Below, one piece after another: positions 1 through 64,000 of a stretch of DNA of 64,000 bases. Positions within the stretch are counted from its first letter, which is position 1, and each line of letters opens with the position of its first letter. The notes beneath the pieces were generated by a model. It saw nothing but the letters and a program-made list of their open reading frames with translations. It did no database searches and was not told the origin of the DNA. This stretch comes from Nesterenkonia sp. LB17 (GTDB lineage Bacteria > Actinomycetota > Actinomycetes > Actinomycetales > Micrococcaceae), in contig NZ_JAJOYX010000004.1 of assembly GCF_022565915.1 (NCBI RefSeq), forward strand, positions 1 to 64,000, in the 5' to 3' direction. Made by a program: the position numbers and the translations under genes.

Positions 1-173
1 TCATCCAGGACCTGGTCTTTGAACCAGGCCGGGTATCCCTGTCCGGTCCGGGGTCGGGGGTGATGTGGTGAAGGCACTTGCAACTCCTGAATCTCAGGCT
101 GTTGCAACCACCACTAGAACCCGCAGGCGGAAAAGTCGCTCAGATCGCCCACTCGATGTGAAGTCGGGCTGGG
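1..173. other. Intergenic region downstream of ppa
   Basis: No gene is supported here. It lies 3' of ppa. A short inverted repeat (CCTGGT, 6-nt loop, ACCAGG, about 10-27) could be part of a terminator, but it is weak and has no T-run that settles direction. Confidence 0.4.
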
Positions 174-659
174 TCAGCCCTTGAAGCGCTCGATGGAGCG
201 GGTCAGCTCGGCCTCAGCCTCTTCGCGACCGGCCCAGCCCTCGATCTTGACCCACTTGCCGGGCTCGAGGTCCTTATAACGGGTGAAGAAGTGCTCGATC
301 TCCTGGCGCGTCCACTGATCCACATCCTCGAGCTCCTGGATGTGATCGAAGCGCTTGTCCTTGGGGACGCAGAGCAGCTTGGCGTCGCCGCCGCCATCGT
401 CGGTCATGTTCAGCACGCCCACCGGGCGGGACTCCACGACGACGCCGGGGACCAGGTCCACGCCCGGGATCCAGACCATCGCGTCCAGCGGGTCACCGTC
501 TTCACCGAGGGTGTCATCGAAGTACCCGTAGTGGGTCGGGTACTGCATGGGGGTGAAGAGCACGCGGTCGAGCCGGAGACGGTGGGTCTCATGGTCGATC
601 TCGTACTTCACGCGGGAGCCTTCGGGAATTTCGATGGTGACATCGTGAGTCAGGGCCAC
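174..659 (-). CDS. ppa: Inorganic pyrophosphatase (family I)
   Basis: Cytoplasmic enzyme that hydrolyses pyrophosphate to two phosphates and so pulls biosynthetic reactions forward; Mg2+ dependent. The 161-aa length fits hexameric bacterial family I enzymes. The N-terminus has the conserved [10 protein letters not shown] block (residues 11-20), and the family signature DGDPLD is at residues 54-59, followed by an aspartate-rich segment (D87-D92) that helps bind metal. The start codon is GTG, chosen because an AGGAG Shine-Dalgarno lies 5 nt upstream and because family alignment begins immediately after it. It is a single gene; its upstream neighbour on the same strand ends at 773. Family assignment is very secure. 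Confidence 0.96.
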
Positions 660-772
660 GGGTTCTCCTAGTGTTGAGCGTCAAGAGCACTGCTGTGCGG
701 CCGCACCGGAAGCCCGTGAAGGATTCTCGCTGCGCGTCCGCTTCCACGGCCAAGCGTACACATTGCGCCCGG

Positions 773-2062
773 TCAACGGTCTCGTGCGGCGTCCCGGAGC
801 TCCACCTCGGTGCCGAGCTGGGCGCCCAGCGTCCCGGCCCCGGCGCGGGCCCGGGCCGTGACCGCGCGGGTGCTGTGTCCACGTTCAGGGAAGATCCGAT
901 TGAGCTGCAGCACCCCGCCCACGCGCTGGAGGTCCACCCGGCCGACCATCTCGGTGCCGGAGAGCACCGCCATGACGTAGTGGCCGTAGAGCCGCTTGTC
1001 CTTGGGCACGTAGGCCTCGAAGCTGTAGTCGAAGTCGAAGATCCGGCGGGCCCGACCGCGGTCTCGCAGCAAGGGGTCGAAGGGGCCGATGAGTCGGGAC
1101 TGGGCTGCCGGTGCGGTGCCGGGCGGCGAGGTGGTGTGTGGGGAGGGCTGCGGAGTGGCGCCTGCCTCAGGGGCGGCGCGATCGGGCACCGGGTCCAGCA
1201 GCTGTGGGTGGCAGTAGGCGAGGTCCTTCCATCCCTGGACCTGCAGCGCGGTGAGCCCGGCGAGCGCGATGCCACGGGCGGCGTCGGCGGTGGAGAGGTG
1301 GTAATGGTGGGCGAAGTCGGCCGCGGTCATCACCGCGAGGGTTCCGGCGGCCCGGCGGGCGAGATCGGCGCGCAGCTGATCCCTCGGGAGGTGTGCCGCT
1401 TCGAGGATCGGTGCAGGCAGCGCGCGTTCAGGCAGGTCGAAGAGCCGGATGATCCCGTTGCGCGCGGTGATCACCAGCTCCCCGGTGCGGACCATGAGCT
1501 CGGCGGCGTGCTTGATCTCAGACCAGTTCCAGCCGGTGGTGCGCGTGGCGCCCATCGCGGCTTCGATGGCGCCGATCTGGGCGCCGCTCTCCGCCGCGGC
1601 GACCACCTCGCGGATCTGCGCGCGCATCTTCGGATCGAGGCTCAGCGCGTAGGTCTCGCGGACGCGTTCGCGGCGCAGCTGCAGCAGCGGCCAGTCCTCG
1701 ATCGGGAACACGCAGGCGACCTTGGTGAAGGCCTCGAAGGAGACCGGCGCCCCGTGCAGCGGAGCTCCCGCCGGCCAGAGCGAGGAGTCGATGTCCTCGG
1801 CCCGGGCGCTTCGCGGCAGCCGGGTCAGCGTGGTGAGCCGCTGCGCGGTGGAGACCCGGGTGAGCGGGTCCAGCTGGATCAGCCCGATTCCGCGCAGGAC
1901 TCCCGCCGCGCTGGCGTAGAACCCGGGGCCGGCCGGGGCAGGGATGTGCTGGGCACCTGTGACGACGGCGCGCACCCAGTCGGTGCTCACGGGCAGCGCG
2001 GGCGTCGTCGTCGCCGGGGGTGCCGGCGTCGAGCGCGCGGGGCCTGCCTCTGACTCAGTCAT
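773..2062 (-). CDS. Winged helix-turn-helix protein, YcaQ-like (HTH_42 family)
   Basis: 429 aa. Resembles the winged-helix HTH_42 family (E. coli YcaQ/AlkX, Streptomyces AlkZ), some members of which unhook interstrand crosslinks or remove alkylated bases as DNA glycosylases. Visible traits are the N-terminal block GIGLIQLDPLTRV (about residues 42-54), the region FEAFTKVACVFPIEDWPLL, and a C-terminal IGPFDPLLRDRGRARRIFDFDYSFEAYVPKDKR-type segment with the FDP and YVP motifs of the family. The glycosylase QxQ motif is not evident, so activity is uncertain. The start is the ATG at 2062, which overlaps the end of the upstream acetyltransferase gene by 8 bp; a longer reading frame upstream only shadows that gene. 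Translational coupling to the GNAT gene suggests co-expression. Function beyond DNA binding or repair is inferred. Confidence 0.8.
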   Translation of the reverse strand: MTESEAGPARSTPAPPATTTPALPVSTDWVRAVVTGAQHIPAPAGPGFYASAAGVLRGIGLIQLDPLTRVSTAQRLTTLTRLPRSARAEDIDSSLWPAGAPLHGAPVSFEAFTKVACVFPIEDWPLLQLRRERVRETYALSLDPKMRAQIREVVAAAESGAQIGAIEAAMGATRTTGWNWSEIKHAAELMVRTGELVITARNGIIRLFDLPERALPAPILEAAHLPRDQLRADLARRAAGTLAVMTAADFAHHYHLSTADAARGIALAGLTALQVQGWKDLAYCHPQLLDPVPDRAAPEAGATPQPSPHTTSPPGTAPAAQSRLIGPFDPLLRDRGRARRIFDFDYSFEAYVPKDKRLYGHYVMAVLSGTEMVGRVDLQRVGGVLQLNRIFPERGHSTRAVTARARAGAGTLGAQLGTEVELRDAARDR

Positions 2063-2780
2063 GACCGAAGAAGCCCCTGAGTCGGTCGTTGCCGGTGACC
2101 TGGATCTGCCAGGGCGGGCGGAGCAGGTCGTTCTTCGGCAGCCGGAACATGTGCTCCCATTCGGACTTCTCGCCGTGGGCATCCGGGACCCGACGGGTGC
2201 CGGCGGTGAAGTAGCCCAGCGTCTCGGCGACCCGCCGCGAGCGCTCGTCCCAGGTGGAGGCGCCGGACTCGGCGTATTCGGCGCCGAAGTGGTCGAAGGC
2301 CCACAGCAGCATCGCGGCGTGAGCCTCGGTGCCCAGGCCCTGGCCCTGCCGGTCGGCGCGCAGCCAGCTGCCGGATCCGATGGTGCGCAGCACGGACCAA
2401 TCCTCGGCGCGGCAGTCCCGCATCCCGATGAGCTCACCGGGCTCTTGGGTCAGGCAACCTTCGGCGCTGCCGGCACCCTTGAGGAAGATTCCGAGCATCA
2501 GACTCCACTGGTCTGGGCCGATCTCGGATCGAGTGGACCACAGCCGCGGCAGCGCACTCTTCGGCAGTCCTGCAGCTTCCTGCTCGTTCCTGGCATGGCG
2601 GAACGGATTCCTGCTGGTCTGGGTGACCCCCGAGGTCGCGGCGTCCACATACGCAGGAAAGTCGGTCTCGCGCACGACCCGCAGCTCAATCCGCGCGGAT
2701 TGGATGCGCAGGCCGAAGGGCGGCCAGAGCTCCTCCAAGGTCAGTGCGGGGGTCAACGGGCGCTCGCTGGGCTGAGGCAT
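2055..2780 (-). CDS. GNAT family N-acetyltransferase (RimJ/RimL-like)
   Basis: 241 aa. Transfers an acetyl group from acetyl-CoA to an amine; the substrate cannot be read from sequence, but RimJ/RimL-type members act on protein N-termini or small amines. The acetyl-CoA-binding loop R-Q-G-Q-G-L-G is at residues 144-150, followed by helix TEAHAAMLLWAF and the C-terminal GASTWDERSRRVAETLGY segment typical of the family. The start is supported by a TAGGAT -10 box ending 6 nt before the ATG and no Shine-Dalgarno, indicating a leaderless transcript. First gene of a two-gene operon with the winged-helix protein (8-bp overlap). Confidence 0.85.
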   Translation of the reverse strand: MPQPSERPLTPALTLEELWPPFGLRIQSARIELRVVRETDFPAYVDAATSGVTQTSRNPFRHARNEQEAAGLPKSALPRLWSTRSEIGPDQWSLMLGIFLKGAGSAEGCLTQEPGELIGMRDCRAEDWSVLRTIGSGSWLRADRQGQGLGTEAHAAMLLWAFDHFGAEYAESGASTWDERSRRVAETLGYFTAGTRRVPDAHGEKSEWEHMFRLPKNDLLRPPWQIQVTGNDRLRGFFGHD

Positions 2781-2786
2781 CTGATG

Positions 2787-2792
2787 ATCCTA
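2787..2792 (-). promoter_or_regulatory. -10 box of a leaderless promoter for the GNAT gene
   Basis: TAGGAT on the minus strand, 6 nt before the ATG at 2780, with no Shine-Dalgarno. Transcription would begin at or next to the start codon. Confidence 0.55.
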
Positions 2793-2873
2793 GTCGCGCG
2801 TCACGACTCGGCGGTGTCCTCGCTCACACAATCTGCGTACTATGTCTGCCATCACATCATTCGCACCGTAACC

Positions 2874-2897
2874 GGCGCCTGCCCTCATGCAGGCGCC
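2874..2897 (+). promoter_or_regulatory. Perfect inverted repeat in the cstA leader
   Basis: GGCGCCTGC and GCAGGCGCC (9 bp each) flank a 6-nt loop and end 6 nt before the GAGGAGG ribosome-binding site of cstA. There is no T-run, so it looks like a leader-RNA hairpin or an operator rather than a terminator. Role inferred only from position. Confidence 0.5.
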
Positions 2898-2915
2898 CCC
2901 AATGAGGAGGTCAAG

Positions 2916-4631
2916 ATGGACGGAGTCAACTCTCTGGTCATCGCCGCGATCGGCGTCGCTATGATGCTCAGCGGCTATTTCCTGTATTCGCGGTTCCTCG
3001 CGAAGAAGGTCTACAAGCTCAACGCGGAGTTCAAGACGCCCGCACATCAGTTCAACGACGGCGTGGACTACGTCCCCACGAACCGTTACGTGCTCTGGGG
3101 CCACCACTTCACCTCGGTGGCCGGCGCAGCGCCCATCGTGGGCCCCGCCGTCGCCGTCATCTGGGGCTGGCTCCCGGCGTTCATCTGGGTCACCGTCGGC
3201 ACCGTGTTCATCGCGGGCATGCATGACCTCGGCGCACTCTGGGCCTCCCAGCGCAACCGTGGCCAGTCGATCGGCACGCTCTCGGGTCGCTACATCAGCG
3301 CCCGCGGCCGCAACCTGTTCCTGGTCGTGGTCTTCCTGCTGCTGCTCATGGTGGTCGCAGCCTTCGCCGTGGTGATCTCGAACCTGCTGGTCTCCCAGCC
3401 GGGGGCGGTCATACCCACCTGGGGCGCGCTGATCGTCGCGCTGCTGGTTGGTCAGGCGATCTACCGGTTCCGCTGGAACCTGCTGGCAGTCACCGCAGTC
3501 GGCGTCATCGCGCTCTACAGCCTGATCATCCTGGGCAACGCGTACCCGATCGAACTGCCGGAGAGCACCTTCGGCCTGGCGCCCAACGGCGTCTGGATCA
3601 TCGTGCTCTTCCTCTACGCCGGCATCGCCTCGCTGCTGCCGGTGTGGGTGCTGCTGCAGCCACGTGACTACATCAACGGCGTGCAGCTGTTCATCGGTCT
3701 GGGCATCCTCTACGGCGCAACGATGTTCGCCACCCCGACCATCGTGGCTCCGGCGATCAACACGAACCTGCCTGAGGGCACCCCCTCGATGATTCCGCTG
3801 CTCTTCGTCACCATCGCCTGTGGCGCGATCTCCGGCTTCCACGGCACCGTCGCCAGCGGGACCACCTCGAAGCAGCTGGACCGGGAGACCGATGCGCGCT
3901 TCGTCGGATACTTCGGAGCCGTGGGCGAGGGCCTGCTGGCCCTGGGTGCGATCATCGCCACCACCGCCGGCTTCCAGACGCTGACCCAGTGGGAAGAGGT
4001 CTACTCCTCCTTCAACGACAACCCGGTCGGGAACTTCGTCGCGGGCGGCGGCGCGATCGTCAACGCGGGCCTCGGGATCCCGGTGGGTCTCTCGGCCACC
4101 ATTCTGGCGACCATGGCCGTGCTCTTCGCGGCGACGACCATGGACACCGGCGTGCGCCTGATGCGCTTCGTGGTCCAGGAGATCGGCGAACTCGCGAAGA
4201 TCCGGATCGGCGTCATCACGGCGACCATCGTGGTGATCGTGATCGGTGGCGGGCTGACCTTCTCGCAGGGCGCCGACGGCTCCGGCGGCATGCTGATCTG
4301 GCCGCTGTTCGGCACCACCAACCAGCTGCTGGCCTCGCTGACCATGGGCATCATCGTGGTGATGCTGATGCGCAAGAACCGCCCGTTCCTGCCGGTGCTG
4401 ATCCCGATGGCGTTCGTGCTCGTGATGAGCTCCTACGCCGCTGTGGTCCAGGTGTTCAGCTTCCTCGAGAACGGCGAGTGGCTGCTGTTGACGATCAACG
4501 TGGTCATCATCTTCGCCGCGGTCTGGGTCCTGGTGGAGTGCATCATGTCTATGAAGCGGGCGTGGAGCGGGGAGAAGGAGCCCGAGGACGACGTCGCGCT
4601 CACCGCAGACGAGAAGCTGCCCCTGCGCTGA
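2916..4631 (+). CDS. cstA: Carbon starvation protein CstA family transporter (pyruvate/peptide)
   Basis: 571-aa integral membrane protein. CstA/BtsT proteins import pyruvate or peptides when preferred carbon is scarce. The hallmark motif GHHFTSVAGAAPIVGPAVAVIWGW lies near residues 65-90, followed by about 14 hydrophobic helices and the GTTNQLLASL segment near the C-terminus. It is shorter than E. coli CstA/BtsT (about 700 aa), matching the short subgroup. The start at 2916 is fixed by an excellent GAGGAGG Shine-Dalgarno 5 nt upstream; the open frame continues much further upstream, but only as the antisense of the neighbouring genes. A perfect hairpin sits just ahead of the ribosome-binding site. 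The acidic C-terminal tail (EKEPEDD) is cytoplasmic. Substrate is inferred from family. Confidence 0.92.
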   Translation: MDGVNSLVIAAIGVAMMLSGYFLYSRFLAKKVYKLNAEFKTPAHQFNDGVDYVPTNRYVLWGHHFTSVAGAAPIVGPAVAVIWGWLPAFIWVTVGTVFIAGMHDLGALWASQRNRGQSIGTLSGRYISARGRNLFLVVVFLLLLMVVAAFAVVISNLLVSQPGAVIPTWGALIVALLVGQAIYRFRWNLLAVTAVGVIALYSLIILGNAYPIELPESTFGLAPNGVWIIVLFLYAGIASLLPVWVLLQPRDYINGVQLFIGLGILYGATMFATPTIVAPAINTNLPEGTPSMIPLLFVTIACGAISGFHGTVASGTTSKQLDRETDARFVGYFGAVGEGLLALGAIIATTAGFQTLTQWEEVYSSFNDNPVGNFVAGGGAIVNAGLGIPVGLSATILATMAVLFAATTMDTGVRLMRFVVQEIGELAKIRIGVITATIVVIVIGGGLTFSQGADGSGGMLIWPLFGTTNQLLASLTMGIIVVMLMRKNRPFLPVLIPMAFVLVMSSYAAVVQVFSFLENGEWLLLTINVVIIFAAVWVLVECIMSMKRAWSGEKEPEDDVALTADEKLPLR

Positions 4632-4645
4632 CCTAGCTTCCTAGA

Positions 4646-4668
4646 GCCCCACCCTCATCGAGTGGGGC
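4646..4668 (+). terminator. Hairpin downstream of cstA
   Basis: GCCCCAC / GTGGGGC, 7-bp stem with a 9-nt loop, 14 nt after the cstA stop. Likely ends cstA transcription in the convergent gap. Confidence 0.55.
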
Positions 4669-4683
4669 GGCTGGGGCGGATTG

Positions 4684-4708
4684 GGCGCGGGGTGACCGCC
4701 CCCGCGCC
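4684..4708 (-). terminator. Hairpin downstream of the HAD hydrolase gene
   Basis: GGCGCGGGG / CCCCGCGCC, 9-bp GC-rich stem with a 7-nt loop, directly abutting the stop codon at 4709. Probable terminator of the minus-strand gene, converging on cstA. Confidence 0.55.
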
Positions 4709-5623
4709 TCAATCCTGCTTCAGAATGCTGCGCAGAACCGGCACCAGTCCGTCTTCCTCGACCGGGGCGGTGAGCTCGTCGGCGACGTCGATCACTTCTT
4801 GGGGCGCCTGCCCCATGGCGACGCCGCGGGCGGCCCAGCCGAGCATCTCGATGTCATTGCGCCCATCACCGACGGCGACCGTGTCCTTGGCGGGCACCTG
4901 GAGCCGTTCGCGCAGCGCCTCCAGGGAGGACCCCTTGCTGACTCCGGAGGCGGCGATGTCGAGCCACGCCGACCAGCCCACCGAATAGGTGACTCCGTGC
5001 AGGCCGATGCTCTGCACCGCGGTGGCGAAGTCCTCAGCGGTGGACTCGGTGGAGTTGACCACCAGCCGGACGGCCTCGGCCTCCTTCATCTCCTGGAAGC
5101 TCACGCCGCGGGCATCGAGGCCGAAGGACATGTCCTCGAAGCGTTCGGTGGAGAGGAAGTCGCCGACGGAGGTCTCGATGGCGTAGCGGGCATTCGGCAG
5201 CCGCTCCACCAGCGCGTCCAGCGCGGGAGCGGGGTCGAAGATTCGCCGGTCCAGGACCTCGTAGCCGTCCTCGAGGGACACATCGATCCGCACGGTCACT
5301 GCGCCGTTGCTGCACACCGCGTAGCCGTGTTCGATGCCGAAGGTCTCGACCACGGGAAGCGTCGCCGGCAGGGACCGGCCGGTGGAGACCACCACCGTGT
5401 GCCCCTCGGCCACCAGGGCGCGACCGACCTCCTTCACGGCGTCGGACATCCGACCGTCGTGGAAGACGATCGTGCCGTCCACGTCCAGGCAGACCATCTT
5501 CTTCCCCGGGGTATGGGAGAAGCTGCCGCCTGCGCCGGCCGCCGGGATCGAGAATTCTTCAGAAGTCGTCACTGCAGATGTATTCATTGTCATCACACTC
5601 GCTCGGAAGGGGTAACCGGTCAT
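4709..5623 (-). CDS. HAD-superfamily phosphatase, Cof/YwpJ type
   Basis: 304 aa. Predicted cytoplasmic phosphatase of the Cof subfamily, acting on sugar phosphates, flavin or pyridoxal phosphates in known relatives. Motif I is D-V-D-G-T at residues 47-51 (nucleophile Asp47, acid/base Asp49), motif II lies in VVVSTGRS, the lysine in GVSKGSSL, and motif III is GDGRND with a downstream acidic MLG context. The C2-type cap sits between motifs II and III. The N-terminal ~40 residues before motif I are low-complexity, and internal ATGs at 5593 and 5587 are possible starts; I kept 5623 because AAGG precedes it by 4 nt. Single gene. Substrate cannot be told. Confidence 0.85.
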   Translation of the reverse strand: MTGYPFRASVMTMNTSAVTTSEEFSIPAAGAGGSFSHTPGKKMVCLDVDGTIVFHDGRMSDAVKEVGRALVAEGHTVVVSTGRSLPATLPVVETFGIEHGYAVCSNGAVTVRIDVSLEDGYEVLDRRIFDPAPALDALVERLPNARYAIETSVGDFLSTERFEDMSFGLDARGVSFQEMKEAEAVRLVVNSTESTAEDFATAVQSIGLHGVTYSVGWSAWLDIAASGVSKGSSLEALRERLQVPAKDTVAVGDGRNDIEMLGWAARGVAMGQAPQEVIDVADELTAPVEEDGLVPVLRSILKQD

Positions 5624-5817
5624 TATGCCTTATGGGTCAGTCTTGCACCCCCGCACCCCGAGGTTCGGCACGAATAGGCCGGACTATCGCCTTTTGGGTA
5701 CTGTTGCCATACATGTAACTCTGCGTTTCACTGCCACCGTCCGCCTGGTCTTCAGCCGGGTCGGGGCAGTGTCAGGGAAGCGCAGAGAATTGCGACGCTT
5801 CGTAGGAGGCACCACAA

Positions 5818-7188
5818 ATGGACGCGATGAACTCGGTATCCATCACCGGCGGCGGATACACGGCAGAGGTCAGCCTTCTCGGCGGCCAGCTGCTCAACCT
5901 CACACATCACGAGGACGAGCTCATCGTGCCCGCCGCGAAGACCGACGGCTCCTTCGCCGGGGCCGTGCTGGCTCCGTGGCCCAATCGGACCAAGGGTGGC
6001 AGCTACACCTACAACGGGGTGGAGCACCTGCTTCCGGTCAACGAAGAGGCCACCGGTGCCGCCCTGCACGGACTGCTCATCGACCTGCCGCTGCGCGTGA
6101 TCTCCGAAAAGGAGTCCGAGGTGCAGCTGGCGGGCTGGCTGGAGAGCTCGGAGGGATACCCCTTCGGCCTGGACATCGCCCTGACCTACCGGGTCTCCGC
6201 CGACGTCGGCCTCGCCGCGACACTGATGGCGCGCTACCGCCCTGAGCAGCTGGAGGACGGCGCCCCGGAGACCGAGGCACCTCTTGTCGAAGCTGATGAC
6301 AGCGTTCTGGCCGCAGACGGCGTCGAAGCCGGTGATCTTGAAGCCTCAGAAGGCGCGAGGGACGACGACGACGACGTGAGCCCCGGTGCCGACGAGCCCG
6401 ACAGCGCAGGCCTCAGGGCAGCCGAGCCCGACAGCGATACGCCTGACGCCGACGCTGCAGACGCCCTCGCCGCAGACAGCGACACCCCTGACGGCGACAC
6501 CCCCGACGGCGAAACAGCCGAGGACGAGGATCTCAAGCACGACCTGGCTGCCTCCGCCAGCGAAGACCAGGAGAGTGCGGCCCCAGACGCCGCGGTCGCC
6601 GATGCCGACGCGACAGACACCGAAGTCGCCGACACCGACGTCCCCGACGGCGAAGCCTCAGAAGCCGAAGTCCGCGACGCCGACGCCCCTGATGCTGACA
6701 TCGATGGCACCGACGCGACCCCCGCCCAGGTCCCGCAGACCGCGCCCTTCGGCGCCGGCTTCCACCCCTACCTGACTGCTGGTGGGGCCTCGCTGAGGGA
6801 ATGCCGGCTGCGGCTCCCCGCCCGGACGATGCTCAAGACCAAGGCCGATGGCACTGTGACCGGCCGCAAGTCGGTCTCTCAGGACTTCGACCTCACCAAC
6901 GGCCCGCTGCTGGCCGGGCGCAACATCGATCACGCCTTCACCGATCTGCCCGAGGAGGGCTGGACCGCGGAACTCATCCACGGGCCCTCAGGGTTCGTGG
7001 TGCGCATGATCGCCGACTCGCCCTGGGTCCAGGTCTACACCGGGGAGCGGATCGATCGCGCCGGGGTGGCCATCGAACCGATGACCTGCCCGCCGAATGC
7101 GCTCAACAGCGGTGAGGACCTGATCCACCTGGAGCCCGGGAAATGGTTCCGCATGGGCTACAGCATCGAAGCCATCCGAGCCGACTGA
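5818..7188 (+). CDS. Aldose 1-epimerase with a long acidic insertion
   Basis: 456 aa. Interconverts alpha and beta anomers of sugars such as xylose or glucose before isomerisation, which suits its place next to xylR-xylAB. The mutarotase fold shows the PWPNR motif (residues 53-57), catalytic His84 in ALHGL, His316 in GAGFHPYL, and the C-terminal catalytic Glu in VAIEPMTCPPNAL. The family is normally about 290-300 aa; the excess is one block, residues about 143-308, made almost entirely of Asp, Ala, Glu, Pro, Thr, Ser and Gly in a repeating ADxDTPDxD pattern, inserted between two beta-strands. The reading frame is intact and both halves are required, so it is not a fusion artefact. AGGAGG lies 8 nt before the ATG at 5818. 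Confidence 0.88.
   Translation: MDAMNSVSITGGGYTAEVSLLGGQLLNLTHHEDELIVPAAKTDGSFAGAVLAPWPNRTKGGSYTYNGVEHLLPVNEEATGAALHGLLIDLPLRVISEKESEVQLAGWLESSEGYPFGLDIALTYRVSADVGLAATLMARYRPEQLEDGAPETEAPLVEADDSVLAADGVEAGDLEASEGARDDDDDVSPGADEPDSAGLRAAEPDSDTPDADAADALAADSDTPDGDTPDGETAEDEDLKHDLAASASEDQESAAPDAAVADADATDTEVADTDVPDGEASEAEVRDADAPDADIDGTDATPAQVPQTAPFGAGFHPYLTAGGASLRECRLRLPARTMLKTKADGTVTGRKSVSQDFDLTNGPLLAGRNIDHAFTDLPEEGWTAELIHGPSGFVVRMIADSPWVQVYTGERIDRAGVAIEPMTCPPNALNSGEDLIHLEPGKWFRMGYSIEAIRAD
6244..6741 (+). repeat. Low-complexity GAC/GCC-rich coding repeat inside the epimerase
   Basis: This 498-bp stretch encodes a degenerate tandem pattern built on Ala-Asp and Asp-Thr-Pro-Asp-Gly units with a poly-Asp run (five Asp, residues 182-186). 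The net charge is very negative and hydrophobic residues are rare, so it is predicted disordered. Units such as GACACCCC(T/C)GACGGC recur head to tail (about 6481-6510), suggesting growth by slippage. Confidence 0.8.
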
Positions 7189-7235
7189 CACCCCTCAGCT
7201 GCGGCGCTCCACTCATGGGCACACGCTGCCCGGGG

Positions 7236-7265
7236 TCATGCAGGCTCGGTTCATGCAAGCTGGGT
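7236..7265. repeat. Two 15-bp imperfect direct repeats
   Basis: TCATGCAGGCTCGGT (7236-7250) is followed immediately by TCATGCAAGCTGGGT (7251-7265), 13 of 15 identical, in the gap after the xylR stop codon. Probably a small slippage duplication. Confidence 0.6.
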
Positions 7266-8645
7266 TCACCCGGGCTGGGGGACCCACTGCAGCGGCGCGT
7301 CCACCACGCAGCGCATCGCGCGCAGCGCACCGCCGGTTGCCGCCGGTGCCGACTGGCTCGAGGCGGTGCGCACCCGGAAGGTGCTCCACTGCGCGGAGAG
7401 CACCCGGGAGTTGAGCTCCTTCTCGATGCGCGGACGCAGCATGTCCGCGAGCGGGCCGTAGACCCCGCCGAGCACGATGTCGTGGACGTCGAGCAGGTTC
7501 ATCGCCCCGGCCAGCGCCACGCCGAGCGCCCATCCGGCGCGGTCGATGGCCTGGCAGGCGGTCCGGCCGGCGTCGTCGTCGCGCTGACTGAGCTCCACCA
7601 GGTCCTGCGCGGTGGCGGTGCGCTCCATCCCGGCGGCCGCGAGCAGAGAACGCTTCCCGGCGTAGGTCTCCAGGCAGCCCAGCGCTCCGCAGCCGCACTG
7701 CGGCCCCTCCGGTTCCACCGAGATGTGCCCGATCTCTCCGGCCCAGCCGTGCTGTCCGACGTCGACCACTGATTCGATGACCACGGCGGCCCCGATGCCC
7801 ATCTGCGCGGAGACGTAGAGGAAGGTCTGCTCCTGCTGATCAGCCGCGGCCAGCTCCTGCGCCACCGCAAGCGCTGCGAGCTTGGCCTCGTTCGCGGCAT
7901 GGATGAATCCACCAAAGGCGTCACGGTGCTCACCGACCAGCAGCGGCACGGCGTCCACGCCGCGCCATCCGAGGTTCGGGGCCAGCACCAGCGAATGCTC
8001 GTCGGCGCCGATCAGGCCCGGCAGTGCCAGGACGGTGCCCACCACGCGCGCGCCTCGGGCGGTGGCCTGCTGGGCCACCCGCAGCGCCATCGCACCAGCC
8101 CGAGGCAGCACGGCTTCTGGATCCGAGCCGCGGAAGTCTCCGTCGATGATCTCCTCGGCCAGGGTCTCCCCGGTCAGATCCAGCGCACGGGCCGCCATGA
8201 AGTCCACGCTGATCTCCACGCCGAGCCCGGCCAGGGTCGCGCGCGCAGGGTGCAGCGGCACGGCCGGCCGGCCGCGGGAGCCCCCGCCGACGGCCGGGGA
8301 GCCTTCGCGGATGATCCCGGCGGCGAGCAGGTCATCGACCAGCCGCGAGACGGTGGAGCGGGTCATGCCGGTGCGCATCGCCAGGTCAGCCCGGGAGAGC
8401 GGCTCGACGGCGGAGAAGATCTCTTCGGTCAGCAGCAGCAGGTTGGATTCGCGCAGCGTCTCTTGGCGGGCGCCGGGGCGGGAGGACTGGTCGCTGGCCG
8501 CTCCGTCTCCGCGCGGGGCGCGGGAGAAGTCGCCGTGGTCGTCTCCGGAGCTGCGGCCCAGCCGGGCGAGCGAGCCGCGCGAGGTCACGCCGAACGCCGT
8601 ACTGGGGCTCGGTCCTGCCGTCCTGCGGGGAGTGTCTCGGTTCAC
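7266..8645 (-). CDS. xylR: ROK-family transcriptional repressor (XylR-like)
   Basis: 459 aa. Likely represses the divergent xylAB operon and is released by xylose or a glucose-type effector. An N-terminal winged helix-turn-helix spans about residues 80-130 (helix pair around RADLAMRTGMTRSTVSRLVDDL, wing GRP 125-127). The C-terminal ROK sugar-binding domain carries the zinc motif: His307, then C-G-C-G-A-L-G-C (Cys317, Cys319, Cys324) followed by LE. The first 60 residues are a polar, low-complexity extension. The start at 8645 is GTG with a TAAGAT -10 box 7 nt upstream and no Shine-Dalgarno, so the transcript is probably leaderless, which supports keeping the extension. Role in xylose control is inferred from position. 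Confidence 0.85.
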   Translation of the reverse strand: MNRDTPRRTAGPSPSTAFGVTSRGSLARLGRSSGDDHGDFSRAPRGDGAASDQSSRPGARQETLRESNLLLLTEEIFSAVEPLSRADLAMRTGMTRSTVSRLVDDLLAAGIIREGSPAVGGGSRGRPAVPLHPARATLAGLGVEISVDFMAARALDLTGETLAEEIIDGDFRGSDPEAVLPRAGAMALRVAQQATARGARVVGTVLALPGLIGADEHSLVLAPNLGWRGVDAVPLLVGEHRDAFGGFIHAANEAKLAALAVAQELAAADQQEQTFLYVSAQMGIGAAVVIESVVDVGQHGWAGEIGHISVEPEGPQCGCGALGCLETYAGKRSLLAAAGMERTATAQDLVELSQRDDDAGRTACQAIDRAGWALGVALAGAMNLLDVHDIVLGGVYGPLADMLRPRIEKELNSRVLSAQWSTFRVRTASSQSAPAATGGALRAMRCVVDAPLQWVPQPG

Positions 8646-8759
8646 GGACTTGATCTTAGCCCCAATAGGATTTAGGTTACATCTAGAAACAAAATGAGTG
8701 CCGGGTCACAGCTTTCCCGGTGCACCCGGAACCATTCCTTTTCCTTGCAGGAGGCCCCC
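8646..8759. promoter_or_regulatory. Divergent xylR / xylA control region
   Basis: Contains the leaderless xylR -10 (TAAGAT, 8653-8658 on the minus strand) and an AT-rich block at about 8668-8693 (TTTAGGTTACATCTAG...), unusual in this GC-rich DNA and overlapping the expected xylR -35. This block is the best candidate ROK operator; its symmetry is imperfect (GTTNC...GNAAC). The xylA ribosome-binding site GCAGGAGG ends the region. Confidence 0.45.
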
Positions 8760-9941
8760 ATGGCATCGACGCCAGCATCTGACTACAAGCTTTCCTTCGG
8801 TCTCTGGACCGTCGGATGGACCGCGCAGGACCAGTTCGGTTCGGCCTCCCGCCCTGCGTTCGAGCCCTGGGAGTACCTGCCGAAGCTGAAGGAGGCCGGC
8901 GCGTCCGGCGTCACCTTCCACGACGACGACGTCGCCCCCTTCGGCACCGACGACGCCGAGCGCGAGAAGTACTTCACCCGGTTCAAAGAGGTGGCGGACG
9001 AGGTCGGTCTGAAGGTCGAGATGGTGACGACCAACACCTTCTCCCACCCGGTCTTCAAGGACGGCGGACTCACCTCCAACGATCGCTCGGTGCGCCGCTT
9101 CGGCCTGCGCAAGCTGCTGCGCAACGTCGACCGCGCCGCGGAGTTCGGCGCCGAGACCTTCGTGATGTGGGGCGGCCGTGAAGGCGCTGAGTACGACGGC
9201 TCCAAGGATCTCTTCGCCGCCCACGAGCGCTACGCCGAGGGCGTGGACACCATCGCCAGCTACATCAAGGACAAGGGCTACGATCTGCGCATCGCACTGG
9301 AGCCCAAGCCCAACGAGCCACGCGGTGACATCTTCCTGCCGACCATCGGTCACGCGCTTGGCTTCATCGCCCAGCTCGAGCACGGCGACATCGTCGGGCT
9401 GAACCCGGAGACCGGTCACGAACAGATGGCCGGACTGAACTTCACCCACGGCATCGCGCAGGCGCTGTGGGCGGGCAAGCTCTTCCACATCGATCTCAAC
9501 GGTCAGCGCTCCATCAAGTATGACCAGGACCTGGTCTTCGGCCACGGTGAACTGGCCTCGGCGTTCTTCACCGTCGACCTGCTGGTCAACGGCTTCCCAG
9601 GCGGCGGACCGAGCTACGACGGCTGGATGCACTTCGACTACAAGCCCTCCCGCACCGATTACGTGCAGGGCATCTGGGACTCGGCCAAGGCCAACGTCGA
9701 GATGGTCACCATGCTCGCCGACAAGTCCAAGGCCTTCCGTGCGGACCCCGAGGTCCAGGCTGCGTTGAAGGACTCAGGCGTCTACGAGCTCGGCGAGTCC
9801 ACCCTGGCCGCCGGCGAGTCGCTCACCGACTTCCTCGCCGACACCTCCAGCTACGAGAAGTTCGACGTGGACAAGGCAGCCGAGCGAAACTACGGCTTCG
9901 TGAATCTCAACCAGCTGGCCATGAAACACCTGATCGGCTGA
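8760..9941 (+). CDS. xylA: Xylose isomerase
   Basis: 393 aa, the usual size of actinobacterial (class I) enzymes. Converts D-xylose to D-xylulose (and glucose to fructose) in the cytoplasm using two divalent metals. Catalytic His54 and Asp57 are in VTFHDDDV; the metal and substrate site [11 protein letters not shown] is near residues 180-190, followed by [14 protein letters not shown] and [10 protein letters not shown], all diagnostic. The ATG at 8760 has a GGAGG Shine-Dalgarno 6 nt upstream; a longer frame from 8694 has no such support and lies in the control region. First gene of xylAB; a hairpin follows the stop. Confidence 0.97.
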
Positions 9942-9950
9942 TCCTCACCA

Positions 9951-9973
9951 GTTCGGCCGGGCCTCGGCCGAAC
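9951..9973 (+). promoter_or_regulatory. Hairpin in the xylA-xylB gap
   Basis: GTTCGGCCG / CGGCCGAAC, 9-bp stem with a 5-nt loop, 9 nt after the xylA stop. There is no T-run, so it is more likely a 3' stabiliser or partial attenuator that lowers xylB relative to xylA than a full terminator. Confidence 0.55.
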
Positions 9974-10145
9974 AGCTGAGCTTCACCGCGTGGCCGGTCG
10001 CATCAGGACACTGGAGCGGCCGGCCACCGCTGTGGGACCCTCGAGAAACGACCCCAGACCATCCCCCACGCCAGCTCCCCCGCCAGCGCCAAGGGCCGAC
10101 CCTGACCGGCAGCCTGCCCGGGCGAGCGTCACGAAAGGACACCGC

Positions 10146-11591
10146 ATGCCCACTCTGGTCGCCGGTATCGATTCCTCCACCCAGTCCTGCAAGGTCGTCA
10201 TCCGTGACGCGCACACCGGAGAGCTGGTCCGCACCGGCTCCGCGAAGCACCCCGAGGGCACCGAGGTCGCCCCAGCCGCCTGGTGGGCTGCGCTGATCGA
10301 CGCCATTGCGGCCGCCGGCGGGCTCGCCGACGTCGCCGCCGCCTCGGTGGGCGGGCAGCAGCACGGGATGGTCGCCCTCGATGCCCAGGGCGAGGTCATC
10401 CGGGACGCGCTGCTCTGGAACGACACGCGCTCAGCCGATGCCGCGGCCGAGCTGATCGCCGAATACGGCGGCGGGACCGAGGGTGCCGCAGCCTGGACAG
10501 CGATGACCGGCTCGGTGCCGGTGGCCTCGCTGACCGTGACCAAGCTGCGCTGGCTCGTCGATGCGGAGCCGGAGAACGCCGCCCGCTTGGCCGCCGTCGC
10601 ACTCCCCCACGACTGGTTGACCTGGAAGCTCTCGGGCTCCACCGAGCTGGCGGACCTGGCCACCGATCGCTCCGACGCCTCCGGCACCGGCTACTTCGAC
10701 ACCGCCGCCGGCAGCTACCGCTATGACCTGTTGGCCCGCGCCCTGCGGATCTCCGAGGACGCCGCCCGGGAGATCATCCTGCCGCGCGTATGCGGACCGC
10801 GGGAGCAGGTGGGCACCGGGGACCCAGCCCGCGGCTGGGAGCACCTGCTGCTGGGCCCCGGCGCCGGGGACAACGCCGCCGCGGCCCTGGGTCTGGGCAT
10901 GAGCACCGGCGACGTCGCGCTCTCCATCGGCACCTCCGGCGTGGTCTCCGCGGTCTCGCCGGAGCCCATCCAGGACCCCTCCGGAATGGTCACCGGCTTC
11001 GCCGACGCCACCGGGGAGTTTCTGCCGCTGGCGGTCACCCTCAACGGATCGCGAGTCCTCGACGGTGCCGCGAAGATGCTCGGAGTGGACCACGCCGGGC
11101 TCGCGGACCTGGCCCTGGCCGCACAGCCCGGCGCCAACGGGCTGACCCTGGTGCCCTACCTCGAGGGGGAACGCACTCCGAACCTCCCCTACGCCACCGG
11201 ATCCTTCATCGGGCTCACGCTGGCCTCGATGAACCCGCAGGACGTCGCGCGCGCCGCCGTGGAAGGCCTGCTCTGCGGCCTCGCCGACGGCCTGGAGGCG
11301 ATGACCTCCCAGGGCGTCCCGGTGGAGTCCATCACGCTGATCGGCGGCGCTGCCCGCTCCGCGGCAGTCCAGCAGATAGCCCCGGCGATCCTGGGCCGCG
11401 AGGTCAGCGTCCCGGCTCCCGGCGAGTATGTCGCCGACGGCGCCGCCCGTCAGGCCGCCTGGGTGCTCTCCGGAGCGCCCAATCCACCAGCCTGGTCCAC
11501 GGTGGAGACCCAGACGATCACCGCCACCCCGACCCCGGAGGTCCGCCAGGCCTACGCCGCCCGCCGCGGACTCATCGCCCAGAAGCACTGA
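10146..11591 (+). CDS. xylB: Xylulokinase
   Basis: 481 aa. FGGY-family kinase that phosphorylates D-xylulose to xylulose 5-phosphate, completing entry into the pentose phosphate pathway after XylA. The N-terminal ATPase block is [15 protein letters not shown] (residues 5-19); [11 protein letters not shown] and LLWNDTRS (residues about 69-96) match xylulokinases, with the catalytic Asp in the [15 protein letters not shown] phosphate loop and a second FGGY segment [15 protein letters not shown]. The start at 10146 follows AAAGGA by 6 nt; the longer open frame from 9990 is shadow. The preceding 204 bp hold only a hairpin and no gene. Confidence 0.95.
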
Positions 11592-11687
11592 GGCGCTCGC
11601 TCCGTGCCGAGCGACCCTGATCCGGATCACGGACCCGTGGCACATCGTCTGGCTGCACGAGGTGAGCCGCCCCTCCCCCAGAGCCCC

Positions 11688-11733
11688 GATGAGGGAAGCC
11701 CCCGACGCTGATGCGCCGGGGGCTTCCCTCATC
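11688..11733. terminator. Strong bidirectional terminator between xylB and the GH3 gene
   Basis: A perfect 17-bp stem (arms 11688-11704 and 11717-11733, sharing GATGAGGGAAGCCCCCG) with a 12-nt loop lies between two converging genes. Its symmetry fits termination from both sides. Confidence 0.85.
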
Positions 11734-11773
11734 CCTCGCTGATGCCTCGGCCGCCGGCCAGCTGAGAGTGGAC

Positions 11774-14140
11774 CTAGCTGACGCGTGTCGGAGTGGTCAG
11801 CACGCGCTGGCCGTTGATCTCCCGGACGTCCCCGATCAGCGTGACTTCGGCCTGCAACGGCAGCTCCCCGACCGAAGGACCTGCGTAGAGGTCGATCGCC
11901 CCGGGCTCCACGATCCGGCGGTAGTGCACCCCGGTGAAGGAGAACCGGTCGGCGTGGACCTCGAAGGTCACGGTGCGGCTCTGCCCCGGAGCCATCTGCA
12001 CCTTGGCGTAGCCGAGCAGCTGGCGCACCGGACGAGCCACGGAGGCGACCCGGTCACCGAAGTAGAGCTGGGCCACCTCCTCGGTGGGCCGGTCTCCGGT
12101 GTTGGTGAGCGTCATCGAGACCTCCACGGTGCCGTCGACCGGGATCTGTGCGCCTGAGACGAGGAGATCCGAGTACTCCACGGTGGTGTAGCTGAGACCG
12201 TGGCCGAAGGGGTAGAGCGGGGTGGGATCGAGATTGGACACGCCCTGGCTGTTGAGGCCGAGCGGGGCCGCGATGTAGCCCGAGGGCTGTCCACCCGGGT
12301 GGACCGGCACGCCGATCGGCAGCCGCCCGGTCGGCTCGATGGCCCCGCTGAGCAGGTCCACGATGGCCGGGCCGCCTTCTTCTCCGGGGAAGAAGCCCTG
12401 CACGATCGCCGCGCAGCGCTCCGCCAGGCCGCCCAGGGCGTAGGGGCGGCCTGAGATGACCACCAGCACCACGGGAGTGCCGGTGGCCAGCACGGCTTCG
12501 ACAAGCTCGTGCTGGGCGCCCGGAAGCTTGAGGTCTGCGACATCGCAGCCTTCGCCTGAGGTGCCGGCGCCGAACATGCCGGCCAGGTCGCCGACGGTCA
12601 CCACGGCCAGGTCTGCCGCGGCCGCGGATTCAGCGGCCGCGGCGATCTGGGAGTCGTCGTAGCTCACGATCGGGGAGCCATAGCTGTAGGTGACCTCGGC
12701 CTGGGGGTAGGTCTCACGCAGAGATTCCAGCACCGAGGGCATCGGCACGCCGATTCCCTTGTGCGGGAAGGTCCCGGCGGGGTACTTGGCCAGCACGTGG
12801 TTGGGGAAGGAATAACAGCCCATCATGGTGCGCGGCTCGTCGGCGGAGGGACCGACGACCGCGATCCGCCTGCCGGCCAGAGAATCGGCGGTGACCGGCA
12901 GGACGCCGTCGTTCTTCAACAGCACCAGGGACTTCGCGGCCACGGTGCGAGCCAGGGCCCGGTTGCTGTCTGAGTCCAGGTTCACCGACTCATCGATGCT
13001 GGGCTCCCAGTCGGCGTCGTGCGTCCGGCGGTCGAGCAGGCCGAGCTCGGCCTTCTGTCGCAGCACCCGGCGCACCGAGGCATCCAGGATCGATTCCTCG
13101 AGCAGCCCGTCGCGGACCTGCTGAGCCAGCGTGCGGTAGCCGCCGGTGTGCGGCAGCTCCACGTCGAGCCCGGCGGAGATGGCCAGCCGCGCGGCCTCGG
13201 CCTGGTCGGCTGCCACGTGGTGCATCTTCTCCAGGAACGCCACCGACCAGTAGTCGGCGACCACGGTGCCTTCGAAGCCCCACTGCTCGCGCAGCACCTC
13301 GGTGAGCAGCCAGTGCGAGGCGGCCGGGGCTTCGCCGTCGATGTCGGCGTAGGAGTTCATCACCGAGCCGACCTTGCCCTCGCGCACGGCGAGCTCGAAG
13401 GGGTAGAAGATCATGTCGATGAGTTCACGTCTGCCCATGTGCACCGGGGCGTGGTTCCGGGCCGCCCGGGAAGCGGCGTAGCCGGCGAAGTGCTTGAGCG
13501 TGGCGATGATCCCGCTCCCCTGCAGACCCTTGACGTAGGCAGTGGCCAGCGTGCCGATCACATAGGGGTCCTCGCCGATGGTCTCCTCCACCCGGCCCCA
13601 GCGGGCGTCGCGGACGACGTCGAGCACCGGGGAGAGCCCCTGCTGGACGCCGGTGGCGGCCATGTCCGCGCCGATCGCGGCGGCCATCTCTTCGATGAGC
13701 TCCGGGTCGAAGGTCGCACCCCAGGCGAGTGAGGTCGGGTAGATCGTGGCCTGATAGGCGGTGTAACCGGTGAGGCACTCCTCGTGGGCGATCGCGGGGA
13801 TGCCGAAGCGGTTTGCGGCGACCACTGCGGCCTGCCGCTGCCGCAGGTCCGCGGCACCTTCGGGCACCGAGAGCGCGACGGTGCCGTAGGTGCGGGTCAG
13901 GTGCCCCTCGCCGTCGAGGATCTCGGACTCGAAGGGCAGCTTGCCCGAGGACATGGCGTCCTCCATCGGCGCGACCTCACCCTGGGCGTCCTTGTCCTCG
14001 CGCATCTCCCAGTGCGAGCCGAGCTGGGATACCTTCTCCTCCAGCGTCATCTCTTCCAGCAGCGCCTCGGCGCGCGCCGCCGCCGAGAGGGAGGTGTCGT
14101 TCCAGGGGCCGGTGATGCGTTCGGGCGTGGGGTTGCTCAT
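11774..14140 (-). CDS. Glycoside hydrolase family 3 (beta-glucosidase/beta-xylosidase)
   Basis: 788 aa, no signal peptide, so it works in the cytoplasm on imported oligosaccharides. GH3 landmarks: GLSPVLDVVRDARWGRVEETIGEDPY (residues about 168-193), the KHFAGY substrate-binding motif (216-221), and the nucleophile Asp296 in VVADYW. The GH3 C-terminal alpha/beta sandwich follows (AGMFGAGTSGEGCDVADL, then GRLPIGVP, LYPFGHGLSYT) and a fibronectin type III-like domain ends the protein. The gene sits 3' of a sugar ABC importer on the same strand. A hairpin with a T-rich tail at 14200-14229 lies between them, so it may have its own promoter. TAGGAG precedes the ATG by 8 nt. Beta-xylosidase activity would suit the neighbouring xylAB, but the substrate is not readable from sequence. 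Confidence 0.92.
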   Translation of the reverse strand: MSNPTPERITGPWNDTSLSAAARAEALLEEMTLEEKVSQLGSHWEMREDKDAQGEVAPMEDAMSSGKLPFESEILDGEGHLTRTYGTVALSVPEGAADLRQRQAAVVAANRFGIPAIAHEECLTGYTAYQATIYPTSLAWGATFDPELIEEMAAAIGADMAATGVQQGLSPVLDVVRDARWGRVEETIGEDPYVIGTLATAYVKGLQGSGIIATLKHFAGYAASRAARNHAPVHMGRRELIDMIFYPFELAVREGKVGSVMNSYADIDGEAPAASHWLLTEVLREQWGFEGTVVADYWSVAFLEKMHHVAADQAEAARLAISAGLDVELPHTGGYRTLAQQVRDGLLEESILDASVRRVLRQKAELGLLDRRTHDADWEPSIDESVNLDSDSNRALARTVAAKSLVLLKNDGVLPVTADSLAGRRIAVVGPSADEPRTMMGCYSFPNHVLAKYPAGTFPHKGIGVPMPSVLESLRETYPQAEVTYSYGSPIVSYDDSQIAAAAESAAAADLAVVTVGDLAGMFGAGTSGEGCDVADLKLPGAQHELVEAVLATGTPVVLVVISGRPYALGGLAERCAAIVQGFFPGEEGGPAIVDLLSGAIEPTGRLPIGVPVHPGGQPSGYIAAPLGLNSQGVSNLDPTPLYPFGHGLSYTTVEYSDLLVSGAQIPVDGTVEVSMTLTNTGDRPTEEVAQLYFGDRVASVARPVRQLLGYAKVQMAPGQSRTVTFEVHADRFSFTGVHYRRIVEPGAIDLYAGPSVGELPLQAEVTLIGDVREINGQRVLTTPTRVS

Positions 14141-14199
14141 GTGTGAACTCCTAGGGATATCGGCGCAGCGCAGCTGTCGCGGTCAGTCGAGGAACAACA

Positions 14200-14229
14200 A
14201 AGCTGCCGATCGAGAAGGACCGGCAGCTT
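14200..14229 (-). terminator. Terminator after the importer permease genes
   Basis: On the minus strand: AAGCTGCCG, 12-nt loop, CGGCAGCTT followed by TGTTGTT. The 9-bp stem plus T-rich tail lies between the permease stop at 14261 and the GH3 start. Confidence 0.65.
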
Positions 14230-14260
14230 CGCCGAGTGGATCAATGCGTGGTGCCGAGTG

Positions 14261-15202
14261 TCACTTGCCGAAACCGGCGGTCAGACCGGCCACGATGTGG
14301 CGGCGGGCGAACATGTAGACCACCAGCAGCGGCAGCGCGGAGAGCACGACGGCGGCCAGGGTGGCCGGCACGTCGATGCCGAACTGGCCGCTGTACTCCC
14401 ACAGCGAGAGCGGCAGGACCCGCACGTCGCTGCTCTGGGTGAGCACCAGCGGGAACAGGAAGCCGTTCCAGACCTGCAGCGCCTGGTAGATTCCCACGGT
14501 CATCAGGGCCGGCTTGGCCATGGGAAGCACCAGCGCGGTGAGGATCTTCCACTCTCCGGCGCCGTCGACCTTCATCGACTCGAAGAGCTCCATCGGGATG
14601 TCGCGGACGAAGTTCACGATGATCAGCACGCTCAACGGGATCGCGAAGGCGATCTGCGGCAGGATCAGCGCCCAGAGGGTGTCATAGAGCCCCAGCTGCT
14701 GGATCAGGTAGTACACCGGGATGATCGTGGCCTGCACCGGGATCGCGATGCCCAGCAGGATGATTTGAAACAGTCGCTTCCCGCCCAGGGTGGTGGACCG
14801 AGCGATGTAGTAGGCCGCCATCACTGAGACGGCGAGCACGACGGCGACCGTCGAAAGCGTCACGATCAGCGAGTTGGTGAAGTAATGGAAGAAGTCGTTC
14901 TGGATCACCCGGATGAAGGGGGCGATCGTGGGATTCGTGGTGGGCAGCAGCTGGTTGGACGAGCGCAGATCCTCGCTGGTGCGGAACGAGGTGATGACGA
15001 TGTAGTAGATCGGCAGGATGATGATGGCCAGCCAGAGCCAGCCGCCGAGGCCGCCGAGGATGTTCGGCTTCTCTCCCGGGGCGCCGGTGCGGCGGACCTT
15101 GTTCTGCTTCACGTCGCGGCGCTCGAAGCCGGGCACCTCGGGGGCGAGGGCCATGCCGGCGTCGGGGGTCGCGGATTGGGTGCTTGCGGTGGGAGTCATC
15201 AT
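14261..15202 (-). CDS. CUT1 sugar ABC transporter permease (MalG-like)
   Basis: 313-aa inner-membrane subunit of a carbohydrate importer. After a polar N-terminal tail of about 45 residues there are six predicted helices. The cytoplasmic EAA loop that contacts the ATPase reads IPMELFESMKVDGAGEWKIL, matching the D-G-A/A-G core of the family, and the C-terminus is the typical FARRHIVAGLTAGFGK. Translationally coupled to the upstream permease (ATGA overlap at 15199-15202). No ATPase is encoded in this cluster; the stand-alone ATPase at 29 kb is the likely partner. Substrate unknown; the GH3 neighbour suggests a beta-linked oligosaccharide. Confidence 0.92.
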   Translation of the reverse strand: MMTPTASTQSATPDAGMALAPEVPGFERRDVKQNKVRRTGAPGEKPNILGGLGGWLWLAIIILPIYYIVITSFRTSEDLRSSNQLLPTTNPTIAPFIRVIQNDFFHYFTNSLIVTLSTVAVVLAVSVMAAYYIARSTTLGGKRLFQIILLGIAIPVQATIIPVYYLIQQLGLYDTLWALILPQIAFAIPLSVLIIVNFVRDIPMELFESMKVDGAGEWKILTALVLPMAKPALMTVGIYQALQVWNGFLFPLVLTQSSDVRVLPLSLWEYSGQFGIDVPATLAAVVLSALPLLVVYMFARRHIVAGLTAGFGK

Positions 15203-16110
15203 GCGCCTGCCTTGTCGCTCTCCATCTTGGATGAACCGGAGATGATGTTCAGCGCCAAGGAGAGAGTCAGTCCGATGGCTACCAAGATCACCGCGATGAC
15301 CGAGGCGTAGCCGAGGTTGTATGAGCTGAAGCCGGTCACGTACATGTCCAGCGGCAGGATCCGCACCGCGTTGGCGGGCTGGCCGCCGGTGAGCACGAAG
15401 ATCAGGTCGAAGTAGGTCAGTGAACCGACCAGCATCAGCGTCGAAGAGGTGATGATCGTGTAGCGCAGCTGCGGGATCGTGATCGAGAAGAACTGCCGCA
15501 CCCGGCCGGCGCCGTCGATGGTGGCGGCCTCATACATGGACTGCGGAATCTGGCGCACCCCGGCCTGGTAGAGCAGACCATGGAAGGGCACGAAGCACCA
15601 ACCGACCACGAAGATCATCACCCACATGACCAGGTCGGAGTTCGCCAACCAGTCATTGGGCAGCCAATCGAAGGGCAGGGCTGCGGAGAGGCCGTAGTTC
15701 GGGGAGAACAGCGACTGAAAGGTCAGGCCCACGGCCACTGAGGAGAACAGCAGCGGCAGGAAGTACAGGACCGCGAGCAGCGCGCGGTAGCGCTGCTGTC
15801 CTGCCATGAAGACGCCGAGCAGCAGGGCCACGGGGGCCTGGAAGAGGTAGGAGCCGATGACGAAGGTGATGGTCAGGCCCAGAGCGGTCCAGGTGAAGGG
15901 CCGGTCGAAGAGCACCGCCTGCCAGTTGCTCAGACCCACCCAGGTGGGCGAGCCCAGAACGTTCCACTCCATGAAGGAGATCACGACCACCCCGAAGAGC
16001 GGTATCAGTGCGAATATTCCGAAGAACAGAACAGCCGGCAGCGCCATCAGGAATGAAGGTCCCTTATGGCCCAACCCGGTCGTCCTGCTTCGAGCAGCGG
16101 TTTCAGTCAT
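15199..16110 (-). CDS. CUT1 sugar ABC transporter permease (MalF-like)
   Basis: 303-aa membrane subunit paired with the MalG-like permease. Six predicted helices; the EAA loop is IPQSMYEAATIDGAGRVRQF, including the canonical EAA..DGA core. The N-terminal HKGPSFLMALPAVLFFGIFALIP segment is the usual first helix. It lies between the binding-protein gene (an 87-nt gap with a strong hairpin) and the second permease (4-bp overlap), the standard order for CUT1 operons. Confidence 0.92.
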   Translation of the reverse strand: MTETAARSRTTGLGHKGPSFLMALPAVLFFGIFALIPLFGVVVISFMEWNVLGSPTWVGLSNWQAVLFDRPFTWTALGLTITFVIGSYLFQAPVALLLGVFMAGQQRYRALLAVLYFLPLLFSSVAVGLTFQSLFSPNYGLSAALPFDWLPNDWLANSDLVMWVMIFVVGWCFVPFHGLLYQAGVRQIPQSMYEAATIDGAGRVRQFFSITIPQLRYTIITSSTLMLVGSLTYFDLIFVLTGGQPANAVRILPLDMYVTGFSSYNLGYASVIAVILVAIGLTLSLALNIISGSSKMESDKAGA

Positions 16111-16144
16111 GAGCTCGATTCAGATTCCTGTTGTCGGTGCAGGG

Positions 16145-16187
16145 CAATCGGTCCGGGGCGGCTGATGGAGCCGCCCCGAACCGATTG
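16145..16187 (-). terminator. Intercistronic hairpin after the binding-protein gene
   Basis: An 8-bp outer stem (CAATCGGT/ACCGATTG) and a 10-bp inner stem separated by one mismatch, with a 5-nt loop and no strong T-run. In ABC operons such structures usually cause partial termination or protect the binding-protein mRNA, giving more binding protein than permease. Confidence 0.7.
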
Positions 16188-16197
16188 TGGGGGTACA

Positions 16198-17490
16198 TCA
16201 GAGCGAGTTCATCGCTTCGACGAACTGCTCGGGGGCCATGTCCCCGCGGAGGATCTGTGACAGGTTGTCCGTCAGCGGCTGGGCCACCTCAGGAGCGACT
16301 GCCTGATCCCAGGAGAGCTGGAAGTGATTGGCTTCGCCCACCAGCCCGCTGGAGAACTCGAGGAAGTCCGCGTCATCGGTCTCCGCGATCTGATCCTCGA
16401 TGTCGGACAGCGGCGGCAGCGAACCGGCTTCCAGCATGGAGGTCACGGTCTCCTCGTTGTAGAGGTTCTCGCTGATGTAGTCGAAGGCGATCTGCTGCTC
16501 CTCCTCCGAGGCGTCAGCAGAGACCGACCAGAAGTTGGCGGGGTTGCCCACGATGTTCGAGGGATCACCGGCGCCGTCCTCCAGAGTCGGGAAGGAGGTG
16601 AAGCCGAAGTCACCGGACTCCGCGAACTCCGGGAAGTCCTGATGGATCGTGGAATAGACCCAGGAGCCCTGCAGCAGCATCGCGGCCTGTCCATCGGCCA
16701 GCAGCTGGGCGTCCTCGTTCTGGTCAGCGGTCACCGAGTTGTAGGTGTCGATGAAGCCGCCGTTCTCACCCAGGTCCTGCATGGTCTCGAGCGCGAAGAG
16801 GATGGACTCGTTGTCCCATGCGCCCTCTTCACCCTCGACCACGGCCTGGAAGACCTCTTCGCCCCCGTGGCGATCGGTGAGGTACTGCAGCCACATCAGT
16901 GCCGGCCAGACGGAGCCGCCGGCCAGCGAGAAGGGAGCGACGTCGTTCTCGTTGAAGGTGTCGATGGCGGCTTCGACGTCTTCCCAGGTCTCAGGGATCT
17001 CCACGCCTGCCTCATCGAAGACTGACTGGTTGTAATACATGACCACTGGCTGCACGTCGTTGAGCGGCACCGCATAGGTGCTGTCGTCGACCTGACCGTT
17101 CTGCCAGACCGAATCGAAGACCCGGGACTCCAGCTCGCCGGTGTGCTCGCTGAGGTCGACGATGCGCTCTTCCTCGGCGTATTCCAGCAGCGCGCCGCCG
17201 GTCCAGGACATGATCAGCGTGGGCGCCTCGCCCGAGCCGACCGCCGTACGGATCTGACCCTTATAGGAGTCGTTCTCGATGGCTTCGGTGTCGATCTGAG
17301 CATCTTCGTTCGCTTCGTTCCAGCGGTCGAAGTCCTCCTGGATGGCCGGCCAGCCGCCGCCGGTGAGAATCCATGCGTCAGCATCGGCATCGCCGCCACC
17401 ACCGCCGTTGTCGTCGCCGCCACAGGCCGAGAGCGCCAGGAGGGATGTCACTCCGAGGCCTGCAGCGGCCACTCGAGTTGTTCTGCGCAT
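16198..17490 (-). CDS. Sugar ABC transporter substrate-binding lipoprotein (CUT1)
   Basis: 430 aa. Extracellular, lipid-anchored receptor that delivers a carbohydrate to the downstream permeases. The signal peptide ends in lipobox LSAC (Cys about residue 24), followed by a Gly/Asp linker and a family 1 solute-binding fold (GGGWPAIQEDFDRWNEAN, then TLIMSW, AVPLNDVQPVVMYYNQSVFDEAG). The ATG at 17490 is preferred because AAAGGA precedes it by 7 nt; the upstream start region has no support. The mature protein is strikingly acidic (many Glu/Asp, few Lys), as expected for a halotolerant host. First gene of the operon; a 452-bp control region lies upstream. Confidence 0.92.
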   Translation of the reverse strand: MRRTTRVAAAGLGVTSLLALSACGGDDNGGGGGDADADAWILTGGGWPAIQEDFDRWNEANEDAQIDTEAIENDSYKGQIRTAVGSGEAPTLIMSWTGGALLEYAEEERIVDLSEHTGELESRVFDSVWQNGQVDDSTYAVPLNDVQPVVMYYNQSVFDEAGVEIPETWEDVEAAIDTFNENDVAPFSLAGGSVWPALMWLQYLTDRHGGEEVFQAVVEGEEGAWDNESILFALETMQDLGENGGFIDTYNSVTADQNEDAQLLADGQAAMLLQGSWVYSTIHQDFPEFAESGDFGFTSFPTLEDGAGDPSNIVGNPANFWSVSADASEEEQQIAFDYISENLYNEETVTSMLEAGSLPPLSDIEDQIAETDDADFLEFSSGLVGEANHFQLSWDQAVAPEVAQPLTDNLSQILRGDMAPEQFVEAMNSL

Positions 17491-17875
17491 CGTTGCGTCC
17501 TTTCTCATCAGTGCGAGCCCCAGCTCTGTACCGGTACATCGCCAAGGTCTCCCCAGCACTCCGGATCGGCCGGACGGGTGACTCAGCAGTACAGCGCCAA
17601 AGTCCGAACCAGATCCGGTCCTGAAGCCAAAACGGGCCTGGTTAAGACTGTGATCTGGATTTCGTCTTGCCGTAAGACTAAATAGGCCCTGGGTGTGTGT
17701 CAAGACACACCACATGACCGCTGTCACAGTCGCGCAACACCGATGACCACTGTCTTCGGCGACTTCACAGGCCCCTTACCTCGGCCACCAGGGGTCTGAG
17801 CCCGCACGTTAAATTCACGGGTGGCCAGACCCCCTTGAGCTGAAGCGTCCAGGTGTCAGTCGGTGGGCTGACGCA
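17491..17875 (-). promoter_or_regulatory. Control region upstream of the binding-protein gene
   Basis: No gene is supported in this stretch. It holds a perfect 12-bp palindrome TGTACCGGTACA (17527-17538) with a central CG, which is the style of LacI- or GntR-family operators, and a second inverted repeat GTCTT-N5-AAGAC (17664-17678) in a locally AT-richer block likely to contain the promoter. No local regulator gene belongs to this operon, so the repressor would act in trans. Farther out (17680-17875) I see nothing else. Confidence 0.45.
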
Positions 17876-17920
17876 GAAGAGCCCCCGTCGGCACCGGAGA
17901 GGTGCTGACGGGGGCTCTTC
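17876..17920 (-). terminator. Strong terminator after dps
   Basis: A 20-bp stem with one G-T wobble (arms 17876-17895 and 17901-17920, outer part GAAGAGCCCCCGTC) closes a 5-nt loop 22 nt after the dps stop codon. Confidence 0.8.
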
Positions 17921-17942
17921 GAGGGAGCTCAGGCTCAGTCGA

Positions 17943-18446
17943 TCAGGAGGCTGCGCCTGCCTTGTCCAGGTGGGAGCGGATGAACCACTGGAACAGCTCG
18001 AGCTCCTTGACCTGTCCGACGAGAAGATCCTCGGTGATCGGGTCGAGCTCGCCGACCTTGTTGAGCACATCGCGGTGATCGCCGATGACGCCGTCGTAGA
18101 CCTTCTCCAGCTCGGCCAGGTGCGAGGCACCATCGGCCTTGAACAGCGGGTAGTCCTCCCAGCTGCGCTTGGTGACCAGCTCGCCGCTGAGACCCGAGGG
18201 GGACCCGCCGAGAGTGGCGATGCGCTCTGCCACCTCATCGGCGAAGCCTCGGACGACCTCGGTCTGCGGGTCGAGCATCTCGTGGATGGCGATGAAGTTC
18301 GGGCCCACGACGTTCCAGTGCACGTGCTTGAGCACGAGGTGGAGGTCGTTCAGGGCGTACAGGCGGTTCTGCAGCAGACCGGCGATCTCGTGACCGTTCT
18401 CCTGCGCCAGACCTGGCGCGGTGTAGTCGGAGTACTTCTGAGTCAT
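17943..18446 (-). CDS. dps: Dps family DNA-protection/ferritin-like protein
   Basis: 167 aa. Forms 12-subunit shells that oxidise Fe2+ with peroxide and store the iron, protecting DNA during starvation or oxidative stress. The inter-subunit ferroxidase ligands are all present: His43 (VHWN), His55 and Asp59 (IHEMLD), Asp70 and Glu74 (FADEVAE). The start at 18446 is set by AAGGAG 7 nt upstream; it removes nine residues of an upstream in-frame extension. A TAGTAT -10 box is found on the minus strand at 18502-18507, giving a leader of about 50 nt. Followed by a very strong terminator, so monocistronic. Confidence 0.95.
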   Translation of the reverse strand: MTQKYSDYTAPGLAQENGHEIAGLLQNRLYALNDLHLVLKHVHWNVVGPNFIAIHEMLDPQTEVVRGFADEVAERIATLGGSPSGLSGELVTKRSWEDYPLFKADGASHLAELEKVYDGVIGDHRDVLNKVGELDPITEDLLVGQVKELELFQWFIRSHLDKAGAAS

Positions 18447-18561
18447 GTGACACTCCTTGTGCTGTTGAGGCAATTGGCGCTGTTCGGCGCCGACCCTCTT
18501 GATACTAATGATTCAGAAAAGCGCTGGCTAGGCAGACGAGCCTATCCTCAGTCGAGTTCGG

Positions 18562-19851
18562 TCACACCACCGGCTCGATGACCTCCAGGCCGCCGAGGTA
18601 TGGGCGCAGCGCGGCAGGGACCCGGACGGTGCCGTCGGCCTGCTGGTGGTTCTCCAGGATGGCCACCAGCCACCGCGTGGTGGCCAGGGTCCCGTTCAGC
18701 GTGGCCAGCGGCGTCGTCGGCCCCTTGGAGCCGTCTTCCTTGAGCGTGCGCTCGCGGATGTTGAGCCGGCGCGCCTGGAAGGTGGTGCAGTCCGAGGTAG
18801 AGGTCAGCTCGCGGTAGGTCTGCTGCGAGGGCACCCACGCCTCGCAGTCGTACTTGCGGGCGGCCGAGAGGCCGAGGTCTCCGGCCGCGATGTCGACCAC
18901 CCGGTAGGGCAGCTCCATCTTCTGCAGCATCTGTTCCTCCCAGGCCAGCAGCTTGGCGTGCTCGGCGGCGGACTCCTCGGCGGTGCAGAAGGTGAACATC
19001 TCCAGCTTGTTGAACTGGTGCACGCGCAGGATCCCGCGGGTGTCGCGGCCGTGGGAGCCGGCTTCGCGGCGGTAGCAGGTGGACCATCCGGCGATCCGTT
19101 CCGGCCCCTTCGCGAGGTCGAGGATCTCATCGGAGTGATACCCGGCGATGGCCACCTCGGAGGTGCCCACCAGGTAGAGGTCGTCGCGCTCGAGCCGGTA
19201 GATCTCGTCGTCGTGCTCCACATCGAAGCCGGTGCCGGCCATGGTCTCCGGGCGCACCAGGGTGGGGGTGATCATCGGGGTGAAGCCGGCTTCGATCGCC
19301 TGGTCCATGCCCATCTGCATCATGGCCAGCTCCAGGCGTGCACCGATGCCCTTGAGGAAGTAGAACCGTGACCCTGAGACCTTGGCTCCGCGCTCCATGT
19401 CCAGCGCGGCGAAGGACTCGGCGAGTTCGAGGTGATCCTTGGGCGTGAAGCCCTCCGCGGCGAAGTCACGGGCGGCACCCTCTTCGCGCAGCACGATGAA
19501 GTCCTCCTCGCCGCCGGCGGGGACCCCTTCGTGGATGAGGTTGGGGAAGGCTGCCTGGAGGCGGCGCAGCTGCTCCGCGGCGCCCTGGGATTCTGCCTCG
19601 GCGGCCTTCACCTGGTTCGAGAGGTCCTTGACCTCGGCGAGGAGCTGCTGCTTCTCCTCCCCGGCGGCCTGTGCGACCTTCTTGCCGAAGGACTTCTGCT
19701 CCGCGCGCAGCGTCTCGAAGCGCGTGATGGCGGCGCTGCGTGTCTGCTGCGCGGCGATCAGCGAGTCCACTGCGGACTCGTCCGCCTGACGTGCGCGCTG
19801 GCTGGCCCGGTACTTCTCGGGATTCTCGATGAGGTCCTTGATGTCGATCAC
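18562..19851 (-). CDS. serS: Serine--tRNA ligase
   Basis: 429 aa. Class II aminoacyl-tRNA synthetase charging tRNA-Ser (and tRNA-Sec if present). The N-terminal antiparallel coiled-coil arm that grips the tRNA long variable arm is residues about 30-105. The catalytic core has motif 2 (about [26 protein letters not shown]) and motif 3 near the end ([19 protein letters not shown]). The start codon is GTG at 19851; a TAAGCT -10 box ends 6 nt before it and there is no Shine-Dalgarno, so translation is probably leaderless. Divergent from the diacylglycerol kinase-like gene. Confidence 0.97.
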
Positions 19852-19857
19852 GCCCCC

Positions 19858-19863
19858 AGCTTA
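19858..19863 (-). promoter_or_regulatory. -10 box of the leaderless serS promoter
   Basis: TAAGCT on the minus strand, 6 nt before the GTG start of serS. Confidence 0.5.
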
Positions 19864-19962
19864 TCGCCACCGGCGCCCCTGGGGAGCTCATCGATCAGCC
19901 GCCCCCCGCCAAGGGTGAAGATGACTCCGGACAGCACCGGTTCCCCCTGGAACCGGCCGCAG

Positions 19963-19968
19963 TAGACT
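19963..19968 (+). promoter_or_regulatory. -10 box of the diacylglycerol kinase-like gene
   Basis: TAGACT lies 4 nt before the ATG at 19973 and 7 nt before the ATG at 19976. The 7-nt spacing fits a leaderless transcript beginning at 19976. Confidence 0.5.
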
Positions 19969-19972
19969 GAAG

Positions 19973-21184
19973 ATGATGACTACCGCCACGCTCAGCGCCC
20001 TCCTCTGGTCCACGCTCGCTCTTGCTGCGATCCTGCTCGTCGCCGTGGTCTGGCTGGGCATCGCCCACCACCGGCTGCGCCGGAGCACGGCCGAACTCAC
20101 CCAGGAGCTCGAAAGCAAGCCTGCGGTTCACCCCTCGGTGACTGCCGATGGCCCCGGGCGACTGGTGGCGGTCGTCGTGAACCCCACCAAGGACCCCGCC
20201 GACGACGTCGTGCGTCAGATCCACTCCGCCTGTTCCCGGGCGGGAATGCCAGCACCCCTGGTGATGGCATCCAGCGCGGAGGACCCCGGCCATGAGATGA
20301 CCCGGCGGGCACTGGAGGCCGGCGCCGTCACCGTCATCGCGGCCGGAGGGGATGGCACCGTGCGCGCTGTGGCCGCCGAGATCGTCGGCACCCAGACGGC
20401 GCTGGGCATCGTGCCGCTGGGCACCGGAAATCTCTTCGCCCGCAATATCGGGCTGCCGTTCCAGGACCTCCGGGCCTGCGTGGATGAGGCCATACACGGC
20501 CGCAGCCACCGTGTGGACACCCTTGATCTGAGCCTTGAACGACCGGACGGGCGCACCGACGAGGAGAACTCGCTGGTCATCGCCGGTGGCGGTCTCGACG
20601 CTGAGGTCATGGGAGACACTCGGGACGCCCTGAAGCAGCGCGCCGGCTGGCTCGCCTACGGCGAGGCCGGGCTGCGCCACATCATGGGCTCCCGCTCCGC
20701 CATCTCTGTCTCCATCGACGACGGCGCCGCACAGGCCTACCGGGTGCGCTCGGTCCTGCTCGCCAACTGCGGCTCGCTGCAGGCCAACATGCTGCTGGTG
20801 CCCTCGGCGAAGTTCGACGACGGACACATGGATGCGGTGCTCTTCACCCCCCGCCACGCGTGGGACTGGGCGAGGATCATGGCCAAGACCGTGACCCGCT
20901 TCGCCGCCGACATCCCCGTGATGACCGTGCGCCAGGCCAAGCGCGTGAAGATCACGATGGCCGAGCCGATGCCGTTCCAGATCGACGGCGACGCCATGGG
21001 CGAGGTCATCAGCGTCTCAGCACGGGTCCGCCCGCGTGCCTTGGTGGTCAACGGCGTCTCCGTCCGGGGCATCCAAGACATCGAGGCCGCGCACGAAGAC
21101 TCCGAGGCGGACCAGGCCAGCGATCATGCTGAGCAGCCGAGGCTCACCGAGGGTCGGATCACCAAGGAGCCCCAGGGGGGCTGA
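19973..21184 (+). CDS. Diacylglycerol/lipid kinase family protein
   Basis: 403 aa. Predicted lipid kinase of the DAGK catalytic family (relatives phosphorylate diacylglycerol, sphingosine-like lipids or phosphatidylinositol precursors). One N-terminal membrane helix (residues about 8-30) anchors it. The nucleotide-binding loop GGDGT is at residues 125-129, preceded by VAVVVNPTK (65-73) and followed by GIVPLGTGNLFARNIGLP, all diagnostic. The C-terminal beta-sandwich ends with FQIDGDAMGE. The last 25 residues are polar. The alternative start at 19976 is favoured by promoter spacing. Substrate unknown. Confidence 0.88.
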   Translation: MMTTATLSALLWSTLALAAILLVAVVWLGIAHHRLRRSTAELTQELESKPAVHPSVTADGPGRLVAVVVNPTKDPADDVVRQIHSACSRAGMPAPLVMASSAEDPGHEMTRRALEAGAVTVIAAGGDGTVRAVAAEIVGTQTALGIVPLGTGNLFARNIGLPFQDLRACVDEAIHGRSHRVDTLDLSLERPDGRTDEENSLVIAGGGLDAEVMGDTRDALKQRAGWLAYGEAGLRHIMGSRSAISVSIDDGAAQAYRVRSVLLANCGSLQANMLLVPSAKFDDGHMDAVLFTPRHAWDWARIMAKTVTRFAADIPVMTVRQAKRVKITMAEPMPFQIDGDAMGEVISVSARVRPRALVVNGVSVRGIQDIEAAHEDSEADQASDHAEQPRLTEGRITKEPQGG

Positions 21185-21190
21185 TCAGAC

Positions 21191-21319
21191 CGGCTTCGCC
21201 GAGCGCGGGGCCCGCGCCGGGTTCTCTTACGCGTGGTGCAAGCGAGCTGATCCCGTTCACCCGGCTCCCACCCTCGGCTTCGCCGAGCGCGGGGCCCGCG
21301 CCGGGTTCTCTTACGCGTG
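21191..21319. repeat. Pair of 45-bp perfect direct repeats with an internal palindrome
   Basis: Copies at 21191-21235 and 21275-21319 are identical over 45 bp and remain similar for about 18 bp more (shared AGCGAGCTGATCC). Each contains the near-palindrome GCGCGGG-G-CCCGCGC, so each can form a REP-like hairpin. The second copy covers the last codons and stop of pheA; the first therefore looks like a duplicated pheA 3' end plus its terminator. Period is 84 bp. Confidence 0.8.
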
Positions 21320-22273
21320 TCTCAGCGAGCTGATCCACGCGGAGGCGGCGGTGAAGGCTTCGTCGGAGACTTCCGCCGTGGTCTGCTGGGGCTTGCGATC
21401 GGCTCGGGGGTAGGAGCCCAGGAACCGGATCCCCGGGGCGATCCGGTGGATCCCGGCGAGCGCATCTGCCACGCGCGCCTCGTCGATATGACCCTCGAGG
21501 TCGATGGAGAAGTAATACTGCCCAAGACCATCGCCGGTGGGTCGGGATTCGATGCGGCAGAGGTTGACCCCGCGGGTCGCGAAGTGCTCGAGCAGCTCCA
21601 TCAGGGCTCCTGCCCGGTCCTGCGGCAGCGGAATCATGATCGTCGTCTTGTCCGCCCCTGTCATCGGCGGGGTGACCCCGGGCCGGGAGACCAGCACGAA
21701 CCTGGTCACCGCACCGGTCACGTCTTCGATGCCGCGCTGCAGCACGTTCAGGCCGAGCTGCTCGGCCACCAGCGGGGAACAGACCGCCGCGTCGGCCAGG
21801 GGTGCGTCTGCCTGCAGCCCACGGGCCGCCGCTGCGGTGGAGGAGGCTGGGACGAACTCCGCACCCGGGATTGCGGACTCGGCCCAGCGGCGCACCTGGG
21901 CCCACCCATGGGTGTGGGTGGCCACGGTGCGGATCTGCTCCAGGGGCAGCGGGGCCGCGGAGGCCAGCACGAAGCTGATCTTCACCAGCTCCTCGCGCAG
22001 GATGTGCAGCTGATGCCTCACCGAGATGGCATCCAGGGTCGCAGTGACCCCACCCTCCACTGAATTCTCGATCGGGACCATGGCGGCGTCGACCTCGCCG
22101 GATTCAACCATGTTCAGCGCGGTCAGCACCGAGCCGGCCGGCACTCGCGCGGCGTGGTCCGAGCCGGGCACCTGCAGCAGCGCGGCCTCGGTGAAGGTGC
22201 CGGCGGGCCCGAGGAAGGAGTACCTCGGAGCACTGGCCTGAGACTGCGCAGAGGGGTTCGTAGAGGTATTCAT
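21311..22273 (-). CDS. pheA: Prephenate dehydratase
   Basis: 320 aa. Converts prephenate to phenylpyruvate in phenylalanine synthesis. The dehydratase domain (residues about 15-200) begins YSFLGPAGTFTEAA and contains VPIENSVEGGV and the catalytic T-R-F motif in AVTRFVLVSR. An ACT regulatory domain follows (GALMELLEHFATRGVNLCRIESRPT), whose ESRP motif binds phenylalanine for feedback inhibition. Stand-alone monofunctional form, no chorismate mutase domain, as usual in actinobacteria. Its start overlaps the upstream rhodanese stop by 4 bp. The stop codon lies inside a duplicated 45-bp repeat. Confidence 0.96.
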   Translation of the reverse strand: MNTSTNPSAQSQASAPRYSFLGPAGTFTEAALLQVPGSDHAARVPAGSVLTALNMVESGEVDAAMVPIENSVEGGVTATLDAISVRHQLHILREELVKISFVLASAAPLPLEQIRTVATHTHGWAQVRRWAESAIPGAEFVPASSTAAAARGLQADAPLADAAVCSPLVAEQLGLNVLQRGIEDVTGAVTRFVLVSRPGVTPPMTGADKTTIMIPLPQDRAGALMELLEHFATRGVNLCRIESRPTGDGLGQYYFSIDLEGHIDEARVADALAGIHRIAPGIRFLGSYPRADRKPQQTTAEVSDEAFTAASAWISSLRHA

Positions 22274-22599
22274 CGGACCTTGGGTGCTTCCCCGGTGGAG
22301 GACCTCATCGGACGCCCGGCCTCGAGCCAGCCGCCCATGCCATCGGCGACGAAGACTGCGGAGTAGCCCTGAGAGGTCAGCCAGGCGGTGATCCGCACCG
22401 AGCGACCACCGGTGCGGCAGATGACGTAGTAGTCCTCGTCCGGATCGAGCTCAGCCTCGAACCGTCCGGGGATCTCGTCGACTGGAATGTGCAGAGCCCC
22501 CGGGGCGTGCCCCTCGGCGAACTCGTAGCCCTCCCGCACATCCAGCAGGGCGGCGTCGGCGGGGACGTCTGCGGCGCGGACGGTCTCGAAATCTGCCAT
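22270..22599 (-). CDS. Single-domain rhodanese
   Basis: 109 aa. Sulfurtransferase-type fold; the active-site loop is C-R-T-G-G-R-S starting at Cys61, a six-residue loop of the thiosulfate sulfurtransferase type. N-terminal CH2A motif LLDVREGYEFAEGHAPGALHIP (residues 18-39) is well conserved. Cytoplasmic. AAGGAGG precedes the ATG by 6 nt. First gene of a two-gene unit with pheA (ATGA overlap); a functional tie to phenylalanine synthesis is not known. Confidence 0.9.
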   Translation of the reverse strand: MADFETVRAADVPADAALLDVREGYEFAEGHAPGALHIPVDEIPGRFEAELDPDEDYYVICRTGGRSVRITAWLTSQGYSAVFVADGMGGWLEAGRPMRSSTGEAPKVR

Positions 22600-22674
22600 C
22601 TGCGGCCTCCTTCAGAGCGGAACAAACAGGTCTGGTGCGCTGTCAAGACTATCGCCTGCCCAGTTCAGTCCACA

Positions 22675-22680
22675 TAGAGT
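22675..22680 (+). promoter_or_regulatory. -10 box of the leaderless amidase promoter
   Basis: TAGAGT, 6 nt before the ATG at 22687, no Shine-Dalgarno. Confidence 0.5.
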
Positions 22681-22686
22681 GAGCCC

Positions 22687-24213
22687 ATGGTGCATCCCGC
22701 TGATCCTGCCCCACTCGCCCCGGCACCCTCCACAAGCCAATCGTCTCCGCTGGTCGACTTTCGCGCCGCCAGCGCCGTGCAGTGGCGCCACGACTTCGTC
22801 GCCGGTGAGATCTCTGCGGTGGAGCTGACCACCACCGCGGTCACCGCCGCCACAGCCCAGGCCGAGCTCGGCGCCTTCATCCACCTCGACCCCGAGTCGG
22901 CTCTGCTGCGAGCGGCTGAGATCGACCAGGTCCGCCGCGCCGTGCTCGATTCCCGCACCGGTGCCGCACGAAGCGCCGCCATGCAGGAACTCGCAGCGCG
23001 CGCGCCGCTGCTGGGAATGCCCACCGCCTTCAAAGATCTGGTCGACGTGGCGGGAATGCCCACCACCCGCGGCACGGCCGCACTTCCCGCCAGCATCCCG
23101 GCCCACGACGACCCACTCGCACGCCGCGTCCACATGTCGGGGATGATCAGCATCGGCAAGACGCAGGTCCCCGAGTTCGGGCTGCCCTGCTACTCGGAGA
23201 ACGAGCTCGCACCAGCGGCCCGGAATCCCCTGGCGCCGGAGCGCACCGCGGGAGGATCCACCGGAGGTGGAGCCGCCGCCGTGGCGGCAGGCATGCTTCC
23301 GCTGGCGCCCGGCAGCGACGGCGGCGGCTCGGTGCGCATCCCGGCGGCGGCCTGCGGTCTGATCGGGCTGAAGCCAGGGCGTGGACGGCTCCCCGATGAC
23401 GAACAGCGCAGCAGTGTGCGCAACCTGGCGGTGGCTGGACCGATCGCCCGCACCGCGGAGGACGCCGCCCTGCTCTTCGACGTGATGGCCGGTCACCGTT
23501 TTCGCCCAGGTCCTGCCCCCGAGGACCTCCCGGCAGGGCCCGCGCTGCGCCGGGTGCGGCAGGCGCTGCACCAGGGGATGGACCGGCTGAGCATCGGGGT
23601 GATCACGGAATCGCCGTTCTCCCCGGAGCTGGACATCGTCCTGGCGGAATCGGCAGTCCTGGCCCTGGAACAGGGGCTCTCGCTGCTGGAACAGCGCGGT
23701 CACATCCTGCAGGGCAGCAGCCACTGCACCGGTGCGGAGGCGTTCTGGCCCCCCGATTACCACCGGCATTTCCAGGCGCTGTGGACCACCCCGCTCGGCG
23801 AACTGGATCCGCCCGCCGAGCAGCTCGCCGCCATGGCCCCGCTGACCCGTTATTTCATCGAACTCGCGAAGAGCCGCCCGGAACAGCAGACCCGCGAGTC
23901 GATCGCCGCGCTGGAGGACTTCGCGGACGACCCCGAGGCCTTCATGGGCCCCTGGGATGTCCTGGCCACACCGATGCTGGCCTACGCCCCGCCGGAGATC
24001 GGGTGGTTCGCGAGCCTGACCCCCGAGGAGAACTACCGGGAACAGTGCCGCTTCACTCCCTACAGCTCGGTGGTCAACGTGATGGGCCTGCCGGCGATCA
24101 ATGTCCCGACCCATACCGACGCCGAGGGTCTGAGCTGGTCGATCCAGCTGATCGGACGCACCGGGTCAGAGGAGCAGCTGCTCGCTCTGGCCGCCACCAT
24201 GACGCAGGCCTGA
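22687..24213 (+). CDS. Amidase signature enzyme
   Basis: 508 aa. Hydrolyses a carboxamide to acid plus ammonia; the substrate is not readable. The amidase-signature triad is complete: Lys116 in AFKDLVD, Ser191 (cis-Ser) in AGGSTGGG, and nucleophile Ser215 in GSDGGGSVRIPA, followed by CGLIGLKPGRGR. It resembles the GatA/6-aminohexanoate-hydrolase branch but lacks GatB and GatC neighbours, so it is not the tRNA amidotransferase. Leaderless promoter (TAGAGT 6 nt upstream). Monocistronic, with a hairpin terminator downstream. Confidence 0.9.
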   Translation: MVHPADPAPLAPAPSTSQSSPLVDFRAASAVQWRHDFVAGEISAVELTTTAVTAATAQAELGAFIHLDPESALLRAAEIDQVRRAVLDSRTGAARSAAMQELAARAPLLGMPTAFKDLVDVAGMPTTRGTAALPASIPAHDDPLARRVHMSGMISIGKTQVPEFGLPCYSENELAPAARNPLAPERTAGGSTGGGAAAVAAGMLPLAPGSDGGGSVRIPAAACGLIGLKPGRGRLPDDEQRSSVRNLAVAGPIARTAEDAALLFDVMAGHRFRPGPAPEDLPAGPALRRVRQALHQGMDRLSIGVITESPFSPELDIVLAESAVLALEQGLSLLEQRGHILQGSSHCTGAEAFWPPDYHRHFQALWTTPLGELDPPAEQLAAMAPLTRYFIELAKSRPEQQTRESIAALEDFADDPEAFMGPWDVLATPMLAYAPPEIGWFASLTPEENYREQCRFTPYSSVVNVMGLPAINVPTHTDAEGLSWSIQLIGRTGSEEQLLALAATMTQA

Positions 24214-24266
24214 GCGGCCAGGAGCTGCGCCCAGGGTCCGCCGGAGAACGGCAGAACACACAACAA

Positions 24267-24331
24267 CGCCGGGTCCGATTTCTCGAACCCGGCGCCGGGA
24301 ATCTCTCACCTGCGCTCCGCGGTGAGCGGAG
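24267..24331. terminator. Two hairpins between the amidase and csbD-like genes
   Basis: First, CGCCGGGT / ACCCGGCG (24267-24294) with an 8-bp outer stem and 3 further pairs; second, CTCCGC-GGTGA-GCGGAG (24315-24331). They sit between convergent genes and probably terminate both. Confidence 0.65.
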
Positions 24332-24348
24332 CCTCAGAGAGGTCAGAT

Positions 24349-24549
24349 TCAGTTGTCCTTCTTCAGACCTTCGGCAAAGCCCTTGACGCTGTCCTTCGCG
24401 TCCTGAGCGACGTCTTTCGCCTTCGCCTGGTTCTTCTGGCCCTTGCCCTCCGCCTCGGCCTCCCGATCGCCGGTCAGTTTGCCGAAGCCTTCTTTGGCGG
24501 AGCCGGTGGCTTTTTCGGTCTTGTTGCTGGCCTTGTCATCGAGTCCCAT
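24349..24549 (-). CDS. CsbD family stress protein
   Basis: 66 aa, very hydrophilic, rich in Lys, Ala, Gly and Asp. Carries the CsbD pattern (DDKASNKTEKATGSAKEGFGKLTGD..EAEGKGQK..A), a small family induced by general stress in Bacillus and common in actinobacteria; the biochemical role is unknown. Start supported by AAAGGA 8 nt upstream of the ATG. Monocistronic. Confidence 0.9.
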   Translation of the reverse strand: MGLDDKASNKTEKATGSAKEGFGKLTGDREAEAEGKGQKNQAKAKDVAQDAKDSVKGFAEGLKKDN

Positions 24550-24667
24550 AGGTGATTCCTTTCGTCGGCGGACAATTCTCTTGTCACGCTACCGACCACA
24601 CTGGGCACTGTCACCCTGATTAGGCATTTTCCAGGGAACTCCCAGTGAACCGATGCCGCACCGCAAC

Positions 24668-26065
24668 CTATGGCTTGCGGCGATCCGGCTCAGCCGCAGG
24701 CACGTGATCCGCTTCCTGGGCGGCCAGGTCATCGGCATTGAAAGGGGTGGCCAGGGCGTCGTCGTCGTCCGTGGCGAAGCCGACGTCAGTGCCGCGCCAG
24801 CGGGCGATCGCGCTCATCACGTGGTGGATCGCCAGGGCCGCGAAGCTGCCCAGGGCGATGCCCTCGAAGACGATCTCGCCGAAGACCATGGTGAAGTTCG
24901 CGATCGCGATGATCAGCGGCACGCCTGCGACGGCGAGGTTGATCGGGTTGGCGAAGTCAACACGATTCTGCACCCAGATGCGCACCCCGAGCACCCCGAT
25001 CATGCCGTAGAGAACGGTGCCGGCACCGCCGAGCACACCGACCGGCACAGTGGCGATGAGGGCGCCGAACTTCGGCAGCAGGGCCAGCGCGATCGCGAAG
25101 AGACCGGCCACCCAGTAGGCGGCGGTGGAGTAGACCCGCGAGGAGGCCATCACGCCGATGTTCTCGGCGTAGGTCGTGGTGCCGGAGCCGCCGCCGGAGC
25201 CGGCCAGCATGGTCGCAGCACCGTCGGCCATCAGCGCGCGCCCGGTGACCGGATCGAGGTCCCGCTTGGTCATCAGGGCCACCGACTTCACGTGCCCGAC
25301 GTTCTCGGCCACCAGCACCAGCACCACCGGGATGAACAGGCCCAGCACGCCGATGTGGAAGGTCGGGGTGGTGAACTCGGGCAGTCCGACCCAGCCGGCG
25401 GAGCCGATGCCGGAGAAGTCCACCTCACCGCGCAGCACGGCCACGACGTAGCCGACGACCACGCCGACCAGGATGGAGAGCCGCCCGAGAAGACCGCGGA
25501 AGAGCACTCCGGCCAGCAGCATGGACACGATCGTGATCGAGGCGGTGACCGGGGCCTCGTTGACGTTGTTCCAGGCAGCCGGGGCGAGATTCAGCCCGAT
25601 CAGCGCCACGATCGCGCCGGTGACCACCGGGGGCATCACTCGCTGGATCCAGTGGCTGCCGGCGAAGTGGACGATGAGGCCGACCACCACCAGTCCGAGC
25701 CCGGCCAGGAAGATCCCGCCGAGCGCACCCGACATCCCATACTGCGCGGTGGCGGCGCCGACCGGAGCGAGGAAGGCGAAGGAGGAGCCGAGGTAGCTGG
25801 GGATGCGACCGGCCGTGATGATCAGGAACAGCACGGTACCGACCCCGGAGAAGAACAGCGTGGTCGACGGCGGGAAGCCGGTGATCAGCGGCACCAGGAA
25901 GGTGGCTCCGAACATCGCCACCACATGCTGCATACCCACGCCGGTGGTCTGCAGCCAGCCCAGCCGCTCGTCAGGGGTCACCACCGCGCCGGGTCGAACC
26001 GTCTTGCCGTCACCGTGGAGCGTCCATCCGAAACCTGGGAGGCGGCTCTTCTTCTGCGTAGTCAT
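24668..26065 (-). CDS. uraA: Uracil-xanthine (NCS2/NAT) permease, UraA-like
   Basis: 465-aa membrane protein importing uracil or a related nucleobase with H+. About 14 helices; hallmark motifs are LQHVVAMFGATFLVP-like (MQHVVAMFGATFLVPLITG near residue 45), the NAT signature region with GSGTTTYAENIGVMA, and the VAENVGHVKSV segment with the conserved substrate-contact Glu. The start is taken as the ATG at 26065: TAAGGT lies 7 nt upstream and there is no Shine-Dalgarno (a GTG one codon earlier is possible). The C-terminal tail after the last helix is acidic and disordered. No pyr operon neighbours. Confidence 0.92.
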   Translation of the reverse strand: MTTQKKSRLPGFGWTLHGDGKTVRPGAVVTPDERLGWLQTTGVGMQHVVAMFGATFLVPLITGFPPSTTLFFSGVGTVLFLIITAGRIPSYLGSSFAFLAPVGAATAQYGMSGALGGIFLAGLGLVVVGLIVHFAGSHWIQRVMPPVVTGAIVALIGLNLAPAAWNNVNEAPVTASITIVSMLLAGVLFRGLLGRLSILVGVVVGYVVAVLRGEVDFSGIGSAGWVGLPEFTTPTFHIGVLGLFIPVVLVLVAENVGHVKSVALMTKRDLDPVTGRALMADGAATMLAGSGGGSGTTTYAENIGVMASSRVYSTAAYWVAGLFAIALALLPKFGALIATVPVGVLGGAGTVLYGMIGVLGVRIWVQNRVDFANPINLAVAGVPLIIAIANFTMVFGEIVFEGIALGSFAALAIHHVMSAIARWRGTDVGFATDDDDALATPFNADDLAAQEADHVPAAEPDRRKP

Positions 26066-26072
26066 CACAGCA

Positions 26073-26078
26073 ACCTTA
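26073..26078 (-). promoter_or_regulatory. -10 box of the leaderless uraA promoter
   Basis: TAAGGT on the minus strand, 7 nt before the ATG at 26065. Confidence 0.5.
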
Positions 26079-26154
26079 GCTTCACCTGAGCACCGTCACA
26101 CCAGGCGCTGAGCATGGGACCCATCACGTCCTCAACTTTAGGCAATCTGAAAAT

Positions 26155-26171
26155 TAATCACATAATGATTA
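26155..26171. promoter_or_regulatory. TAATCA-N5-TGATTA inverted repeat
   Basis: A perfect 6-bp inverted repeat with a 5-nt spacer in the AT-rich core (about 26140-26230) of the uraA/ectA divergent gap, the most AT-rich sequence in the window. Likely operator for a dimeric regulator (MarR-, GntR- or TetR-type) of one or both units. Confidence 0.5.
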
Positions 26172-26338
26172 CATTCGTCGTATTTCGTTGTGAAGAAGTG
26201 GCAGATCTCCTCCTTCCCTTGCCATACATGGCATCCAACGCTACGGATAACTCTGGGACTAAACTTTTCTGGGCACTCTGAACCGCGATTTCACCCGGTA
26301 TTCGCGGAGTTCTCGGTTGAATCTCAATGTTGGCTCAC

Positions 26339-26344
26339 TACTGT
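26339..26344 (+). promoter_or_regulatory. -10 box next to ectA
   Basis: TACTGT, 8 nt before the ATG at 26353; the intervening GGAG could also serve as a close Shine-Dalgarno. Confidence 0.4.
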
Positions 26345-26352
26345 GGAGATCG

Positions 26353-26898
26353 ATGGCTAATACCGCAGACACCCCTGCCCAGAACTCCGCCGATGCCTCC
26401 ACGGGCTCGGAACGAGTTGAGATCCGCACGCCCTCCGTGGCCGACGGCACCTCCCTGTGGAGGCTCGCTGCCGGAACCGGCGTACTGGATGTGAACACCC
26501 CCTACGCCTACATCCTGTGGGCGCGGGACTTCGCCGAGACCTCGGTGATCGCCGAGGTCGATGGAGAGCCCGCGGGATTCATCTCCGGATACAGCCGCCC
26601 CAGCGACCCAGAGACCCTGTTCATCTGGCAGGTCGCCGTCGACTCCCGCTTCCGCGGACGCCGACTGGCCTCCCGGATGCTCGGCACCCTCGTAGACTCG
26701 GTCGCCCCGCACCGGCTGGAGACGACCATCACCTCCGACAACGCCGCCTCGATCGCGCTGTTCACCGGTCTTGCACGAGACAAGAACGCCGAGATCACCA
26801 CCACGGCATTGTTCTCCGAAGCAGTCTTCCCCTCAGCCGACGAGTCTGGAGAAGTACATGCCGCCGAGGACCTCTACACCGTGGCCCCACTGAGCTGA
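26353..26898 (+). CDS. ectA: L-2,4-diaminobutyrate acetyltransferase
   Basis: 181 aa. GNAT enzyme that acetylates the gamma-amino group of 2,4-diaminobutyrate, step 2 of ectoine synthesis. Matches EctA in IRTPSVADGTSLWRLAAGTGVLDVNTPYAYILWARDF and the acetyl-CoA site QVAVDSRFRGRRLASRML, with the C-terminal TTITSDNAASIALF segment. I chose the ATG at 26353 (GGAG nearby, TACTGT -10 at 8 nt) over the frame opening at 26317. First gene of ectABC. Confidence 0.94.
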   Translation: MANTADTPAQNSADASTGSERVEIRTPSVADGTSLWRLAAGTGVLDVNTPYAYILWARDFAETSVIAEVDGEPAGFISGYSRPSDPETLFIWQVAVDSRFRGRRLASRMLGTLVDSVAPHRLETTITSDNAASIALFTGLARDKNAEITTTALFSEAVFPSADESGEVHAAEDLYTVAPLS

Positions 26899-27008
26899 CC
26901 GGTCACGCACACACCGATGAGTGCACCCGCTTCGCTGCGCAGCCCAAGCCGGCCACGCCGTCGCGCTGAGTGAATATCCACCCCGACTTCCCCGGAACGT
27001 AAGGACAG

Positions 27009-28304
27009 ATGAGCACCATGCCTACAGATATCTTTGACACACGCGAATCCCAGGTCCGCAGCTACTGCATGAACTGGCCCGCCACCTTCGCCAAGGCCTC
27101 CGGCCCCTACCAGTGGACCGAGGACGGCACCCGCTACCTGGACTTCTTCTCCGGAGCCGGCGCCCTGAACTACGGGCACAACCACCCCGAGCTGCGCGAT
27201 CTGATCGTGGACTACGTCGCCAACGACGGCGTCACCCACTCCATGGACATGAAGACCCCGGCCAAGCGCCGCTTCCTGGAGACCTTCGAACGGATCATCC
27301 TGGAACCGCGCAACATGGACTACAAGGTCATGTTCCCCGGCCCCACCGGCACCAACACGGTCGAGGCTGCGCTGAAGCTCGCCCGCAAGGTCACCGGCCG
27401 CCAGCACATCCTCTCCTTCACCAACGCCTTCCATGGAATGACCCTGGGTGCGCTCTCGGTGACCGGCAACTCGATGAAGCGCCGCGGTGCCGGCATCCCG
27501 CTGACGAACTCCTCGAAGATCCCCTATGACGACTACTTCGACGGCGACATGCCTGACTTCCTGTGGCTGGAGAAGATCCTCGAGGATTCCGGCTCCGGCG
27601 TGGACAAGCCCGCCGCGGTGATCGTTGAGACCGTCCAGGGCGAGGGCGGCCTAAACGCCGCCCGGATCGACTGGCTCAAGTCACTGGCCGATCTGCTGCG
27701 CCGGCACAAGATCCTGCTCATCGTCGATGACGTGCAGGCAGGCTGTGGACGCACCGGCCGCTTCTTCTCCTTCGAGGAAGCCGGCCTCTACCCGGACATC
27801 GTCTGCGTCTCCAAGTCGATCTCGGGCTACGGCCTGGCCATGGCGCTGACCCTGTTCAAGCCCGAGCTTGATGTCTGGGAGGGCGGCGAGCACAACGGCA
27901 CCTTCCGCGGCAACAACCTCGCCTTCGTCACCGCCGCACGGGCACTCGAGCTCTTCTGGGCCGATGACACCTTCCAGAACCAGCTCGCGGAGCGCATCAC
28001 CGAGCTCAACGAGGGACTCAAGCGGATCGCAGAACACGTTCCCGGCTCCTCGATCCGCGGCCGCGGATTCCTCACCGGCATCCACTTCCCGAACCCCGAC
28101 ACGGCCGGCAAGGTCGCTGCCGAGGCGTATAAGCGTAATCTGCTGGTGGAGACCTCCGGACCGCAGGACGAGGTCATCAAGCTGATGCCCGCGTTGAACA
28201 TCGAGTCCGAAGATCTGCAGAAGGGCCTGGGCATCATCGAGGAGTCACTCCTCGCGGCCACCGGGAACCTCGGAGAGCCCTCCCGCCTGCGAGCACCCCG
28301 GTAG
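27009..28304 (+). CDS. ectB: Diaminobutyrate--2-oxoglutarate transaminase
   Basis: 431 aa, PLP-dependent class III aminotransferase; converts aspartate semialdehyde plus glutamate to 2,4-diaminobutyrate, step 1 of ectoine synthesis. PLP lysine Lys269 is in VSKSISGYG, with Asp240 in LIVDDVQAGCGRTG contacting the pyridine nitrogen; GPTGTNTVEAALKLAR binds phosphate. HNGTFRGNNLAF is typical of EctB. An ATG three codons in (27018) is an alternative start. It lies 110 bp after ectA and 45 bp before ectC on the same strand. Confidence 0.96.
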   Translation: MSTMPTDIFDTRESQVRSYCMNWPATFAKASGPYQWTEDGTRYLDFFSGAGALNYGHNHPELRDLIVDYVANDGVTHSMDMKTPAKRRFLETFERIILEPRNMDYKVMFPGPTGTNTVEAALKLARKVTGRQHILSFTNAFHGMTLGALSVTGNSMKRRGAGIPLTNSSKIPYDDYFDGDMPDFLWLEKILEDSGSGVDKPAAVIVETVQGEGGLNAARIDWLKSLADLLRRHKILLIVDDVQAGCGRTGRFFSFEEAGLYPDIVCVSKSISGYGLAMALTLFKPELDVWEGGEHNGTFRGNNLAFVTAARALELFWADDTFQNQLAERITELNEGLKRIAEHVPGSSIRGRGFLTGIHFPNPDTAGKVAAEAYKRNLLVETSGPQDEVIKLMPALNIESEDLQKGLGIIEESLLAATGNLGEPSRLRAPR

Positions 28305-28349
28305 AACCCTTCGTCCCCGCAATAGAGCAGCCACTGATCGGAGATCTGC

Positions 28350-28748
28350 GTGTACACCTTGAACATCAACGCCCTCAACGGCACCGACCGTGACATCCAG
28401 CAGGAGAACTGGCGTTCCCGGCGCATGGTGCTGGCCAAGGAGAAGGTCGGCTTCTCGCTGCATGAGACCACCCTCTACGCCGGCACCACCAATGAGTTCT
28501 GGTATGCCAACCACGTGGAAGCCGTGTACTGCGTGGGCGGCAAGGGCACGTTGACCGATCTGGAGACCGGAGAGAAGTACACCATCACCGATGGCTTCCT
28601 CTACATGCTCGACGGCCAGGAGAAGCACCGCGTGGAGGTGGAGGAGGAGATCCGCGTGGTCTGCGTCTTCAACCCCCCGGTCACCGGCCGCGAGGTCCAC
28701 GACGAGAACGGCGTCTACCCGCTGATCCTCGAGGACGACAACGCCTGA
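28350..28748 (+). CDS. ectC: L-ectoine synthase
   Basis: 132 aa. Cupin enzyme that closes N-gamma-acetyl-diaminobutyrate into ectoine, the compatible solute. Metal ligands of characterised EctC proteins are conserved as Glu57 (HVEAVYCV), Tyr85 (FLYMLD) and His93 (EKHRV); the C-terminal [21 protein letters not shown] is near invariant. Start codon is GTG at 28350 with GGAG upstream. No ectD (hydroxylase) and no ask_ect follow, so the product should be ectoine rather than hydroxyectoine unless ectD is elsewhere. Confidence 0.96.
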
Positions 28749-28791
28749 TCTGCGCGACAGCTGACCTTCTGCTCAGCTCAGCCACAGCGCG

Positions 28792-28853
28792 CGACGGCGC
28801 CTGCTCACCTCCACCACGGATCACACCGTGCGCGAGGCGGGCGGGCGCCGTCG
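28792..28853 (+). terminator. Hairpin after ectC
   Basis: CGACGGCGCC (28792-28801) pairs with GGCGCCGTCG (28844-28853), 10 bp, around a 42-nt arm that holds a small CACGG/CCGTG hairpin. Probable end of the ect operon; the remaining ~190 bp to the next gene carry only its promoter. Confidence 0.5.
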
Positions 28854-29044
28854 TCGTGTCTGGGGGTCGATATGCGGGGTCCGGCGGAGGTCCGCACTGC
28901 GAAGAGGCGGTCTTGGACTTCTGGCTGCCGCTGTGATGTGATGCACAGGAGATGTGGCCCATCACACGTGAGCCGCGTGTCACCACAATCACCTTCACAA
29001 CGGATCGTCGGGCACGTACCTGCCCGTGAAAGGGACATATCACC

Positions 29045-30193
<1,149 letters not shown>

Positions 30194-30288
30194 CAGCCGC
30201 AGATATCACCCCAGGTCAAGACGGCTTACGTGTTGCCCTGACCCGGGCAGAGACCCCAGTACCCAGCAACTGCACAGGTAAAACCCCG

Positions 30289-30294
30289 TAAAGT
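30289..30294 (+). promoter_or_regulatory. -10 box of the small membrane protein operon
   Basis: TAAAGT, 7 nt before the ATG at 30302; leaderless arrangement. Confidence 0.5.
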
Positions 30295-30301
30295 GGGGGT
30301 C

Positions 30302-30472
30302 ATGGCCAATAGAGCACTGTCTATTGTCATTTCCATTGTGCTGGTGCTGGTGTTCCTACGGATCGCCCTCTGGCTGTTTGGCGTCGTTCTGAACCTGTTC
30401 TTCAACATCGTTCTCGCGATCCTGGTGGTGGTGGGGATTCTCTTCATCATCAGGGCAGTGACCCGACGTTAG
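30302..30472 (+). CDS. Small hydrophobic membrane protein (56 aa)
   Basis: Not recognised as a named family. 56 residues beginning MANRALSIVISIVLVL, with two hydrophobic stretches (about 6-30 and 31-50) and a basic C-terminus RAVTRR, consistent with a two-helix inner-membrane protein. Translation is supported by a leaderless promoter (TAAAGT 7 nt upstream), by codon-position composition and by being followed closely by a second tiny membrane ORF and a strong terminator. Function unknown. Confidence 0.65.
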   Translation: MANRALSIVISIVLVLVFLRIALWLFGVVLNLFFNIVLAILVVVGILFIIRAVTRR

Positions 30473-30528
30473 CGCAAGACAGTTCACGACCGACACAGAC
30501 GAATCATCATCGAAAGGCAAGACACAAC

Positions 30529-30600
30529 ATGGGACGTATTCTTCCAATCAGCCTCACCGCCATCCTGCTCATCGTGATCATCGTCATCCTGGTGACGTGA
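30529..30600 (+). CDS. Single-helix membrane microprotein (23 aa)
   Basis: Encodes 23 residues starting MGRILPISLTAILL, almost wholly Ile, Val and Leu: one transmembrane helix with a short basic N-terminus. An AAAGG ribosome-binding site lies 11 nt upstream and a perfect intrinsic terminator begins 23 nt downstream, which argues that it is real rather than chance. It shares a transcription unit with the 56-aa membrane protein. No known family recognised. Confidence 0.5.
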   Translation: MGRILPISLTAILLIVIIVILVT

Positions 30601-30623
30601 TCCGCTGAACCGAGCAACACCTG

Positions 30624-30659
30624 AGAGGGCGGGATCCGAGTATTCGGATCCCGCCCTCT
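30624..30659 (+). terminator. Intrinsic terminator after the microprotein pair
   Basis: Perfect 16-bp stem (arms 30624-30639 and 30644-30659, inner part GGGATCCGA) with a GTAT loop and a short TCTT tail. Confidence 0.85.
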
Positions 30660-30722
30660 TGCTGTGCACGGAGGACCTCGATCCCGATCGCGCCGAAGGC
30701 GCGCCTACCCCCGGCCTGGGAG

Positions 30723-31109
30723 TCAGTCAGCAGCGGCGTCGGCGTCGTCGCCCCGTCTCGATCCGCGCCGGTCTTCGTCCCGGCGGGCCTCTTCTCGGCG
30801 GGCCTCTTCTCGGCGCTGCGCCACCTCTTCGGGGGCATACTTCTCCACCATGCCCTTCTCCGGGCGGCCATGCTCACGGTGGTACCGCACGGTCTCCCAG
30901 ATCAGGTAGAACGCAGGGCCGATGATCGGGATCATGAAGATCACCACACCCCAGATCGCGGCGCGCCTGCCGGGCTTGCCCGTGTCCTGGACCAGCACCA
31001 TCAGCGCCGCCACCAGCAGCCCCACCGCGGTGACCGCGATGGCCCAGGCCCAGACGGGGTTGCTCTCGGTGAGCAGGCGTGCGGCGAGGACAGCGTTGGA
31101 GGGATTCAC
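30723..31109 (-). CDS. PLDc_N-domain membrane protein
   Basis: 128 aa. Two hydrophobic helices (residues about 18-40 and 50-72) with the motif FMIPIIGPAFYLIWE, typical of the PLDc_N domain found at the N-terminus of cardiolipin synthases but here standing alone, as is common in actinobacteria. The C-terminal third is a charged Arg/Glu helix (EEVAQRREEARREEARRDEDRR), likely coiled. Start is GTG at 31109 with TAGACT 6 nt upstream (leaderless). Function unknown. Confidence 0.75.
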   Translation of the reverse strand: MNPSNAVLAARLLTESNPVWAWAIAVTAVGLLVAALMVLVQDTGKPGRRAAIWGVVIFMIPIIGPAFYLIWETVRYHREHGRPEKGMVEKYAPEEVAQRREEARREEARRDEDRRGSRRGDDADAAAD

Positions 31110-31115
31110 GTCCCC

Positions 31116-31121
31116 AGTCTA
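31116..31121 (-). promoter_or_regulatory. -10 box of the PLDc_N gene
   Basis: TAGACT on the minus strand, 6 nt before the GTG at 31109; leaderless arrangement. Confidence 0.5.
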
Positions 31122-31309
31122 GAAGCCGCACCTGAGCGGGTCCTCATGCTGCGGGACCAGATCAGCGCTGATGTTCCACCGGGCTTCATCCCTGAGCCCT
31201 CCCGCAACCGACCCCCGCGCGCTTAGACTGCGCTCACAGAGTGACCTGGAAAGCCTGCAGAGCCCCTCCCTGGCCACCGAGTGGTGTCGTCAGCGCGGAG
31301 GTGATCGGC

Positions 31310-33133
31310 ATGATGAGCCTCGCTGCACGTTGCGCCGGCTTCCTGCGGGCGCATCTGATCAACCTGGTCTGCGCCCTGGCGCTGGCGTCCCTCGCGCTGA
31401 CCCCTTCACTGGTGCCCCGTCCGACGGTGTTCCAGGGAGTCATGGCGGGACTGTGGTTCATGGTCGGCTTCCAGCTCGGCTTCGCGGTGCGCCGTGGGGG
31501 GCGGGCTCTCGCACGGCGTTTCGGGAAGCAGCGTTTCGAGGACCTGCGGGTCGGTGACCAGCTTCCCGGCAGCCAGCCGACCAGGCGTGGGGTCGCAGCG
31601 TCGCACGCTCGTCGAGCTCCCAGACCTGGAGGCGCGCCTCCCGCTGCCGGCATGCAGCAGCGGTCACCGCGTCGCACCGTGCGCCTCACCGGTGCCCTCG
31701 TCGTGGCGCTTCTGGCCTATGTGGTCGGCTATGGGGCGCTCGTGGTGTCCTGGCAGAACGAGGTCCGCGAACTGGTGGAGATGGAACCGGTCGACGGGGC
31801 CGGTCACGTCGCCTTCGTGGCGAGCATGGTCGCCACGATGGGTCTGCTCCTCGGGATCGCCAGGGGGATCACCGCACTGCGGAGCGCGGTGGGACGGTGG
31901 GTGGTCCGCCGGAGCGGTTCCGAGCGACGGGGCCGCTGGGCGTCACGGGCCACGGGGGTGACTGCAGTGCTCGCCCTGATCCTCGGGCTGGTCGGCGGCG
32001 GGCTCGGCGTCGTCGGCCAGGTCTATCACGACCGGGACGCGGGCACGCTCGAGGGCAGCTCTCCCCCGGTTCTGCCTGGCCGCTCCGGTGGGCCCGGCTC
32101 GGCCGCAGAGTGGGACGGGCTGGGCCGACAGGGCCGAGCCTTCGCCGGCGGCGGCCCGAGCGCGGCGCAGATCGCGCAGGTCACCGGCGCTGAGGCAGAA
32201 GAGCCGGTGCGGGCCTACGCCGGGCTCTCGCAGGGGGAAGACCCGGCGGCCCGCGCGGCCCTGGTGGTGGAGGAGCTCGAACGCCACGGCGGGTTCGACC
32301 GTGAAGTGCTGCTCGTCGCTACGCCGACCGGCTCCGGCTGGCTCGAGCCGCAGGCCATAGCGTCCCTGGAACACCTCTATGCCGGAGACACCGCCACCGC
32401 CTCGATGCAGTATTCGGTGCAGCCCAGCTGGGTCCCCTTCCTGTTCGACCCGGATCTCCCGAAAGATTCGAGCCGGGTGCTCTTCGACGCGGTCCATGCT
32501 CGGTGGCAGGAGCTGCCAGAGGCGGACCGGCCCCGGCTGGTGGTCTACGGGCTGAGCCTGGGCGCGCTGGGAATGTCCGGCAGCTTCTTGAGCCTGGAGG
32601 ATCTGTTGGCGCGCACCGACGCCGCCCTGTTCACCGGACCGCCGGCGACCTCCGAACCGTGGCGCACCCTGCAGGCGAACCGGGATCCGGGCAGTCCCAT
32701 CTGGCGGCCGGTCTACCGGGACGGTGAGCAGGTGCGCTGGCAGTCCAAGCCCGGCGACTTCGCCGCACTCGGGGGATCCTGGCGGCAGCCTCGCCTGGGC
32801 TACCTCCAGCACGCCACGGATCCGATCACCTGGCTCGACCCTGCCGTGATAGTCCGGTCCCCCGAGTGGCTGCAGGGACCTGCGGCCTCGGGCGGACGGG
32901 GTGCTGATGTCAGCGACTCGATGCGCTGGATCCCCGGAGTCACGTTCCTGCACCTGGTGGCAGACATGCTGGTCAGCGAGGCGGTCCCGCCGAGCCACGG
33001 CCACAACTTCGGAGACGTCGCGGTGGACGGCTGGGCGCAGGTGCTGCCCGGTCATGGACGCAGCCAGGAGCAGCTGGACGCGATCCAGTCCGTCATCGAG
33101 CAGATCGACACCCACGACCCGACCTGGGAGTGA
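31310..33133 (+). CDS. Membrane-anchored alpha/beta hydrolase (Abhydrolase_9 family)
   Basis: 607 aa. The N-terminal half holds about four membrane helices (starting LINLVCALALASLALTPSLVPR, then FQGVMAGLWFMVGFQLGF, and pairs near residues 140-245), matching the Abhydrolase_9 N-terminal domain. The C-terminal half is the hydrolase: nucleophile Ser in YGLSLGALG, substrate-pocket GSGWLEPQA, and a late catalytic His in SHGHNFGD. Such proteins are widespread in actinobacteria; the substrate (probably a lipid or ester) is unknown. The start at 31310 is fixed by GGAGGTGAT 8 nt upstream, one of the best ribosome-binding sites here, over an open frame starting at 31241. Confidence 0.85.
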   Translation: MMSLAARCAGFLRAHLINLVCALALASLALTPSLVPRPTVFQGVMAGLWFMVGFQLGFAVRRGGRALARRFGKQRFEDLRVGDQLPGSQPTRRGVAASHARRAPRPGGAPPAAGMQQRSPRRTVRLTGALVVALLAYVVGYGALVVSWQNEVRELVEMEPVDGAGHVAFVASMVATMGLLLGIARGITALRSAVGRWVVRRSGSERRGRWASRATGVTAVLALILGLVGGGLGVVGQVYHDRDAGTLEGSSPPVLPGRSGGPGSAAEWDGLGRQGRAFAGGGPSAAQIAQVTGAEAEEPVRAYAGLSQGEDPAARAALVVEELERHGGFDREVLLVATPTGSGWLEPQAIASLEHLYAGDTATASMQYSVQPSWVPFLFDPDLPKDSSRVLFDAVHARWQELPEADRPRLVVYGLSLGALGMSGSFLSLEDLLARTDAALFTGPPATSEPWRTLQANRDPGSPIWRPVYRDGEQVRWQSKPGDFAALGGSWRQPRLGYLQHATDPITWLDPAVIVRSPEWLQGPAASGGRGADVSDSMRWIPGVTFLHLVADMLVSEAVPPSHGHNFGDVAVDGWAQVLPGHGRSQEQLDAIQSVIEQIDTHDPTWE

Positions 33134-33163
33134 ACTGTGGGGTGACGTCTTCTTCGGACCAGG

Positions 33164-33997
33164 TCAGCGCTGCGGCCAGACGGAGCGTTCGCGCATGACC
33201 TCGGCGAGCGCCTCGGCGTCGTCGGTCATCAGACCGTCCACGCCCATGTCCAGGAGCTCATGCATCTGCGCGGGGTCATCGACGACCCAGACGTGGACCT
33301 GCAGGCCCGCCTGGTGGCAGCGCTGCACGAAGCGCGGGGTCACCACGCGCAGCCGGCCCTGGGAGACCGGGACCTGCACGCAGTCGATCTCGGCGATGCG
33401 CCCGCCCAGCCGGCCCATCAGTCCGAGCGGTCCCATGAGCACGATCAGCGCGGTGGCGGCCCAGCCGCCTGAGGCGGCGACCGGCCGGGTCAGCCGACGT
33501 CGAACACTGTGCCGGCGGGCGTCGTTGAAGCTCGCGGAGAGCACCCGGTCGTGGGCCTGGTGTAAGTCCACCAGCCGGGCGAACTCGGTCACCGCGGCGG
33601 AGTCCTTGAGGTCGACGTTGAGGTGGACGTCATCCCAGGCGTCCAGCAGCTCCTCGAAGCGCACCAGTGGTTCGGTGAAGTCCTCGCCGGCGCCCACCCG
33701 CAGCTCGGCGAGTTCAGCCCAGGTCTTCTCGCCCAGCGGGCCGCTGCCGGTGGTGACGCGGTCCAGCTCCTCGTCGTGGAAGACCACCAGGGTGCCGTCG
33801 GCGGCGGTGCGCACGTCGATCTCCAGGTATCGGTACCCCAGCTCCACCGCATGGCGGAAGGCGCCCATGGTGTTCTCACGGCGCGGATCAGCGCCGCGGT
33901 GGGCGAAGGCCAGCGGCCGGTGGTGCAGCGGCCCGGGCCGGGAGTTCAGCAGGTACGCCACGTCCCGATAGGCGTGCCTGCGGTAGGGCTTGGGCAT
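33164..33997 (-). CDS. Glycerophosphodiester phosphodiesterase
   Basis: 277 aa, no signal peptide, so cytoplasmic (UgpQ-like). Hydrolyses glycerophosphodiesters to glycerol 3-phosphate plus alcohol. The catalytic HR pair is in AHRGADPRRENT (His33, Arg34), metal ligands Glu59 and Asp61 in YLEIDVR, and His74 in VVFHDEELDR. Its ATG directly follows the stop codon of the HAD gene, so it is the third gene of a PfkB-HAD-GDPD operon. The UgpABE-like importer at 46-50 kb might supply its substrate; that link is speculative. Confidence 0.93.
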   Translation of the reverse strand: MPKPYRRHAYRDVAYLLNSRPGPLHHRPLAFAHRGADPRRENTMGAFRHAVELGYRYLEIDVRTAADGTLVVFHDEELDRVTTGSGPLGEKTWAELAELRVGAGEDFTEPLVRFEELLDAWDDVHLNVDLKDSAAVTEFARLVDLHQAHDRVLSASFNDARRHSVRRRLTRPVAASGGWAATALIVLMGPLGLMGRLGGRIAEIDCVQVPVSQGRLRVVTPRFVQRCHQAGLQVHVWVVDDPAQMHELLDMGVDGLMTDDAEALAEVMRERSVWPQR

Positions 33998-34954
33998 CTA
34001 GAGCTCTCCGGCGAGCAGCTTCTCGATCACCTGCGCGACGCCGTCCTCGTCACAGGATGCTGCGGTGTGGTTCGCGGCGGAGCGGGCCTCCGGGTGGGCC
34101 GAGCCGACGGCCCAGGAGGTGCCGGCCCAGCGGAGCATCTCGATGTCATTGGGCATGTCCCCGAAGGCGACGACGCGTTCCCGGTCGATCTGATGGGAGG
34201 CGGCGTAGCGGGCGAGGCCGGCGGCCTTGTTCACGCCGCGGGCGGAGAGCTCCAGCAGGCTGACCCCGGGGGCTGAGTGGGTGACGGTGAGCAGGTTCCC
34301 GACCTTCTCCTGGACCCGGCCGAGGAACTCATCCGGGGCCATGGTGTTGGTCTTGCATAGCAGCTTGACCACCCGATCGGTCACGTGGGCGCTGGTGACG
34401 TCGCTTCCCGGGGTCCGGGCCGCGTGGGTGAGCCCATCGCGCTCCAGGGTCTCGTCCAGCGGCCCGAGCCGCAGGTCTTCCTCGGTGACGCCGGCGGCGC
34501 GGCGGCGGTCCTCTTCGAAGAACAGCGAACCGGCGATGAAGGGCTCCTCCATGTGCACGTGCTGGAGGGTCTCCGCGGCGAAGGAGGCCCGCGGATCGAT
34601 CTGGCTGATCATATCCTTTACGCTGAACAGCGCCTCGGCGTTCAGGGCGGCCTCGTGGATGAGCCGGTCGCCGGCGAGATCGTAGATGACTGCGCCGTTG
34701 GAGGCGATCACGGTGCCCAGTGCGCCGAGGGTCTCGCTGATGTGTTTGAGCCAGCGCACCGGGCGTCCGGTGACGAGCACGACCCGGACACCTGCCGACT
34801 GGGCGGCTTGGAACGCCTCGACCGTGCGCGCGGAGACCGTGCCGGACTGGGTGTGGGTGTAGCTGAGGATGGTCCCGTCGATGTCGCTGGCGATCAGGTG
34901 CACCGGCCCACCGGTGAGCGTCGGAACGGAGGCGGGGAAGGAGAGCTCGGTCAT
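33998..34954 (-). CDS. HAD-superfamily phosphatase, Cof type
   Basis: 318 aa. Motif I is D-I-D-G-T (in LIASDIDGTILSY, residues about 20-32), motif II lies in VVLVTGRPVRW, Lys in GVNKAAGL, and motif III is FGDMPNDIEM. The C2 cap lies between. The start at 34954 sits 4 nt after the stop of the PfkB kinase; the open frame continues upstream only inside that gene. Second gene of the kinase-phosphatase-phosphodiesterase operon. Substrate unknown; probably a small phosphorylated metabolite. Confidence 0.88.
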   Translation of the reverse strand: MTELSFPASVPTLTGGPVHLIASDIDGTILSYTHTQSGTVSARTVEAFQAAQSAGVRVVLVTGRPVRWLKHISETLGALGTVIASNGAVIYDLAGDRLIHEAALNAEALFSVKDMISQIDPRASFAAETLQHVHMEEPFIAGSLFFEEDRRRAAGVTEEDLRLGPLDETLERDGLTHAARTPGSDVTSAHVTDRVVKLLCKTNTMAPDEFLGRVQEKVGNLLTVTHSAPGVSLLELSARGVNKAAGLARYAASHQIDRERVVAFGDMPNDIEMLRWAGTSWAVGSAHPEARSAANHTAASCDEDGVAQVIEKLLAGEL

Positions 34955-34958
34955 CTGA

Positions 34959-35945
34959 TCAGCTCTTGAGAGCCTGGGTGAGCTCATCCGCAGTGGGAGG
35001 CTGGGCGCCGAAGCGGGAGGAGTTGATCGCCGCGGCCCGGGCGGCGGTGCGCAGCACGGTGGCGAGCTGGTCGGTGCTGATCTCGCGCAGCGCTGCCCGC
35101 CGGGAGGCACCGAGCAGGTTCATCCCGCGCAGCGTGGAAAGCGTGGCGGCCATGAAGGAGTCTCCGGCGCCGACCGTGTCAGCGACCTCGATGGAGAAGG
35201 CCTCCTGCTCGGCGAAGCCTGCGCGGGTCAGCCCCATCGCCCCGGACGGTCCTCGGGTGACGATGACCAGGGCGGGACCCAGTTGCAGCCAGGCCTCCAT
35301 GGTCTCGCGGTGGCTGCGCTCGGGGTAGAGCAGATCCAGATCGTCGGTGGAGGCCTGGATGACGTCGGCGCGGGCGATGAACTCCTCGGCCTGCAGGCGG
35401 GCTTCCTCGCGGTTGGGCACCAGAGTGGGGCGGTAGTTCGGGTCATAGGAGATGGTCGCGACCCCCCGCGCCCGGTCCAGCACCCCCTTGACCGTCTCGG
35501 CGCCGGGCTGGAGCATGGCCCCGATCGAACCGGCGTGGAGGTGCTCCAGCGGGCCGGTGTCGTCGCCGTTCTGGGCGGCGGGCTTGGTCTCCCGGGCCAG
35601 GGCACAGAACTTCTCTTCCAGCTCGTCAGCGCTGGGAAGCGTCCAGTCCAGGGTGAATTCGTAGCTGGCCTGTCCGGTGGGGTCCAGGGTGGCGCGCGCC
35701 ACGGAAGTCGGGGAGGCGTCGGCCTCCAGCAGGGCGGTGATGCCCTGGGCGCGCAGACTGCGCGCGATCATCCGTCCATAGTCGTCGTCTCCGCGGCGAC
35801 CGGCGAAGACCACGTCGTGCTCAAGCCGGGCCAGTCCCACCGCGACATTGAACGGCGAACCTCCGACGTGCGCTTTGGGGGCAGATGTCTCCGAATGGAC
35901 GACATCTACCAGGCATTCTCCGATGACCGCCAGGTATGCACTCAC
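34959..35945 (-). CDS. PfkB-family carbohydrate kinase (fructokinase-like)
   Basis: 328 aa. Ribokinase-fold kinase phosphorylating a sugar; closest in style to fructokinases. N-terminal GECLVDVV and GGSPFNVAVGLARLEHDVVFAG (residues about 28-49) form the sugar site; the C-terminal signature DTVGAGDSFMAA contains the catalytic Asp. Start is GTG at 35945 with TAGTTT 6 nt upstream and no Shine-Dalgarno (leaderless). First gene of a three-gene operon. The precise sugar is not determinable. Confidence 0.92.
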   Translation of the reverse strand: MSAYLAVIGECLVDVVHSETSAPKAHVGGSPFNVAVGLARLEHDVVFAGRRGDDDYGRMIARSLRAQGITALLEADASPTSVARATLDPTGQASYEFTLDWTLPSADELEEKFCALARETKPAAQNGDDTGPLEHLHAGSIGAMLQPGAETVKGVLDRARGVATISYDPNYRPTLVPNREEARLQAEEFIARADVIQASTDDLDLLYPERSHRETMEAWLQLGPALVIVTRGPSGAMGLTRAGFAEQEAFSIEVADTVGAGDSFMAATLSTLRGMNLLGASRRAALREISTDQLATVLRTAARAAAINSSRFGAQPPTADELTQALKS

Positions 35946-35951
35946 ACTACT

Positions 35952-35957
35952 AAACTA
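35952..35957 (-). promoter_or_regulatory. -10 box of the PfkB operon
   Basis: TAGTTT on the minus strand, 6 nt before the GTG at 35945; leaderless arrangement. Confidence 0.5.
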
Positions 35958-35973
35958 CCGCACCCAGGAAAGC

Positions 35974-37239
35974 TCAGAGCTGTTTGTAAAGCTCATAGCC
36001 TCCGATGAGGTTGCGCAGCTCCGCCTCCGGGTGGCGCTGGCGCAGGACTTCAAGGGCCTGGCGGGAGCGGACCCCTATCTTGCAATAGAGCACCACCGGC
36101 TTTCCGGTGACGTCATCGAGACCGGAGACCCCGGCGTCGTCGTGCCAGAGATCCCCCAGCGGGATGTTCACCGCGCCTTCGATGGTGCCCATCTGGTGCT
36201 CCCACGGCTCCCGGACATCGACGATGCCGCCGATCGCTCCGGCCTCCAGGAGCTCACGCAACTGTTTGGGGGTCAGCTCATCGTCGAGCTTGGGGTCCCC
36301 GGTGAAGGGATTGAAGTCGAGATCGTCGACGGCGGCCGGCTCGGCTGCCGGTTCCGGTTCAGACTGCCCGGTGGCGGACTCGGTCGCGGGCTCGGTCGCG
36401 GGCGCCGAAGCGTTCGGGGCGGCCGCCGCGGCGGGGGCGTCGGCGCTGAACCCGCCCAGTCCGGCGACATCGGCGCCGATGCTGGTCACCGGCACCCGCT
36501 CGGGATCGGGGTGCAGGCCTATCTCGCGGAAGCTGGCGTTGAGCGCGTCATAGATCAGCACCCGTCCCAACAGGGTCTCACCGATGCCGGTGAGGAACTT
36601 GATGGTCTCGGTGGCCATGATGGATCCGATCACCCCGGGCAGCACCCCGAGCACCCCGGCCTGGGCGCAGGTGGGGACCTCGCCGGCGTCGGGAGCCTCG
36701 GGGTAGAGGTCGCGGTAGGCGGGTCCGTGGCCAGCCCAGAAGAGGCTGACCTGTCCGGCGAAGCGCAGGATCGACCCGGAGACCATCGGCTTGTCGGCGA
36801 TCTCGCAGGCGTCGGCGACCACGTAGCGGGTGGCGAAGTTGTCCGAGCCGTCCACCACGATGTCCGCCTCGGCGATCAGCTCCAGCGCGTTGGCGGCGGT
36901 GATCGGTGCGCGGTGTTCGTGGATGACCACCTCGGGGTGCAGCCCGCGCATCACCGCGGCGGCGGAGGCAGTCTTGGGCTCCCCGATGCTGGACTCGGAG
37001 TGGATCACCTGGCGGTGCAGGTTCGAGCGGTCCACCACATCGTGATCGATCACATCGATGGTGCCCACCCCGGCGGCGGCCAGGTAGGTCAGGATCGGTG
37101 CGCCCAGCCCGCCGGCGCCGATGACCACCACACGGGAGTTCAGCAGCTTCGCCTGAGCCTCGATGCCGAAGCCGTCCAGGGAGAAGTGCCGCTGGAACCG
37201 CTCCATCTGGGAGCGGGAGAACTGGGAAAGATCATTCAT
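35974..37239 (-). CDS. moeZ: MoeZ/ThiF-type adenylyltransferase-sulfurtransferase
   Basis: 421 aa. Adenylates the C-terminal Gly-Gly of ThiS and probably MoaD, then passes sulfur via its rhodanese domain. E1-like domain residues 1-255: ATP loop GAGGLGAP (41-48), HRQVIHSESSIGEPK, SDNFATR, and VPTCAQAGVLG. The C-terminal rhodanese domain (about 320-421) has active Cys in LYCKIGVRSRQ. The two zinc CxxC pairs of E. coli MoeB are absent (YRDLYP and HPDPERVPV instead), as I recall for mycobacterial MoeZ. An Ala/Glu/Pro-rich linker of about 50 residues joins the domains, longer than usual. It follows thiG by 15 bp, so thiamine sulfur transfer is a sure role. Confidence 0.88.
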   Translation of the reverse strand: MNDLSQFSRSQMERFQRHFSLDGFGIEAQAKLLNSRVVVIGAGGLGAPILTYLAAAGVGTIDVIDHDVVDRSNLHRQVIHSESSIGEPKTASAAAVMRGLHPEVVIHEHRAPITAANALELIAEADIVVDGSDNFATRYVVADACEIADKPMVSGSILRFAGQVSLFWAGHGPAYRDLYPEAPDAGEVPTCAQAGVLGVLPGVIGSIMATETIKFLTGIGETLLGRVLIYDALNASFREIGLHPDPERVPVTSIGADVAGLGGFSADAPAAAAAPNASAPATEPATESATGQSEPEPAAEPAAVDDLDFNPFTGDPKLDDELTPKQLRELLEAGAIGGIVDVREPWEHQMGTIEGAVNIPLGDLWHDDAGVSGLDDVTGKPVVLYCKIGVRSRQALEVLRQRHPEAELRNLIGGYELYKQL

Positions 37240-37254
37240 CGTGGGGCAGGTTCC

Positions 37255-38076
<822 letters not shown>

Positions 38077-38316
38077 TCAGCCGCCTTGGACTGCGGTGAC
38101 GATCTCGATGTCTTCGCCACCGGTCAGGGTGGTCGCGGACCAGCGGCTGCGCGGGACGACGGCGGCGTCGAGGGCGACGGCGACGCCGAGTCTTCCGCCG
38201 TCGGCGGGGGTGCCGTCGGGGTTGAGGCTGCGCCCGGTGGTCTGCGCGACGGCGTCCACCACGGTGGCGTCCTCAGGCAGCGTCACGGGTGCTTCATTGA
38301 TGCGGACGGTGAGCAT
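38077..38316 (-). CDS. thiS: Sulfur carrier protein ThiS
   Basis: 79 aa ubiquitin-fold protein ending in Gly-Gly, which is adenylated by the ThiF/MoeZ protein and thiocarboxylated to donate sulfur for thiazole. Shows LTVRINEAPVTLPEDATVVDAV and GVAVALDAAVVPRSRW, then EDIEIVTAVQGG. The start at 38316 puts the first beta strand at the N-terminus; earlier in-frame ATGs at 38331 and 38358 are possible. Second gene of thiO-thiS-thiG-moeZ. Confidence 0.94.
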   Translation of the reverse strand: MLTVRINEAPVTLPEDATVVDAVAQTTGRSLNPDGTPADGGRLGVAVALDAAVVPRSRWSATTLTGGEDIEIVTAVQGG

Positions 38317-38398
38317 GGTTCTCCACGTCATCAGGTGCGGGTGGTCTTGGCACAACACGGCACGGGCCGGGTGTGTTCCTGGTCCGATCCAGGACTCG

Positions 38399-38417
38399 GG
38401 CCCGCGCGGCGCGGGCC
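38399..38417 (-). promoter_or_regulatory. GC-rich hairpin in the thiO-thiS gap
   Basis: GGCCCGCG-CGG-CGCGGGCC, 8-bp stem with a 3-nt loop, 18 nt after the thiO stop and followed by a further CCTGG/CCAGG inverted repeat (about 38378-38393). May attenuate or stabilise between thiO and thiS. Confidence 0.5.
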
Positions 38418-38434
38418 GTGACCAGTCTAGTGAG

Positions 38435-39676
38435 TCAGTCTCGGTGCCGGGTCAGCCGCATGCGGCTAAGCAGCTGCTGATCTTCTGCGCTGAGCTCGGG
38501 TGTGGGGTCCGACCATGCAGATCCCAACAGTGCAGGTTTCACCAGTGCGGCGCCGAGCCGGGCGGCCAGCGGGGCCAGCAGGATGCCGTGGCGGGAGTAG
38601 CCGGTGGAGACCACCAGTCCGGGGCGCAGCTCCCCGAGGAAGGGCCGCTCGTCGGGAGTGCCGGGGCGGGCCCGGGTGGTGATCTCGGTGAGCTCCATGT
38701 CCTTGACCCCGGGCAGCACGGCGACGGCGTCGGTGAGCAGCTCCTGGACGGAGCCGGCGTGGGTGCCGGCCAGGCTGTCTTCGCGGGAGGAGGCTCCGAT
38801 CACCAGTCCCCCGTCGGCGCGCGGGACCAGGTAGACCGAGCGGCCGTTGACCTTGGCCCGGACGGTGGCATCGAGGACGTGGGATTCCCCGCGCATGAGC
38901 TGAGCCGGGTTGACCTGCAGGCGCAGCACATCGCCGTGGATCGGGCGCAGTTCCAGCGGGCAGGTCTCCGGCAGTCCTGCGATCTCGGAGTAGCCGAGTC
39001 CGGGCACCAGCAGCACCGAGTGGAACGGGTGCGCCGCGCCGTCGTCGGTGGTGAGGATGAACCGTTGACCGGGTGCCTCTTGCTCGTCGGGCGCCTCTTC
39101 GACGGAAGTGACCGTGGCGGTGTGCCAGCGGGCGGGAGCTCCGGCTCCGGGGAACTGACGCGGGTCCAGGTCTGCCTCCAGCGCGGCCCGGGTGGCGGCG
39201 ACGAGTTGGCGCGGGTCGATCTGATGATCGCTGGGGACGTCCCAGCCCTTGGAGAGTCCGGGGGCGAGGCCCGGCTCACGACGTCGCAGGGTGGAGCTGG
39301 TCAGCGCGCTGACCTCCATGCCGTGCTCACGCTGGAGAACAGCCAGCTCCGCGACGGCGTCGCGGTCGGAGCGGTCGGCGGCGATGAGCAGCGTGCCGTT
39401 CTCGCGGTACCCGGTGGGCACCGAGGTGGCGCGGGAGAGCGTGGAGAGGAACTGCGGGTACTCGGACCGGGAGGCGGTCATGATCGGCCAGAGATCATCC
39501 TGGCCGTATTGGACCTCGCTGATCGGGGCGAGCATTCCGGCGGCGGCGTAGGAGGCGTCCTGGGCGATGCTCGGGGCGATGACGGTGACGTCATGGCCGG
39601 TCAGACGCAGCTGCCAGGCGGTCAACAGCCCGATCACGCCGGCGCCGATGACTGCGGTGTTCGCCCTGGTGTTCAC
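38435..39676 (-). CDS. thiO: Glycine oxidase ThiO
   Basis: 413 aa. FAD-dependent D-amino-acid-oxidase-family enzyme converting glycine to dehydroglycine (iminoacetate), the glycine-derived donor for thiazole formation by ThiG. FAD loop GAGVIG (residues 11-16), then YAAAGMLAP (typical of ThiO), and the C-terminal VVSTGYSRHGILLAP contacting FAD. The only start compatible with the FAD fold is the GTG at 39676. It lies 2 nt after the 3' end of the tRNA-Gly gene on the same strand, so there is no room for a ribosome-binding site outside the tRNA. First protein gene of thiO-thiS-thiG-moeZ. Confidence 0.93.
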   Translation of the reverse strand: MNTRANTAVIGAGVIGLLTAWQLRLTGHDVTVIAPSIAQDASYAAAGMLAPISEVQYGQDDLWPIMTASRSEYPQFLSTLSRATSVPTGYRENGTLLIAADRSDRDAVAELAVLQREHGMEVSALTSSTLRRREPGLAPGLSKGWDVPSDHQIDPRQLVAATRAALEADLDPRQFPGAGAPARWHTATVTSVEEAPDEQEAPGQRFILTTDDGAAHPFHSVLLVPGLGYSEIAGLPETCPLELRPIHGDVLRLQVNPAQLMRGESHVLDATVRAKVNGRSVYLVPRADGGLVIGASSREDSLAGTHAGSVQELLTDAVAVLPGVKDMELTEITTRARPGTPDERPFLGELRPGLVVSTGYSRHGILLAPLAARLGAALVKPALLGSAWSDPTPELSAEDQQLLSRMRLTRHRD

Positions 39677-39678
39677 AG

Positions 39679-39749
39679 AGCGGGCGACGGGAATCGAACC
39701 CGCGTCGTCTGCTTGGGAAGCAGAAGCTTTGCCATTAAGCTACGCCCGC
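39679..39749 (-). tRNA. tRNA-Gly (anticodon CCC)
   Basis: 71 nt. Acceptor stem GCGGGCG/CGCCCGC with discriminator U, D-arm around GCTTAATGGCAAAGC, anticodon arm TCTGC-TTCCCAA-GCAGA (anticodon CCC), 4-nt variable loop and T-arm GCGGG-TTCGATT-CCCGT. The CCA end is not encoded. Transcribed toward thiO, whose GTG start follows after only 2 nt. Confidence 0.95.
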
Positions 39750-39951
39750 ATTCTGGCCTGGTGAAGCCAGGCTTCGAGATTACCAGGTGCACCGGGGTCA
39801 CGCGCGCCGCCCCCGAGCCACACCCGTTGCTCAGATGAGGAAGAGGCGGGATGGAGCGGCGGAGGGAAGAACCTCTAAGCCTTCGGCGTTGGTGTTGATA
39901 GTGCCGCAACCGGCATCTTCAAGCGCACACCGACGAGCACGAGGAGCCCCC

Positions 39952-40563
39952 ATGCCCACGGCGACTGCAGCAGTGGACCGCGAGACCATGCATCAACTCT
40001 TCGAAGGCCGCCACACCACGAACCTCTTCTCCGAGGGCGCGGTCGACCTGGCGCTGATCCACCAGGCCTACGAGGACGCCCGCTGGGCTCCGACCTCCAT
40101 GAACTGCCAGCCGATGCGCCTGACCGTGCTGAACCCCGGGGAACGGCGCGACGCCGTCGTCGAGCATTTCAAGGGGGACAACGGCAAGAAGACCTCCGCG
40201 GCACCGATGACCGTGGTCCTCGCCTATGACCCGAACTGGCATGAGCACATGCCCACGCTCTATCCCCAGGTGGAGGGGCTGCGGGAGAAGTTCGCCGAGC
40301 GAGTCGAGTTCCGCGAGAAGATGGGGCGCGACAACGCGTTCCTGCAGGCCGGGTATTTCATCGTGGCGCTGCGCGCGCACGGCCTCGACGTCGGACCGAT
40401 GGCCGGACTCGACGCACCTGGGGTCGACGCCGAAGTCCACGCGGAGACCGGCTGGAAGACCCTGATGGTGCTGAACGTGGGCCACGGCCCCAGCACCGAC
40501 GACGACGCCCAGTACCCGCGCGGAGAGCGCTTCGACTTCGCCCAGATCTCCCAGGTCCTCTGA
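39952..40563 (+). CDS. Nitroreductase family protein (RutE/HadB-like)
   Basis: 203 aa FMN-dependent reductase of the malonic-semialdehyde-reductase/RutE type. Begins with the FMN-phosphate contact region FEGRHTTNLF and has YEDARWAPTSMNCQPMRLTVL (residues about 36-57), then KTSAAPMTVVLAYD and GPMAGLDAPGVDAEV, all family-like. AGGAG lies 7 nt before the ATG at 39952; a longer open frame upstream runs through the tRNA neighbourhood and is unsupported. No rut genes are near, so the physiological substrate is open. Confidence 0.88.
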   Translation: MPTATAAVDRETMHQLFEGRHTTNLFSEGAVDLALIHQAYEDARWAPTSMNCQPMRLTVLNPGERRDAVVEHFKGDNGKKTSAAPMTVVLAYDPNWHEHMPTLYPQVEGLREKFAERVEFREKMGRDNAFLQAGYFIVALRAHGLDVGPMAGLDAPGVDAEVHAETGWKTLMVLNVGHGPSTDDDAQYPRGERFDFAQISQVL

Positions 40564-40595
40564 CCTTCGTCCCGCGGGCGCCCCGGGTCTCGCGA

Positions 40596-40630
40596 GCACC
40601 TCCGATCTTCAGCTCGCGTGCAGGAGGTGC
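40596..40630 (+). terminator. Hairpin after the nitroreductase gene
   Basis: GCACCTCC / GGAGGTGC, 8-bp stem with a 19-nt loop, 33 nt after the stop codon. Confidence 0.4.
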
Positions 40631-40721
40631 GATGGCACCGACCAGCGCCACCGGCTAGATTCGACAGGCGCAGAAGGCCCTCACGGGCCTGACATGACCA
40701 CCGATACCAAGGAGCATCACC

Positions 40722-41276
40722 ATGGCCGAGAACTCACTACAGATCACCGGCAAGACCATCGCGCTGCTGGTCACCGACGGCGTCGAGCTGCCCGAGCTCA
40801 CCGAGCCGATCGCCGCCATCAAGGCTGCCGGCGGGACCGCGAAGATCGTCTCCCCCAACGAGAAGTCCCTCCAGGCGATGGAGGGCGACTGGAACCACTC
40901 CGATCACTTCGACGTCGACGTCCAGCTCGGCTCCGCCTCGGCCGGGGACTACGACGGGCTGATCCTGCCCGGCGGCACCCTGAACGCTGACAGCCTGCGG
41001 ATCGACGATGCTGCCAAGAAGTTCGTCTCCGCATTCTTCGCTGCCGAGAAGCCGGTGGCCGCGATCTGCCACGGCCCCTGGATCCTCACCGAGATCGATC
41101 AGGTCAAGGGCCGTCGAGTCACGAGCTTCCCGTCCCTGAAGACAGACCTGACGAACTCGGGCGCCGAATGGGTGGACGAGTCCGCCGTCGTCAGCGATGG
41201 CTTGGTCACGTCCCGGACCCCCGATGATCTGGATGACTTCAACCACGCGTTCCTGACGCTGGTCGCGAAGGGCTGA
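40722..41276 (+). CDS. DJ-1/PfpI family protein (YhbO/PfpI-like)
   Basis: 184 aa. Class I glutamine-amidotransferase-like fold; members act as deglycases, glyoxalases or chaperones in stress. The nucleophile Cys116 sits in the elbow AICHGPW with His117 next to it, and Glu22 in DGVELPEL is the conserved acidic partner. The WNHSDHFDVDVQL segment is typical of the PfpI subgroup. AAGGAG lies 8 nt before the ATG. Monocistronic with a strong terminator behind it. Confidence 0.9.
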   Translation: MAENSLQITGKTIALLVTDGVELPELTEPIAAIKAAGGTAKIVSPNEKSLQAMEGDWNHSDHFDVDVQLGSASAGDYDGLILPGGTLNADSLRIDDAAKKFVSAFFAAEKPVAAICHGPWILTEIDQVKGRRVTSFPSLKTDLTNSGAEWVDESAVVSDGLVTSRTPDDLDDFNHAFLTLVAKG

Positions 41277-41317
41277 ACAGGCCACGCCGGCCGAAAGGCT
41301 GACGGCTGACGAGCATT

Positions 41318-41348
41318 GCGGCCAGGACCAGAGATGGGTCCTGGCCGC
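41318..41348 (+). terminator. Intrinsic terminator after the DJ-1/PfpI gene
   Basis: Perfect 12-bp stem GCGGCCAGGACC / GGTCCTGGCCGC, 7-nt loop, then TTCTGT. Confidence 0.8.
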
Positions 41349-41427
41349 TTCTGTCTGCGCTGGCGCTCCGCGGAGGCCGGAGCCATGTCGTTCACCAATC
41401 CCAAGGCCACAGCCCCAGGGGGTGCCC

Positions 41428-41433
41428 TAATGT
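41428..41433 (+). promoter_or_regulatory. -10 box of the leaderless thiE promoter
   Basis: TAATGT, 6 nt before the ATG at 41440. The intervening GGAG is too close to serve as a normal Shine-Dalgarno. Confidence 0.55.
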
Positions 41434-41439
41434 GGAGAT

Positions 41440-42168
41440 ATGGATGAGACTGAGACCATGGCACACACCCCACACCCCTCCCACCTGGGCCATCTGCGCC
41501 GGGATCGCCTGGTCTCGGCCAGGCTCTACGTCTGCACCGACCTCCAGCGATTCATCACCCGGCCCGAGGCGGGGCCGGTGGATGAGCTGGACTTCGACGC
41601 GCTGTACGACTTCTTCGTCGCGGCCTACACCGGAGGTGTGGACATCATCCAGATCCGGGACAAGGGTGTCGCGGTGCAGACGGAGATCGCCGCGCTGACC
41701 CTGCTGCGCCAGGTCGCCAATGAGCACGGCGGACTCTCGGCCGCGAACGATCGGGCCGACGTCGCGGCGATCACCGGGGTCGACGTCTTCCACGTCGGCC
41801 AGGACGACCTGACCACTGAAGAGGCCCGGATGATCTTGGGCGACGACGTCGTCATCGGCCGGTCCTGCCAGACCTGGGAGCAGGTGCGTGAAGCTGACTC
41901 CGACATCGGCCTGGACTACTACTGCACCGGTCCGATCTGGGAGACCCCGACCAAACCGGACCGCGCCGCTGTCGGACTGGAGCTGGCGGCACAGGCGGCG
42001 AGCCTGGAGAGCTCGAAGGTCTTCTTCGCCATCGGCGGGATCAATGAGGCCAACATCGGCGAGGTCACCGCGGCCGGCGCCGACCGCGTGGTGGTTGTCC
42101 GCGCCGTGACCCAGGCTTCGGACCCGGCCGCGAGCGCCCGGGCGCTGCGCGAGCAGCTGCCCGCTTAG
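41440..42168 (+). CDS. thiE: Thiamine-phosphate synthase
   Basis: 242 aa. Joins HMP-pyrophosphate and thiazole phosphate to thiamine phosphate. TIM barrel with LYVCTD (residues about 28-33), IIQIRDKGV, the pyrophosphate-binding ANDRADVAAITGVDVFHVGQDDL, GRSCQTWEQ and the thiazole-phosphate loop FFAIGGINEANI. The ~27-residue N-terminal extension is kept because a -10 box sits 6 nt before the ATG. It is not in the thiO-thiS-thiG-moeZ unit. Its last 104 bp overlap the opposite-strand LysR-domain gene. Confidence 0.94.
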   Translation: MDETETMAHTPHPSHLGHLRRDRLVSARLYVCTDLQRFITRPEAGPVDELDFDALYDFFVAAYTGGVDIIQIRDKGVAVQTEIAALTLLRQVANEHGGLSAANDRADVAAITGVDVFHVGQDDLTTEEARMILGDDVVIGRSCQTWEQVREADSDIGLDYYCTGPIWETPTKPDRAAVGLELAAQAASLESSKVFFAIGGINEANIGEVTAAGADRVVVVRAVTQASDPAASARALREQLPA

Positions 42169-42961
42169 GGGTCGACTTCGACCTCGGGTCAGACTTCGCC
42201 TCAGGCTTCGAGCCAGAGTTCGACCCGGACTTCGCCTCGACGCCGGTGCTGATCTCGCTGCGGCCGCTGCCGGGCTTCCGGCCGCGCGCCACTCCGATGA
42301 ACTCCTGGATCACCGGGCCGTCGGCTTCGCGGAGCCAGGCCAGGCCCACGTCATAACCTGGGAGGCCCTCGACCTCGCGGATGACGATGTCTCGGCGGGC
42401 GAGCATCCGTGCCACCGAGTTCGGAAGGATCACCAGTCCGGCACCCGAGGCGACGACCTCCAAGGCCATCCGCTCCCCCGCGGCGAGATCGACGCCCAGC
42501 TTGGGCGTGTGGATGTCATCTGCGGCGAGCTGCTCCGGATCTGCCGGCTGATGCTCCTCCGGTTCTTCTGACTCCGGCGCTGACTGCTCTGAAGTGGACG
42601 GGTCTGGAGCTGACGTGTCTGAACCGGGCTCGGGGAGCATCTCGGCCGGGTCGAAGAACGGCTCTGCGGCGATCTCATCCCAGGTCACCGAGGTCTCGGC
42701 GGCGGCCACCCAGTGATCGCGGGAGGCGCAGACCACCGGGGCCTCGCGGTAGAGCCAGACCCGGTGCAGGTCATCCCCGGTGGGGGCTTGCGCGTCCTCG
42801 GGGAACCGGATGTATCCGACGTCGACCGTGCCGGCGCGCAGTCGCTCCAACTGACCCGCCTCGTCGAAGCGGTCCACGCTCAGTGCGAAGTCGGGGTACC
42901 GCTCACGCCAGCGCGTCACCCATTTGTCCGGCGTCGCGCCCGGTATGGCTCCCAGTCTCAT
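42065..42961 (-). CDS. LysR effector-binding-domain protein without DNA-binding domain
   Basis: 298 aa. The whole folded part matches the LysR substrate-binding (periplasmic-binding-like) domain: MRLGAIPGATPDKWVTRWRERYPDFALSV, RLRAGTVDVGYIRFPED, VVASGAGLVILPNSVARMLARRDIV. The N-terminal winged HTH is missing and the gene starts right at the first beta strand. An acidic insert (residues about 110-150, many Glu, Asp and Pro) splits the domain, and the last ~75 residues are a Lys/Arg/Ser/Pro-rich basic tail that could bind nucleic acid or the cell envelope. Similar HTH-less proteins with basic tails occur in Micrococcaceae as far as I recall. The tail is antisense to the 3' end of thiE. Confidence 0.72.
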   Translation of the reverse strand: MRLGAIPGATPDKWVTRWRERYPDFALSVDRFDEAGQLERLRAGTVDVGYIRFPEDAQAPTGDDLHRVWLYREAPVVCASRDHWVAAAETSVTWDEIAAEPFFDPAEMLPEPGSDTSAPDPSTSEQSAPESEEPEEHQPADPEQLAADDIHTPKLGVDLAAGERMALEVVASGAGLVILPNSVARMLARRDIVIREVEGLPGYDVGLAWLREADGPVIQEFIGVARGRKPGSGRSEISTGVEAKSGSNSGSKPEAKSDPRSKSTPKRAAARAAPGRSRPGPKPGSRRGQPPRGRRRPR

Positions 42962-42970
42962 CGGGTCAGT

Positions 42971-43969
42971 CTACGGAGCCTCGGACTTTCGGGCCGCCAG
43001 CCAGTCCACCGCGCGATCGCGGTAGGCGAGGAAGCCCTTGTAGTCGGCCATGTCCTCAGGGAGCTCGGCGAGAACTGCCGCCAGCCTGTCCCGCCAGGGC
43101 TCCACCTCCGCGACCGCCTCCAGGGGGAGCAGGTAGGTGCGGATCAAGAACATGACACACCCGGATTCGGGGAGCCGCACCAGATGCTGAACCTCCACCC
43201 GCAGGTGCACCTCGGCGCCGAAGGTCGCGTCGTCGACGCTGAGCACCCTTCCTCTCTCAGGCCCCCAGTCGGGATACGTCTCGGTGGACAGATCCAGGCG
43301 CCGCCCTACGGAGAGCGACCAGTTGGTCCGGCGATAGGGGGCGTCCGGCTGCAGACGCATGAGGAACTTCTGGGCTCGGGCGATGACCCCGGTGTCGTGG
43401 ACCCGCGGCACCGGCCCGTGGATCTCGATGAAGCTCATCCCCAGGTCGAAGCCGAAGGACCAGTTCGACGCGAAGGAGACCAGTCCCGCATCCACGAAGA
43501 GCTGACCCTCGCGCTGGTCCAACAGGACGATGTCCTCCTGCACCTGGTCGCCGATGAATGCCAGCGGCTCCTGCGGCAGCGTGCTGGGGTCCCCGTAGAC
43601 GAACCGCTGTTCGATGCCCCTGCGCCGGTTGGTCCACAGGAACGTCCCGGCTTCACGGTCCAGACGCATCGTGTCCGGGTAGGCGAGGGTCAGCTCCTGC
43701 ATCAGGGTCAGCATGGCGTCCCACGCGGCGGGACGCATATGCGGCAGCACCTGCATCCGCGAGGGGTCGCTGCTGAGAATGGCCCTTCGCTCAGCGAGCT
43801 CGGCGGCGTATCCACTGTCGATGTGCACCACGGCGTCTCCCCATCGGCCTGCCGGCGTCTGCACCGACTGACGCGCTGGTTCCAGGTTGGTGGAGTATCG
43901 GTACGTGTCACCGGCAAAAGGGAAGGGAAAAGTGCGGACCAGATCCCTGGCGACCGTATCAGCGCTCAC
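42971..43969 (-). CDS. Heme-dependent oxidative N-demethylase family protein (DUF3445)
   Basis: 332 aa. DUF3445 proteins include the catalytic heme subunit of dimethylamine monooxygenase, which oxidises a secondary amine and releases formaldehyde. Recognisable blocks are PFPFAGDTYRYSTNL near the N-terminus, VLPHMRPAAWDAML, FIGDQVQEDIVLLD, LVSFASNWSFGFDLGMSFIEIHGPVP (residues about 163-188), RTNWSLS and RVEVQHLVRLPESGCVMFLIRTYL. The exact heme ligand cannot be named from sequence. Third gene of a coupled operon (ATGA overlap with the reductase gene), giving oxygenase, reductase and small subunit together. The true substrate could be another N-methyl amine. Confidence 0.8.
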   Translation of the reverse strand: MSADTVARDLVRTFPFPFAGDTYRYSTNLEPARQSVQTPAGRWGDAVVHIDSGYAAELAERRAILSSDPSRMQVLPHMRPAAWDAMLTLMQELTLAYPDTMRLDREAGTFLWTNRRRGIEQRFVYGDPSTLPQEPLAFIGDQVQEDIVLLDQREGQLFVDAGLVSFASNWSFGFDLGMSFIEIHGPVPRVHDTGVIARAQKFLMRLQPDAPYRRTNWSLSVGRRLDLSTETYPDWGPERGRVLSVDDATFGAEVHLRVEVQHLVRLPESGCVMFLIRTYLLPLEAVAEVEPWRDRLAAVLAELPEDMADYKGFLAYRDRAVDWLAARKSEAP

Positions 43970-44901
43970 AGCGGCACTTCGAGACGGTCAGATGCGGCTC
44001 GGGAGACGCAGCACATCAGCGAATCGTTGGCGGCCCGCTCCTCGTCCTCCAGGTATTGGTCGCGGTGCAGCGGGATCCCAGCGGTGACGTCGATCCGGCA
44101 TTCCCCGCAGAATCCCTGCCGACAGAGGTTCGGTACCGCGAGTCCCTGGTCTTCGAGCTCCTCCAAGAGGCTCCGACCCGGAGCCACCGTGATGACCTTC
44201 TGCGAGACGCTGAGGGCGACGTCGAAAGACTTCCCCGGGTCCAGCACGTCAGCACCGAAGCGTTCGGTGTGCACCCGCTCGAGCGGCCAGCCTCGTCGTG
44301 CTGCCACCTCGCGGACCGCGTCCATGAAGGTCGCCGGCCCGCAGCAATACAGATGGGTTCCGAGGGGCTGGCGCTGCAGGCACAGTTCAAGATCGGCGCG
44401 GAACTGGACGCGGTCGGTGAAGCTGCGCAGTGACCCAGGAGCGAGGTTGCGCAGCTCCTCCAGGTGGACCCCGTGACCGGGTCGATGCATGTAGCGGACC
44501 TCCACCGCGTGGCCCCAGCGGACGGCCGCCCGCAGATGCGAGAGGATCGGGGTGACTCCGATGCCCGCGGCGACCAGCAGGTGCTTGCTGGCCTTCTGCA
44601 TCGGGGGGAACAGCGAACGCGGCGGTCGGGCGAGGACCGTGTCTCCCGGGCGGCGCTCATGCAGCCACCTCGAGCCTCCCTCGGCAGACCCGGTGCGGAG
44701 CACCGAGATCGTGTAGGCGTCCGGCATCTGGGAGTCCCCGTGCAGGGAATAGGCGTTGACCGAGGGTCCACATTCAAGGATCAGGTGGCTGCCCGGGGTG
44801 AATGACGGAAGCCAGCCACGATCTGGACGCGCCAGCGTGAGCGTGCGCACCTCTGGGGAGGCGTCCACCACGTCGGTGACCTCCAGGGCAAAGGTGCTCA
44901 T
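43966..44901 (-). CDS. PDR/VanB-type ferredoxin reductase
   Basis: 311 aa. Passes electrons from NAD(P)H via flavin and a plant-type 2Fe-2S cluster to the partner oxygenase. N-terminal flavin domain (FTPGSHLILECGPSVNAYSLHGD), NAD domain (LLVAAGIGVTPILSHL, residues 108-123; LYCCGPATFMDAV), and a C-terminal ferredoxin domain with Cys260, Cys265, Cys268 (NLCRQGFCGEC) and Cys298. All four cluster ligands are present with CX4CX2CX29C spacing. Start and stop overlap both neighbours by 4 bp, so it is co-translated with the DUF3445 and DmmA-like genes. Confidence 0.92.
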   Translation of the reverse strand: MSTFALEVTDVVDASPEVRTLTLARPDRGWLPSFTPGSHLILECGPSVNAYSLHGDSQMPDAYTISVLRTGSAEGGSRWLHERRPGDTVLARPPRSLFPPMQKASKHLLVAAGIGVTPILSHLRAAVRWGHAVEVRYMHRPGHGVHLEELRNLAPGSLRSFTDRVQFRADLELCLQRQPLGTHLYCCGPATFMDAVREVAARRGWPLERVHTERFGADVLDPGKSFDVALSVSQKVITVAPGRSLLEELEDQGLAVPNLCRQGFCGECRIDVTAGIPLHRDQYLEDEERAANDSLMCCVSRAASDRLEVPL

Positions 44902-45443
44902 GCCGGCTCTCTCCTCGCCTCGAGCCGCTGTTCCGCGTCGTGCTTGGAGCCGAGGAGGCTGCCTCTCAGAGGCGAGAGATGATGATGGACGACCAGGGTC
45001 TCCGAGCAGCCATGACAGGCGATGAGCTGGGCCGGCCGCGCCGTGGTGAGCGTCGTCGCCGCACAGTGGGCGCAGCTGACTTCAATGCGATCCACGTCTG
45101 TGGTGCTCACGATGATCTCCGCTCCGAGCAGTCCTGCCTCCAACGCCAGGGAGCGGGCGCGCAGGACGTCCGCCAGCGGTCCCACGATCATCAACCTCCA
45201 CCCGACGACGGCGCGCTGAAGCTCCTCACCCATGATGAGCTGCTCCTGGGCGCTGTCTCCCGTTGCCAGCTCGACGATGCGGTGTTCTATGCCGAGGTCG
45301 GTGAGTTCGCTGCTCCACCCTGCGGCGAGCGACGACGACCCGTAGGTGAGGATCGTGCATGAGGCGGCTGCCGGGTCCACTGGCTGCGCGGCAGGCGCAC
45401 GCGCCCACGCGGGAATGCTCGTATGGTCCAGGACCGACGCCAT
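44898..45443 (-). CDS. DmmA-like dimethylamine monooxygenase subunit
   Basis: 181 aa. Resembles the small DmmA-like subunit that accompanies DUF3445 oxygenases and PDR reductases. A flavodoxin-like N-terminal part begins TILTYGSSSLAAGWSSEL and includes WRLMIVGPLADVLRARSLALEAGLL; the C-terminal part carries two Cys pairs, CAHC and CHGC, followed by HHHLSPLRGSLLG, a likely zinc ribbon or metal site. The start at 45443 is set by GGGAGG about 4 nt upstream; two earlier in-frame ATGs lack such support. First gene of the operon. Confidence 0.78.
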   Translation of the reverse strand: MASVLDHTSIPAWARAPAAQPVDPAAASCTILTYGSSSLAAGWSSELTDLGIEHRIVELATGDSAQEQLIMGEELQRAVVGWRLMIVGPLADVLRARSLALEAGLLGAEIIVSTTDVDRIEVSCAHCAATTLTTARPAQLIACHGCSETLVVHHHLSPLRGSLLGSKHDAEQRLEARREPA

Positions 45444-45541
45444 CTGTCCTCCCATGTGACAGAGAGTGAGTTCCGTAGCGGACACGATACCCTCCCCCGG
45501 TGGCCCTGCCGAGGCTGCGGACGCGGGAGGAGCGCTGGGGC

Positions 45542-46255
45542 TCAGACCACCTTCTCTGCGAGGAACTCCACCGCACGGTCCCAGGCGAGCTGCGCCTGCT
45601 CTGGATCGTAGGTGCCGGCGGCGTTGGTGTCGTTGTGGAACGCGTGGCCGGCGTCGTAGTAGAAGTAGGTGACCTCGGCGCCGGACTCGGCCCGGATCTG
45701 CTGCGCCTGCTCGCGGGCCCGCTCCACCGGGCAGCTGTCATCGTGTTCGGCGTAGTGGCCCTGCACCGCGGCGGTGACCCCGACGTAGCTCTTCGGCACG
45801 CCCTGGCCCACTCCGTAGAACGGCACCGCGGCGGAGACCCTGTCCCCCTGCTGGGCGGCCAGGGCGAGCACGAACCCGCCGCCCATGCAGAAGCCGATGG
45901 CGCCGACCGAGGCGGAGGTGACCGCATCCAGCCCCAACAGGTGATCGGTGGCGCCGGCGAGCAGTCTGGCGCCCTCCTCGGCGGGCAGCCTCGACATCAT
46001 CTCCCTGGCCTCGGCCCCGTCGTGGGTGATCGACCCGCCGTAGAGGTCCGGGGCCAGTGCGACGAAGCCTGAGGCCGCGAGCCGGTCGGTGACGTCCTTG
46101 ATGTGATCGGTGAGTCCCCACCACTCCTGGATCACGATCACCCCGGGCCCGGAGCCGCTCTCGGGCAGCGCCAGGTAGCCGTGCCCGGTCTGCTCACCGG
46201 CGCCGGTTCCGTTGAGGGAGAAGGTGGTGTTCTGGTGCGGGGTCGGTTCGCTCAT
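45542..46255 (-). CDS. Dienelactone hydrolase family protein
   Basis: 237 aa. Alpha/beta hydrolase opening dienelactone-type lactones or acting on related esters. Nucleophile Cys123 in GFCMGGGF, Glu44 in VIQEWWGL, and His in YYDAGHAFHND complete the Cys-His-Asp triad. The start at 46255 is preferred over the open frame from 46342: a TACAGT -10 lies 6 nt upstream and there is no Shine-Dalgarno. Monocistronic. Not linked to an aromatic pathway here, so the substrate is open. Confidence 0.9.
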   Translation of the reverse strand: MSEPTPHQNTTFSLNGTGAGEQTGHGYLALPESGSGPGVIVIQEWWGLTDHIKDVTDRLAASGFVALAPDLYGGSITHDGAEAREMMSRLPAEEGARLLAGATDHLLGLDAVTSASVGAIGFCMGGGFVLALAAQQGDRVSAAVPFYGVGQGVPKSYVGVTAAVQGHYAEHDDSCPVERAREQAQQIRAESGAEVTYFYYDAGHAFHNDTNAAGTYDPEQAQLAWDRAVEFLAEKVV

Positions 46256-46261
46256 GGTCTG

Positions 46262-46267
46262 ACTGTA
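46262..46267 (-). promoter_or_regulatory. -10 box of the dienelactone hydrolase gene
   Basis: TACAGT on the minus strand, 6 nt before the ATG at 46255; leaderless arrangement. Confidence 0.5.
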
Positions 46268-46293
46268 GCGAACCCGCAGAACCGACGAACGCA

Positions 46294-46334
46294 CAGAACC
46301 GCCGCCCGGCCCAGTGGGTCGAGCGGCGGTTCTG
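46294..46334 (-). terminator. Terminator after the UgpB-like binding-protein gene
   Basis: 12-bp outer stem CAGAACCGCCGC / GCGGCGGTTCTG plus a 6-bp inner stem across one mismatch; starts 20 nt after the stop codon at 46355. It ends the importer operon just before the dienelactone hydrolase promoter. Confidence 0.75.
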
Positions 46335-46354
46335 GTGTTCACATGCTGCGGTGT

Positions 46355-47674
46355 CTACTCCAGCTCGGAGGCCAGATCGCGCTCGTAGAGGTCTTCGAGG
46401 GAGGACTGCACGGACTCCATCTCCTCGGCCACGTCGACGTCGTTGGTGAGGATGCTCTGCAGGGTCTGCGAGAGCTCCAGGTCACCGCCGGGGAGGAAGA
46501 CCCGCGCGTTGTCCTGCGAGCGTGCGCGCTCCAGCTGCTCGACGGCGACCTGGAACTGCGGGGTCTCCTCGTAGACGGCCGACATGTCGGCGTCCTGCTG
46601 GACCGGCATGTACCCGGTGTTCTCCGAGAAGAATGCGGTGTTCTCGGTGTTGGTCATGAAGCCGATGAACATGGCCGCGGCCAGCTGCTCCTCGGGCTCG
46701 GAGTTCGCCGAGATCATCAGACCGGCACCGCCGGTGGGGGTCTCGCCCTCAGCCTCGGGGCCGCCGGGCAGGAACGCCACGCCGACCTCGAAGTCGGCGG
46801 TGTCCAGGATGCCGCCGAGCGAGCCGGTGGACTGCACGATCTGGCTGGTGGCGCCGGAGCCGAAGTCATCGGCCGGGTCACCGGAGGAGACCGAGGCCCA
46901 GTCGTCGGTGGCGTCCTGCGCGAACTCGAGCGCCTCGACCGTCTCGTCTGAAGAGACGGGGGCGAAGTCCCACTCATCGGACCAGCTGCCGCCGTAGCCC
47001 CAGATCAGGTTCTGCATCCACCAGGCGGGATACTCCTCCTGGGGTGGGAAGGAGAACGCGGAGTTCGCGGTCTCGGCCTCCACCAGCTGCTGGGAGACCT
47101 CGGCGACCTCTTCCCAGGTCTCGGGAGCAGATTCGATGCCGGCCTCTTCATAGTGATCGGCGTTGTAGTAGAAGAGCGGGGTGGAGCGGGCATACGGCAC
47201 GCCGTAGTGGGAGTCCTCATAGACGTAGTCCTCGTAGAGGGCCTCCACATAGCCGTCGGTGTCGACCTCGGCCGCCTCAAGGACCTCGTCGACTGCCAGC
47301 AGCGAGTCATTGAGGTAGTTGGGGAACCAGGTCGCGTCCGAGAGGACGACGACGTCGGGGGTCGCGCCGGTGCCCTGGGAGGTCTGGAACCCCTGGGAGG
47401 TCTCCTCGTAGGTGGCGCCGGAGTTCTCCAGGGTGACCGAGATGCCGGACTCCTCCTCGAAGGCGGCGATCAGCTCTTCCTCCTGATCCACCGACCCGCC
47501 GGGGTGGTTGGACCAGAAGACGATCTCCTCGGCCGGCTCGACCTCGGCCCAGTCGACGCCCTCGCCGGCCTCCTGCTCATCGCCGGAGGTGTCGGGGCCG
47601 CATGCGCTCAGCGCGAGTACGGCGATGCTCAGGGCTGCGACGCCCGTCGTCGTCCTGCTGTTCAGCTTTTTCAT
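46355..47674 (-). CDS. ABC transporter substrate-binding lipoprotein (UgpB-like)
   Basis: 439 aa. Extracellular receptor for a CUT1 importer. Signal peptide ends in lipobox LSAC with lipid-modified Cys25. The mature start EEIVFWSNHPGGSVDQEEELIAAFEEESGI and the block ATPDVVVLSDATWFPNYL resemble UgpB-type (glycerol-3-phosphate or glycerophosphodiester) binding proteins, with later YYNADHYEEAG and LPGGPEAEGETPTGGAGLMI. Extremely acidic. AAGGAG precedes the ATG. Last gene of the operon; specificity is inferred only from resemblance. Confidence 0.88.
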   Translation of the reverse strand: MKKLNSRTTTGVAALSIAVLALSACGPDTSGDEQEAGEGVDWAEVEPAEEIVFWSNHPGGSVDQEEELIAAFEEESGISVTLENSGATYEETSQGFQTSQGTGATPDVVVLSDATWFPNYLNDSLLAVDEVLEAAEVDTDGYVEALYEDYVYEDSHYGVPYARSTPLFYYNADHYEEAGIESAPETWEEVAEVSQQLVEAETANSAFSFPPQEEYPAWWMQNLIWGYGGSWSDEWDFAPVSSDETVEALEFAQDATDDWASVSSGDPADDFGSGATSQIVQSTGSLGGILDTADFEVGVAFLPGGPEAEGETPTGGAGLMISANSEPEEQLAAAMFIGFMTNTENTAFFSENTGYMPVQQDADMSAVYEETPQFQVAVEQLERARSQDNARVFLPGGDLELSQTLQSILTNDVDVAEEMESVQSSLEDLYERDLASELE

Positions 47675-47771
47675 CAGGTGCTCCTTGTGGTGCGGTGATT
47701 GATTCGGAGTCGTGACAGGGAGGTCTGGGTGGCGCCCGGTGGTCCGGCGGCGGAGAGCATCTCGGCTTGGG

Positions 47772-48731
47772 TCATTTCACGGAGCCCTGGGTCAGTCCGG
47801 CCACGATGTACTTCTGCAGCGCGGCGAAGATGATGAGCATCGGGGCGATCACGATGACCGCGCCGGCCATCAGGATCCCGTAGCTGCCGGCCTGGGTCTC
47901 GACCGACTGCAGCAGGTTCAGGCCCACCGGCAGGGTCATCTTCTCGGCGCTGCCGGTGATGACCAGCGGCCAGAGGAAGCTGTTCCACTCGTTGACCACG
48001 GTGACCAGACCGACGGTGGCGATGGCCGGGATGGACACCGGTGCCGCGATCTGGAAGAGCTTGCGGAAGTGTCCGGCGCCGTCGAGCTCGGCGGCCTCGA
48101 ACATCTCTTTGGGCAGGGCCATGAAGTGCTGGCGCAGCAGGAAGGTGCCGAAGGCGGTGCCCAGGCCCGGCAGAATGATGCCCCAGAGGGTGTCGCGGCC
48201 GCCGAGGCCGGTGATCGTCAGGTAGTTCGGCAGCATCGAGACCTCAGGGGGGACCATCAGAGCCACCAGGATGCCCAGGAAGATGAAGTTCCGGCCTGGG
48301 ACCTTGATGAAGACCAGCGCGTAGGCAGTGGTGACCGCCAGCAGCACCTTGATGCTGGAGCCCACCAGGGTCACGTAGATGCTGTTGCCGAACATCGTCA
48401 GCAGCGGCACTCGATCCACGACGTTGCCGAAGTTGTCCAGGGTGGGATCCTGCGGCAGCAGCGTGGGGTTGAGCGTGACGATCTCGGTCGGCGGCTTGAA
48501 GCTGGAGGAGACCATCCAGGCCAGCGGCAGCACGATCACGATCAGCGCCACGAAGATCGGAAGGTAGCCGGTGAAGATGGTGTCGGCGAGGTTCTGCCGG
48601 CTGAACGCGTCCAGCCAGCCGCCGCGGCGCATCTGTTTGCGCTCGGCCTTGGTCAGCTTCTGCTTCTTCTCCGGGGCGATGCCGCGGGGCTGCGCATCCT
48701 CTTTGGGGGGTCGCGATCGGGTCAGGCTCAT
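47772..48731 (-). CDS. CUT1 ABC transporter permease (UgpE/MalG-like)
   Basis: 319 aa. A long basic cytoplasmic N-terminus (about 50 residues) precedes six helices. EAA loop: LPKEMFEAAELDGAGHFRKLF, followed by PVSIPAIATVGLVTVVNEWNSFLWPL, and the C-terminal LQKYIVAGLTQGSVK is typical. Coupled to the upstream permease by a 4-bp overlap. No ATPase gene in the cluster. Confidence 0.92.
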   Translation of the reverse strand: MSLTRSRPPKEDAQPRGIAPEKKQKLTKAERKQMRRGGWLDAFSRQNLADTIFTGYLPIFVALIVIVLPLAWMVSSSFKPPTEIVTLNPTLLPQDPTLDNFGNVVDRVPLLTMFGNSIYVTLVGSSIKVLLAVTTAYALVFIKVPGRNFIFLGILVALMVPPEVSMLPNYLTITGLGGRDTLWGIILPGLGTAFGTFLLRQHFMALPKEMFEAAELDGAGHFRKLFQIAAPVSIPAIATVGLVTVVNEWNSFLWPLVITGSAEKMTLPVGLNLLQSVETQAGSYGILMAGAVIVIAPMLIIFAALQKYIVAGLTQGSVK

Positions 48732-49657
48732 GAGTAGTGCACCTTCCGCTCGACGAAGCGCAGCTGGACAGCGGTGATGAAGAACAGGGTGAAGAAGAGC
48801 ACCACGGCGATGGCCGCGGAGTAGCCGGCTCGCTGATAGGCGCCGAAGGACTGCAGGTAGATCTCAAAGATGATGGTGTTGGTGCCGTGACCGGTCGGGG
48901 TCATGGTGCGCAGGATGTCGAAGGCGTTGGTCATCGAGAAGAGGATGTTGGTGACCAGAAGGAAGAACACCGTGGGGGTCAGCAGCGGCAGCGTGACCGA
49001 GACGAAACGGCGGATCGGGCCGGCCCGGTCGATGGTCGCGGCCTCGATCAGGTCCTTCGGGATGGACTGCAGCCCGGCGAGGAATACCACCGCGCAGTAG
49101 CCGAGGTTCTTCCACACATAGACGATGATCACCATGAACAGCGACCAGTCCTCATTCAGGTACCACTCCGGGGAGCTGACGCCGAAGAACCCGAGGATGT
49201 GGGAGAGCCCGCCGCGGGTGGGATCGAAGATGAAGTTCCAGACCATCGCCACCCCGACCCCGGAGAGCACATAGGGGGAGAACACGGCGGTGCGGGCGGC
49301 GGTCTTGCCCGGGATCTTCTTGTTCAGCACCAGCGCGATCAGCAGGCCCAGGATCATCGAGCCCAGCACCGCGCCGGCGGTGAAGATGCCGGTGACCCGC
49401 CAGACCTCCAGGCCGGAGTCTGAGGTGAAGAAGGCCACGTAGTTCTCCAGCCCGATCTGGGTGGCGCTGGAGGAGCCCAGCCGCCAGTCCAGGGTGGAGT
49501 AGTACATGTTGGAGAACAGCGGGTAGTAGATGAACGCGAGGATCAGCAGGATGTTCGGACCCGCGAAGAGCAGGAACAGGGACCAGTTCTTCGACTGCCG
49601 TCGTCGGTGCGCGCGAGCGCGCGTCCGTTCCTGCTCAGTCTGCACAGCAGAGCTCAT
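48728..49657 (-). CDS. CUT1 ABC transporter permease (UgpA/MalF-like)
   Basis: 309 aa, six predicted helices. EAA loop reads IPKDLIEAATIDRAGPIRRFVSVTLP, with Arg in place of the usual Gly after the Asp (IDRAG rather than IDGAG). The first helix starts FLLFAGPNILLILAFIYYPL. First gene of the UgpA-UgpE-UgpB-like operon. GGAAGG precedes the ATG. The 242-bp upstream gap separates it from the divergent Mrp operon and holds both promoters; no clear operator seen. Confidence 0.92.
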   Translation of the reverse strand: MSSAVQTEQERTRARAHRRRQSKNWSLFLLFAGPNILLILAFIYYPLFSNMYYSTLDWRLGSSSATQIGLENYVAFFTSDSGLEVWRVTGIFTAGAVLGSMILGLLIALVLNKKIPGKTAARTAVFSPYVLSGVGVAMVWNFIFDPTRGGLSHILGFFGVSSPEWYLNEDWSLFMVIIVYVWKNLGYCAVVFLAGLQSIPKDLIEAATIDRAGPIRRFVSVTLPLLTPTVFFLLVTNILFSMTNAFDILRTMTPTGHGTNTIIFEIYLQSFGAYQRAGYSAAIAVVLFFTLFFITAVQLRFVERKVHYS

Positions 49658-49899
49658 CCAGCTTCCTTCCAGTATTTACTGACCTCATGTTAGCCACACC
49701 ACTGACGAGTTGGGTGACAGAGCGTGAACTCCACATGAACGGTCCCAGATTGAGAGACAGGTCACAGTGCCTCAGTGTATGTCCTGGCGGCGGGGTCAGA
49801 TCGTTAGGCTGGTGTGGGTCGGCTCGAGCAGCTGACGACTGGCGCGGACAGTGACACATCCCTGCCGAGTGACAGATTCCTGGTGAGTGAGGAGCGGCG

Positions 49900-50187
49900 A
49901 TGAGCGAAGCAGTGCTGCTGGGCGTCTTCGCAGTGCTGCTCGCCAATTACGTTTTCGCCCTGGCCGTGTTCGCCCGTCGCGGCCTGGCCGGTGACTGGCT
50001 GCTGGTGGTCCTGCTCACCGGCACCACCGGCGCCGCACTGGCGGCGGTGCTCGCCGCCCTGGCCGACGACGGCGCCCGGTACCTCGACGTGGCGCTGGTG
50101 CTCACCGGCACGGCGGCGGTCGCGGCGGCGGTGCGCGCCGGACTGCGCAGGCGCCCCCGGCGAACCGGCGCGCAAGGGCCCGCATGA
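49900..50187 (+). CDS. mrpF: Mrp antiporter subunit F
   Basis: 95 aa, three membrane helices. MrpF/MnhF family subunit of the multi-protein Na+(K+)/H+ antiporter used for alkaline pH and sodium tolerance. The SEAVLLGVFAVLLANYVFALAVFARRG start and the DVALVLTGTAAVAAAV segment fit the family. GAGGAG precedes the ATG. First gene of an eight-gene operon in the unusual order F-G-AB'-C-D-D-D-E; its stop overlaps mrpG by 4 bp. Confidence 0.82.
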   Translation: MSEAVLLGVFAVLLANYVFALAVFARRGLAGDWLLVVLLTGTTGAALAAVLAALADDGARYLDVALVLTGTAAVAAAVRAGLRRRPRRTGAQGPA

Positions 50188-50540
50188 GCGAACTCAGCCA
50201 GCTGGCGGCCCTGGCGCTGATCCTGGCCGGCACCTTCTTCTTCAGCGTGGGCACCTTGGGCCTGATCCGCTTCCCCGACCTGCGCAGCCGGCTGCATGCT
50301 CTGACCAAGGCGGACAATCTGGGCCTCGGGCTGGTCCTCACCGGCGTCGCGCTGCTGCTGGGGAGCTGGACCAGCGCCGCGGTGCTGGTCCTGACCTGGG
50401 TGTTGGCGCTGGCGGCGGCGTCGATCTCGGCCCATGTGCTCGGCGGCATCGACGCCGCCGAGCAGTTCCAGCAGCACCGGGGCGGCTCGGCGACGCAGGC
50501 GACTCCACCGACGCCGGACACCCCGGAGCGCCAGTCATGA
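50184..50540 (+). CDS. mrpG: Mrp antiporter subunit G
   Basis: 118 aa. Three helices with the family motif FFFSVGTLGLIRFPDLRSRLHALTKADNLG (residues about 18-47), diagnostic for MrpG/MnhG. C-terminal tail is polar and disordered. Coupled to the neighbours by 4-bp overlaps. Confidence 0.92.
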   Translation: MSELSQLAALALILAGTFFFSVGTLGLIRFPDLRSRLHALTKADNLGLGLVLTGVALLLGSWTSAAVLVLTWVLALAAASISAHVLGGIDAAEQFQQHRGGSATQATPPTPDTPERQS

Positions 50541-51481
50541 CCGGTGGAGTCCCGGCCGCAGACCTGGTGCTCGGTGCTGGGCTGCTCGCCTCGGTGCTGT
50601 GCACCGTTCTTCCGAGCTCCCGGTTCGCCCAGTCCATGGGCCTGCTCGGCCTGGGCGTGCTGACCACGCTGGCCTGGCTGCGGCTGGGCAGCGTGGATGT
50701 GGCTCTGGCCGAGGCGGGCATCGGCGGCGGGATCCTCGCAGCACTGCTGGTCTGGGTCTCGGTCAGCTCCCCCGCCCAACCCTCCCCCGATGCCGCGACC
50801 GCGCCGCGGTGGACCTGGCTGCGACCTGTGGTGGGCACGCTCAGCGCCATCACCCTGACCGTCGTCGCCGCGGCCGTCTGGCTCCGCGCCGAGCAGTCGC
50901 TGCCCGCCTGGGACGCGGCCCTCACCGCGAATATGGGGCTGACCGGTGTGGAGCATGAGATCACCGGCGTGCTGCTGGTCTTCCGCTTCTACGACACCCT
51001 GCTGGAATCTGCGGTGCTGATGCTCACGGCCGTCGCCGTGCTCGCGCTGGGTCACGGTGACGTCGGGCCTCGGGCCGGACTCAGCGCCGCGCTGAGCCCG
51101 GCGCCGCCGATCCCGGCGAGCCTGCACTGGCTGATCCGGGTGTTCGCCCCGGTGCTGTTCCTGGCCGGACTGTGGCTGCTCTTCGCCGGCAGCACCGACT
51201 CAGGGGGTGCCTTCCAGTCCGGGGCCGTGCTCTGCGCGGTGCTGATCCTGCTGCACAGCGCCCACGTGCCGTTGGGGAAGCTCACCGTGAGCTGGCTGCG
51301 CCCAGTGCTGGTGGCCGGCGTCGTCGTCTTCATCCTGGCCGCCCTGGCACACCTGAACGCGCCCTTCTCCTTCCCGGTGCTGCTCACCATCGAGATCCTG
51401 CTGACGCTGGGGATCGCGGCCGGGCTCTACGCGATCTATCTGTGCCTGGACAACCCCGCGCGGCGCGAGGTCACCACATGA
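50537..51481 (+). CDS. mrpB: Mrp subunit: DUF4040 (MrpA C-terminal part) fused to MrpB
   Basis: 314 aa. The first ~85 residues carry a DUF4040-like segment (RLGSVDVALAEAGIGGGILAALLVWV), which in canonical MrpA follows the NuoL-like domain. The second half (ASLHWLIRVFAPVLFLAGLWLLFAGSTDSGGAFQSGAVLCAVLILL) is the MrpB domain. So the MrpA tail and MrpB form one separate gene, detached from an NuoL-like partner. Start at 50537 (ATGA overlap); the longer open frame from 49991 is shadow of mrpF and mrpG. Confidence 0.85.
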   Translation: MTGGVPAADLVLGAGLLASVLCTVLPSSRFAQSMGLLGLGVLTTLAWLRLGSVDVALAEAGIGGGILAALLVWVSVSSPAQPSPDAATAPRWTWLRPVVGTLSAITLTVVAAAVWLRAEQSLPAWDAALTANMGLTGVEHEITGVLLVFRFYDTLLESAVLMLTAVAVLALGHGDVGPRAGLSAALSPAPPIPASLHWLIRVFAPVLFLAGLWLLFAGSTDSGGAFQSGAVLCAVLILLHSAHVPLGKLTVSWLRPVLVAGVVVFILAALAHLNAPFSFPVLLTIEILLTLGIAAGLYAIYLCLDNPARREVTT

Positions 51482-51918
51482 TGCCCTTGTCTGTGGCCCT
51501 CGGTCTGGCTGGCGTGGGCGCGATCGACCTCTCCCAGGTGCAGTGGTACCTGCTTCTCGGCACGGCGATCGCGGTGATCGGGATGGTGCGGATGCTGCTC
51601 ACCCGGGACCTGGTCGCCCGGCTGATCGCGCTGAACGTCACCGGGATCGGCTCGCTGATGCTCATCCTCGCCCTGGCGGCCCGCACGGCGGAATCCGGTG
51701 ATGCGGCCGGCGCGGGGGACGGGACCGATCCGGTGCTCTCGGCACTGGTGATCACCGGCCTGGTCATCACGGTGGCCTTCACCGGACTCGGCGCGGTGCT
51801 GATCCGCCGGATCGAAGGTGTCCAGGACGTCGAAGGCCCCGAGGACACCAAAGACTCCGGAGACGCCGGAGACTCTGGACACTTCAACGGCTCCAAGGAC
51901 GCGGAGGCCGAGGAGTGA
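51478..51918 (+). CDS. mrpC: Mrp antiporter subunit C
   Basis: 146 aa, NuoK-like with three helices: YLLLGTAIAVIGMVRMLLTRDLVARLIALNVTGIGSLMLILAL, and PVLSALVITGLVITVAFTGLGAVLIRRI typical of MrpC. The C-terminal ~30 residues are an acidic tail rich in Asp, Glu, Gly and Ser. The ATG at 51478 overlaps the previous stop; a second ATG follows at 51481. Confidence 0.9.
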   Translation: MMPLSVALGLAGVGAIDLSQVQWYLLLGTAIAVIGMVRMLLTRDLVARLIALNVTGIGSLMLILALAARTAESGDAAGAGDGTDPVLSALVITGLVITVAFTGLGAVLIRRIEGVQDVEGPEDTKDSGDAGDSGHFNGSKDAEAEE

Positions 51919-53564
51919 CCGCACCGATGAGCCTGACCCTGTTCTGCCTGGGCGCTGTGGTGCTGGTTCCGCTGCTGGCCAGCGCGCTGAGCGTGCTGCT
52001 GGGCTCGGTGGCGCGGCGGGTCCTGGGCGTGATCACCTCTGCGGCGGTGCTCGGCCTGAGCACCCCGATCCTGGTCCAGGTCACCTCCGGGCAGACCCTC
52101 GAGCTCGCCCTGGGCGGCTTCGAGTCCCCGCTGGGCATCACCCTGCGCGCCGACGGCCTCTCAGCCCTGTTCCTGGCGATGACCGCCGTGGTCGGCGCGG
52201 TGGTCAGCTGCTATGCCGCCGCGCGCCCCGCCTCCACCGGGAAGCGGCTGGTCCCAGGCACACCGGACCGGGATGCGGACAAGCAGCATCACCGTCACAC
52301 GGAGCCCCCCGGAGTCTGGCGCGCGGGTCACGCCGGTTTCTGGCCGCTGTGGCTGGGCTGCTGGTCCGGGCTCAACGCCGTCTTCCTCTCCGGGGACCTG
52401 TTCAACACCTATGTCGGGCTGGAGCTGGTGGGACTGACCGCGGTGGCGCTGGTGGCCCTCGGCGGCCGTGACGCCTGGCCCGCGGCGCTGCGCTACCTGT
52501 TCATCGCGGTGCTGGGCTCGCTGCTGTTCCTCATCGGGGTCGCGCTGATCTACTCGGTGACCGGCACCCTGGACATCATCGACTCCGGCGAGATCATCAC
52601 CGGGCTCGCCGCCGAGGACGACGCCGACCTCGCCGCCGTCGTGCTGGCGCTGTGCCTGATCAGTCTCGGCCTGGCGCTGAAGGTGGCCCTGGTGCCGCTG
52701 CACCGGTGGCTGATCCCGGCGCACTCCTCGGCCCCCAGTGCGGTCTCCCCGCTTCTCTCCGCGCTGGTCATCAAGGCCGCGCTGTTCGTGCTGCTGCGCG
52801 TCTGGCTGTGGGTCGCCGGTCCGCTGCCGGAGCTGGCGATCCTGGCCTGGGTGCTGGCCGGGATGGGCGCCGCCGCGATCCTGGTGGGGTCGGTGATGGC
52901 GCTGCGGCAGACCCGGCTCAAGCCGCTGATCGCCTACTCCACCGTGGCCCAGGTCGGATACTGGTTCCTGCTGCTGCCGCTGCTGCTGGACCCCGAGACC
53001 AGCGCACTCGAAGGCCAGCCGGGCACCACGTTGGACGACGGCGCGGTGCTGGCGGGCGCGCTGAGCGGCACCGTGGCGCTGGCCCTGGGGCACGGGCTGG
53101 CCAAGGCCAGCCTCTTCCTCTCCGCCGGGCACCTCAAGGACCTCTACGGCACCGATGAGATCGCAGATCTGCGCGGCGCCGGCCGGGCACACCCGATGCT
53201 GGTCATGAGCATGGGTCTCAGCGCGGTGGGCCTGATCGGGCTGCCACTGTCCCTGGGCTTCTCCGGCAAGTGGCTGCTGGCCACCTCCGCCGTCGCCGCC
53301 GGACACTACTGGATGCTGGTGGTCCTGGTGGCCGGAACCCTGTTCAGCGCCGCCTATCTGCTCAAGGCGGTGGCTCCGCTGCTGGTGATGAGTGAAGACG
53401 ATCAGACCGAGCTGACCCTGCCGCAGGCCCAGACCCGCCCCGAAGACCCCACGCTGACCGGGAAGGCGCAGCTGGCGCCCTTCGTGCTGGGACTGCTCAC
53501 CGTGCTCACCGGATTCCTCGGCGTCTGGCTCACCGGGGTCCTGGAGGTGGGCGCCCCATGGTGA
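51915..53564 (+). CDS. mrpD: Mrp/NuoL-like proton-conducting subunit (first MrpD)
   Basis: 549 aa, about 14 helices. Antiporter-like subunit homologous to NuoL/M/N. Functional residues: the TM5-type Glu in YVGLELVGLTAVALVA, the Lys in LGLALKVALVPLHRWLIPAHSSAPSAVSPLLSALVIKAALF, and the Lys in ALGHGLAKASLFLSAGHL. Contains a His/Asp-rich loop inserted near residues 105-135. Start is GTG at 51915 (GTGA overlap with mrpC). Confidence 0.9.
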   Translation: MTAPMSLTLFCLGAVVLVPLLASALSVLLGSVARRVLGVITSAAVLGLSTPILVQVTSGQTLELALGGFESPLGITLRADGLSALFLAMTAVVGAVVSCYAAARPASTGKRLVPGTPDRDADKQHHRHTEPPGVWRAGHAGFWPLWLGCWSGLNAVFLSGDLFNTYVGLELVGLTAVALVALGGRDAWPAALRYLFIAVLGSLLFLIGVALIYSVTGTLDIIDSGEIITGLAAEDDADLAAVVLALCLISLGLALKVALVPLHRWLIPAHSSAPSAVSPLLSALVIKAALFVLLRVWLWVAGPLPELAILAWVLAGMGAAAILVGSVMALRQTRLKPLIAYSTVAQVGYWFLLLPLLLDPETSALEGQPGTTLDDGAVLAGALSGTVALALGHGLAKASLFLSAGHLKDLYGTDEIADLRGAGRAHPMLVMSMGLSAVGLIGLPLSLGFSGKWLLATSAVAAGHYWMLVVLVAGTLFSAAYLLKAVAPLLVMSEDDQTELTLPQAQTRPEDPTLTGKAQLAPFVLGLLTVLTGFLGVWLTGVLEVGAPW

Positions 53565-55111
53565 CCTGGCTCGAGCAGATGCCCGGGGAGCTCCTGCCCG
53601 CCATCCCGGTGGTGATGGTGCTGCTGTCGCTGACCGCCGCCGTCGCGATCTTCCCGCTGCCGGAGAACAGCGTGAAGCTGCGCGCCGGGATCAACCTCAC
53701 CGCCGCGGTGGCGAAGGTGCTGCTGATCATCGCCCTGGTCCCGGCCGTGGTGGCCGACGGCGCCCGGCCCGAGTTCTCCGCACCCTTCCTGCCGGGCATC
53801 GACCTGGTGCTGCGGGTGGACCCGCTGGCGCTGTTCTTCGCCGGGCTCTCCTCGCTGCTGTGGCTGCTGACCACCGTCTATGCCCTGGGATACCTGCGCG
53901 GGACGAAGAACAAGAGCCGCTTCTTCGGGTTCTTCAGCCTGTGTGTCACCGCCACGGTGGGCATCTCCTTCTCCGGGAACCTGGTCACCTTCCTGGTGTT
54001 CTACGAGCTGCTCACCGTGGTGACCTACCCGCTGGTGGCGCACTGGGGCACCCCCGCCTCGCTGCGGGCGGCCCGGATCTACCTGCGCTACGCCCTGGGC
54101 GGCGGACTCGCGGTGCTCATCGGAGTGGTCTGGCTGACCATGTACGTGGGCCCGGTCGACTTCGCCGACGGCGGCGCCGAGGGTGTCACCGAGCTGGTCG
54201 CCTCGAATCCGATGCCGGCGCTGCTGATCTTCGGGCTGCTCGTGGGCGGTCTGGGAGTCAAGGCCGCGCTGTTCCCGCTGCATGGCTGGCTGCCGCTGGC
54301 GATGGTCGCACCGGCCCCGGTCTCGGCGCTGCTGCACGCGGTGGCGGTCGTCAAGGCCGGCGTGTTCGGGATCGTGCGGGTGCTCCACGACGTCTTCGGG
54401 GTCGAAGCCGCCGCCGAGCTGGGGGTGCTCACCCCGCTGCTGATCCTCGCGGCGTTCACCATCCTCTATGGCTCCTATCAGGCGCTGCGCCAGCAGGAGA
54501 TCAAGAAGCGGCTCGCCTATTCCACGATCTCCCAGGTCAGCTATGTGGTGCTGGGGGTGGCGATGGTCAACGTGCTCGCCACCACCGGCGGGGTGGTGCA
54601 CCTGGTCCACCAGGGACTGATGAAGGTGACGCTGTTCTTCTGCGCGGGACTCTTCGCGGAGGTGATCCGCGCCCATACGGTGAGCCAGCTGCGCGGGGCG
54701 GGACGACGGATGCCGCTGACCTCGGCGGCGTTCACCGTGGGCGCCTTCGGCATGATCGGGCTGCCGCCGACGGCCGGGTTCATCTCCAAATGGCAGCTGG
54801 GCACCGGAGCGCTGGCCTCGGAGCACCCCTGGGTGCTGTGGGTGCTGGTGGGCTCCTCGCTGCTCAATGCGGCATATTTCCTGCCCGTGGTCTACGCGCT
54901 GTGGTTCGTCGATCCCGAGGAGGTGGAGCCCGAGACGCTGGTGAGCCGCGGATCCGACGCCTCAGATCCGCTGCGGGTCCGCGAGCCCAAGAGCCTGCTG
55001 ATCCCGGCGCTGATCACCGCCGGGCTGACCCTCTTCGTCGGGATCGCCGCCTCGCTGGCCTTCGCCCCGCTGCAGGTCGCCCGGTTCATCGCTGAGGGGG
55101 TGCTGGGCTGA
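53558..55111 (+). CDS. Mrp/NuoL-like proton-conducting subunit (second)
   Basis: 517 aa, about 14 helices, NuoL/MrpA-D family. Has FLVFYELLTVVTYPLVAHWGTP (TM5 Glu), GLLVGGLGVKAALFPLHGWLPLAMVAPAPVSALLHAVAVVKAGVF (residues about 225-270; Lys and His of the proton path) and LVHQGLMKVTLFFCAGLF. Overlaps the previous gene by 7 bp and the next by 1 bp (TGATG). Could act as the missing MrpA N-terminal half. Confidence 0.88.
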   Translation: MVTWLEQMPGELLPAIPVVMVLLSLTAAVAIFPLPENSVKLRAGINLTAAVAKVLLIIALVPAVVADGARPEFSAPFLPGIDLVLRVDPLALFFAGLSSLLWLLTTVYALGYLRGTKNKSRFFGFFSLCVTATVGISFSGNLVTFLVFYELLTVVTYPLVAHWGTPASLRAARIYLRYALGGGLAVLIGVVWLTMYVGPVDFADGGAEGVTELVASNPMPALLIFGLLVGGLGVKAALFPLHGWLPLAMVAPAPVSALLHAVAVVKAGVFGIVRVLHDVFGVEAAAELGVLTPLLILAAFTILYGSYQALRQQEIKKRLAYSTISQVSYVVLGVAMVNVLATTGGVVHLVHQGLMKVTLFFCAGLFAEVIRAHTVSQLRGAGRRMPLTSAAFTVGAFGMIGLPPTAGFISKWQLGTGALASEHPWVLWVLVGSSLLNAAYFLPVVYALWFVDPEEVEPETLVSRGSDASDPLRVREPKSLLIPALITAGLTLFVGIAASLAFAPLQVARFIAEGVLG

Positions 55112-56958
55112 TGCTGATCTCACCCCCTTCGCTCTTCTCACCGTCGCTGCTCATCGCACTGTCCCTGCTGACCCCGCTGGTCATCGTGCTGGTCCTCGGG
55201 CTCGCGGGACTGCTGCGCCCGCTGCAGGCGTTCACGCTTCGGCGCCGGCTGACCCTGTTCGCGCCGCTGGCCGTGGCCCCGGCGGTGCTGCTGGCGCTGC
55301 TGGCGGAACCCGGCTCCGTCGCTGAGACCGTCGAGGTGCCCTGGCTGCTCTTCGGGGCGCATTTCGGGGTGGACCTCTACGCCAGGCCGCTGCTGCTGAT
55401 CGCCGCGCTGCTCTACGGGGCCGCGCTGCTGTCGATCAGCTGGATCAAGCTGCGTGATGCGGAGCGGGGCTCGGGCGCGCTCTCGGCGTTCTTGCTGCTC
55501 AGCTTCACCGGCAACATCGGCACCTACCTCGCCGCCGACGCCGCCAGCTTCTATCTGGCCTTCGCGCTGATGAGCTTCTCCGCGGCCGGCCTGGTGATCC
55601 ACTACCGGACCCCGGCCGCGCAGCGCGCCACCCGGGTCTACCTGGTGATGTCGGTGCTCTCCGAGACCGCCATCCTGGCCGCGCTGATCCTGATGACCTC
55701 CGCCGGCGGGTTCCTGCTCGCCGAGGCCTCCGAGGCGGCAGGCACCGCGCACACCGGGTTGATCCAGGGGCTGCTGATCTTCGGATTCGGGGTCAAGGCC
55801 GGCACCGTCCCGCTGCATGTGTGGCTGCCGCTGGCCCATCCGGCCGCGCCGCCGGCCGCCTCGGCGGTGCTCTCCGGGGCGATGGTCAAGGCCGGGATGA
55901 TCGGCTGGCTGCGGTTCCTGCCCGAGGGCGAGACAGCCGGGGCGGTGCTGCTGACGCTGGCGCTGATCGGGGCGTTCGCCGCCGTCGCCGTCGGAGTCCT
56001 CCAGCATGATCCGAAGGTGGTCCTGGCCTATTCGACCATCTCGCAGATGGGGTTCATCACCGTGCTGGTCGCGGTGGGGCTGATGGTCCCCGAGCTGCGG
56101 GCCGCGACGTCGGCTGCCGCGGTCATCTACGCGGTCCACCATGGCCTCGCCAAGGGGGCGCTGTTCCTGGGGGTGCCGGTGGTCAAGCACTATGCCCGGG
56201 GTCGGACCGGGATCCTGGTGCTGCTCGGGATGCTCGGGGCGGGGCTGGCCGTGGCGGGGGCTCCGCTGACCTCCGGGGCCTTCGGCAAGTATGTGTCCAA
56301 GGAGGCGGTGAGTGGGATCGAGGTCCTCGGGGTGGGGCTGGATCTGCTGCTGCCGCTGGTCGCGACCGGGTCCACCCTGCTGCTGCTGCGCTTCGCCGTG
56401 GTGATCTGGGCGGCGGACCGTGATCCGCGCCGGCGGGCCGATGGGGAGCTGTTGTCCTGGCTGGGGGTCTGCGCGGCAGGGATCGTGGTCCCCTGGGTGA
56501 TCGGCGCCCGGTGGGTGACCGATCCGGTGCAGGCAGACGGCGTCGCCGTGCCGAGCTGGGAGCCGAGCACCCTGTGGGACGCGACCTGGCCGATCCTGTT
56601 CGGGATCCTCCTCGCGGCGCTGGTCTGGGGCGCGGCCCGCCGCGGGCTGCTTCCGGTGCGGCTGCGCGGCGAGACGACGCCGGCGGTCCCGCCCGGGGAC
56701 CTGCTGCTGGCGGAGGAGTCGCTGCTGCGTCGCGTCGGGGCTGCCGGCGGGTCGGCGCTGGATGGTGCACATGGGTTCACCACGTCCGCCGCCGAACGCT
56801 GGGGCAGCCTCTGGTCCGCCGCGGCGCAGCGGGGACGACGCGCAGTCTCCTGGGCGGAGGCTCGGCTGGGCGGCTGGGAGTCCACCGGCCTGATGCTGGT
56901 GGTGCTGCTGACCGTGGTCACGGTGGCCACGATGCTCGTGGCAGGGAGGTTCTCATGA
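55111..56958 (+). CDS. Mrp/NuoL-like proton-conducting subunit (third)
   Basis: 615 aa, about 15 helices. The NuoL-like core shows SFYLAFALMSFSAAGLVIHYRTPAAQRA, FGFGVKAGTVPLHVWLPLAHPAAPPAASAVLSGAMVKAGMIGWLRFL, and AVHHGLAKGALFLGVPVVKHYARG. In the TM5 position normally holding a conserved Glu (FYELL) this protein has FALMSFS, so the proton path may differ from the other two subunits. The C-terminal extension (about residues 500-615) includes one amphipathic stretch and a last membrane helix. Coupled to mrpE by ATGA. Confidence 0.85.
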   Translation: MLISPPSLFSPSLLIALSLLTPLVIVLVLGLAGLLRPLQAFTLRRRLTLFAPLAVAPAVLLALLAEPGSVAETVEVPWLLFGAHFGVDLYARPLLLIAALLYGAALLSISWIKLRDAERGSGALSAFLLLSFTGNIGTYLAADAASFYLAFALMSFSAAGLVIHYRTPAAQRATRVYLVMSVLSETAILAALILMTSAGGFLLAEASEAAGTAHTGLIQGLLIFGFGVKAGTVPLHVWLPLAHPAAPPAASAVLSGAMVKAGMIGWLRFLPEGETAGAVLLTLALIGAFAAVAVGVLQHDPKVVLAYSTISQMGFITVLVAVGLMVPELRAATSAAAVIYAVHHGLAKGALFLGVPVVKHYARGRTGILVLLGMLGAGLAVAGAPLTSGAFGKYVSKEAVSGIEVLGVGLDLLLPLVATGSTLLLLRFAVVIWAADRDPRRRADGELLSWLGVCAAGIVVPWVIGARWVTDPVQADGVAVPSWEPSTLWDATWPILFGILLAALVWGAARRGLLPVRLRGETTPAVPPGDLLLAEESLLRRVGAAGGSALDGAHGFTTSAAERWGSLWSAAAQRGRRAVSWAEARLGGWESTGLMLVVLLTVVTVATMLVAGRFS

Positions 56959-57497
56959 GCAGCTGGGTATTGGCCGGGGTGCTGCGCGCCGTGGTGCTGG
57001 GCGTCCTCTGGTGGGCGCTCTCCGGAGCCGGCGCAGACTACCTGATCTACGGGCTGGTCTCGGTGGCGCTGGCCACGGGGATGAGCCTGCTGCTGCTGCC
57101 GCCCTCCGCGCGGCGCTCACCGCGCGGCTGGCCTCGCCGGCTGGGATCATCGATCGTGCTGCTGGGCTGGTTCCTGGGGCAGTCGGTGCTCGGCGGACTC
57201 GATGTGGCACGTCGGGCGCTGGCCCGTCCGGTCGACATCGACCCCGACGTCGTCGTGGCGCCCTTTGCGCTGGAACCGGGTCATGCCCGCCAGCTCGCCC
57301 TGGCGTTGATGAACCTGATGCCCGGGTCCATGGTCCAACAGGTGGTCACCGCCGACGGTGAACCAGCGGACAACACCGCCGAGGGACCGGTCCTTCCATC
57401 TGCGGCGGTGCAGCTGCACACGCTCTCCCCCGCGCTCGACCCGGCGGACCAATGGGCCCGGCTGCAGCGCCGGGTCGGTGCCGCCTTCGGGGACTGA
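56955..57497 (+). CDS. mrpE: Mrp antiporter subunit E
   Basis: 180 aa. Two N-terminal helices (AVVLGVLWWALSGAGADYLIYGLVSVALATGMSLLLLP) then GWFLGQSVLGGLDVARRALARPVDIDPDVV and the cytoplasmic LALALMNLMPGSMVQQV domain, all typical of MrpE. Start at 56955 overlaps the third antiporter-like subunit by 4 bp; the open frame from 56511 is shadow. Last gene of the Mrp operon. Confidence 0.93.
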   Translation: MSSWVLAGVLRAVVLGVLWWALSGAGADYLIYGLVSVALATGMSLLLLPPSARRSPRGWPRRLGSSIVLLGWFLGQSVLGGLDVARRALARPVDIDPDVVVAPFALEPGHARQLALALMNLMPGSMVQQVVTADGEPADNTAEGPVLPSAAVQLHTLSPALDPADQWARLQRRVGAAFGD

Positions 57498-57604
57498 GGC
57501 TGGCTTCGCCCAGTGCGGTTCGCTTGGACAGTGAGGCTGGCTGATCCGGTGGAGCCGCGGCGCGCGGGCGCCCCTGCGCAGGTCTCGCTCGAGGTGTTTC
57601 ACCG

Positions 57605-57610
57605 TAGGGT
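57605..57610 (+). promoter_or_regulatory. -10 box of the 85-aa membrane protein
   Basis: TAGGGT, 7 nt before the ATG at 57618; leaderless arrangement. Confidence 0.45.
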
Positions 57611-57617
57611 TGATCGC

Positions 57618-57875
57618 ATGGCACGCCAAAAAGACGTCATCAATGGACTCTTGTTCTTCGCCCCGATCGGCATCGTGCTCTCCGCCATCCCACAGGCACC
57701 GGATTACACGGCGACCCTCGGCTGGGGACTGGCCCTGCTGATGGTGGGCACCGCCCTGGTCCTGGCGCTGCGCAGCGCCAAGGCCCAGCGGGACGGCAAG
57801 GCTCAGCAGAACGGCAAGGCCCAGCAGAACGGCGAGGCTCAGCCTGACGCTGAGACCCCGGACAAGGTCTACTGA
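57618..57875 (+). CDS. Small membrane protein with Gln/Lys repeat tail (85 aa)
   Basis: Not recognised as a named family. Two hydrophobic helices (about residues 8-25 and 32-52) are followed by a hydrophilic tail with repeated units of the form A-Q-x-x-G-K (AKAQRDGKAQQNGKAQQNGEAQ). The ATG at 57618 is supported by TAGGGT 7 nt upstream; the open frame from 57513 has no start signal. It lies right after the Mrp operon but has its own promoter. Confidence 0.65.
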   Translation: MARQKDVINGLLFFAPIGIVLSAIPQAPDYTATLGWGLALLMVGTALVLALRSAKAQRDGKAQQNGKAQQNGEAQPDAETPDKVY

Positions 57876-57884
57876 CCGCTGACC

Positions 57885-59102
57885 TCAGCCGACCAGTCGG
57901 TTCACGTTCTCGACCGAGAGCCCGTGGCCGGTGACCAGCGCGGAGGCTCCGAGCACCCCGGCGCGCGCCCTGGTCTGGGTGACCACGATGCGCAGGTGCT
58001 GGGTGGCCAGCGGCAGCGAGCGGGAGTAGACCGCCTCGCGGATCCCGGCCAGGAAGTGTTCCCCCGCCGTGGAGACCACCCCGCCGATCACGATGACCGA
58101 GGGGTTGAGCAGGTTCACGCAGCCCGCCAGCACCGATCCGACCTGCCGCCCGGCCTGGCGCACGGTGCGCAGAGCCTCCACGTCACCGGAGCGCACCAGG
58201 TCCAGCATCGCCGCATGGTGCGGCACGTCGAAGCCGCGCTCGCGCAGCTGGGCGGCGATCGCCGGCCCGGAGGCGACCGCTTCGAGGCAGCCCGCATTCC
58301 CGCAGGTGCAGGGTGTCGTGTCGCCGTCGGGGATCGCGATATGGCCGAGGTCCCCTGCCGCTCCCTGGGCGCCGTGCTGGAGCCGACCATCGCTGATGAT
58401 GCCGGAGCCGATGCCGGTGGCGACCTTGACGAACATCATGTTGGCCACACCCGGGTAGGTCACCGCGTGCTCCCCCAGGGCCATGGCGTTGACATCGTTG
58501 TCCACCATGATCGGCACCGGGAACCACTGGCGCAGATGTCCGGGAATGTCGAAGTGGTCCCAGCCCGGCATGATCGGCGGGCTCATCGGCCGGCCGGTGG
58601 CGAACTCCACCGGACCCGGTACGCCCACCCCGACACCGAGCAGGTCCTCGGGGCTGCGTCCCGTCTCCTGGAGGAGCTCCATGGCGATCGCGCCCACCGC
58701 GTCGAGCACCGCCACCGGGCCCCGGGTGATGTCGAGCTCCTGCTCCTTCTCCGCCAGCACCCGGGCCGCCAGGTCCGTCACGGCGATCCGCGCGTGGGTT
58801 CCGCCGAGGTCCACGGCGAGCACCGACCGGGCGTCGGGATTGAAGGCGAAGGTGCTCGGCGGCCGGCCCCCGGTGGAGGAGTTCTCCCCCGCAGGGCGGA
58901 TCAGCGAGGCATCCAGCAGCTCCTCCACCCGCGCGGAGATCGTGGATCGCGCGAAACCGGTCATCGCCGTCAGGTCTGAGCGCGTCCGCGGCGTCCCGTC
59001 CCGCAGGAGCTGGAACAACGCTCCCGCGCTGTTGGGAAGAGTGTTCCCCGCCGGCGCGAACGCCACGCTGTTCTGCTCATCGATCACGGAGAAGGAGGCC
59101 AT
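57885..59102 (-). CDS. ROK-family transcriptional repressor
   Basis: 405 aa. Winged HTH at residues about 25-80 (LTAMTGFARSTISARVEELLDASLI, wing GGRPPSTF), then a ROK sugar-binding domain: AVDLGGTHARIAV (ATP-type loop), VDNDVNAMALGEH, and the zinc motif CTCGNAGCLEAVASG with His ahead in LGHIAIPDG. Likely controls the divergent RbsABC-type operon. The ATG at 59102 has no clear Shine-Dalgarno; a weak -10-like TTTACT lies 6 nt upstream. Confidence 0.9.
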   Translation of the reverse strand: MASFSVIDEQNSVAFAPAGNTLPNSAGALFQLLRDGTPRTRSDLTAMTGFARSTISARVEELLDASLIRPAGENSSTGGRPPSTFAFNPDARSVLAVDLGGTHARIAVTDLAARVLAEKEQELDITRGPVAVLDAVGAIAMELLQETGRSPEDLLGVGVGVPGPVEFATGRPMSPPIMPGWDHFDIPGHLRQWFPVPIMVDNDVNAMALGEHAVTYPGVANMMFVKVATGIGSGIISDGRLQHGAQGAAGDLGHIAIPDGDTTPCTCGNAGCLEAVASGPAIAAQLRERGFDVPHHAAMLDLVRSGDVEALRTVRQAGRQVGSVLAGCVNLLNPSVIVIGGVVSTAGEHFLAGIREAVYSRSLPLATQHLRIVVTQTRARAGVLGASALVTGHGLSVENVNRLVG

Positions 59103-59173
59103 GGTTCAAGTAAACCACCCGGTGTTCAGTCAGAGTGAGTCCGAAAGTTTTACGTATTTAGTTTGACTTTTGA
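59103..59173. promoter_or_regulatory. Divergent control region of the ROK regulator and the Rbs-type operon
   Basis: AT-rich for this genome, with AAAGTTTTACGTATTTAG around 59142-59161 as the best operator candidate next to the ABC-operon promoter. Symmetry is poor, so the exact site is unresolved. Confidence 0.4.
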
Positions 59174-59203
59174 TTGACAGCCGACAGAAGTGCCCCCTAA
59201 ATT
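59174..59203 (+). promoter_or_regulatory. Near-consensus housekeeping promoter, leaderless
   Basis: TTGACA (59174-59179), an 18-nt spacer and TAAATT (59198-59203), then 7 nt to the ATG at 59211. This is the best -35/-10 pair in the window and fits transcription starting at the start codon. Confidence 0.75.
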
Positions 59204-59210
59204 TGTGAGC

Positions 59211-60731
59211 ATGGTCACACAAAATGGTGGGTCCGAGCTCCTCCGGATGCGAGGGATCATCAAGCACTTCCCCGGCGCCAAGGCCCTCGACGGCGTCGAT
59301 CTCGACATCCGGGCCGGTGAGGTCCATTGTCTGCTCGGTCAGAACGGCGCCGGGAAGTCGACCCTCATCAAGGTGCTCTCCGGCGCCCATCAGCCCACCG
59401 AGGGCGAGATCCTCTGGAAGGGTGAACGGGTCACCATCCCCACCACGATGGCCGCGCTGCGACTGGGCATAGCCACGATGTATCAGGAGCTCGACGTCGT
59501 CGACGGTCTCAGCGTCGCCGAGAACGTGTTCCTCGGTCACGAGCTCAGCTCGGGGGGCGTGCTGCGTCGGGCCACCGCCCTGGAGCGCACCCGCGACCTG
59601 CTCCGGCGCCTCGGTCACCCCGAGATCCCCGCCCAGCGCGAGGTCGGACGTCTGCCCGCAGCGGGGAAGCAGATCGTCTCGATGGCCCGGGCACTCTCAC
59701 ATGACGCGCAGCTGATCATCATGGACGAACCCTCCGCGGTGCTTGATCCCGAAGAGGTGGAGAACCTGTTCCGAGTGGTGCGAGCTCTCCGGGACGAAGG
59801 CGTGGCCGTGGTCTACATCTCACATCGCCTCGAGGAGATCCGCCGGATCGGAGACCGGATCACGGTGCTCAAGGACGGGCGCACCGCGGCCACCAGCCTC
59901 GAGGTCGAGGACACCCCCACCAGGGAGCTCATCGCGCTGATGACCGGGCACGAGGTCATCTCCGACTTCGGCGGCACCGCGATCGGAGCCACCAGCGATC
60001 AGCCGCTGCTCGAGGTCGACGGACTCAGCCTCGACGGAGTCTTCGAGCCGGTCTCCTTCGACGTCCGCCCCGGTGAGGTCGTGGGACTGGCCGGACTGGT
60101 GGGCGCGGGCCGCTCCGAGATCCTCGAAACCATCTACGGAGCCCGCCGCGCCACCGCCGGCGAGGTCCGGGTCAAGGGCAAGAAGCTGCGCCGCGGCTCC
60201 ATCGCCGATGCGGTCAACCACGGGGTGGGACTCGCCCCGGAGGAGCGCAAGAGTCAGGGCCTGCTCCTGGACGAGCCGATCTACCGCAACATCACCCTCT
60301 CCACGTTCGCCCGCTTCGCCCGATCCGGCCTGCTCAACGAGCGCGCCGAACGCACCGCGGCCCGCGAACAGGCCGAGGCGCTCCATCTCTCCCCCGCCGA
60401 CGTCCAGCGCAGCATCCGCACCCTCTCCGGCGGAAACCAGCAGAAGGCGATGCTCGCGCGCTGGCTCGTGCATGGGTGCGACGTGCTGCTGCTCGACGAG
60501 CCCACCCGCGGCGTCGACGTCGGGGCCCGGGCCGAGATCTACGGACTGGTCAGGGAGCTGAGCCGGCAGGGCACGGCAGTGCTGATGGTCTCGAGCGAGA
60601 TCGAGGAGGTCCTGGGACTCGCCGATCGAGTCCTCGTCGTCGCTGACGGCAGGGTCGTCCACACCGGAGCGACCAGGGACATCGACGAACACCAGGTGCT
60701 TGATCTTGTGATGGAAGGAGCTCACGGATGA
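59211..60731 (+). CDS. Sugar ABC transporter ATPase, two-domain (RbsA/MglA-like, CUT2)
   Basis: 506 aa with two ATP-binding cassettes. First: Walker A GQNGAGKST (residues 43-51), signature-region LPAAGKQIVSMARALS and Walker B LIIMDEPSAVLD. The second cassette has a degenerate Walker A (GLVGAGRSEI) and LSGGNQQKAMLARWL, VLLLDEPTRGVDVG, as in RbsA. The ATG at 59211 is chosen over the GTG at 59190 because a strong promoter ends 7 nt before it. Overlaps the permease gene by 4 bp. Substrate probably a pentose, hexose or inositol; the downstream oxidoreductase hints at inositol or a similar polyol. Confidence 0.93.
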   Translation: MVTQNGGSELLRMRGIIKHFPGAKALDGVDLDIRAGEVHCLLGQNGAGKSTLIKVLSGAHQPTEGEILWKGERVTIPTTMAALRLGIATMYQELDVVDGLSVAENVFLGHELSSGGVLRRATALERTRDLLRRLGHPEIPAQREVGRLPAAGKQIVSMARALSHDAQLIIMDEPSAVLDPEEVENLFRVVRALRDEGVAVVYISHRLEEIRRIGDRITVLKDGRTAATSLEVEDTPTRELIALMTGHEVISDFGGTAIGATSDQPLLEVDGLSLDGVFEPVSFDVRPGEVVGLAGLVGAGRSEILETIYGARRATAGEVRVKGKKLRRGSIADAVNHGVGLAPEERKSQGLLLDEPIYRNITLSTFARFARSGLLNERAERTAAREQAEALHLSPADVQRSIRTLSGGNQQKAMLARWLVHGCDVLLLDEPTRGVDVGARAEIYGLVRELSRQGTAVLMVSSEIEEVLGLADRVLVVADGRVVHTGATRDIDEHQVLDLVMEGAHG

Positions 60732-61795
60732 GTGAGACGAAAGAAACAGGCGTCCCCGCCGGTGCGGACACTCCTGCCGGCGAGGAGCTCCCGAGCCGGG
60801 ACCTCAGCCCGGACGAGGAGAAGGCACCGAAGACGGTCGGCGGGTCGAACCTCAGCCTGGGACACAGCCTCGGCCTGATCCTCGCCCTGGCGGCACTGGT
60901 GGTCCTGGGCGTCGTCACCGGCGGTGATCGCTTCCTCAGCGTGGCGAACCTCATGGTGATCCTGCAGCAGGCCGCGGTGATCGGGGTGATCTGCATCGGC
61001 GTGACCTTCGTGATCACCTCCGGAGGCATCGACCTCTCGGTGGGCTCGGTGATGGGACTGGCCACGGTCTGGGCCACCACGCTGGGCACCCAGGCCATCG
61101 CGATGGACGTCCACTGGTCGATGATGTTCTTCACCGCGCTGGCGGTCGGCGCCGCGGCTGGACTGCTCAACGGCGTGATCATCGCCTACGGGCGGGTGGT
61201 CCCGTTCATCGCGACCCTGGCGATGCTCGTCGCCGCCCGCGGCTTCGCCGAGCTGATCTCCGGACGGCAGACCCAGATCGTCACCGTGCCGGGCTTCACC
61301 AGCACCTTCCGCGGAGACCTGCTGGGCATCCCGATCATCGTCTGGATGTTCCTGATCGTCGCCGCCGCTGGATGGTTCCTGCTCAACCGCACCACCTTCG
61401 GGCGCCGCACCATCGCCGTGGGCGGCAACCCCGAGGCCGCCCGGCTGGCCGGCATCAAGGTCAAGCGCCACCTGGTCATGGTCTACGCCCTCTCCGGGCT
61501 CTGCGCCGGCATCGCCGCGGTGATGATGCTCAGCCGGACCACCTCGGGCTCCTCCACCCACGGCCTGCTCTATGAGCTGGACGCCATCGCCGCCGTCGTC
61601 GTCGGCGGCACCCTGCTGGCAGGCGGCCGCGGCACCATCTTCGGCACCGTCCTGGGAGTCATGGTCTTCGCGGTGCTGCGCAACGTCTTCGTGCAGAACA
61701 ACCTCGACTCGTCCGTACAGGCGCTGGTCACCGGCGCGATCATCGTCGGTGCCGTGCTGCTCCAGCAGCGCTTCTCCAGCCACAGTCGAACGTGA
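60728..61795 (+). CDS. Sugar ABC transporter permease (RbsC-like, CUT2)
   Basis: 355 aa, about 8-10 helices after a ~50-residue acidic cytoplasmic N-terminus. Diagnostic GVTFVITSGGIDLSVGSVMGLATV (residues about 95-118) and the EAA-like loop RTTFGRRTIAVGGNPEAARLAGIKV with the C-terminal GGTLLAGGRGTIFGTVLG. Coupled to the ATPase gene. Confidence 0.93.
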   Translation: MSETKETGVPAGADTPAGEELPSRDLSPDEEKAPKTVGGSNLSLGHSLGLILALAALVVLGVVTGGDRFLSVANLMVILQQAAVIGVICIGVTFVITSGGIDLSVGSVMGLATVWATTLGTQAIAMDVHWSMMFFTALAVGAAAGLLNGVIIAYGRVVPFIATLAMLVAARGFAELISGRQTQIVTVPGFTSTFRGDLLGIPIIVWMFLIVAAAGWFLLNRTTFGRRTIAVGGNPEAARLAGIKVKRHLVMVYALSGLCAGIAAVMMLSRTTSGSSTHGLLYELDAIAAVVVGGTLLAGGRGTIFGTVLGVMVFAVLRNVFVQNNLDSSVQALVTGAIIVGAVLLQQRFSSHSRT

Positions 61796-61861
61796 CCTGA
61801 GCACCTCATCACCTGAATCAACCCACTCGCACAGCTGAATCAACTTCCATCAGGAGGAATC

Positions 61862-62917
61862 ATGTCTCGCACCCCACGCCGGTACCTCTCGGCCGCTGCG
61901 CTCATCTCAGCCACCCTGCTCGTCAGCGGCTGCCTCTCCAACGACCCGGTGGAGGCGGAGTCCGGCGACGACGACGCCGCGGCCGCCGCCGCTGAACCTG
62001 CGGGCGACAACGCCGAGCCCGGTGAAGACGTCGTCATCGGGTTCTCCGGCCCTGCCGCCGGACACGGCTGGATCGGCGCCATCACCGAAGGCGCCCAGTC
62101 CCAGGGGGAAGAGTTCGAAGACGTCGAGCTGCGCGTCTCCGAGGGCACCGATGACGTCAATCAGCAGATCAGCCAGATCGAGCAGTTCATCAACGACGGC
62201 GTGGACGCGATCGTGGTCCTGCCCTTCGACGGCGCCGCACTGACCGAGGTGGCCACCGAAGCGATGGAGGCGGGGATCCCCGTGGTCAACGTCGACCGCG
62301 AATTCTCCAGTCCCTTCGCCGCGCGCACCACGATCCTCGGGGACAACTACGGCATGGGCGTCTCCGCCGGAGAGTACATCTGTGAACAGCTCGGCGACCA
62401 GGAGGATGCGGTGGTCGCGGAGATCGCCGGCATCGACTCGCTCCCGCTGACCCAGGACCGCAGCGAAGGGTTCGAACAGGCCCTCAGTGACTGCGGACTC
62501 GAGGTCGACAACCGGGTCGCCGCGGACTTCACCGTCGCCGGCGGCGAGAGCGCCACCGCGAACCTGCTCCAGGCCGCACCGGAGATCGATGCGATCTGGA
62601 ACCACGACGACGATCAGGGCGTCGGAGTCCTGGCCGCCATCGAGAACGCCGGGCGCGACGAGTTCTTCATGGTCGGCGGCGCAGGCTCCGCGAACATGAT
62701 GCGCGAGATCGAGTCCGGGGACTCCGTGGTGGAGGCCACGGTCATCTACCCGGCCACCCAGGCCGCCGACGGCGTCCGGCTGGCTCGGCTGCTCGCCCAG
62801 GGCCGGGCCCTGGGCGACCTGGTGCAGATCGAGGTCCCTCGCGAGATCCAGCTCTACGCACCGGTGGTCACCGCCGAGAACGTGGACCAGTACCTGCCCT
62901 ACGCCTTCGAATCCTGA
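61862..62917 (+). CDS. Sugar ABC transporter substrate-binding lipoprotein (RbsB-like)
   Basis: 351 aa. Lipobox LVSGC with Cys24, an acidic linker (SGDDDAAAAAAEPAGDNAEP), then a PBP1/RbsB fold: VVIGFSGPAAGHGWIGAITEGA, ISQIEQFINDGVDAIVVLPFDGAAL, GIPVVNVDREF, IWNHDDDQGVGVLAAI. AGGAGG-type site (CAGGAGGAATC) lies 5 nt before the ATG. Third gene of the CUT2 operon. Substrate unknown; the DRSEGF and HDDDQG loops are sugar-contact positions in relatives. Confidence 0.92.
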   Translation: MSRTPRRYLSAAALISATLLVSGCLSNDPVEAESGDDDAAAAAAEPAGDNAEPGEDVVIGFSGPAAGHGWIGAITEGAQSQGEEFEDVELRVSEGTDDVNQQISQIEQFINDGVDAIVVLPFDGAALTEVATEAMEAGIPVVNVDREFSSPFAARTTILGDNYGMGVSAGEYICEQLGDQEDAVVAEIAGIDSLPLTQDRSEGFEQALSDCGLEVDNRVAADFTVAGGESATANLLQAAPEIDAIWNHDDDQGVGVLAAIENAGRDEFFMVGGAGSANMMREIESGDSVVEATVIYPATQAADGVRLARLLAQGRALGDLVQIEVPREIQLYAPVVTAENVDQYLPYAFES

Positions 62918-62926
62918 GCGGCAGTC

Positions 62927-64000
62927 ATGGCTGAACTGGAGAAGCCACGATTGGGCGTGGCCATGATCGGGCACGCCTTCATGGGCCGGGTCCACTCCCA
63001 GGCCTGGAGGTCCGCCTCACGGTTCTTCGACCTTCCGATGGAGCCGCAGATGCGGGTGCTCGTCGGCCGGGATGCACAGCGGAGCAAGCAGGCTGCGCAG
63101 CGGCTGGGCTGGGTCGAGTCCGCCACCGACTGGCGGCGGGTGCTCGAACGCAAGGATGTGGATCTGATCGACATCTGCACCCCGGGTGACACCCACGCGG
63201 AGATCGCCGCGGCGGCGCTGGAGGCCGGCAAGCACGTGCTGGTGGAGAAGCCGATGGCCAACTCGGTGGCGGAGGCGCAGCGGATGAACGACGCCGCCCA
63301 TCGAGCGCGAGCCCAGGGCATCCATGCGATGGTCGGCTTCACCTACCGCCGGGTGCCGGCGCTGAAGCTGGCCCAGGAGCTGATCGCTGAGGGCCGGATC
63401 GGTGAGGTGCGCCAGGTGCGGGCCCAATATCTGCAGGACTGGCTCGGCGATGAGACCGCGCCGCTGTCCTGGAGGTTGGACAAGGCCCGCGCGGGGTCCG
63501 GGGCGTTGGGCGACATCGGCGCCCACATCGTGGACCTGACCTGTTTCCTCACCGGTCAGCGTTTCGCCGGGGTCTCCGGGATGCTCGACACCATCGTCGC
63601 GGAACGCCCGGTGGCCGCTGCGGCCGCCGTCGCCGCAGGTGGGATCGGCGGTGGCAGCGGTGGTCTCCGTGGCGGGCCGGGAGCCTCCGCCGAAGCGTCT
63701 GGCACGGCCGCGACGGGCCCGGTCACGGTGGACGACGCCGCCCTGGTCACCGCTCGGCTGAGCTCGGGCGCCCCGGTGATCCTGGAGGCCTCCCGGTTCG
63801 CCTGGGGTCGGAAGAATGCGCTGCGCATCGAGGTCTCCGGGTCTCGCGGGGCGGTCAGCTTCGACTTCGAGGACATGAACGTCCTGCACTACTACGATGC
63901 GACGCAACCGGCGCGGACCGCAGGGTTCACCCGGATTATGGCCACCGAACCGGAGCACCCTTATCTCGAAGCCTGGTGGCCGGCCGGCCACGGGTTGGGC
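62927..64000 (+). CDS. Gfo/Idh/MocA family oxidoreductase (partial, runs off the window)
   Basis: At least 358 codons; the stop lies beyond the window. NAD(P)-dependent dehydrogenase of a sugar or polyol. N-terminal Rossmann segment VAMIGHAFMGRVHSQAW (residues about 11-28), DICTPGDTHAEIAAAALEAGKHVLVEKPMA (residues about 83-111) with the catalytic-site EKP, and GDIGAHIVDLTCFLTG with the catalytic-type His of the C-terminal domain. An Ala/Gly-rich insert (about residues 225-265) interrupts the C-terminal domain. It starts 9 nt after the binding-protein stop, so it belongs to the importer operon and probably oxidises the imported compound or a derivative. Confidence 0.9.
   Translation, partial: MAELEKPRLGVAMIGHAFMGRVHSQAWRSASRFFDLPMEPQMRVLVGRDAQRSKQAAQRLGWVESATDWRRVLERKDVDLIDICTPGDTHAEIAAAALEAGKHVLVEKPMANSVAEAQRMNDAAHRARAQGIHAMVGFTYRRVPALKLAQELIAEGRIGEVRQVRAQYLQDWLGDETAPLSWRLDKARAGSGALGDIGAHIVDLTCFLTGQRFAGVSGMLDTIVAERPVAAAAAVAAGGIGGGSGGLRGGPGASAEASGTAATGPVTVDDAALVTARLSSGAPVILEASRFAWGRKNALRIEVSGSRGAVSFDFEDMNVLHYYDATQPARTAGFTRIMATEPEHPYLEAWWPAGHGLG

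Follow-up and report, generated by a model that had tools for sequence, protein, structure and literature searches.

A glycine tRNA gene two nucleotides ahead of thiO in Nesterenkonia: a candidate case of bacterial mRNA 5' ends formed by tRNA maturation

We analysed a stretch of 64,000 nt from Nesterenkonia sp. LB17 (the window, which is contig G000:C5, G000 being our label for its genome). On the minus strand, a complete tRNA-Gly(CCC) gene is followed almost immediately by thiO, encoding glycine oxidase, and then by thiS, thiG and a moeZ/thiF-like gene (Table 1). Rfam ends the complete 71-nt tRNA at 39679, and ARAGORN ends it one base further, at 39678. The discriminator is the U at 39679; CTG comes next, and hence CCA is not encoded. 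The thiO product passes the equivalog test for ThiO (TIGR02352, 280 bits against a cut-off of 250.8). In the thiO frame, a TAG lies within the tRNA 5' of the GTG at 39676, with no ATG, GTG or TTG codon between, and the next such codon 3' of the GTG falls within the GxGxxG motif, indicating that this GTG is the sole usable start. The initial annotation had placed the tRNA end and the GTG at these positions on one strand, with no encoded CCA and no ribosome-binding site outside the tRNA. All of this holds: coordinates, Rfam match, open reading frame and upstream TAG agree, and no Shine-Dalgarno (SD)-like string or TANNNT box was found in the 22 nt 5' of the GTG in the window. Nor was a terminator-like site found in 35900-39800 or, on the minus strand, in 38300-39749. 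Our searches for SD, -10 and sigma-70 signals test for simple consensus patterns, and actinobacterial promoters vary; the sigma-70 scan reports nothing in the region and carries no weight, since it is silent even for the promoter of tRNA-Gly(CCC). When the bare junction is folded, a possible hairpin (39662-39682, minus strand) pairs the tRNA end and spacer (CGCUCUG) with thiO codons 4-6 (CAGGGCG), and could compete with the acceptor stem.

Table 1. Features of the tRNA-Gly/thiO locus, the second tRNA-headed gene, and the islands that part tRNA and thiO in two genomes. Positions without a contig label refer to the window.
Feature	Position	Strand	Evidence or remark
Putative -10 box TAATCT (TANNNT) of the tRNA-thiO transcript	39777..39782	-	in block CACCTGGTAATCTCG
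Hairpin in predicted pre-tRNA 5' leader	39756..39772	-	fold; leader sequences
tRNA-Gly(CCC), 71 nt up to discriminator U	39679..39749	-	RF00005, 70.5 bits; CCA not encoded
2-nt spacer CT	39677..39678	-	C is position 74 (first C of CCA)
thiO, glycine oxidase	38435..39676	-	GTG start 39676-39674; TIGR02352, PF01266 DAO
thiS, sulfur carrier	38077..38316	-	TIGR01683, PF02597
thiG, thiazole synthase	37255..38064	-	PF05690, 320 bits
moeZ/thiF-like adenylyltransferase with rhodanese domain	35974..37239	-	PF00899, PF00581
tRNA-Arg(TCT), C, TTG-DUF2079	G000:C3:520765-520837 (L150, L152)		second tRNA-headed gene
Island between tRNA-Gly(CCC) and thiO	G009:C1:1800577-1847613		47 kb
Island between tRNA-Gly(CCC) and thiO	about G024:C1:1692458-1765970		73 kb

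On the 5' side of the tRNA, the TAATCT box is the putative promoter element of a tRNA-thiO transcript. The sigma-70 scan does not report it; the block around it, CACCTGGTAA(T/C)CTCG, is present in 9/9 genomes of the clade. The hairpin in the leader would be expected to be removed by RNase P. In other genomes, the sequence between a TACACT-like box and tRNA-Gly(CCC) includes ~45 nt that are strongly conserved (core near CACGGTGGGATCACTCGCACTCAT); this stretch is carried by G002, G003, G006, G014, G015, G016, G017, G021 and G025, is more diverged in G027, and had no Rfam match in the loci scanned.

Downstream of thiO, thiS has a GGAG, and thiG and moeZ, which start 12-15 nt after the preceding gene, have no well-placed SD by the test applied to thiO, making the missing SD at thiO less telling. 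The 118-nt gap between thiO and thiS (38317-38434, minus strand) has a strong predicted fold (-51 kcal/mol, z -2.45); this fold and the thiS GGAG suggest that thiSG-moeZ may be governed apart from thiO. No TPP riboswitch (THI element) was detected in the window, and hence none before thiO. The single one found in G000 (C1:88966-89112) precedes a PF09819 permease, which we take to be YkoE-like, followed by an ECF-type ATPase in a transporter operon. Such a set-up would suit import of the pyrimidine half combined with the cell's own synthesis of the thiazole half. A proteomic study of Nesterenkonia sp. Act20 reports that HMP is taken up through YkoCDE and that the thiazole is made with ThiO and ThiG (PMC8965627). 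Elsewhere in the genus, a TPP riboswitch does stand before thiO, scoring above the curated cut-off in G001, G022 and G029 and below it in G013. The window also holds thiE (41440-42168, plus strand), ~1.7 kb past the tRNA on the opposite strand, and an msiK RNA element (28984-29040, plus strand; RF01747, 62.3 bits).

We compared the junction across 30 Nesterenkonia genomes, in 24 of which thiO and tRNA-Gly(CCC) share a contig (the two are on different contigs in G007, G014 and G018, G028 is a fragment, and G008 and G010 have no clear thiO). The tRNA lies upstream of thiO on the same strand in all 24, at an interval of between 2 nt and 73 kb. Six of them, including the window, have exactly tRNA-CT-GTG (G000, G004, G019, G020, G023 and G026). 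A seventh tight genome, G006, has tRNA-CA-GTGATG ahead of a distant ThiO (61.5% identity to G000). The interval is about 90-100 nt in G015, where thiO carries a stop, and in G016. Across its 71 nt, tRNA-Gly is identical in the six exact-junction genomes and G006. Pairwise omega of thiO among the six is 0.16-0.28 (15 pairs); the gene is under purifying selection in tight genomes. While 137/203 four-fold sites of thiO vary among the six genomes, the C, the T and the GTG are invariant; invariance of both spacer bases at the four-fold rate has a chance probability of about 0.11, and the weight therefore rests on the recurrence of the junction and not on the spacer bases.

Outside the genus the arrangement was not seen. 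In a family set of 197 genomes, 43 had matches to both the tRNA and thiO, on different contigs and thus uninformative in 27; all 16 same-contig pairs from other Micrococcaceae genera are >200 kb apart. These tRNA matches were counted without an anticodon check, and 129/197 genomes had no tRNA match at the threshold used. Among 19 thiO loci taken from other genera, no tRNA-Gly lies within the 1.5 kb retrieved, and a tRNA-Arg lies about 1 kb away in six. The tight tRNA-Gly/thiO arrangement thus appears confined to part of one genus; the adjacency, whose absence from related genomes the initial annotation had named as a refutation, is conserved within Nesterenkonia and was not seen beyond it.

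Start signals differ between tight and other thiO genes. We compared 29 start contexts (27 from the genus and two others), seven of them tight and 22 not. Neither an SD nor a TANNNT precedes thiO in any of the seven tight genomes; a TANNNT box 5-10 nt ahead of the start codon, as expected of a leaderless gene driven by a promoter of its own, occurs in 0/7. An ATG or GTG start without an SD, which is the criterion of an actinobacterial leaderless gene, is what tight thiO genes have. Nine of the 22 non-tight rows have an SD (G001, G009, G012, G013, G022, G024, G029 and the outgroups G142 and G214). Seven have a TANNNT 6-8 nt 5' of an ATG (G002, G003, G007, G014, G017, G018 and G027; G007 and G018 have GAGG besides), which is the layout of a leaderless promoter; an eighth TANNNT, at a doubtful far-upstream start in G021, was left out of this count. 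The remaining six starts have neither signal or are ambiguous (G005, G011, G015, G016, G021 and G025).

The tRNA-Gly site is also an insertion point for islands, and the clade members in which tRNA and thiO have been parted are instructive. In G009, 47 kb separate the intact upstream tRNA from thiO, to which a tRNA-Gly(CCC) 3' half (positions 33-71) is still fused. In G024 the interval is 73 kb; the 3' half adjoining thiO is eroded, and another 3' fragment (27-71), some 3 kb upstream of thiO, is perfect. The far end of the interval thus repeats the tRNA 3' half directly in G009 and G024, and no such repeat was seen in G012; repeats of this kind are the usual trace of integrative islands that insert at tRNA genes. 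No tyrosine integrase (PF00589) was found inside either the G009 or the G024 interval. Because the stranded tRNA half is fused to thiO, thiO must have adjoined the tRNA before these two islands arrived. The stranded half is now preceded in both genomes by AGGAG-4-ATG, with the frame open through the remnant into thiO, and the former thiO GTG of G024 is now GGG. G012 has 2.8 kb between tRNA and thiO, no stranded half, and AGGAG before the thiO GTG. An SD at thiO is therefore present in 3/3 parted clade members (G009, G012 and G024), compared with 0/6 tight members. In G009 a terminator-like site, consisting of a 13-pair stem and a T run, now follows the intact tRNA; the scan found none after the G012 tRNA. 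Tight and island rows are mixed in the ThiO tree, and the pairing of G026 with G009 is weak (82/51), such that the tree alone does not settle which state is older.

Of the 47 tRNA genes found in G000, one other, tRNA-Arg(TCT), has in our judgement a real coding frame directly behind it. Junctions at the His, Leu-TAA, Cys and Ser-TGA tRNAs were rejected as chance, antisense to other frames, or not tight, on the grounds of GC-by-position, terminator-like sequence and inspection by eye; the Val-TAC junction was judged in the same way, with less certainty. Behind tRNA-Arg(TCT) and a single C, a TTG opens a 485-codon frame with a coding GC pattern, encoding a DUF2079 membrane protein (identified on the G004 copy). 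This arrangement is present at 13 of the 28 tRNA-Arg(TCT) loci retrieved from the 30 genus genomes (G000, G001, G004, G009, G012, G013, G019, G020, G022, G023, G024, G026 and G029; the G001 frame is open for 260 codons only). An mshA-like gene instead starts 1 nt after the tRNA in G003 (C-ATG; L167) and G021 (C-GTG; L177), the two open reading frames scoring 322 and 317 bits with TIGR03449, below the cut-off of 462.5; the mshA-like gene of G006 lies about 50 nt after the tRNA and has an SD. In G016 and G025, an SD precedes the corresponding TTG of DUF2079, indicating that the TTG is the true start. Omega for DUF2079 is 0.079-0.389 (66 pairs from 12 genomes; G001 left out). No tight junction was seen by eye at tRNA-Arg loci of other genera (28 loci, 26 parsed); 14 of the 26 have a terminator-like hairpin by the same inspection, a few have an SD-led frame, and G044 has an open frame with a TTG three bases past the tRNA. 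A start codon thus appears to lie directly behind a tRNA in this genus at two tRNAs and in three genes, and its recurrence at a second tRNA suggests a general layout and not a tie of vitamin B1 to glycine.

The reading we favour is that tRNA and mRNA are made as one transcript and that a cut at the 3' end of the tRNA would leave an mRNA with a leader of 1-2 nt. RNA polymerase would start at the promoter of tRNA-Gly(CCC) and pass through the tRNA into thiO, there being no terminator found between them, and probably on into thiS-thiG-moeZ. An endonuclease would mature the tRNA 3' end, perhaps between C74 (39678) and U (39677). The cut would free tRNA-Gly for CA addition and would, at the same time, yield an mRNA beginning 5'-U-GUG, or 5'-CU-GUG if made at the discriminator, which actinobacterial ribosomes could start as a leaderless or near-leaderless message. 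We infer co-transcription, the cut position and translation from sequence. Support comes from the exact junction in 6/24 genomes, the missing SD, -10 and terminator signals, the purifying selection and the recurrence at tRNA-Arg, and equally from the parted genomes, in which thiO has an SD start (G009, G024 and G012) and a separated tRNA has its own terminator-like site (G009). No such mRNA would form if tRNA 3' ends were made only by exonucleases.

The initial annotation had proposed a joint transcript of this kind, with RNase Z as the nuclease and a 2-nt leader on the thiO mRNA. The joint transcript and near-leaderless mRNA gain from the anatomy and the comparison, whereas the nuclease is not supported and the leader that we prefer is 1 nt. 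Canonical RNase Z (TIGR02651) scores above its cut-off in 0/30 genus genomes, compared with 9/14 control genomes, and we reject RNase Z in its canonical form on this ground. The best match in G000 (49 bits against 293) is an MBL-fold hydrolase whose nearest PDB entry is 6kns (277 residues used) and which resembles RNase Z only distantly.

As to the position of the cut, a C directly follows the discriminator (C74) in 47/47 G000 tRNA genes, 34 without CCA and 13 with the full CCA; the +2 position is C in only 23/47. C74 is present too in the 25 tRNA-Gly(CCC) genes that we read across the genus, as it is at the 28 tRNA-Arg loci. RNase P reads the CCA region, and C74 could be retained for RNase P, so its conservation is not proof of the cut site. 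Cuts between the Cs are known from other actinobacteria. The available text on P. acnes, reported as lacking an obvious tRNase Z, describes such cuts within the encoded CCA for some tRNAs, e.g. tRNA-Gly(CCC), and cuts a few nucleotides downstream for other CCA-encoding tRNAs (PMC3848588). In S. coelicolor, according to the portion of the report available, the between-Cs cut was mapped for most of 12 CCA-encoding tRNAs, and several tRNAs without CCA are cut a few nucleotides 3' of the tRNA (PMC4681348). The between-Cs cut is thus reported for CCA-encoding tRNAs, which the tRNA-Gly(CCC) of the window is not. From the universal C74 and the between-Cs cuts, our guess is a cut after C74, between C 39678 and U 39677. 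The predicted mRNA 5' end is then 39677, or 39678 for a cut after the discriminator; with a cut after C74 the DUF2079 and mshA-like mRNAs would begin exactly at the start codon, and thiO would begin with U-GUG. The downstream cuts count against this position, because such a cut here would hit the thiO start codon, and they led us to lower the probability that we give the joint-transcript reading slightly, from 0.62 to 0.58.

Translation of the predicted messages would be close to cases already described. Mycobacterial tests of leaderless mRNAs placed the start codon at +1 and not 1-2 nt in, and leaderless TTG did poorly (PMC4633059), which makes the DUF2079 case weaker. For P. acnes, 50 annotated start codons are reported to overlap a transcription start, and a further 88 to be no more than 10 nt away from one, with 29% GUG and 3% UUG among leaderless starts (PMC3848588); by this usage thiO and the mshA-like gene fit well and DUF2079 less so.

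One alternative retains the joint transcript but has thiO translated weakly from uncut or randomly cut RNA, the junction being a neutral deletion scar that is tolerated because little ThiO is needed. The junction coincides with the island insertion point, so that indels there are frequent, the interval in the genus ranges as widely as stated above, and the available excerpts on other actinobacteria document cuts a few nucleotides downstream. We nevertheless consider such a scar unlikely, given that thiO is constrained, that six genomes keep the junction, and that the same type of junction is found at tRNA-Arg with two unrelated genes. A second alternative, a cryptic promoter inside the tRNA that drives thiO independently of tRNA maturation and gives the mRNA a tRNA fragment as its leader, seems to us distinctly improbable. 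The scan is too insensitive to exclude such a promoter, and TAGCTT in the D-arm fits TANNNT; however, TAGCTT there is part of the ordinary tRNA sequence, and a start at that place would leave a tRNA leader of about 50 nt whose final 22 nt contain no SD.

That the supply or charging of tRNA-Gly tunes ThiO, which consumes glycine, is very improbable. It is in line with the gene pairing only, and a functional link between glycine and thiamine, suggested in the initial annotation, is disfavoured by the restriction of the arrangement to part of one genus, by the 16/16 unlinked same-contig pairs in other genera, and by tRNA-Arg, which has the same anatomy with DUF2079 and mshA-like genes that are untied to arginine. 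Given the tRNA-Arg cases and the distant pairs, we reject glycine-thiamine coupling as the driver of the arrangement. Least probable of all is an ordinary operon with an unrecognised start site or promoter, for which the simplicity of our consensus tests, the variability of actinobacterial promoters and the lack of a clear SD at other genes of the thiO operon can be cited, but to which a 2-nt spacer, the only non-tRNA sequence available, and a tRNA-Gly invariant in seven tight genomes leave little room for a dedicated signal.

Several known systems resemble the joint-transcript reading in part. In mitochondrial tRNA punctuation, an mRNA begins right after a tRNA with little or no leader, the usual nuclease being RNase Z/ELAC2. 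The Nesterenkonia junctions are similar in their gaps (2 nt at thiO and 1 nt at the tRNA-Arg genes) and in that the mRNA would owe its 5' end to cleavage behind the tRNA; they differ in lying on a bacterial chromosome, in involving few genes and a local promoter, and in that RNase Z/ELAC2 was not found in canonical form. E. coli thrT-tufB is a tRNA-mRNA co-transcript whose mRNA carries a leader and a ribosome site of its own. There, as proposed for Nesterenkonia, a tRNA and a protein gene share one promoter, but the gap in Nesterenkonia is 1-2 nt where tufB has its own leader. Actinobacterial leaderless mRNAs likewise lack an SD and have their GUG or AUG start at the very 5' end or close to it (PMC4633059, PMC3848588); theirs begin at the transcription start, whereas the 5' end of thiO would come from processing. 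The leaderless mRNAs made by MazF in E. coli do arise by cleavage, as the accessible text has it (PMC3848588), but as a toxin stress response and not through routine tRNA maturation. tRNA punctuation and leaderless mRNAs are each known. For the two combined on a bacterial chromosome, with junctions gained and lost, we found no precedent: no report of such tRNA/start-codon junctions in bacteria turned up in the open-access literature, represented mostly by titles and the opening lines of abstracts.

More broadly, it is possible, at somewhat less than even odds, that Nesterenkonia repeatedly makes tRNA genes the heads of operons, with the start codon brought to tRNA position 75/76 through spacer loss and maturation making leaderless mRNAs of thiO, DUF2079 and the mshA-like gene. 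If true, this would be a still-evolving bacterial counterpart of mitochondrial punctuation in which tRNA output and end-processing set the levels of metabolic enzymes, and thiazole synthesis would have moved from TPP-riboswitch control to tRNA control. A gene placed right behind C74 would serve as a reporter for finding the tRNA 3' endonuclease of Nesterenkonia-type bacteria. If confirmed, the finding would mean that, in a free-living bacterium, tRNA maturation generates mRNA 5' ends fit for translation, tying tRNA processing to the expression of metabolic genes and providing a living model of how mitochondrial punctuation could have arisen.
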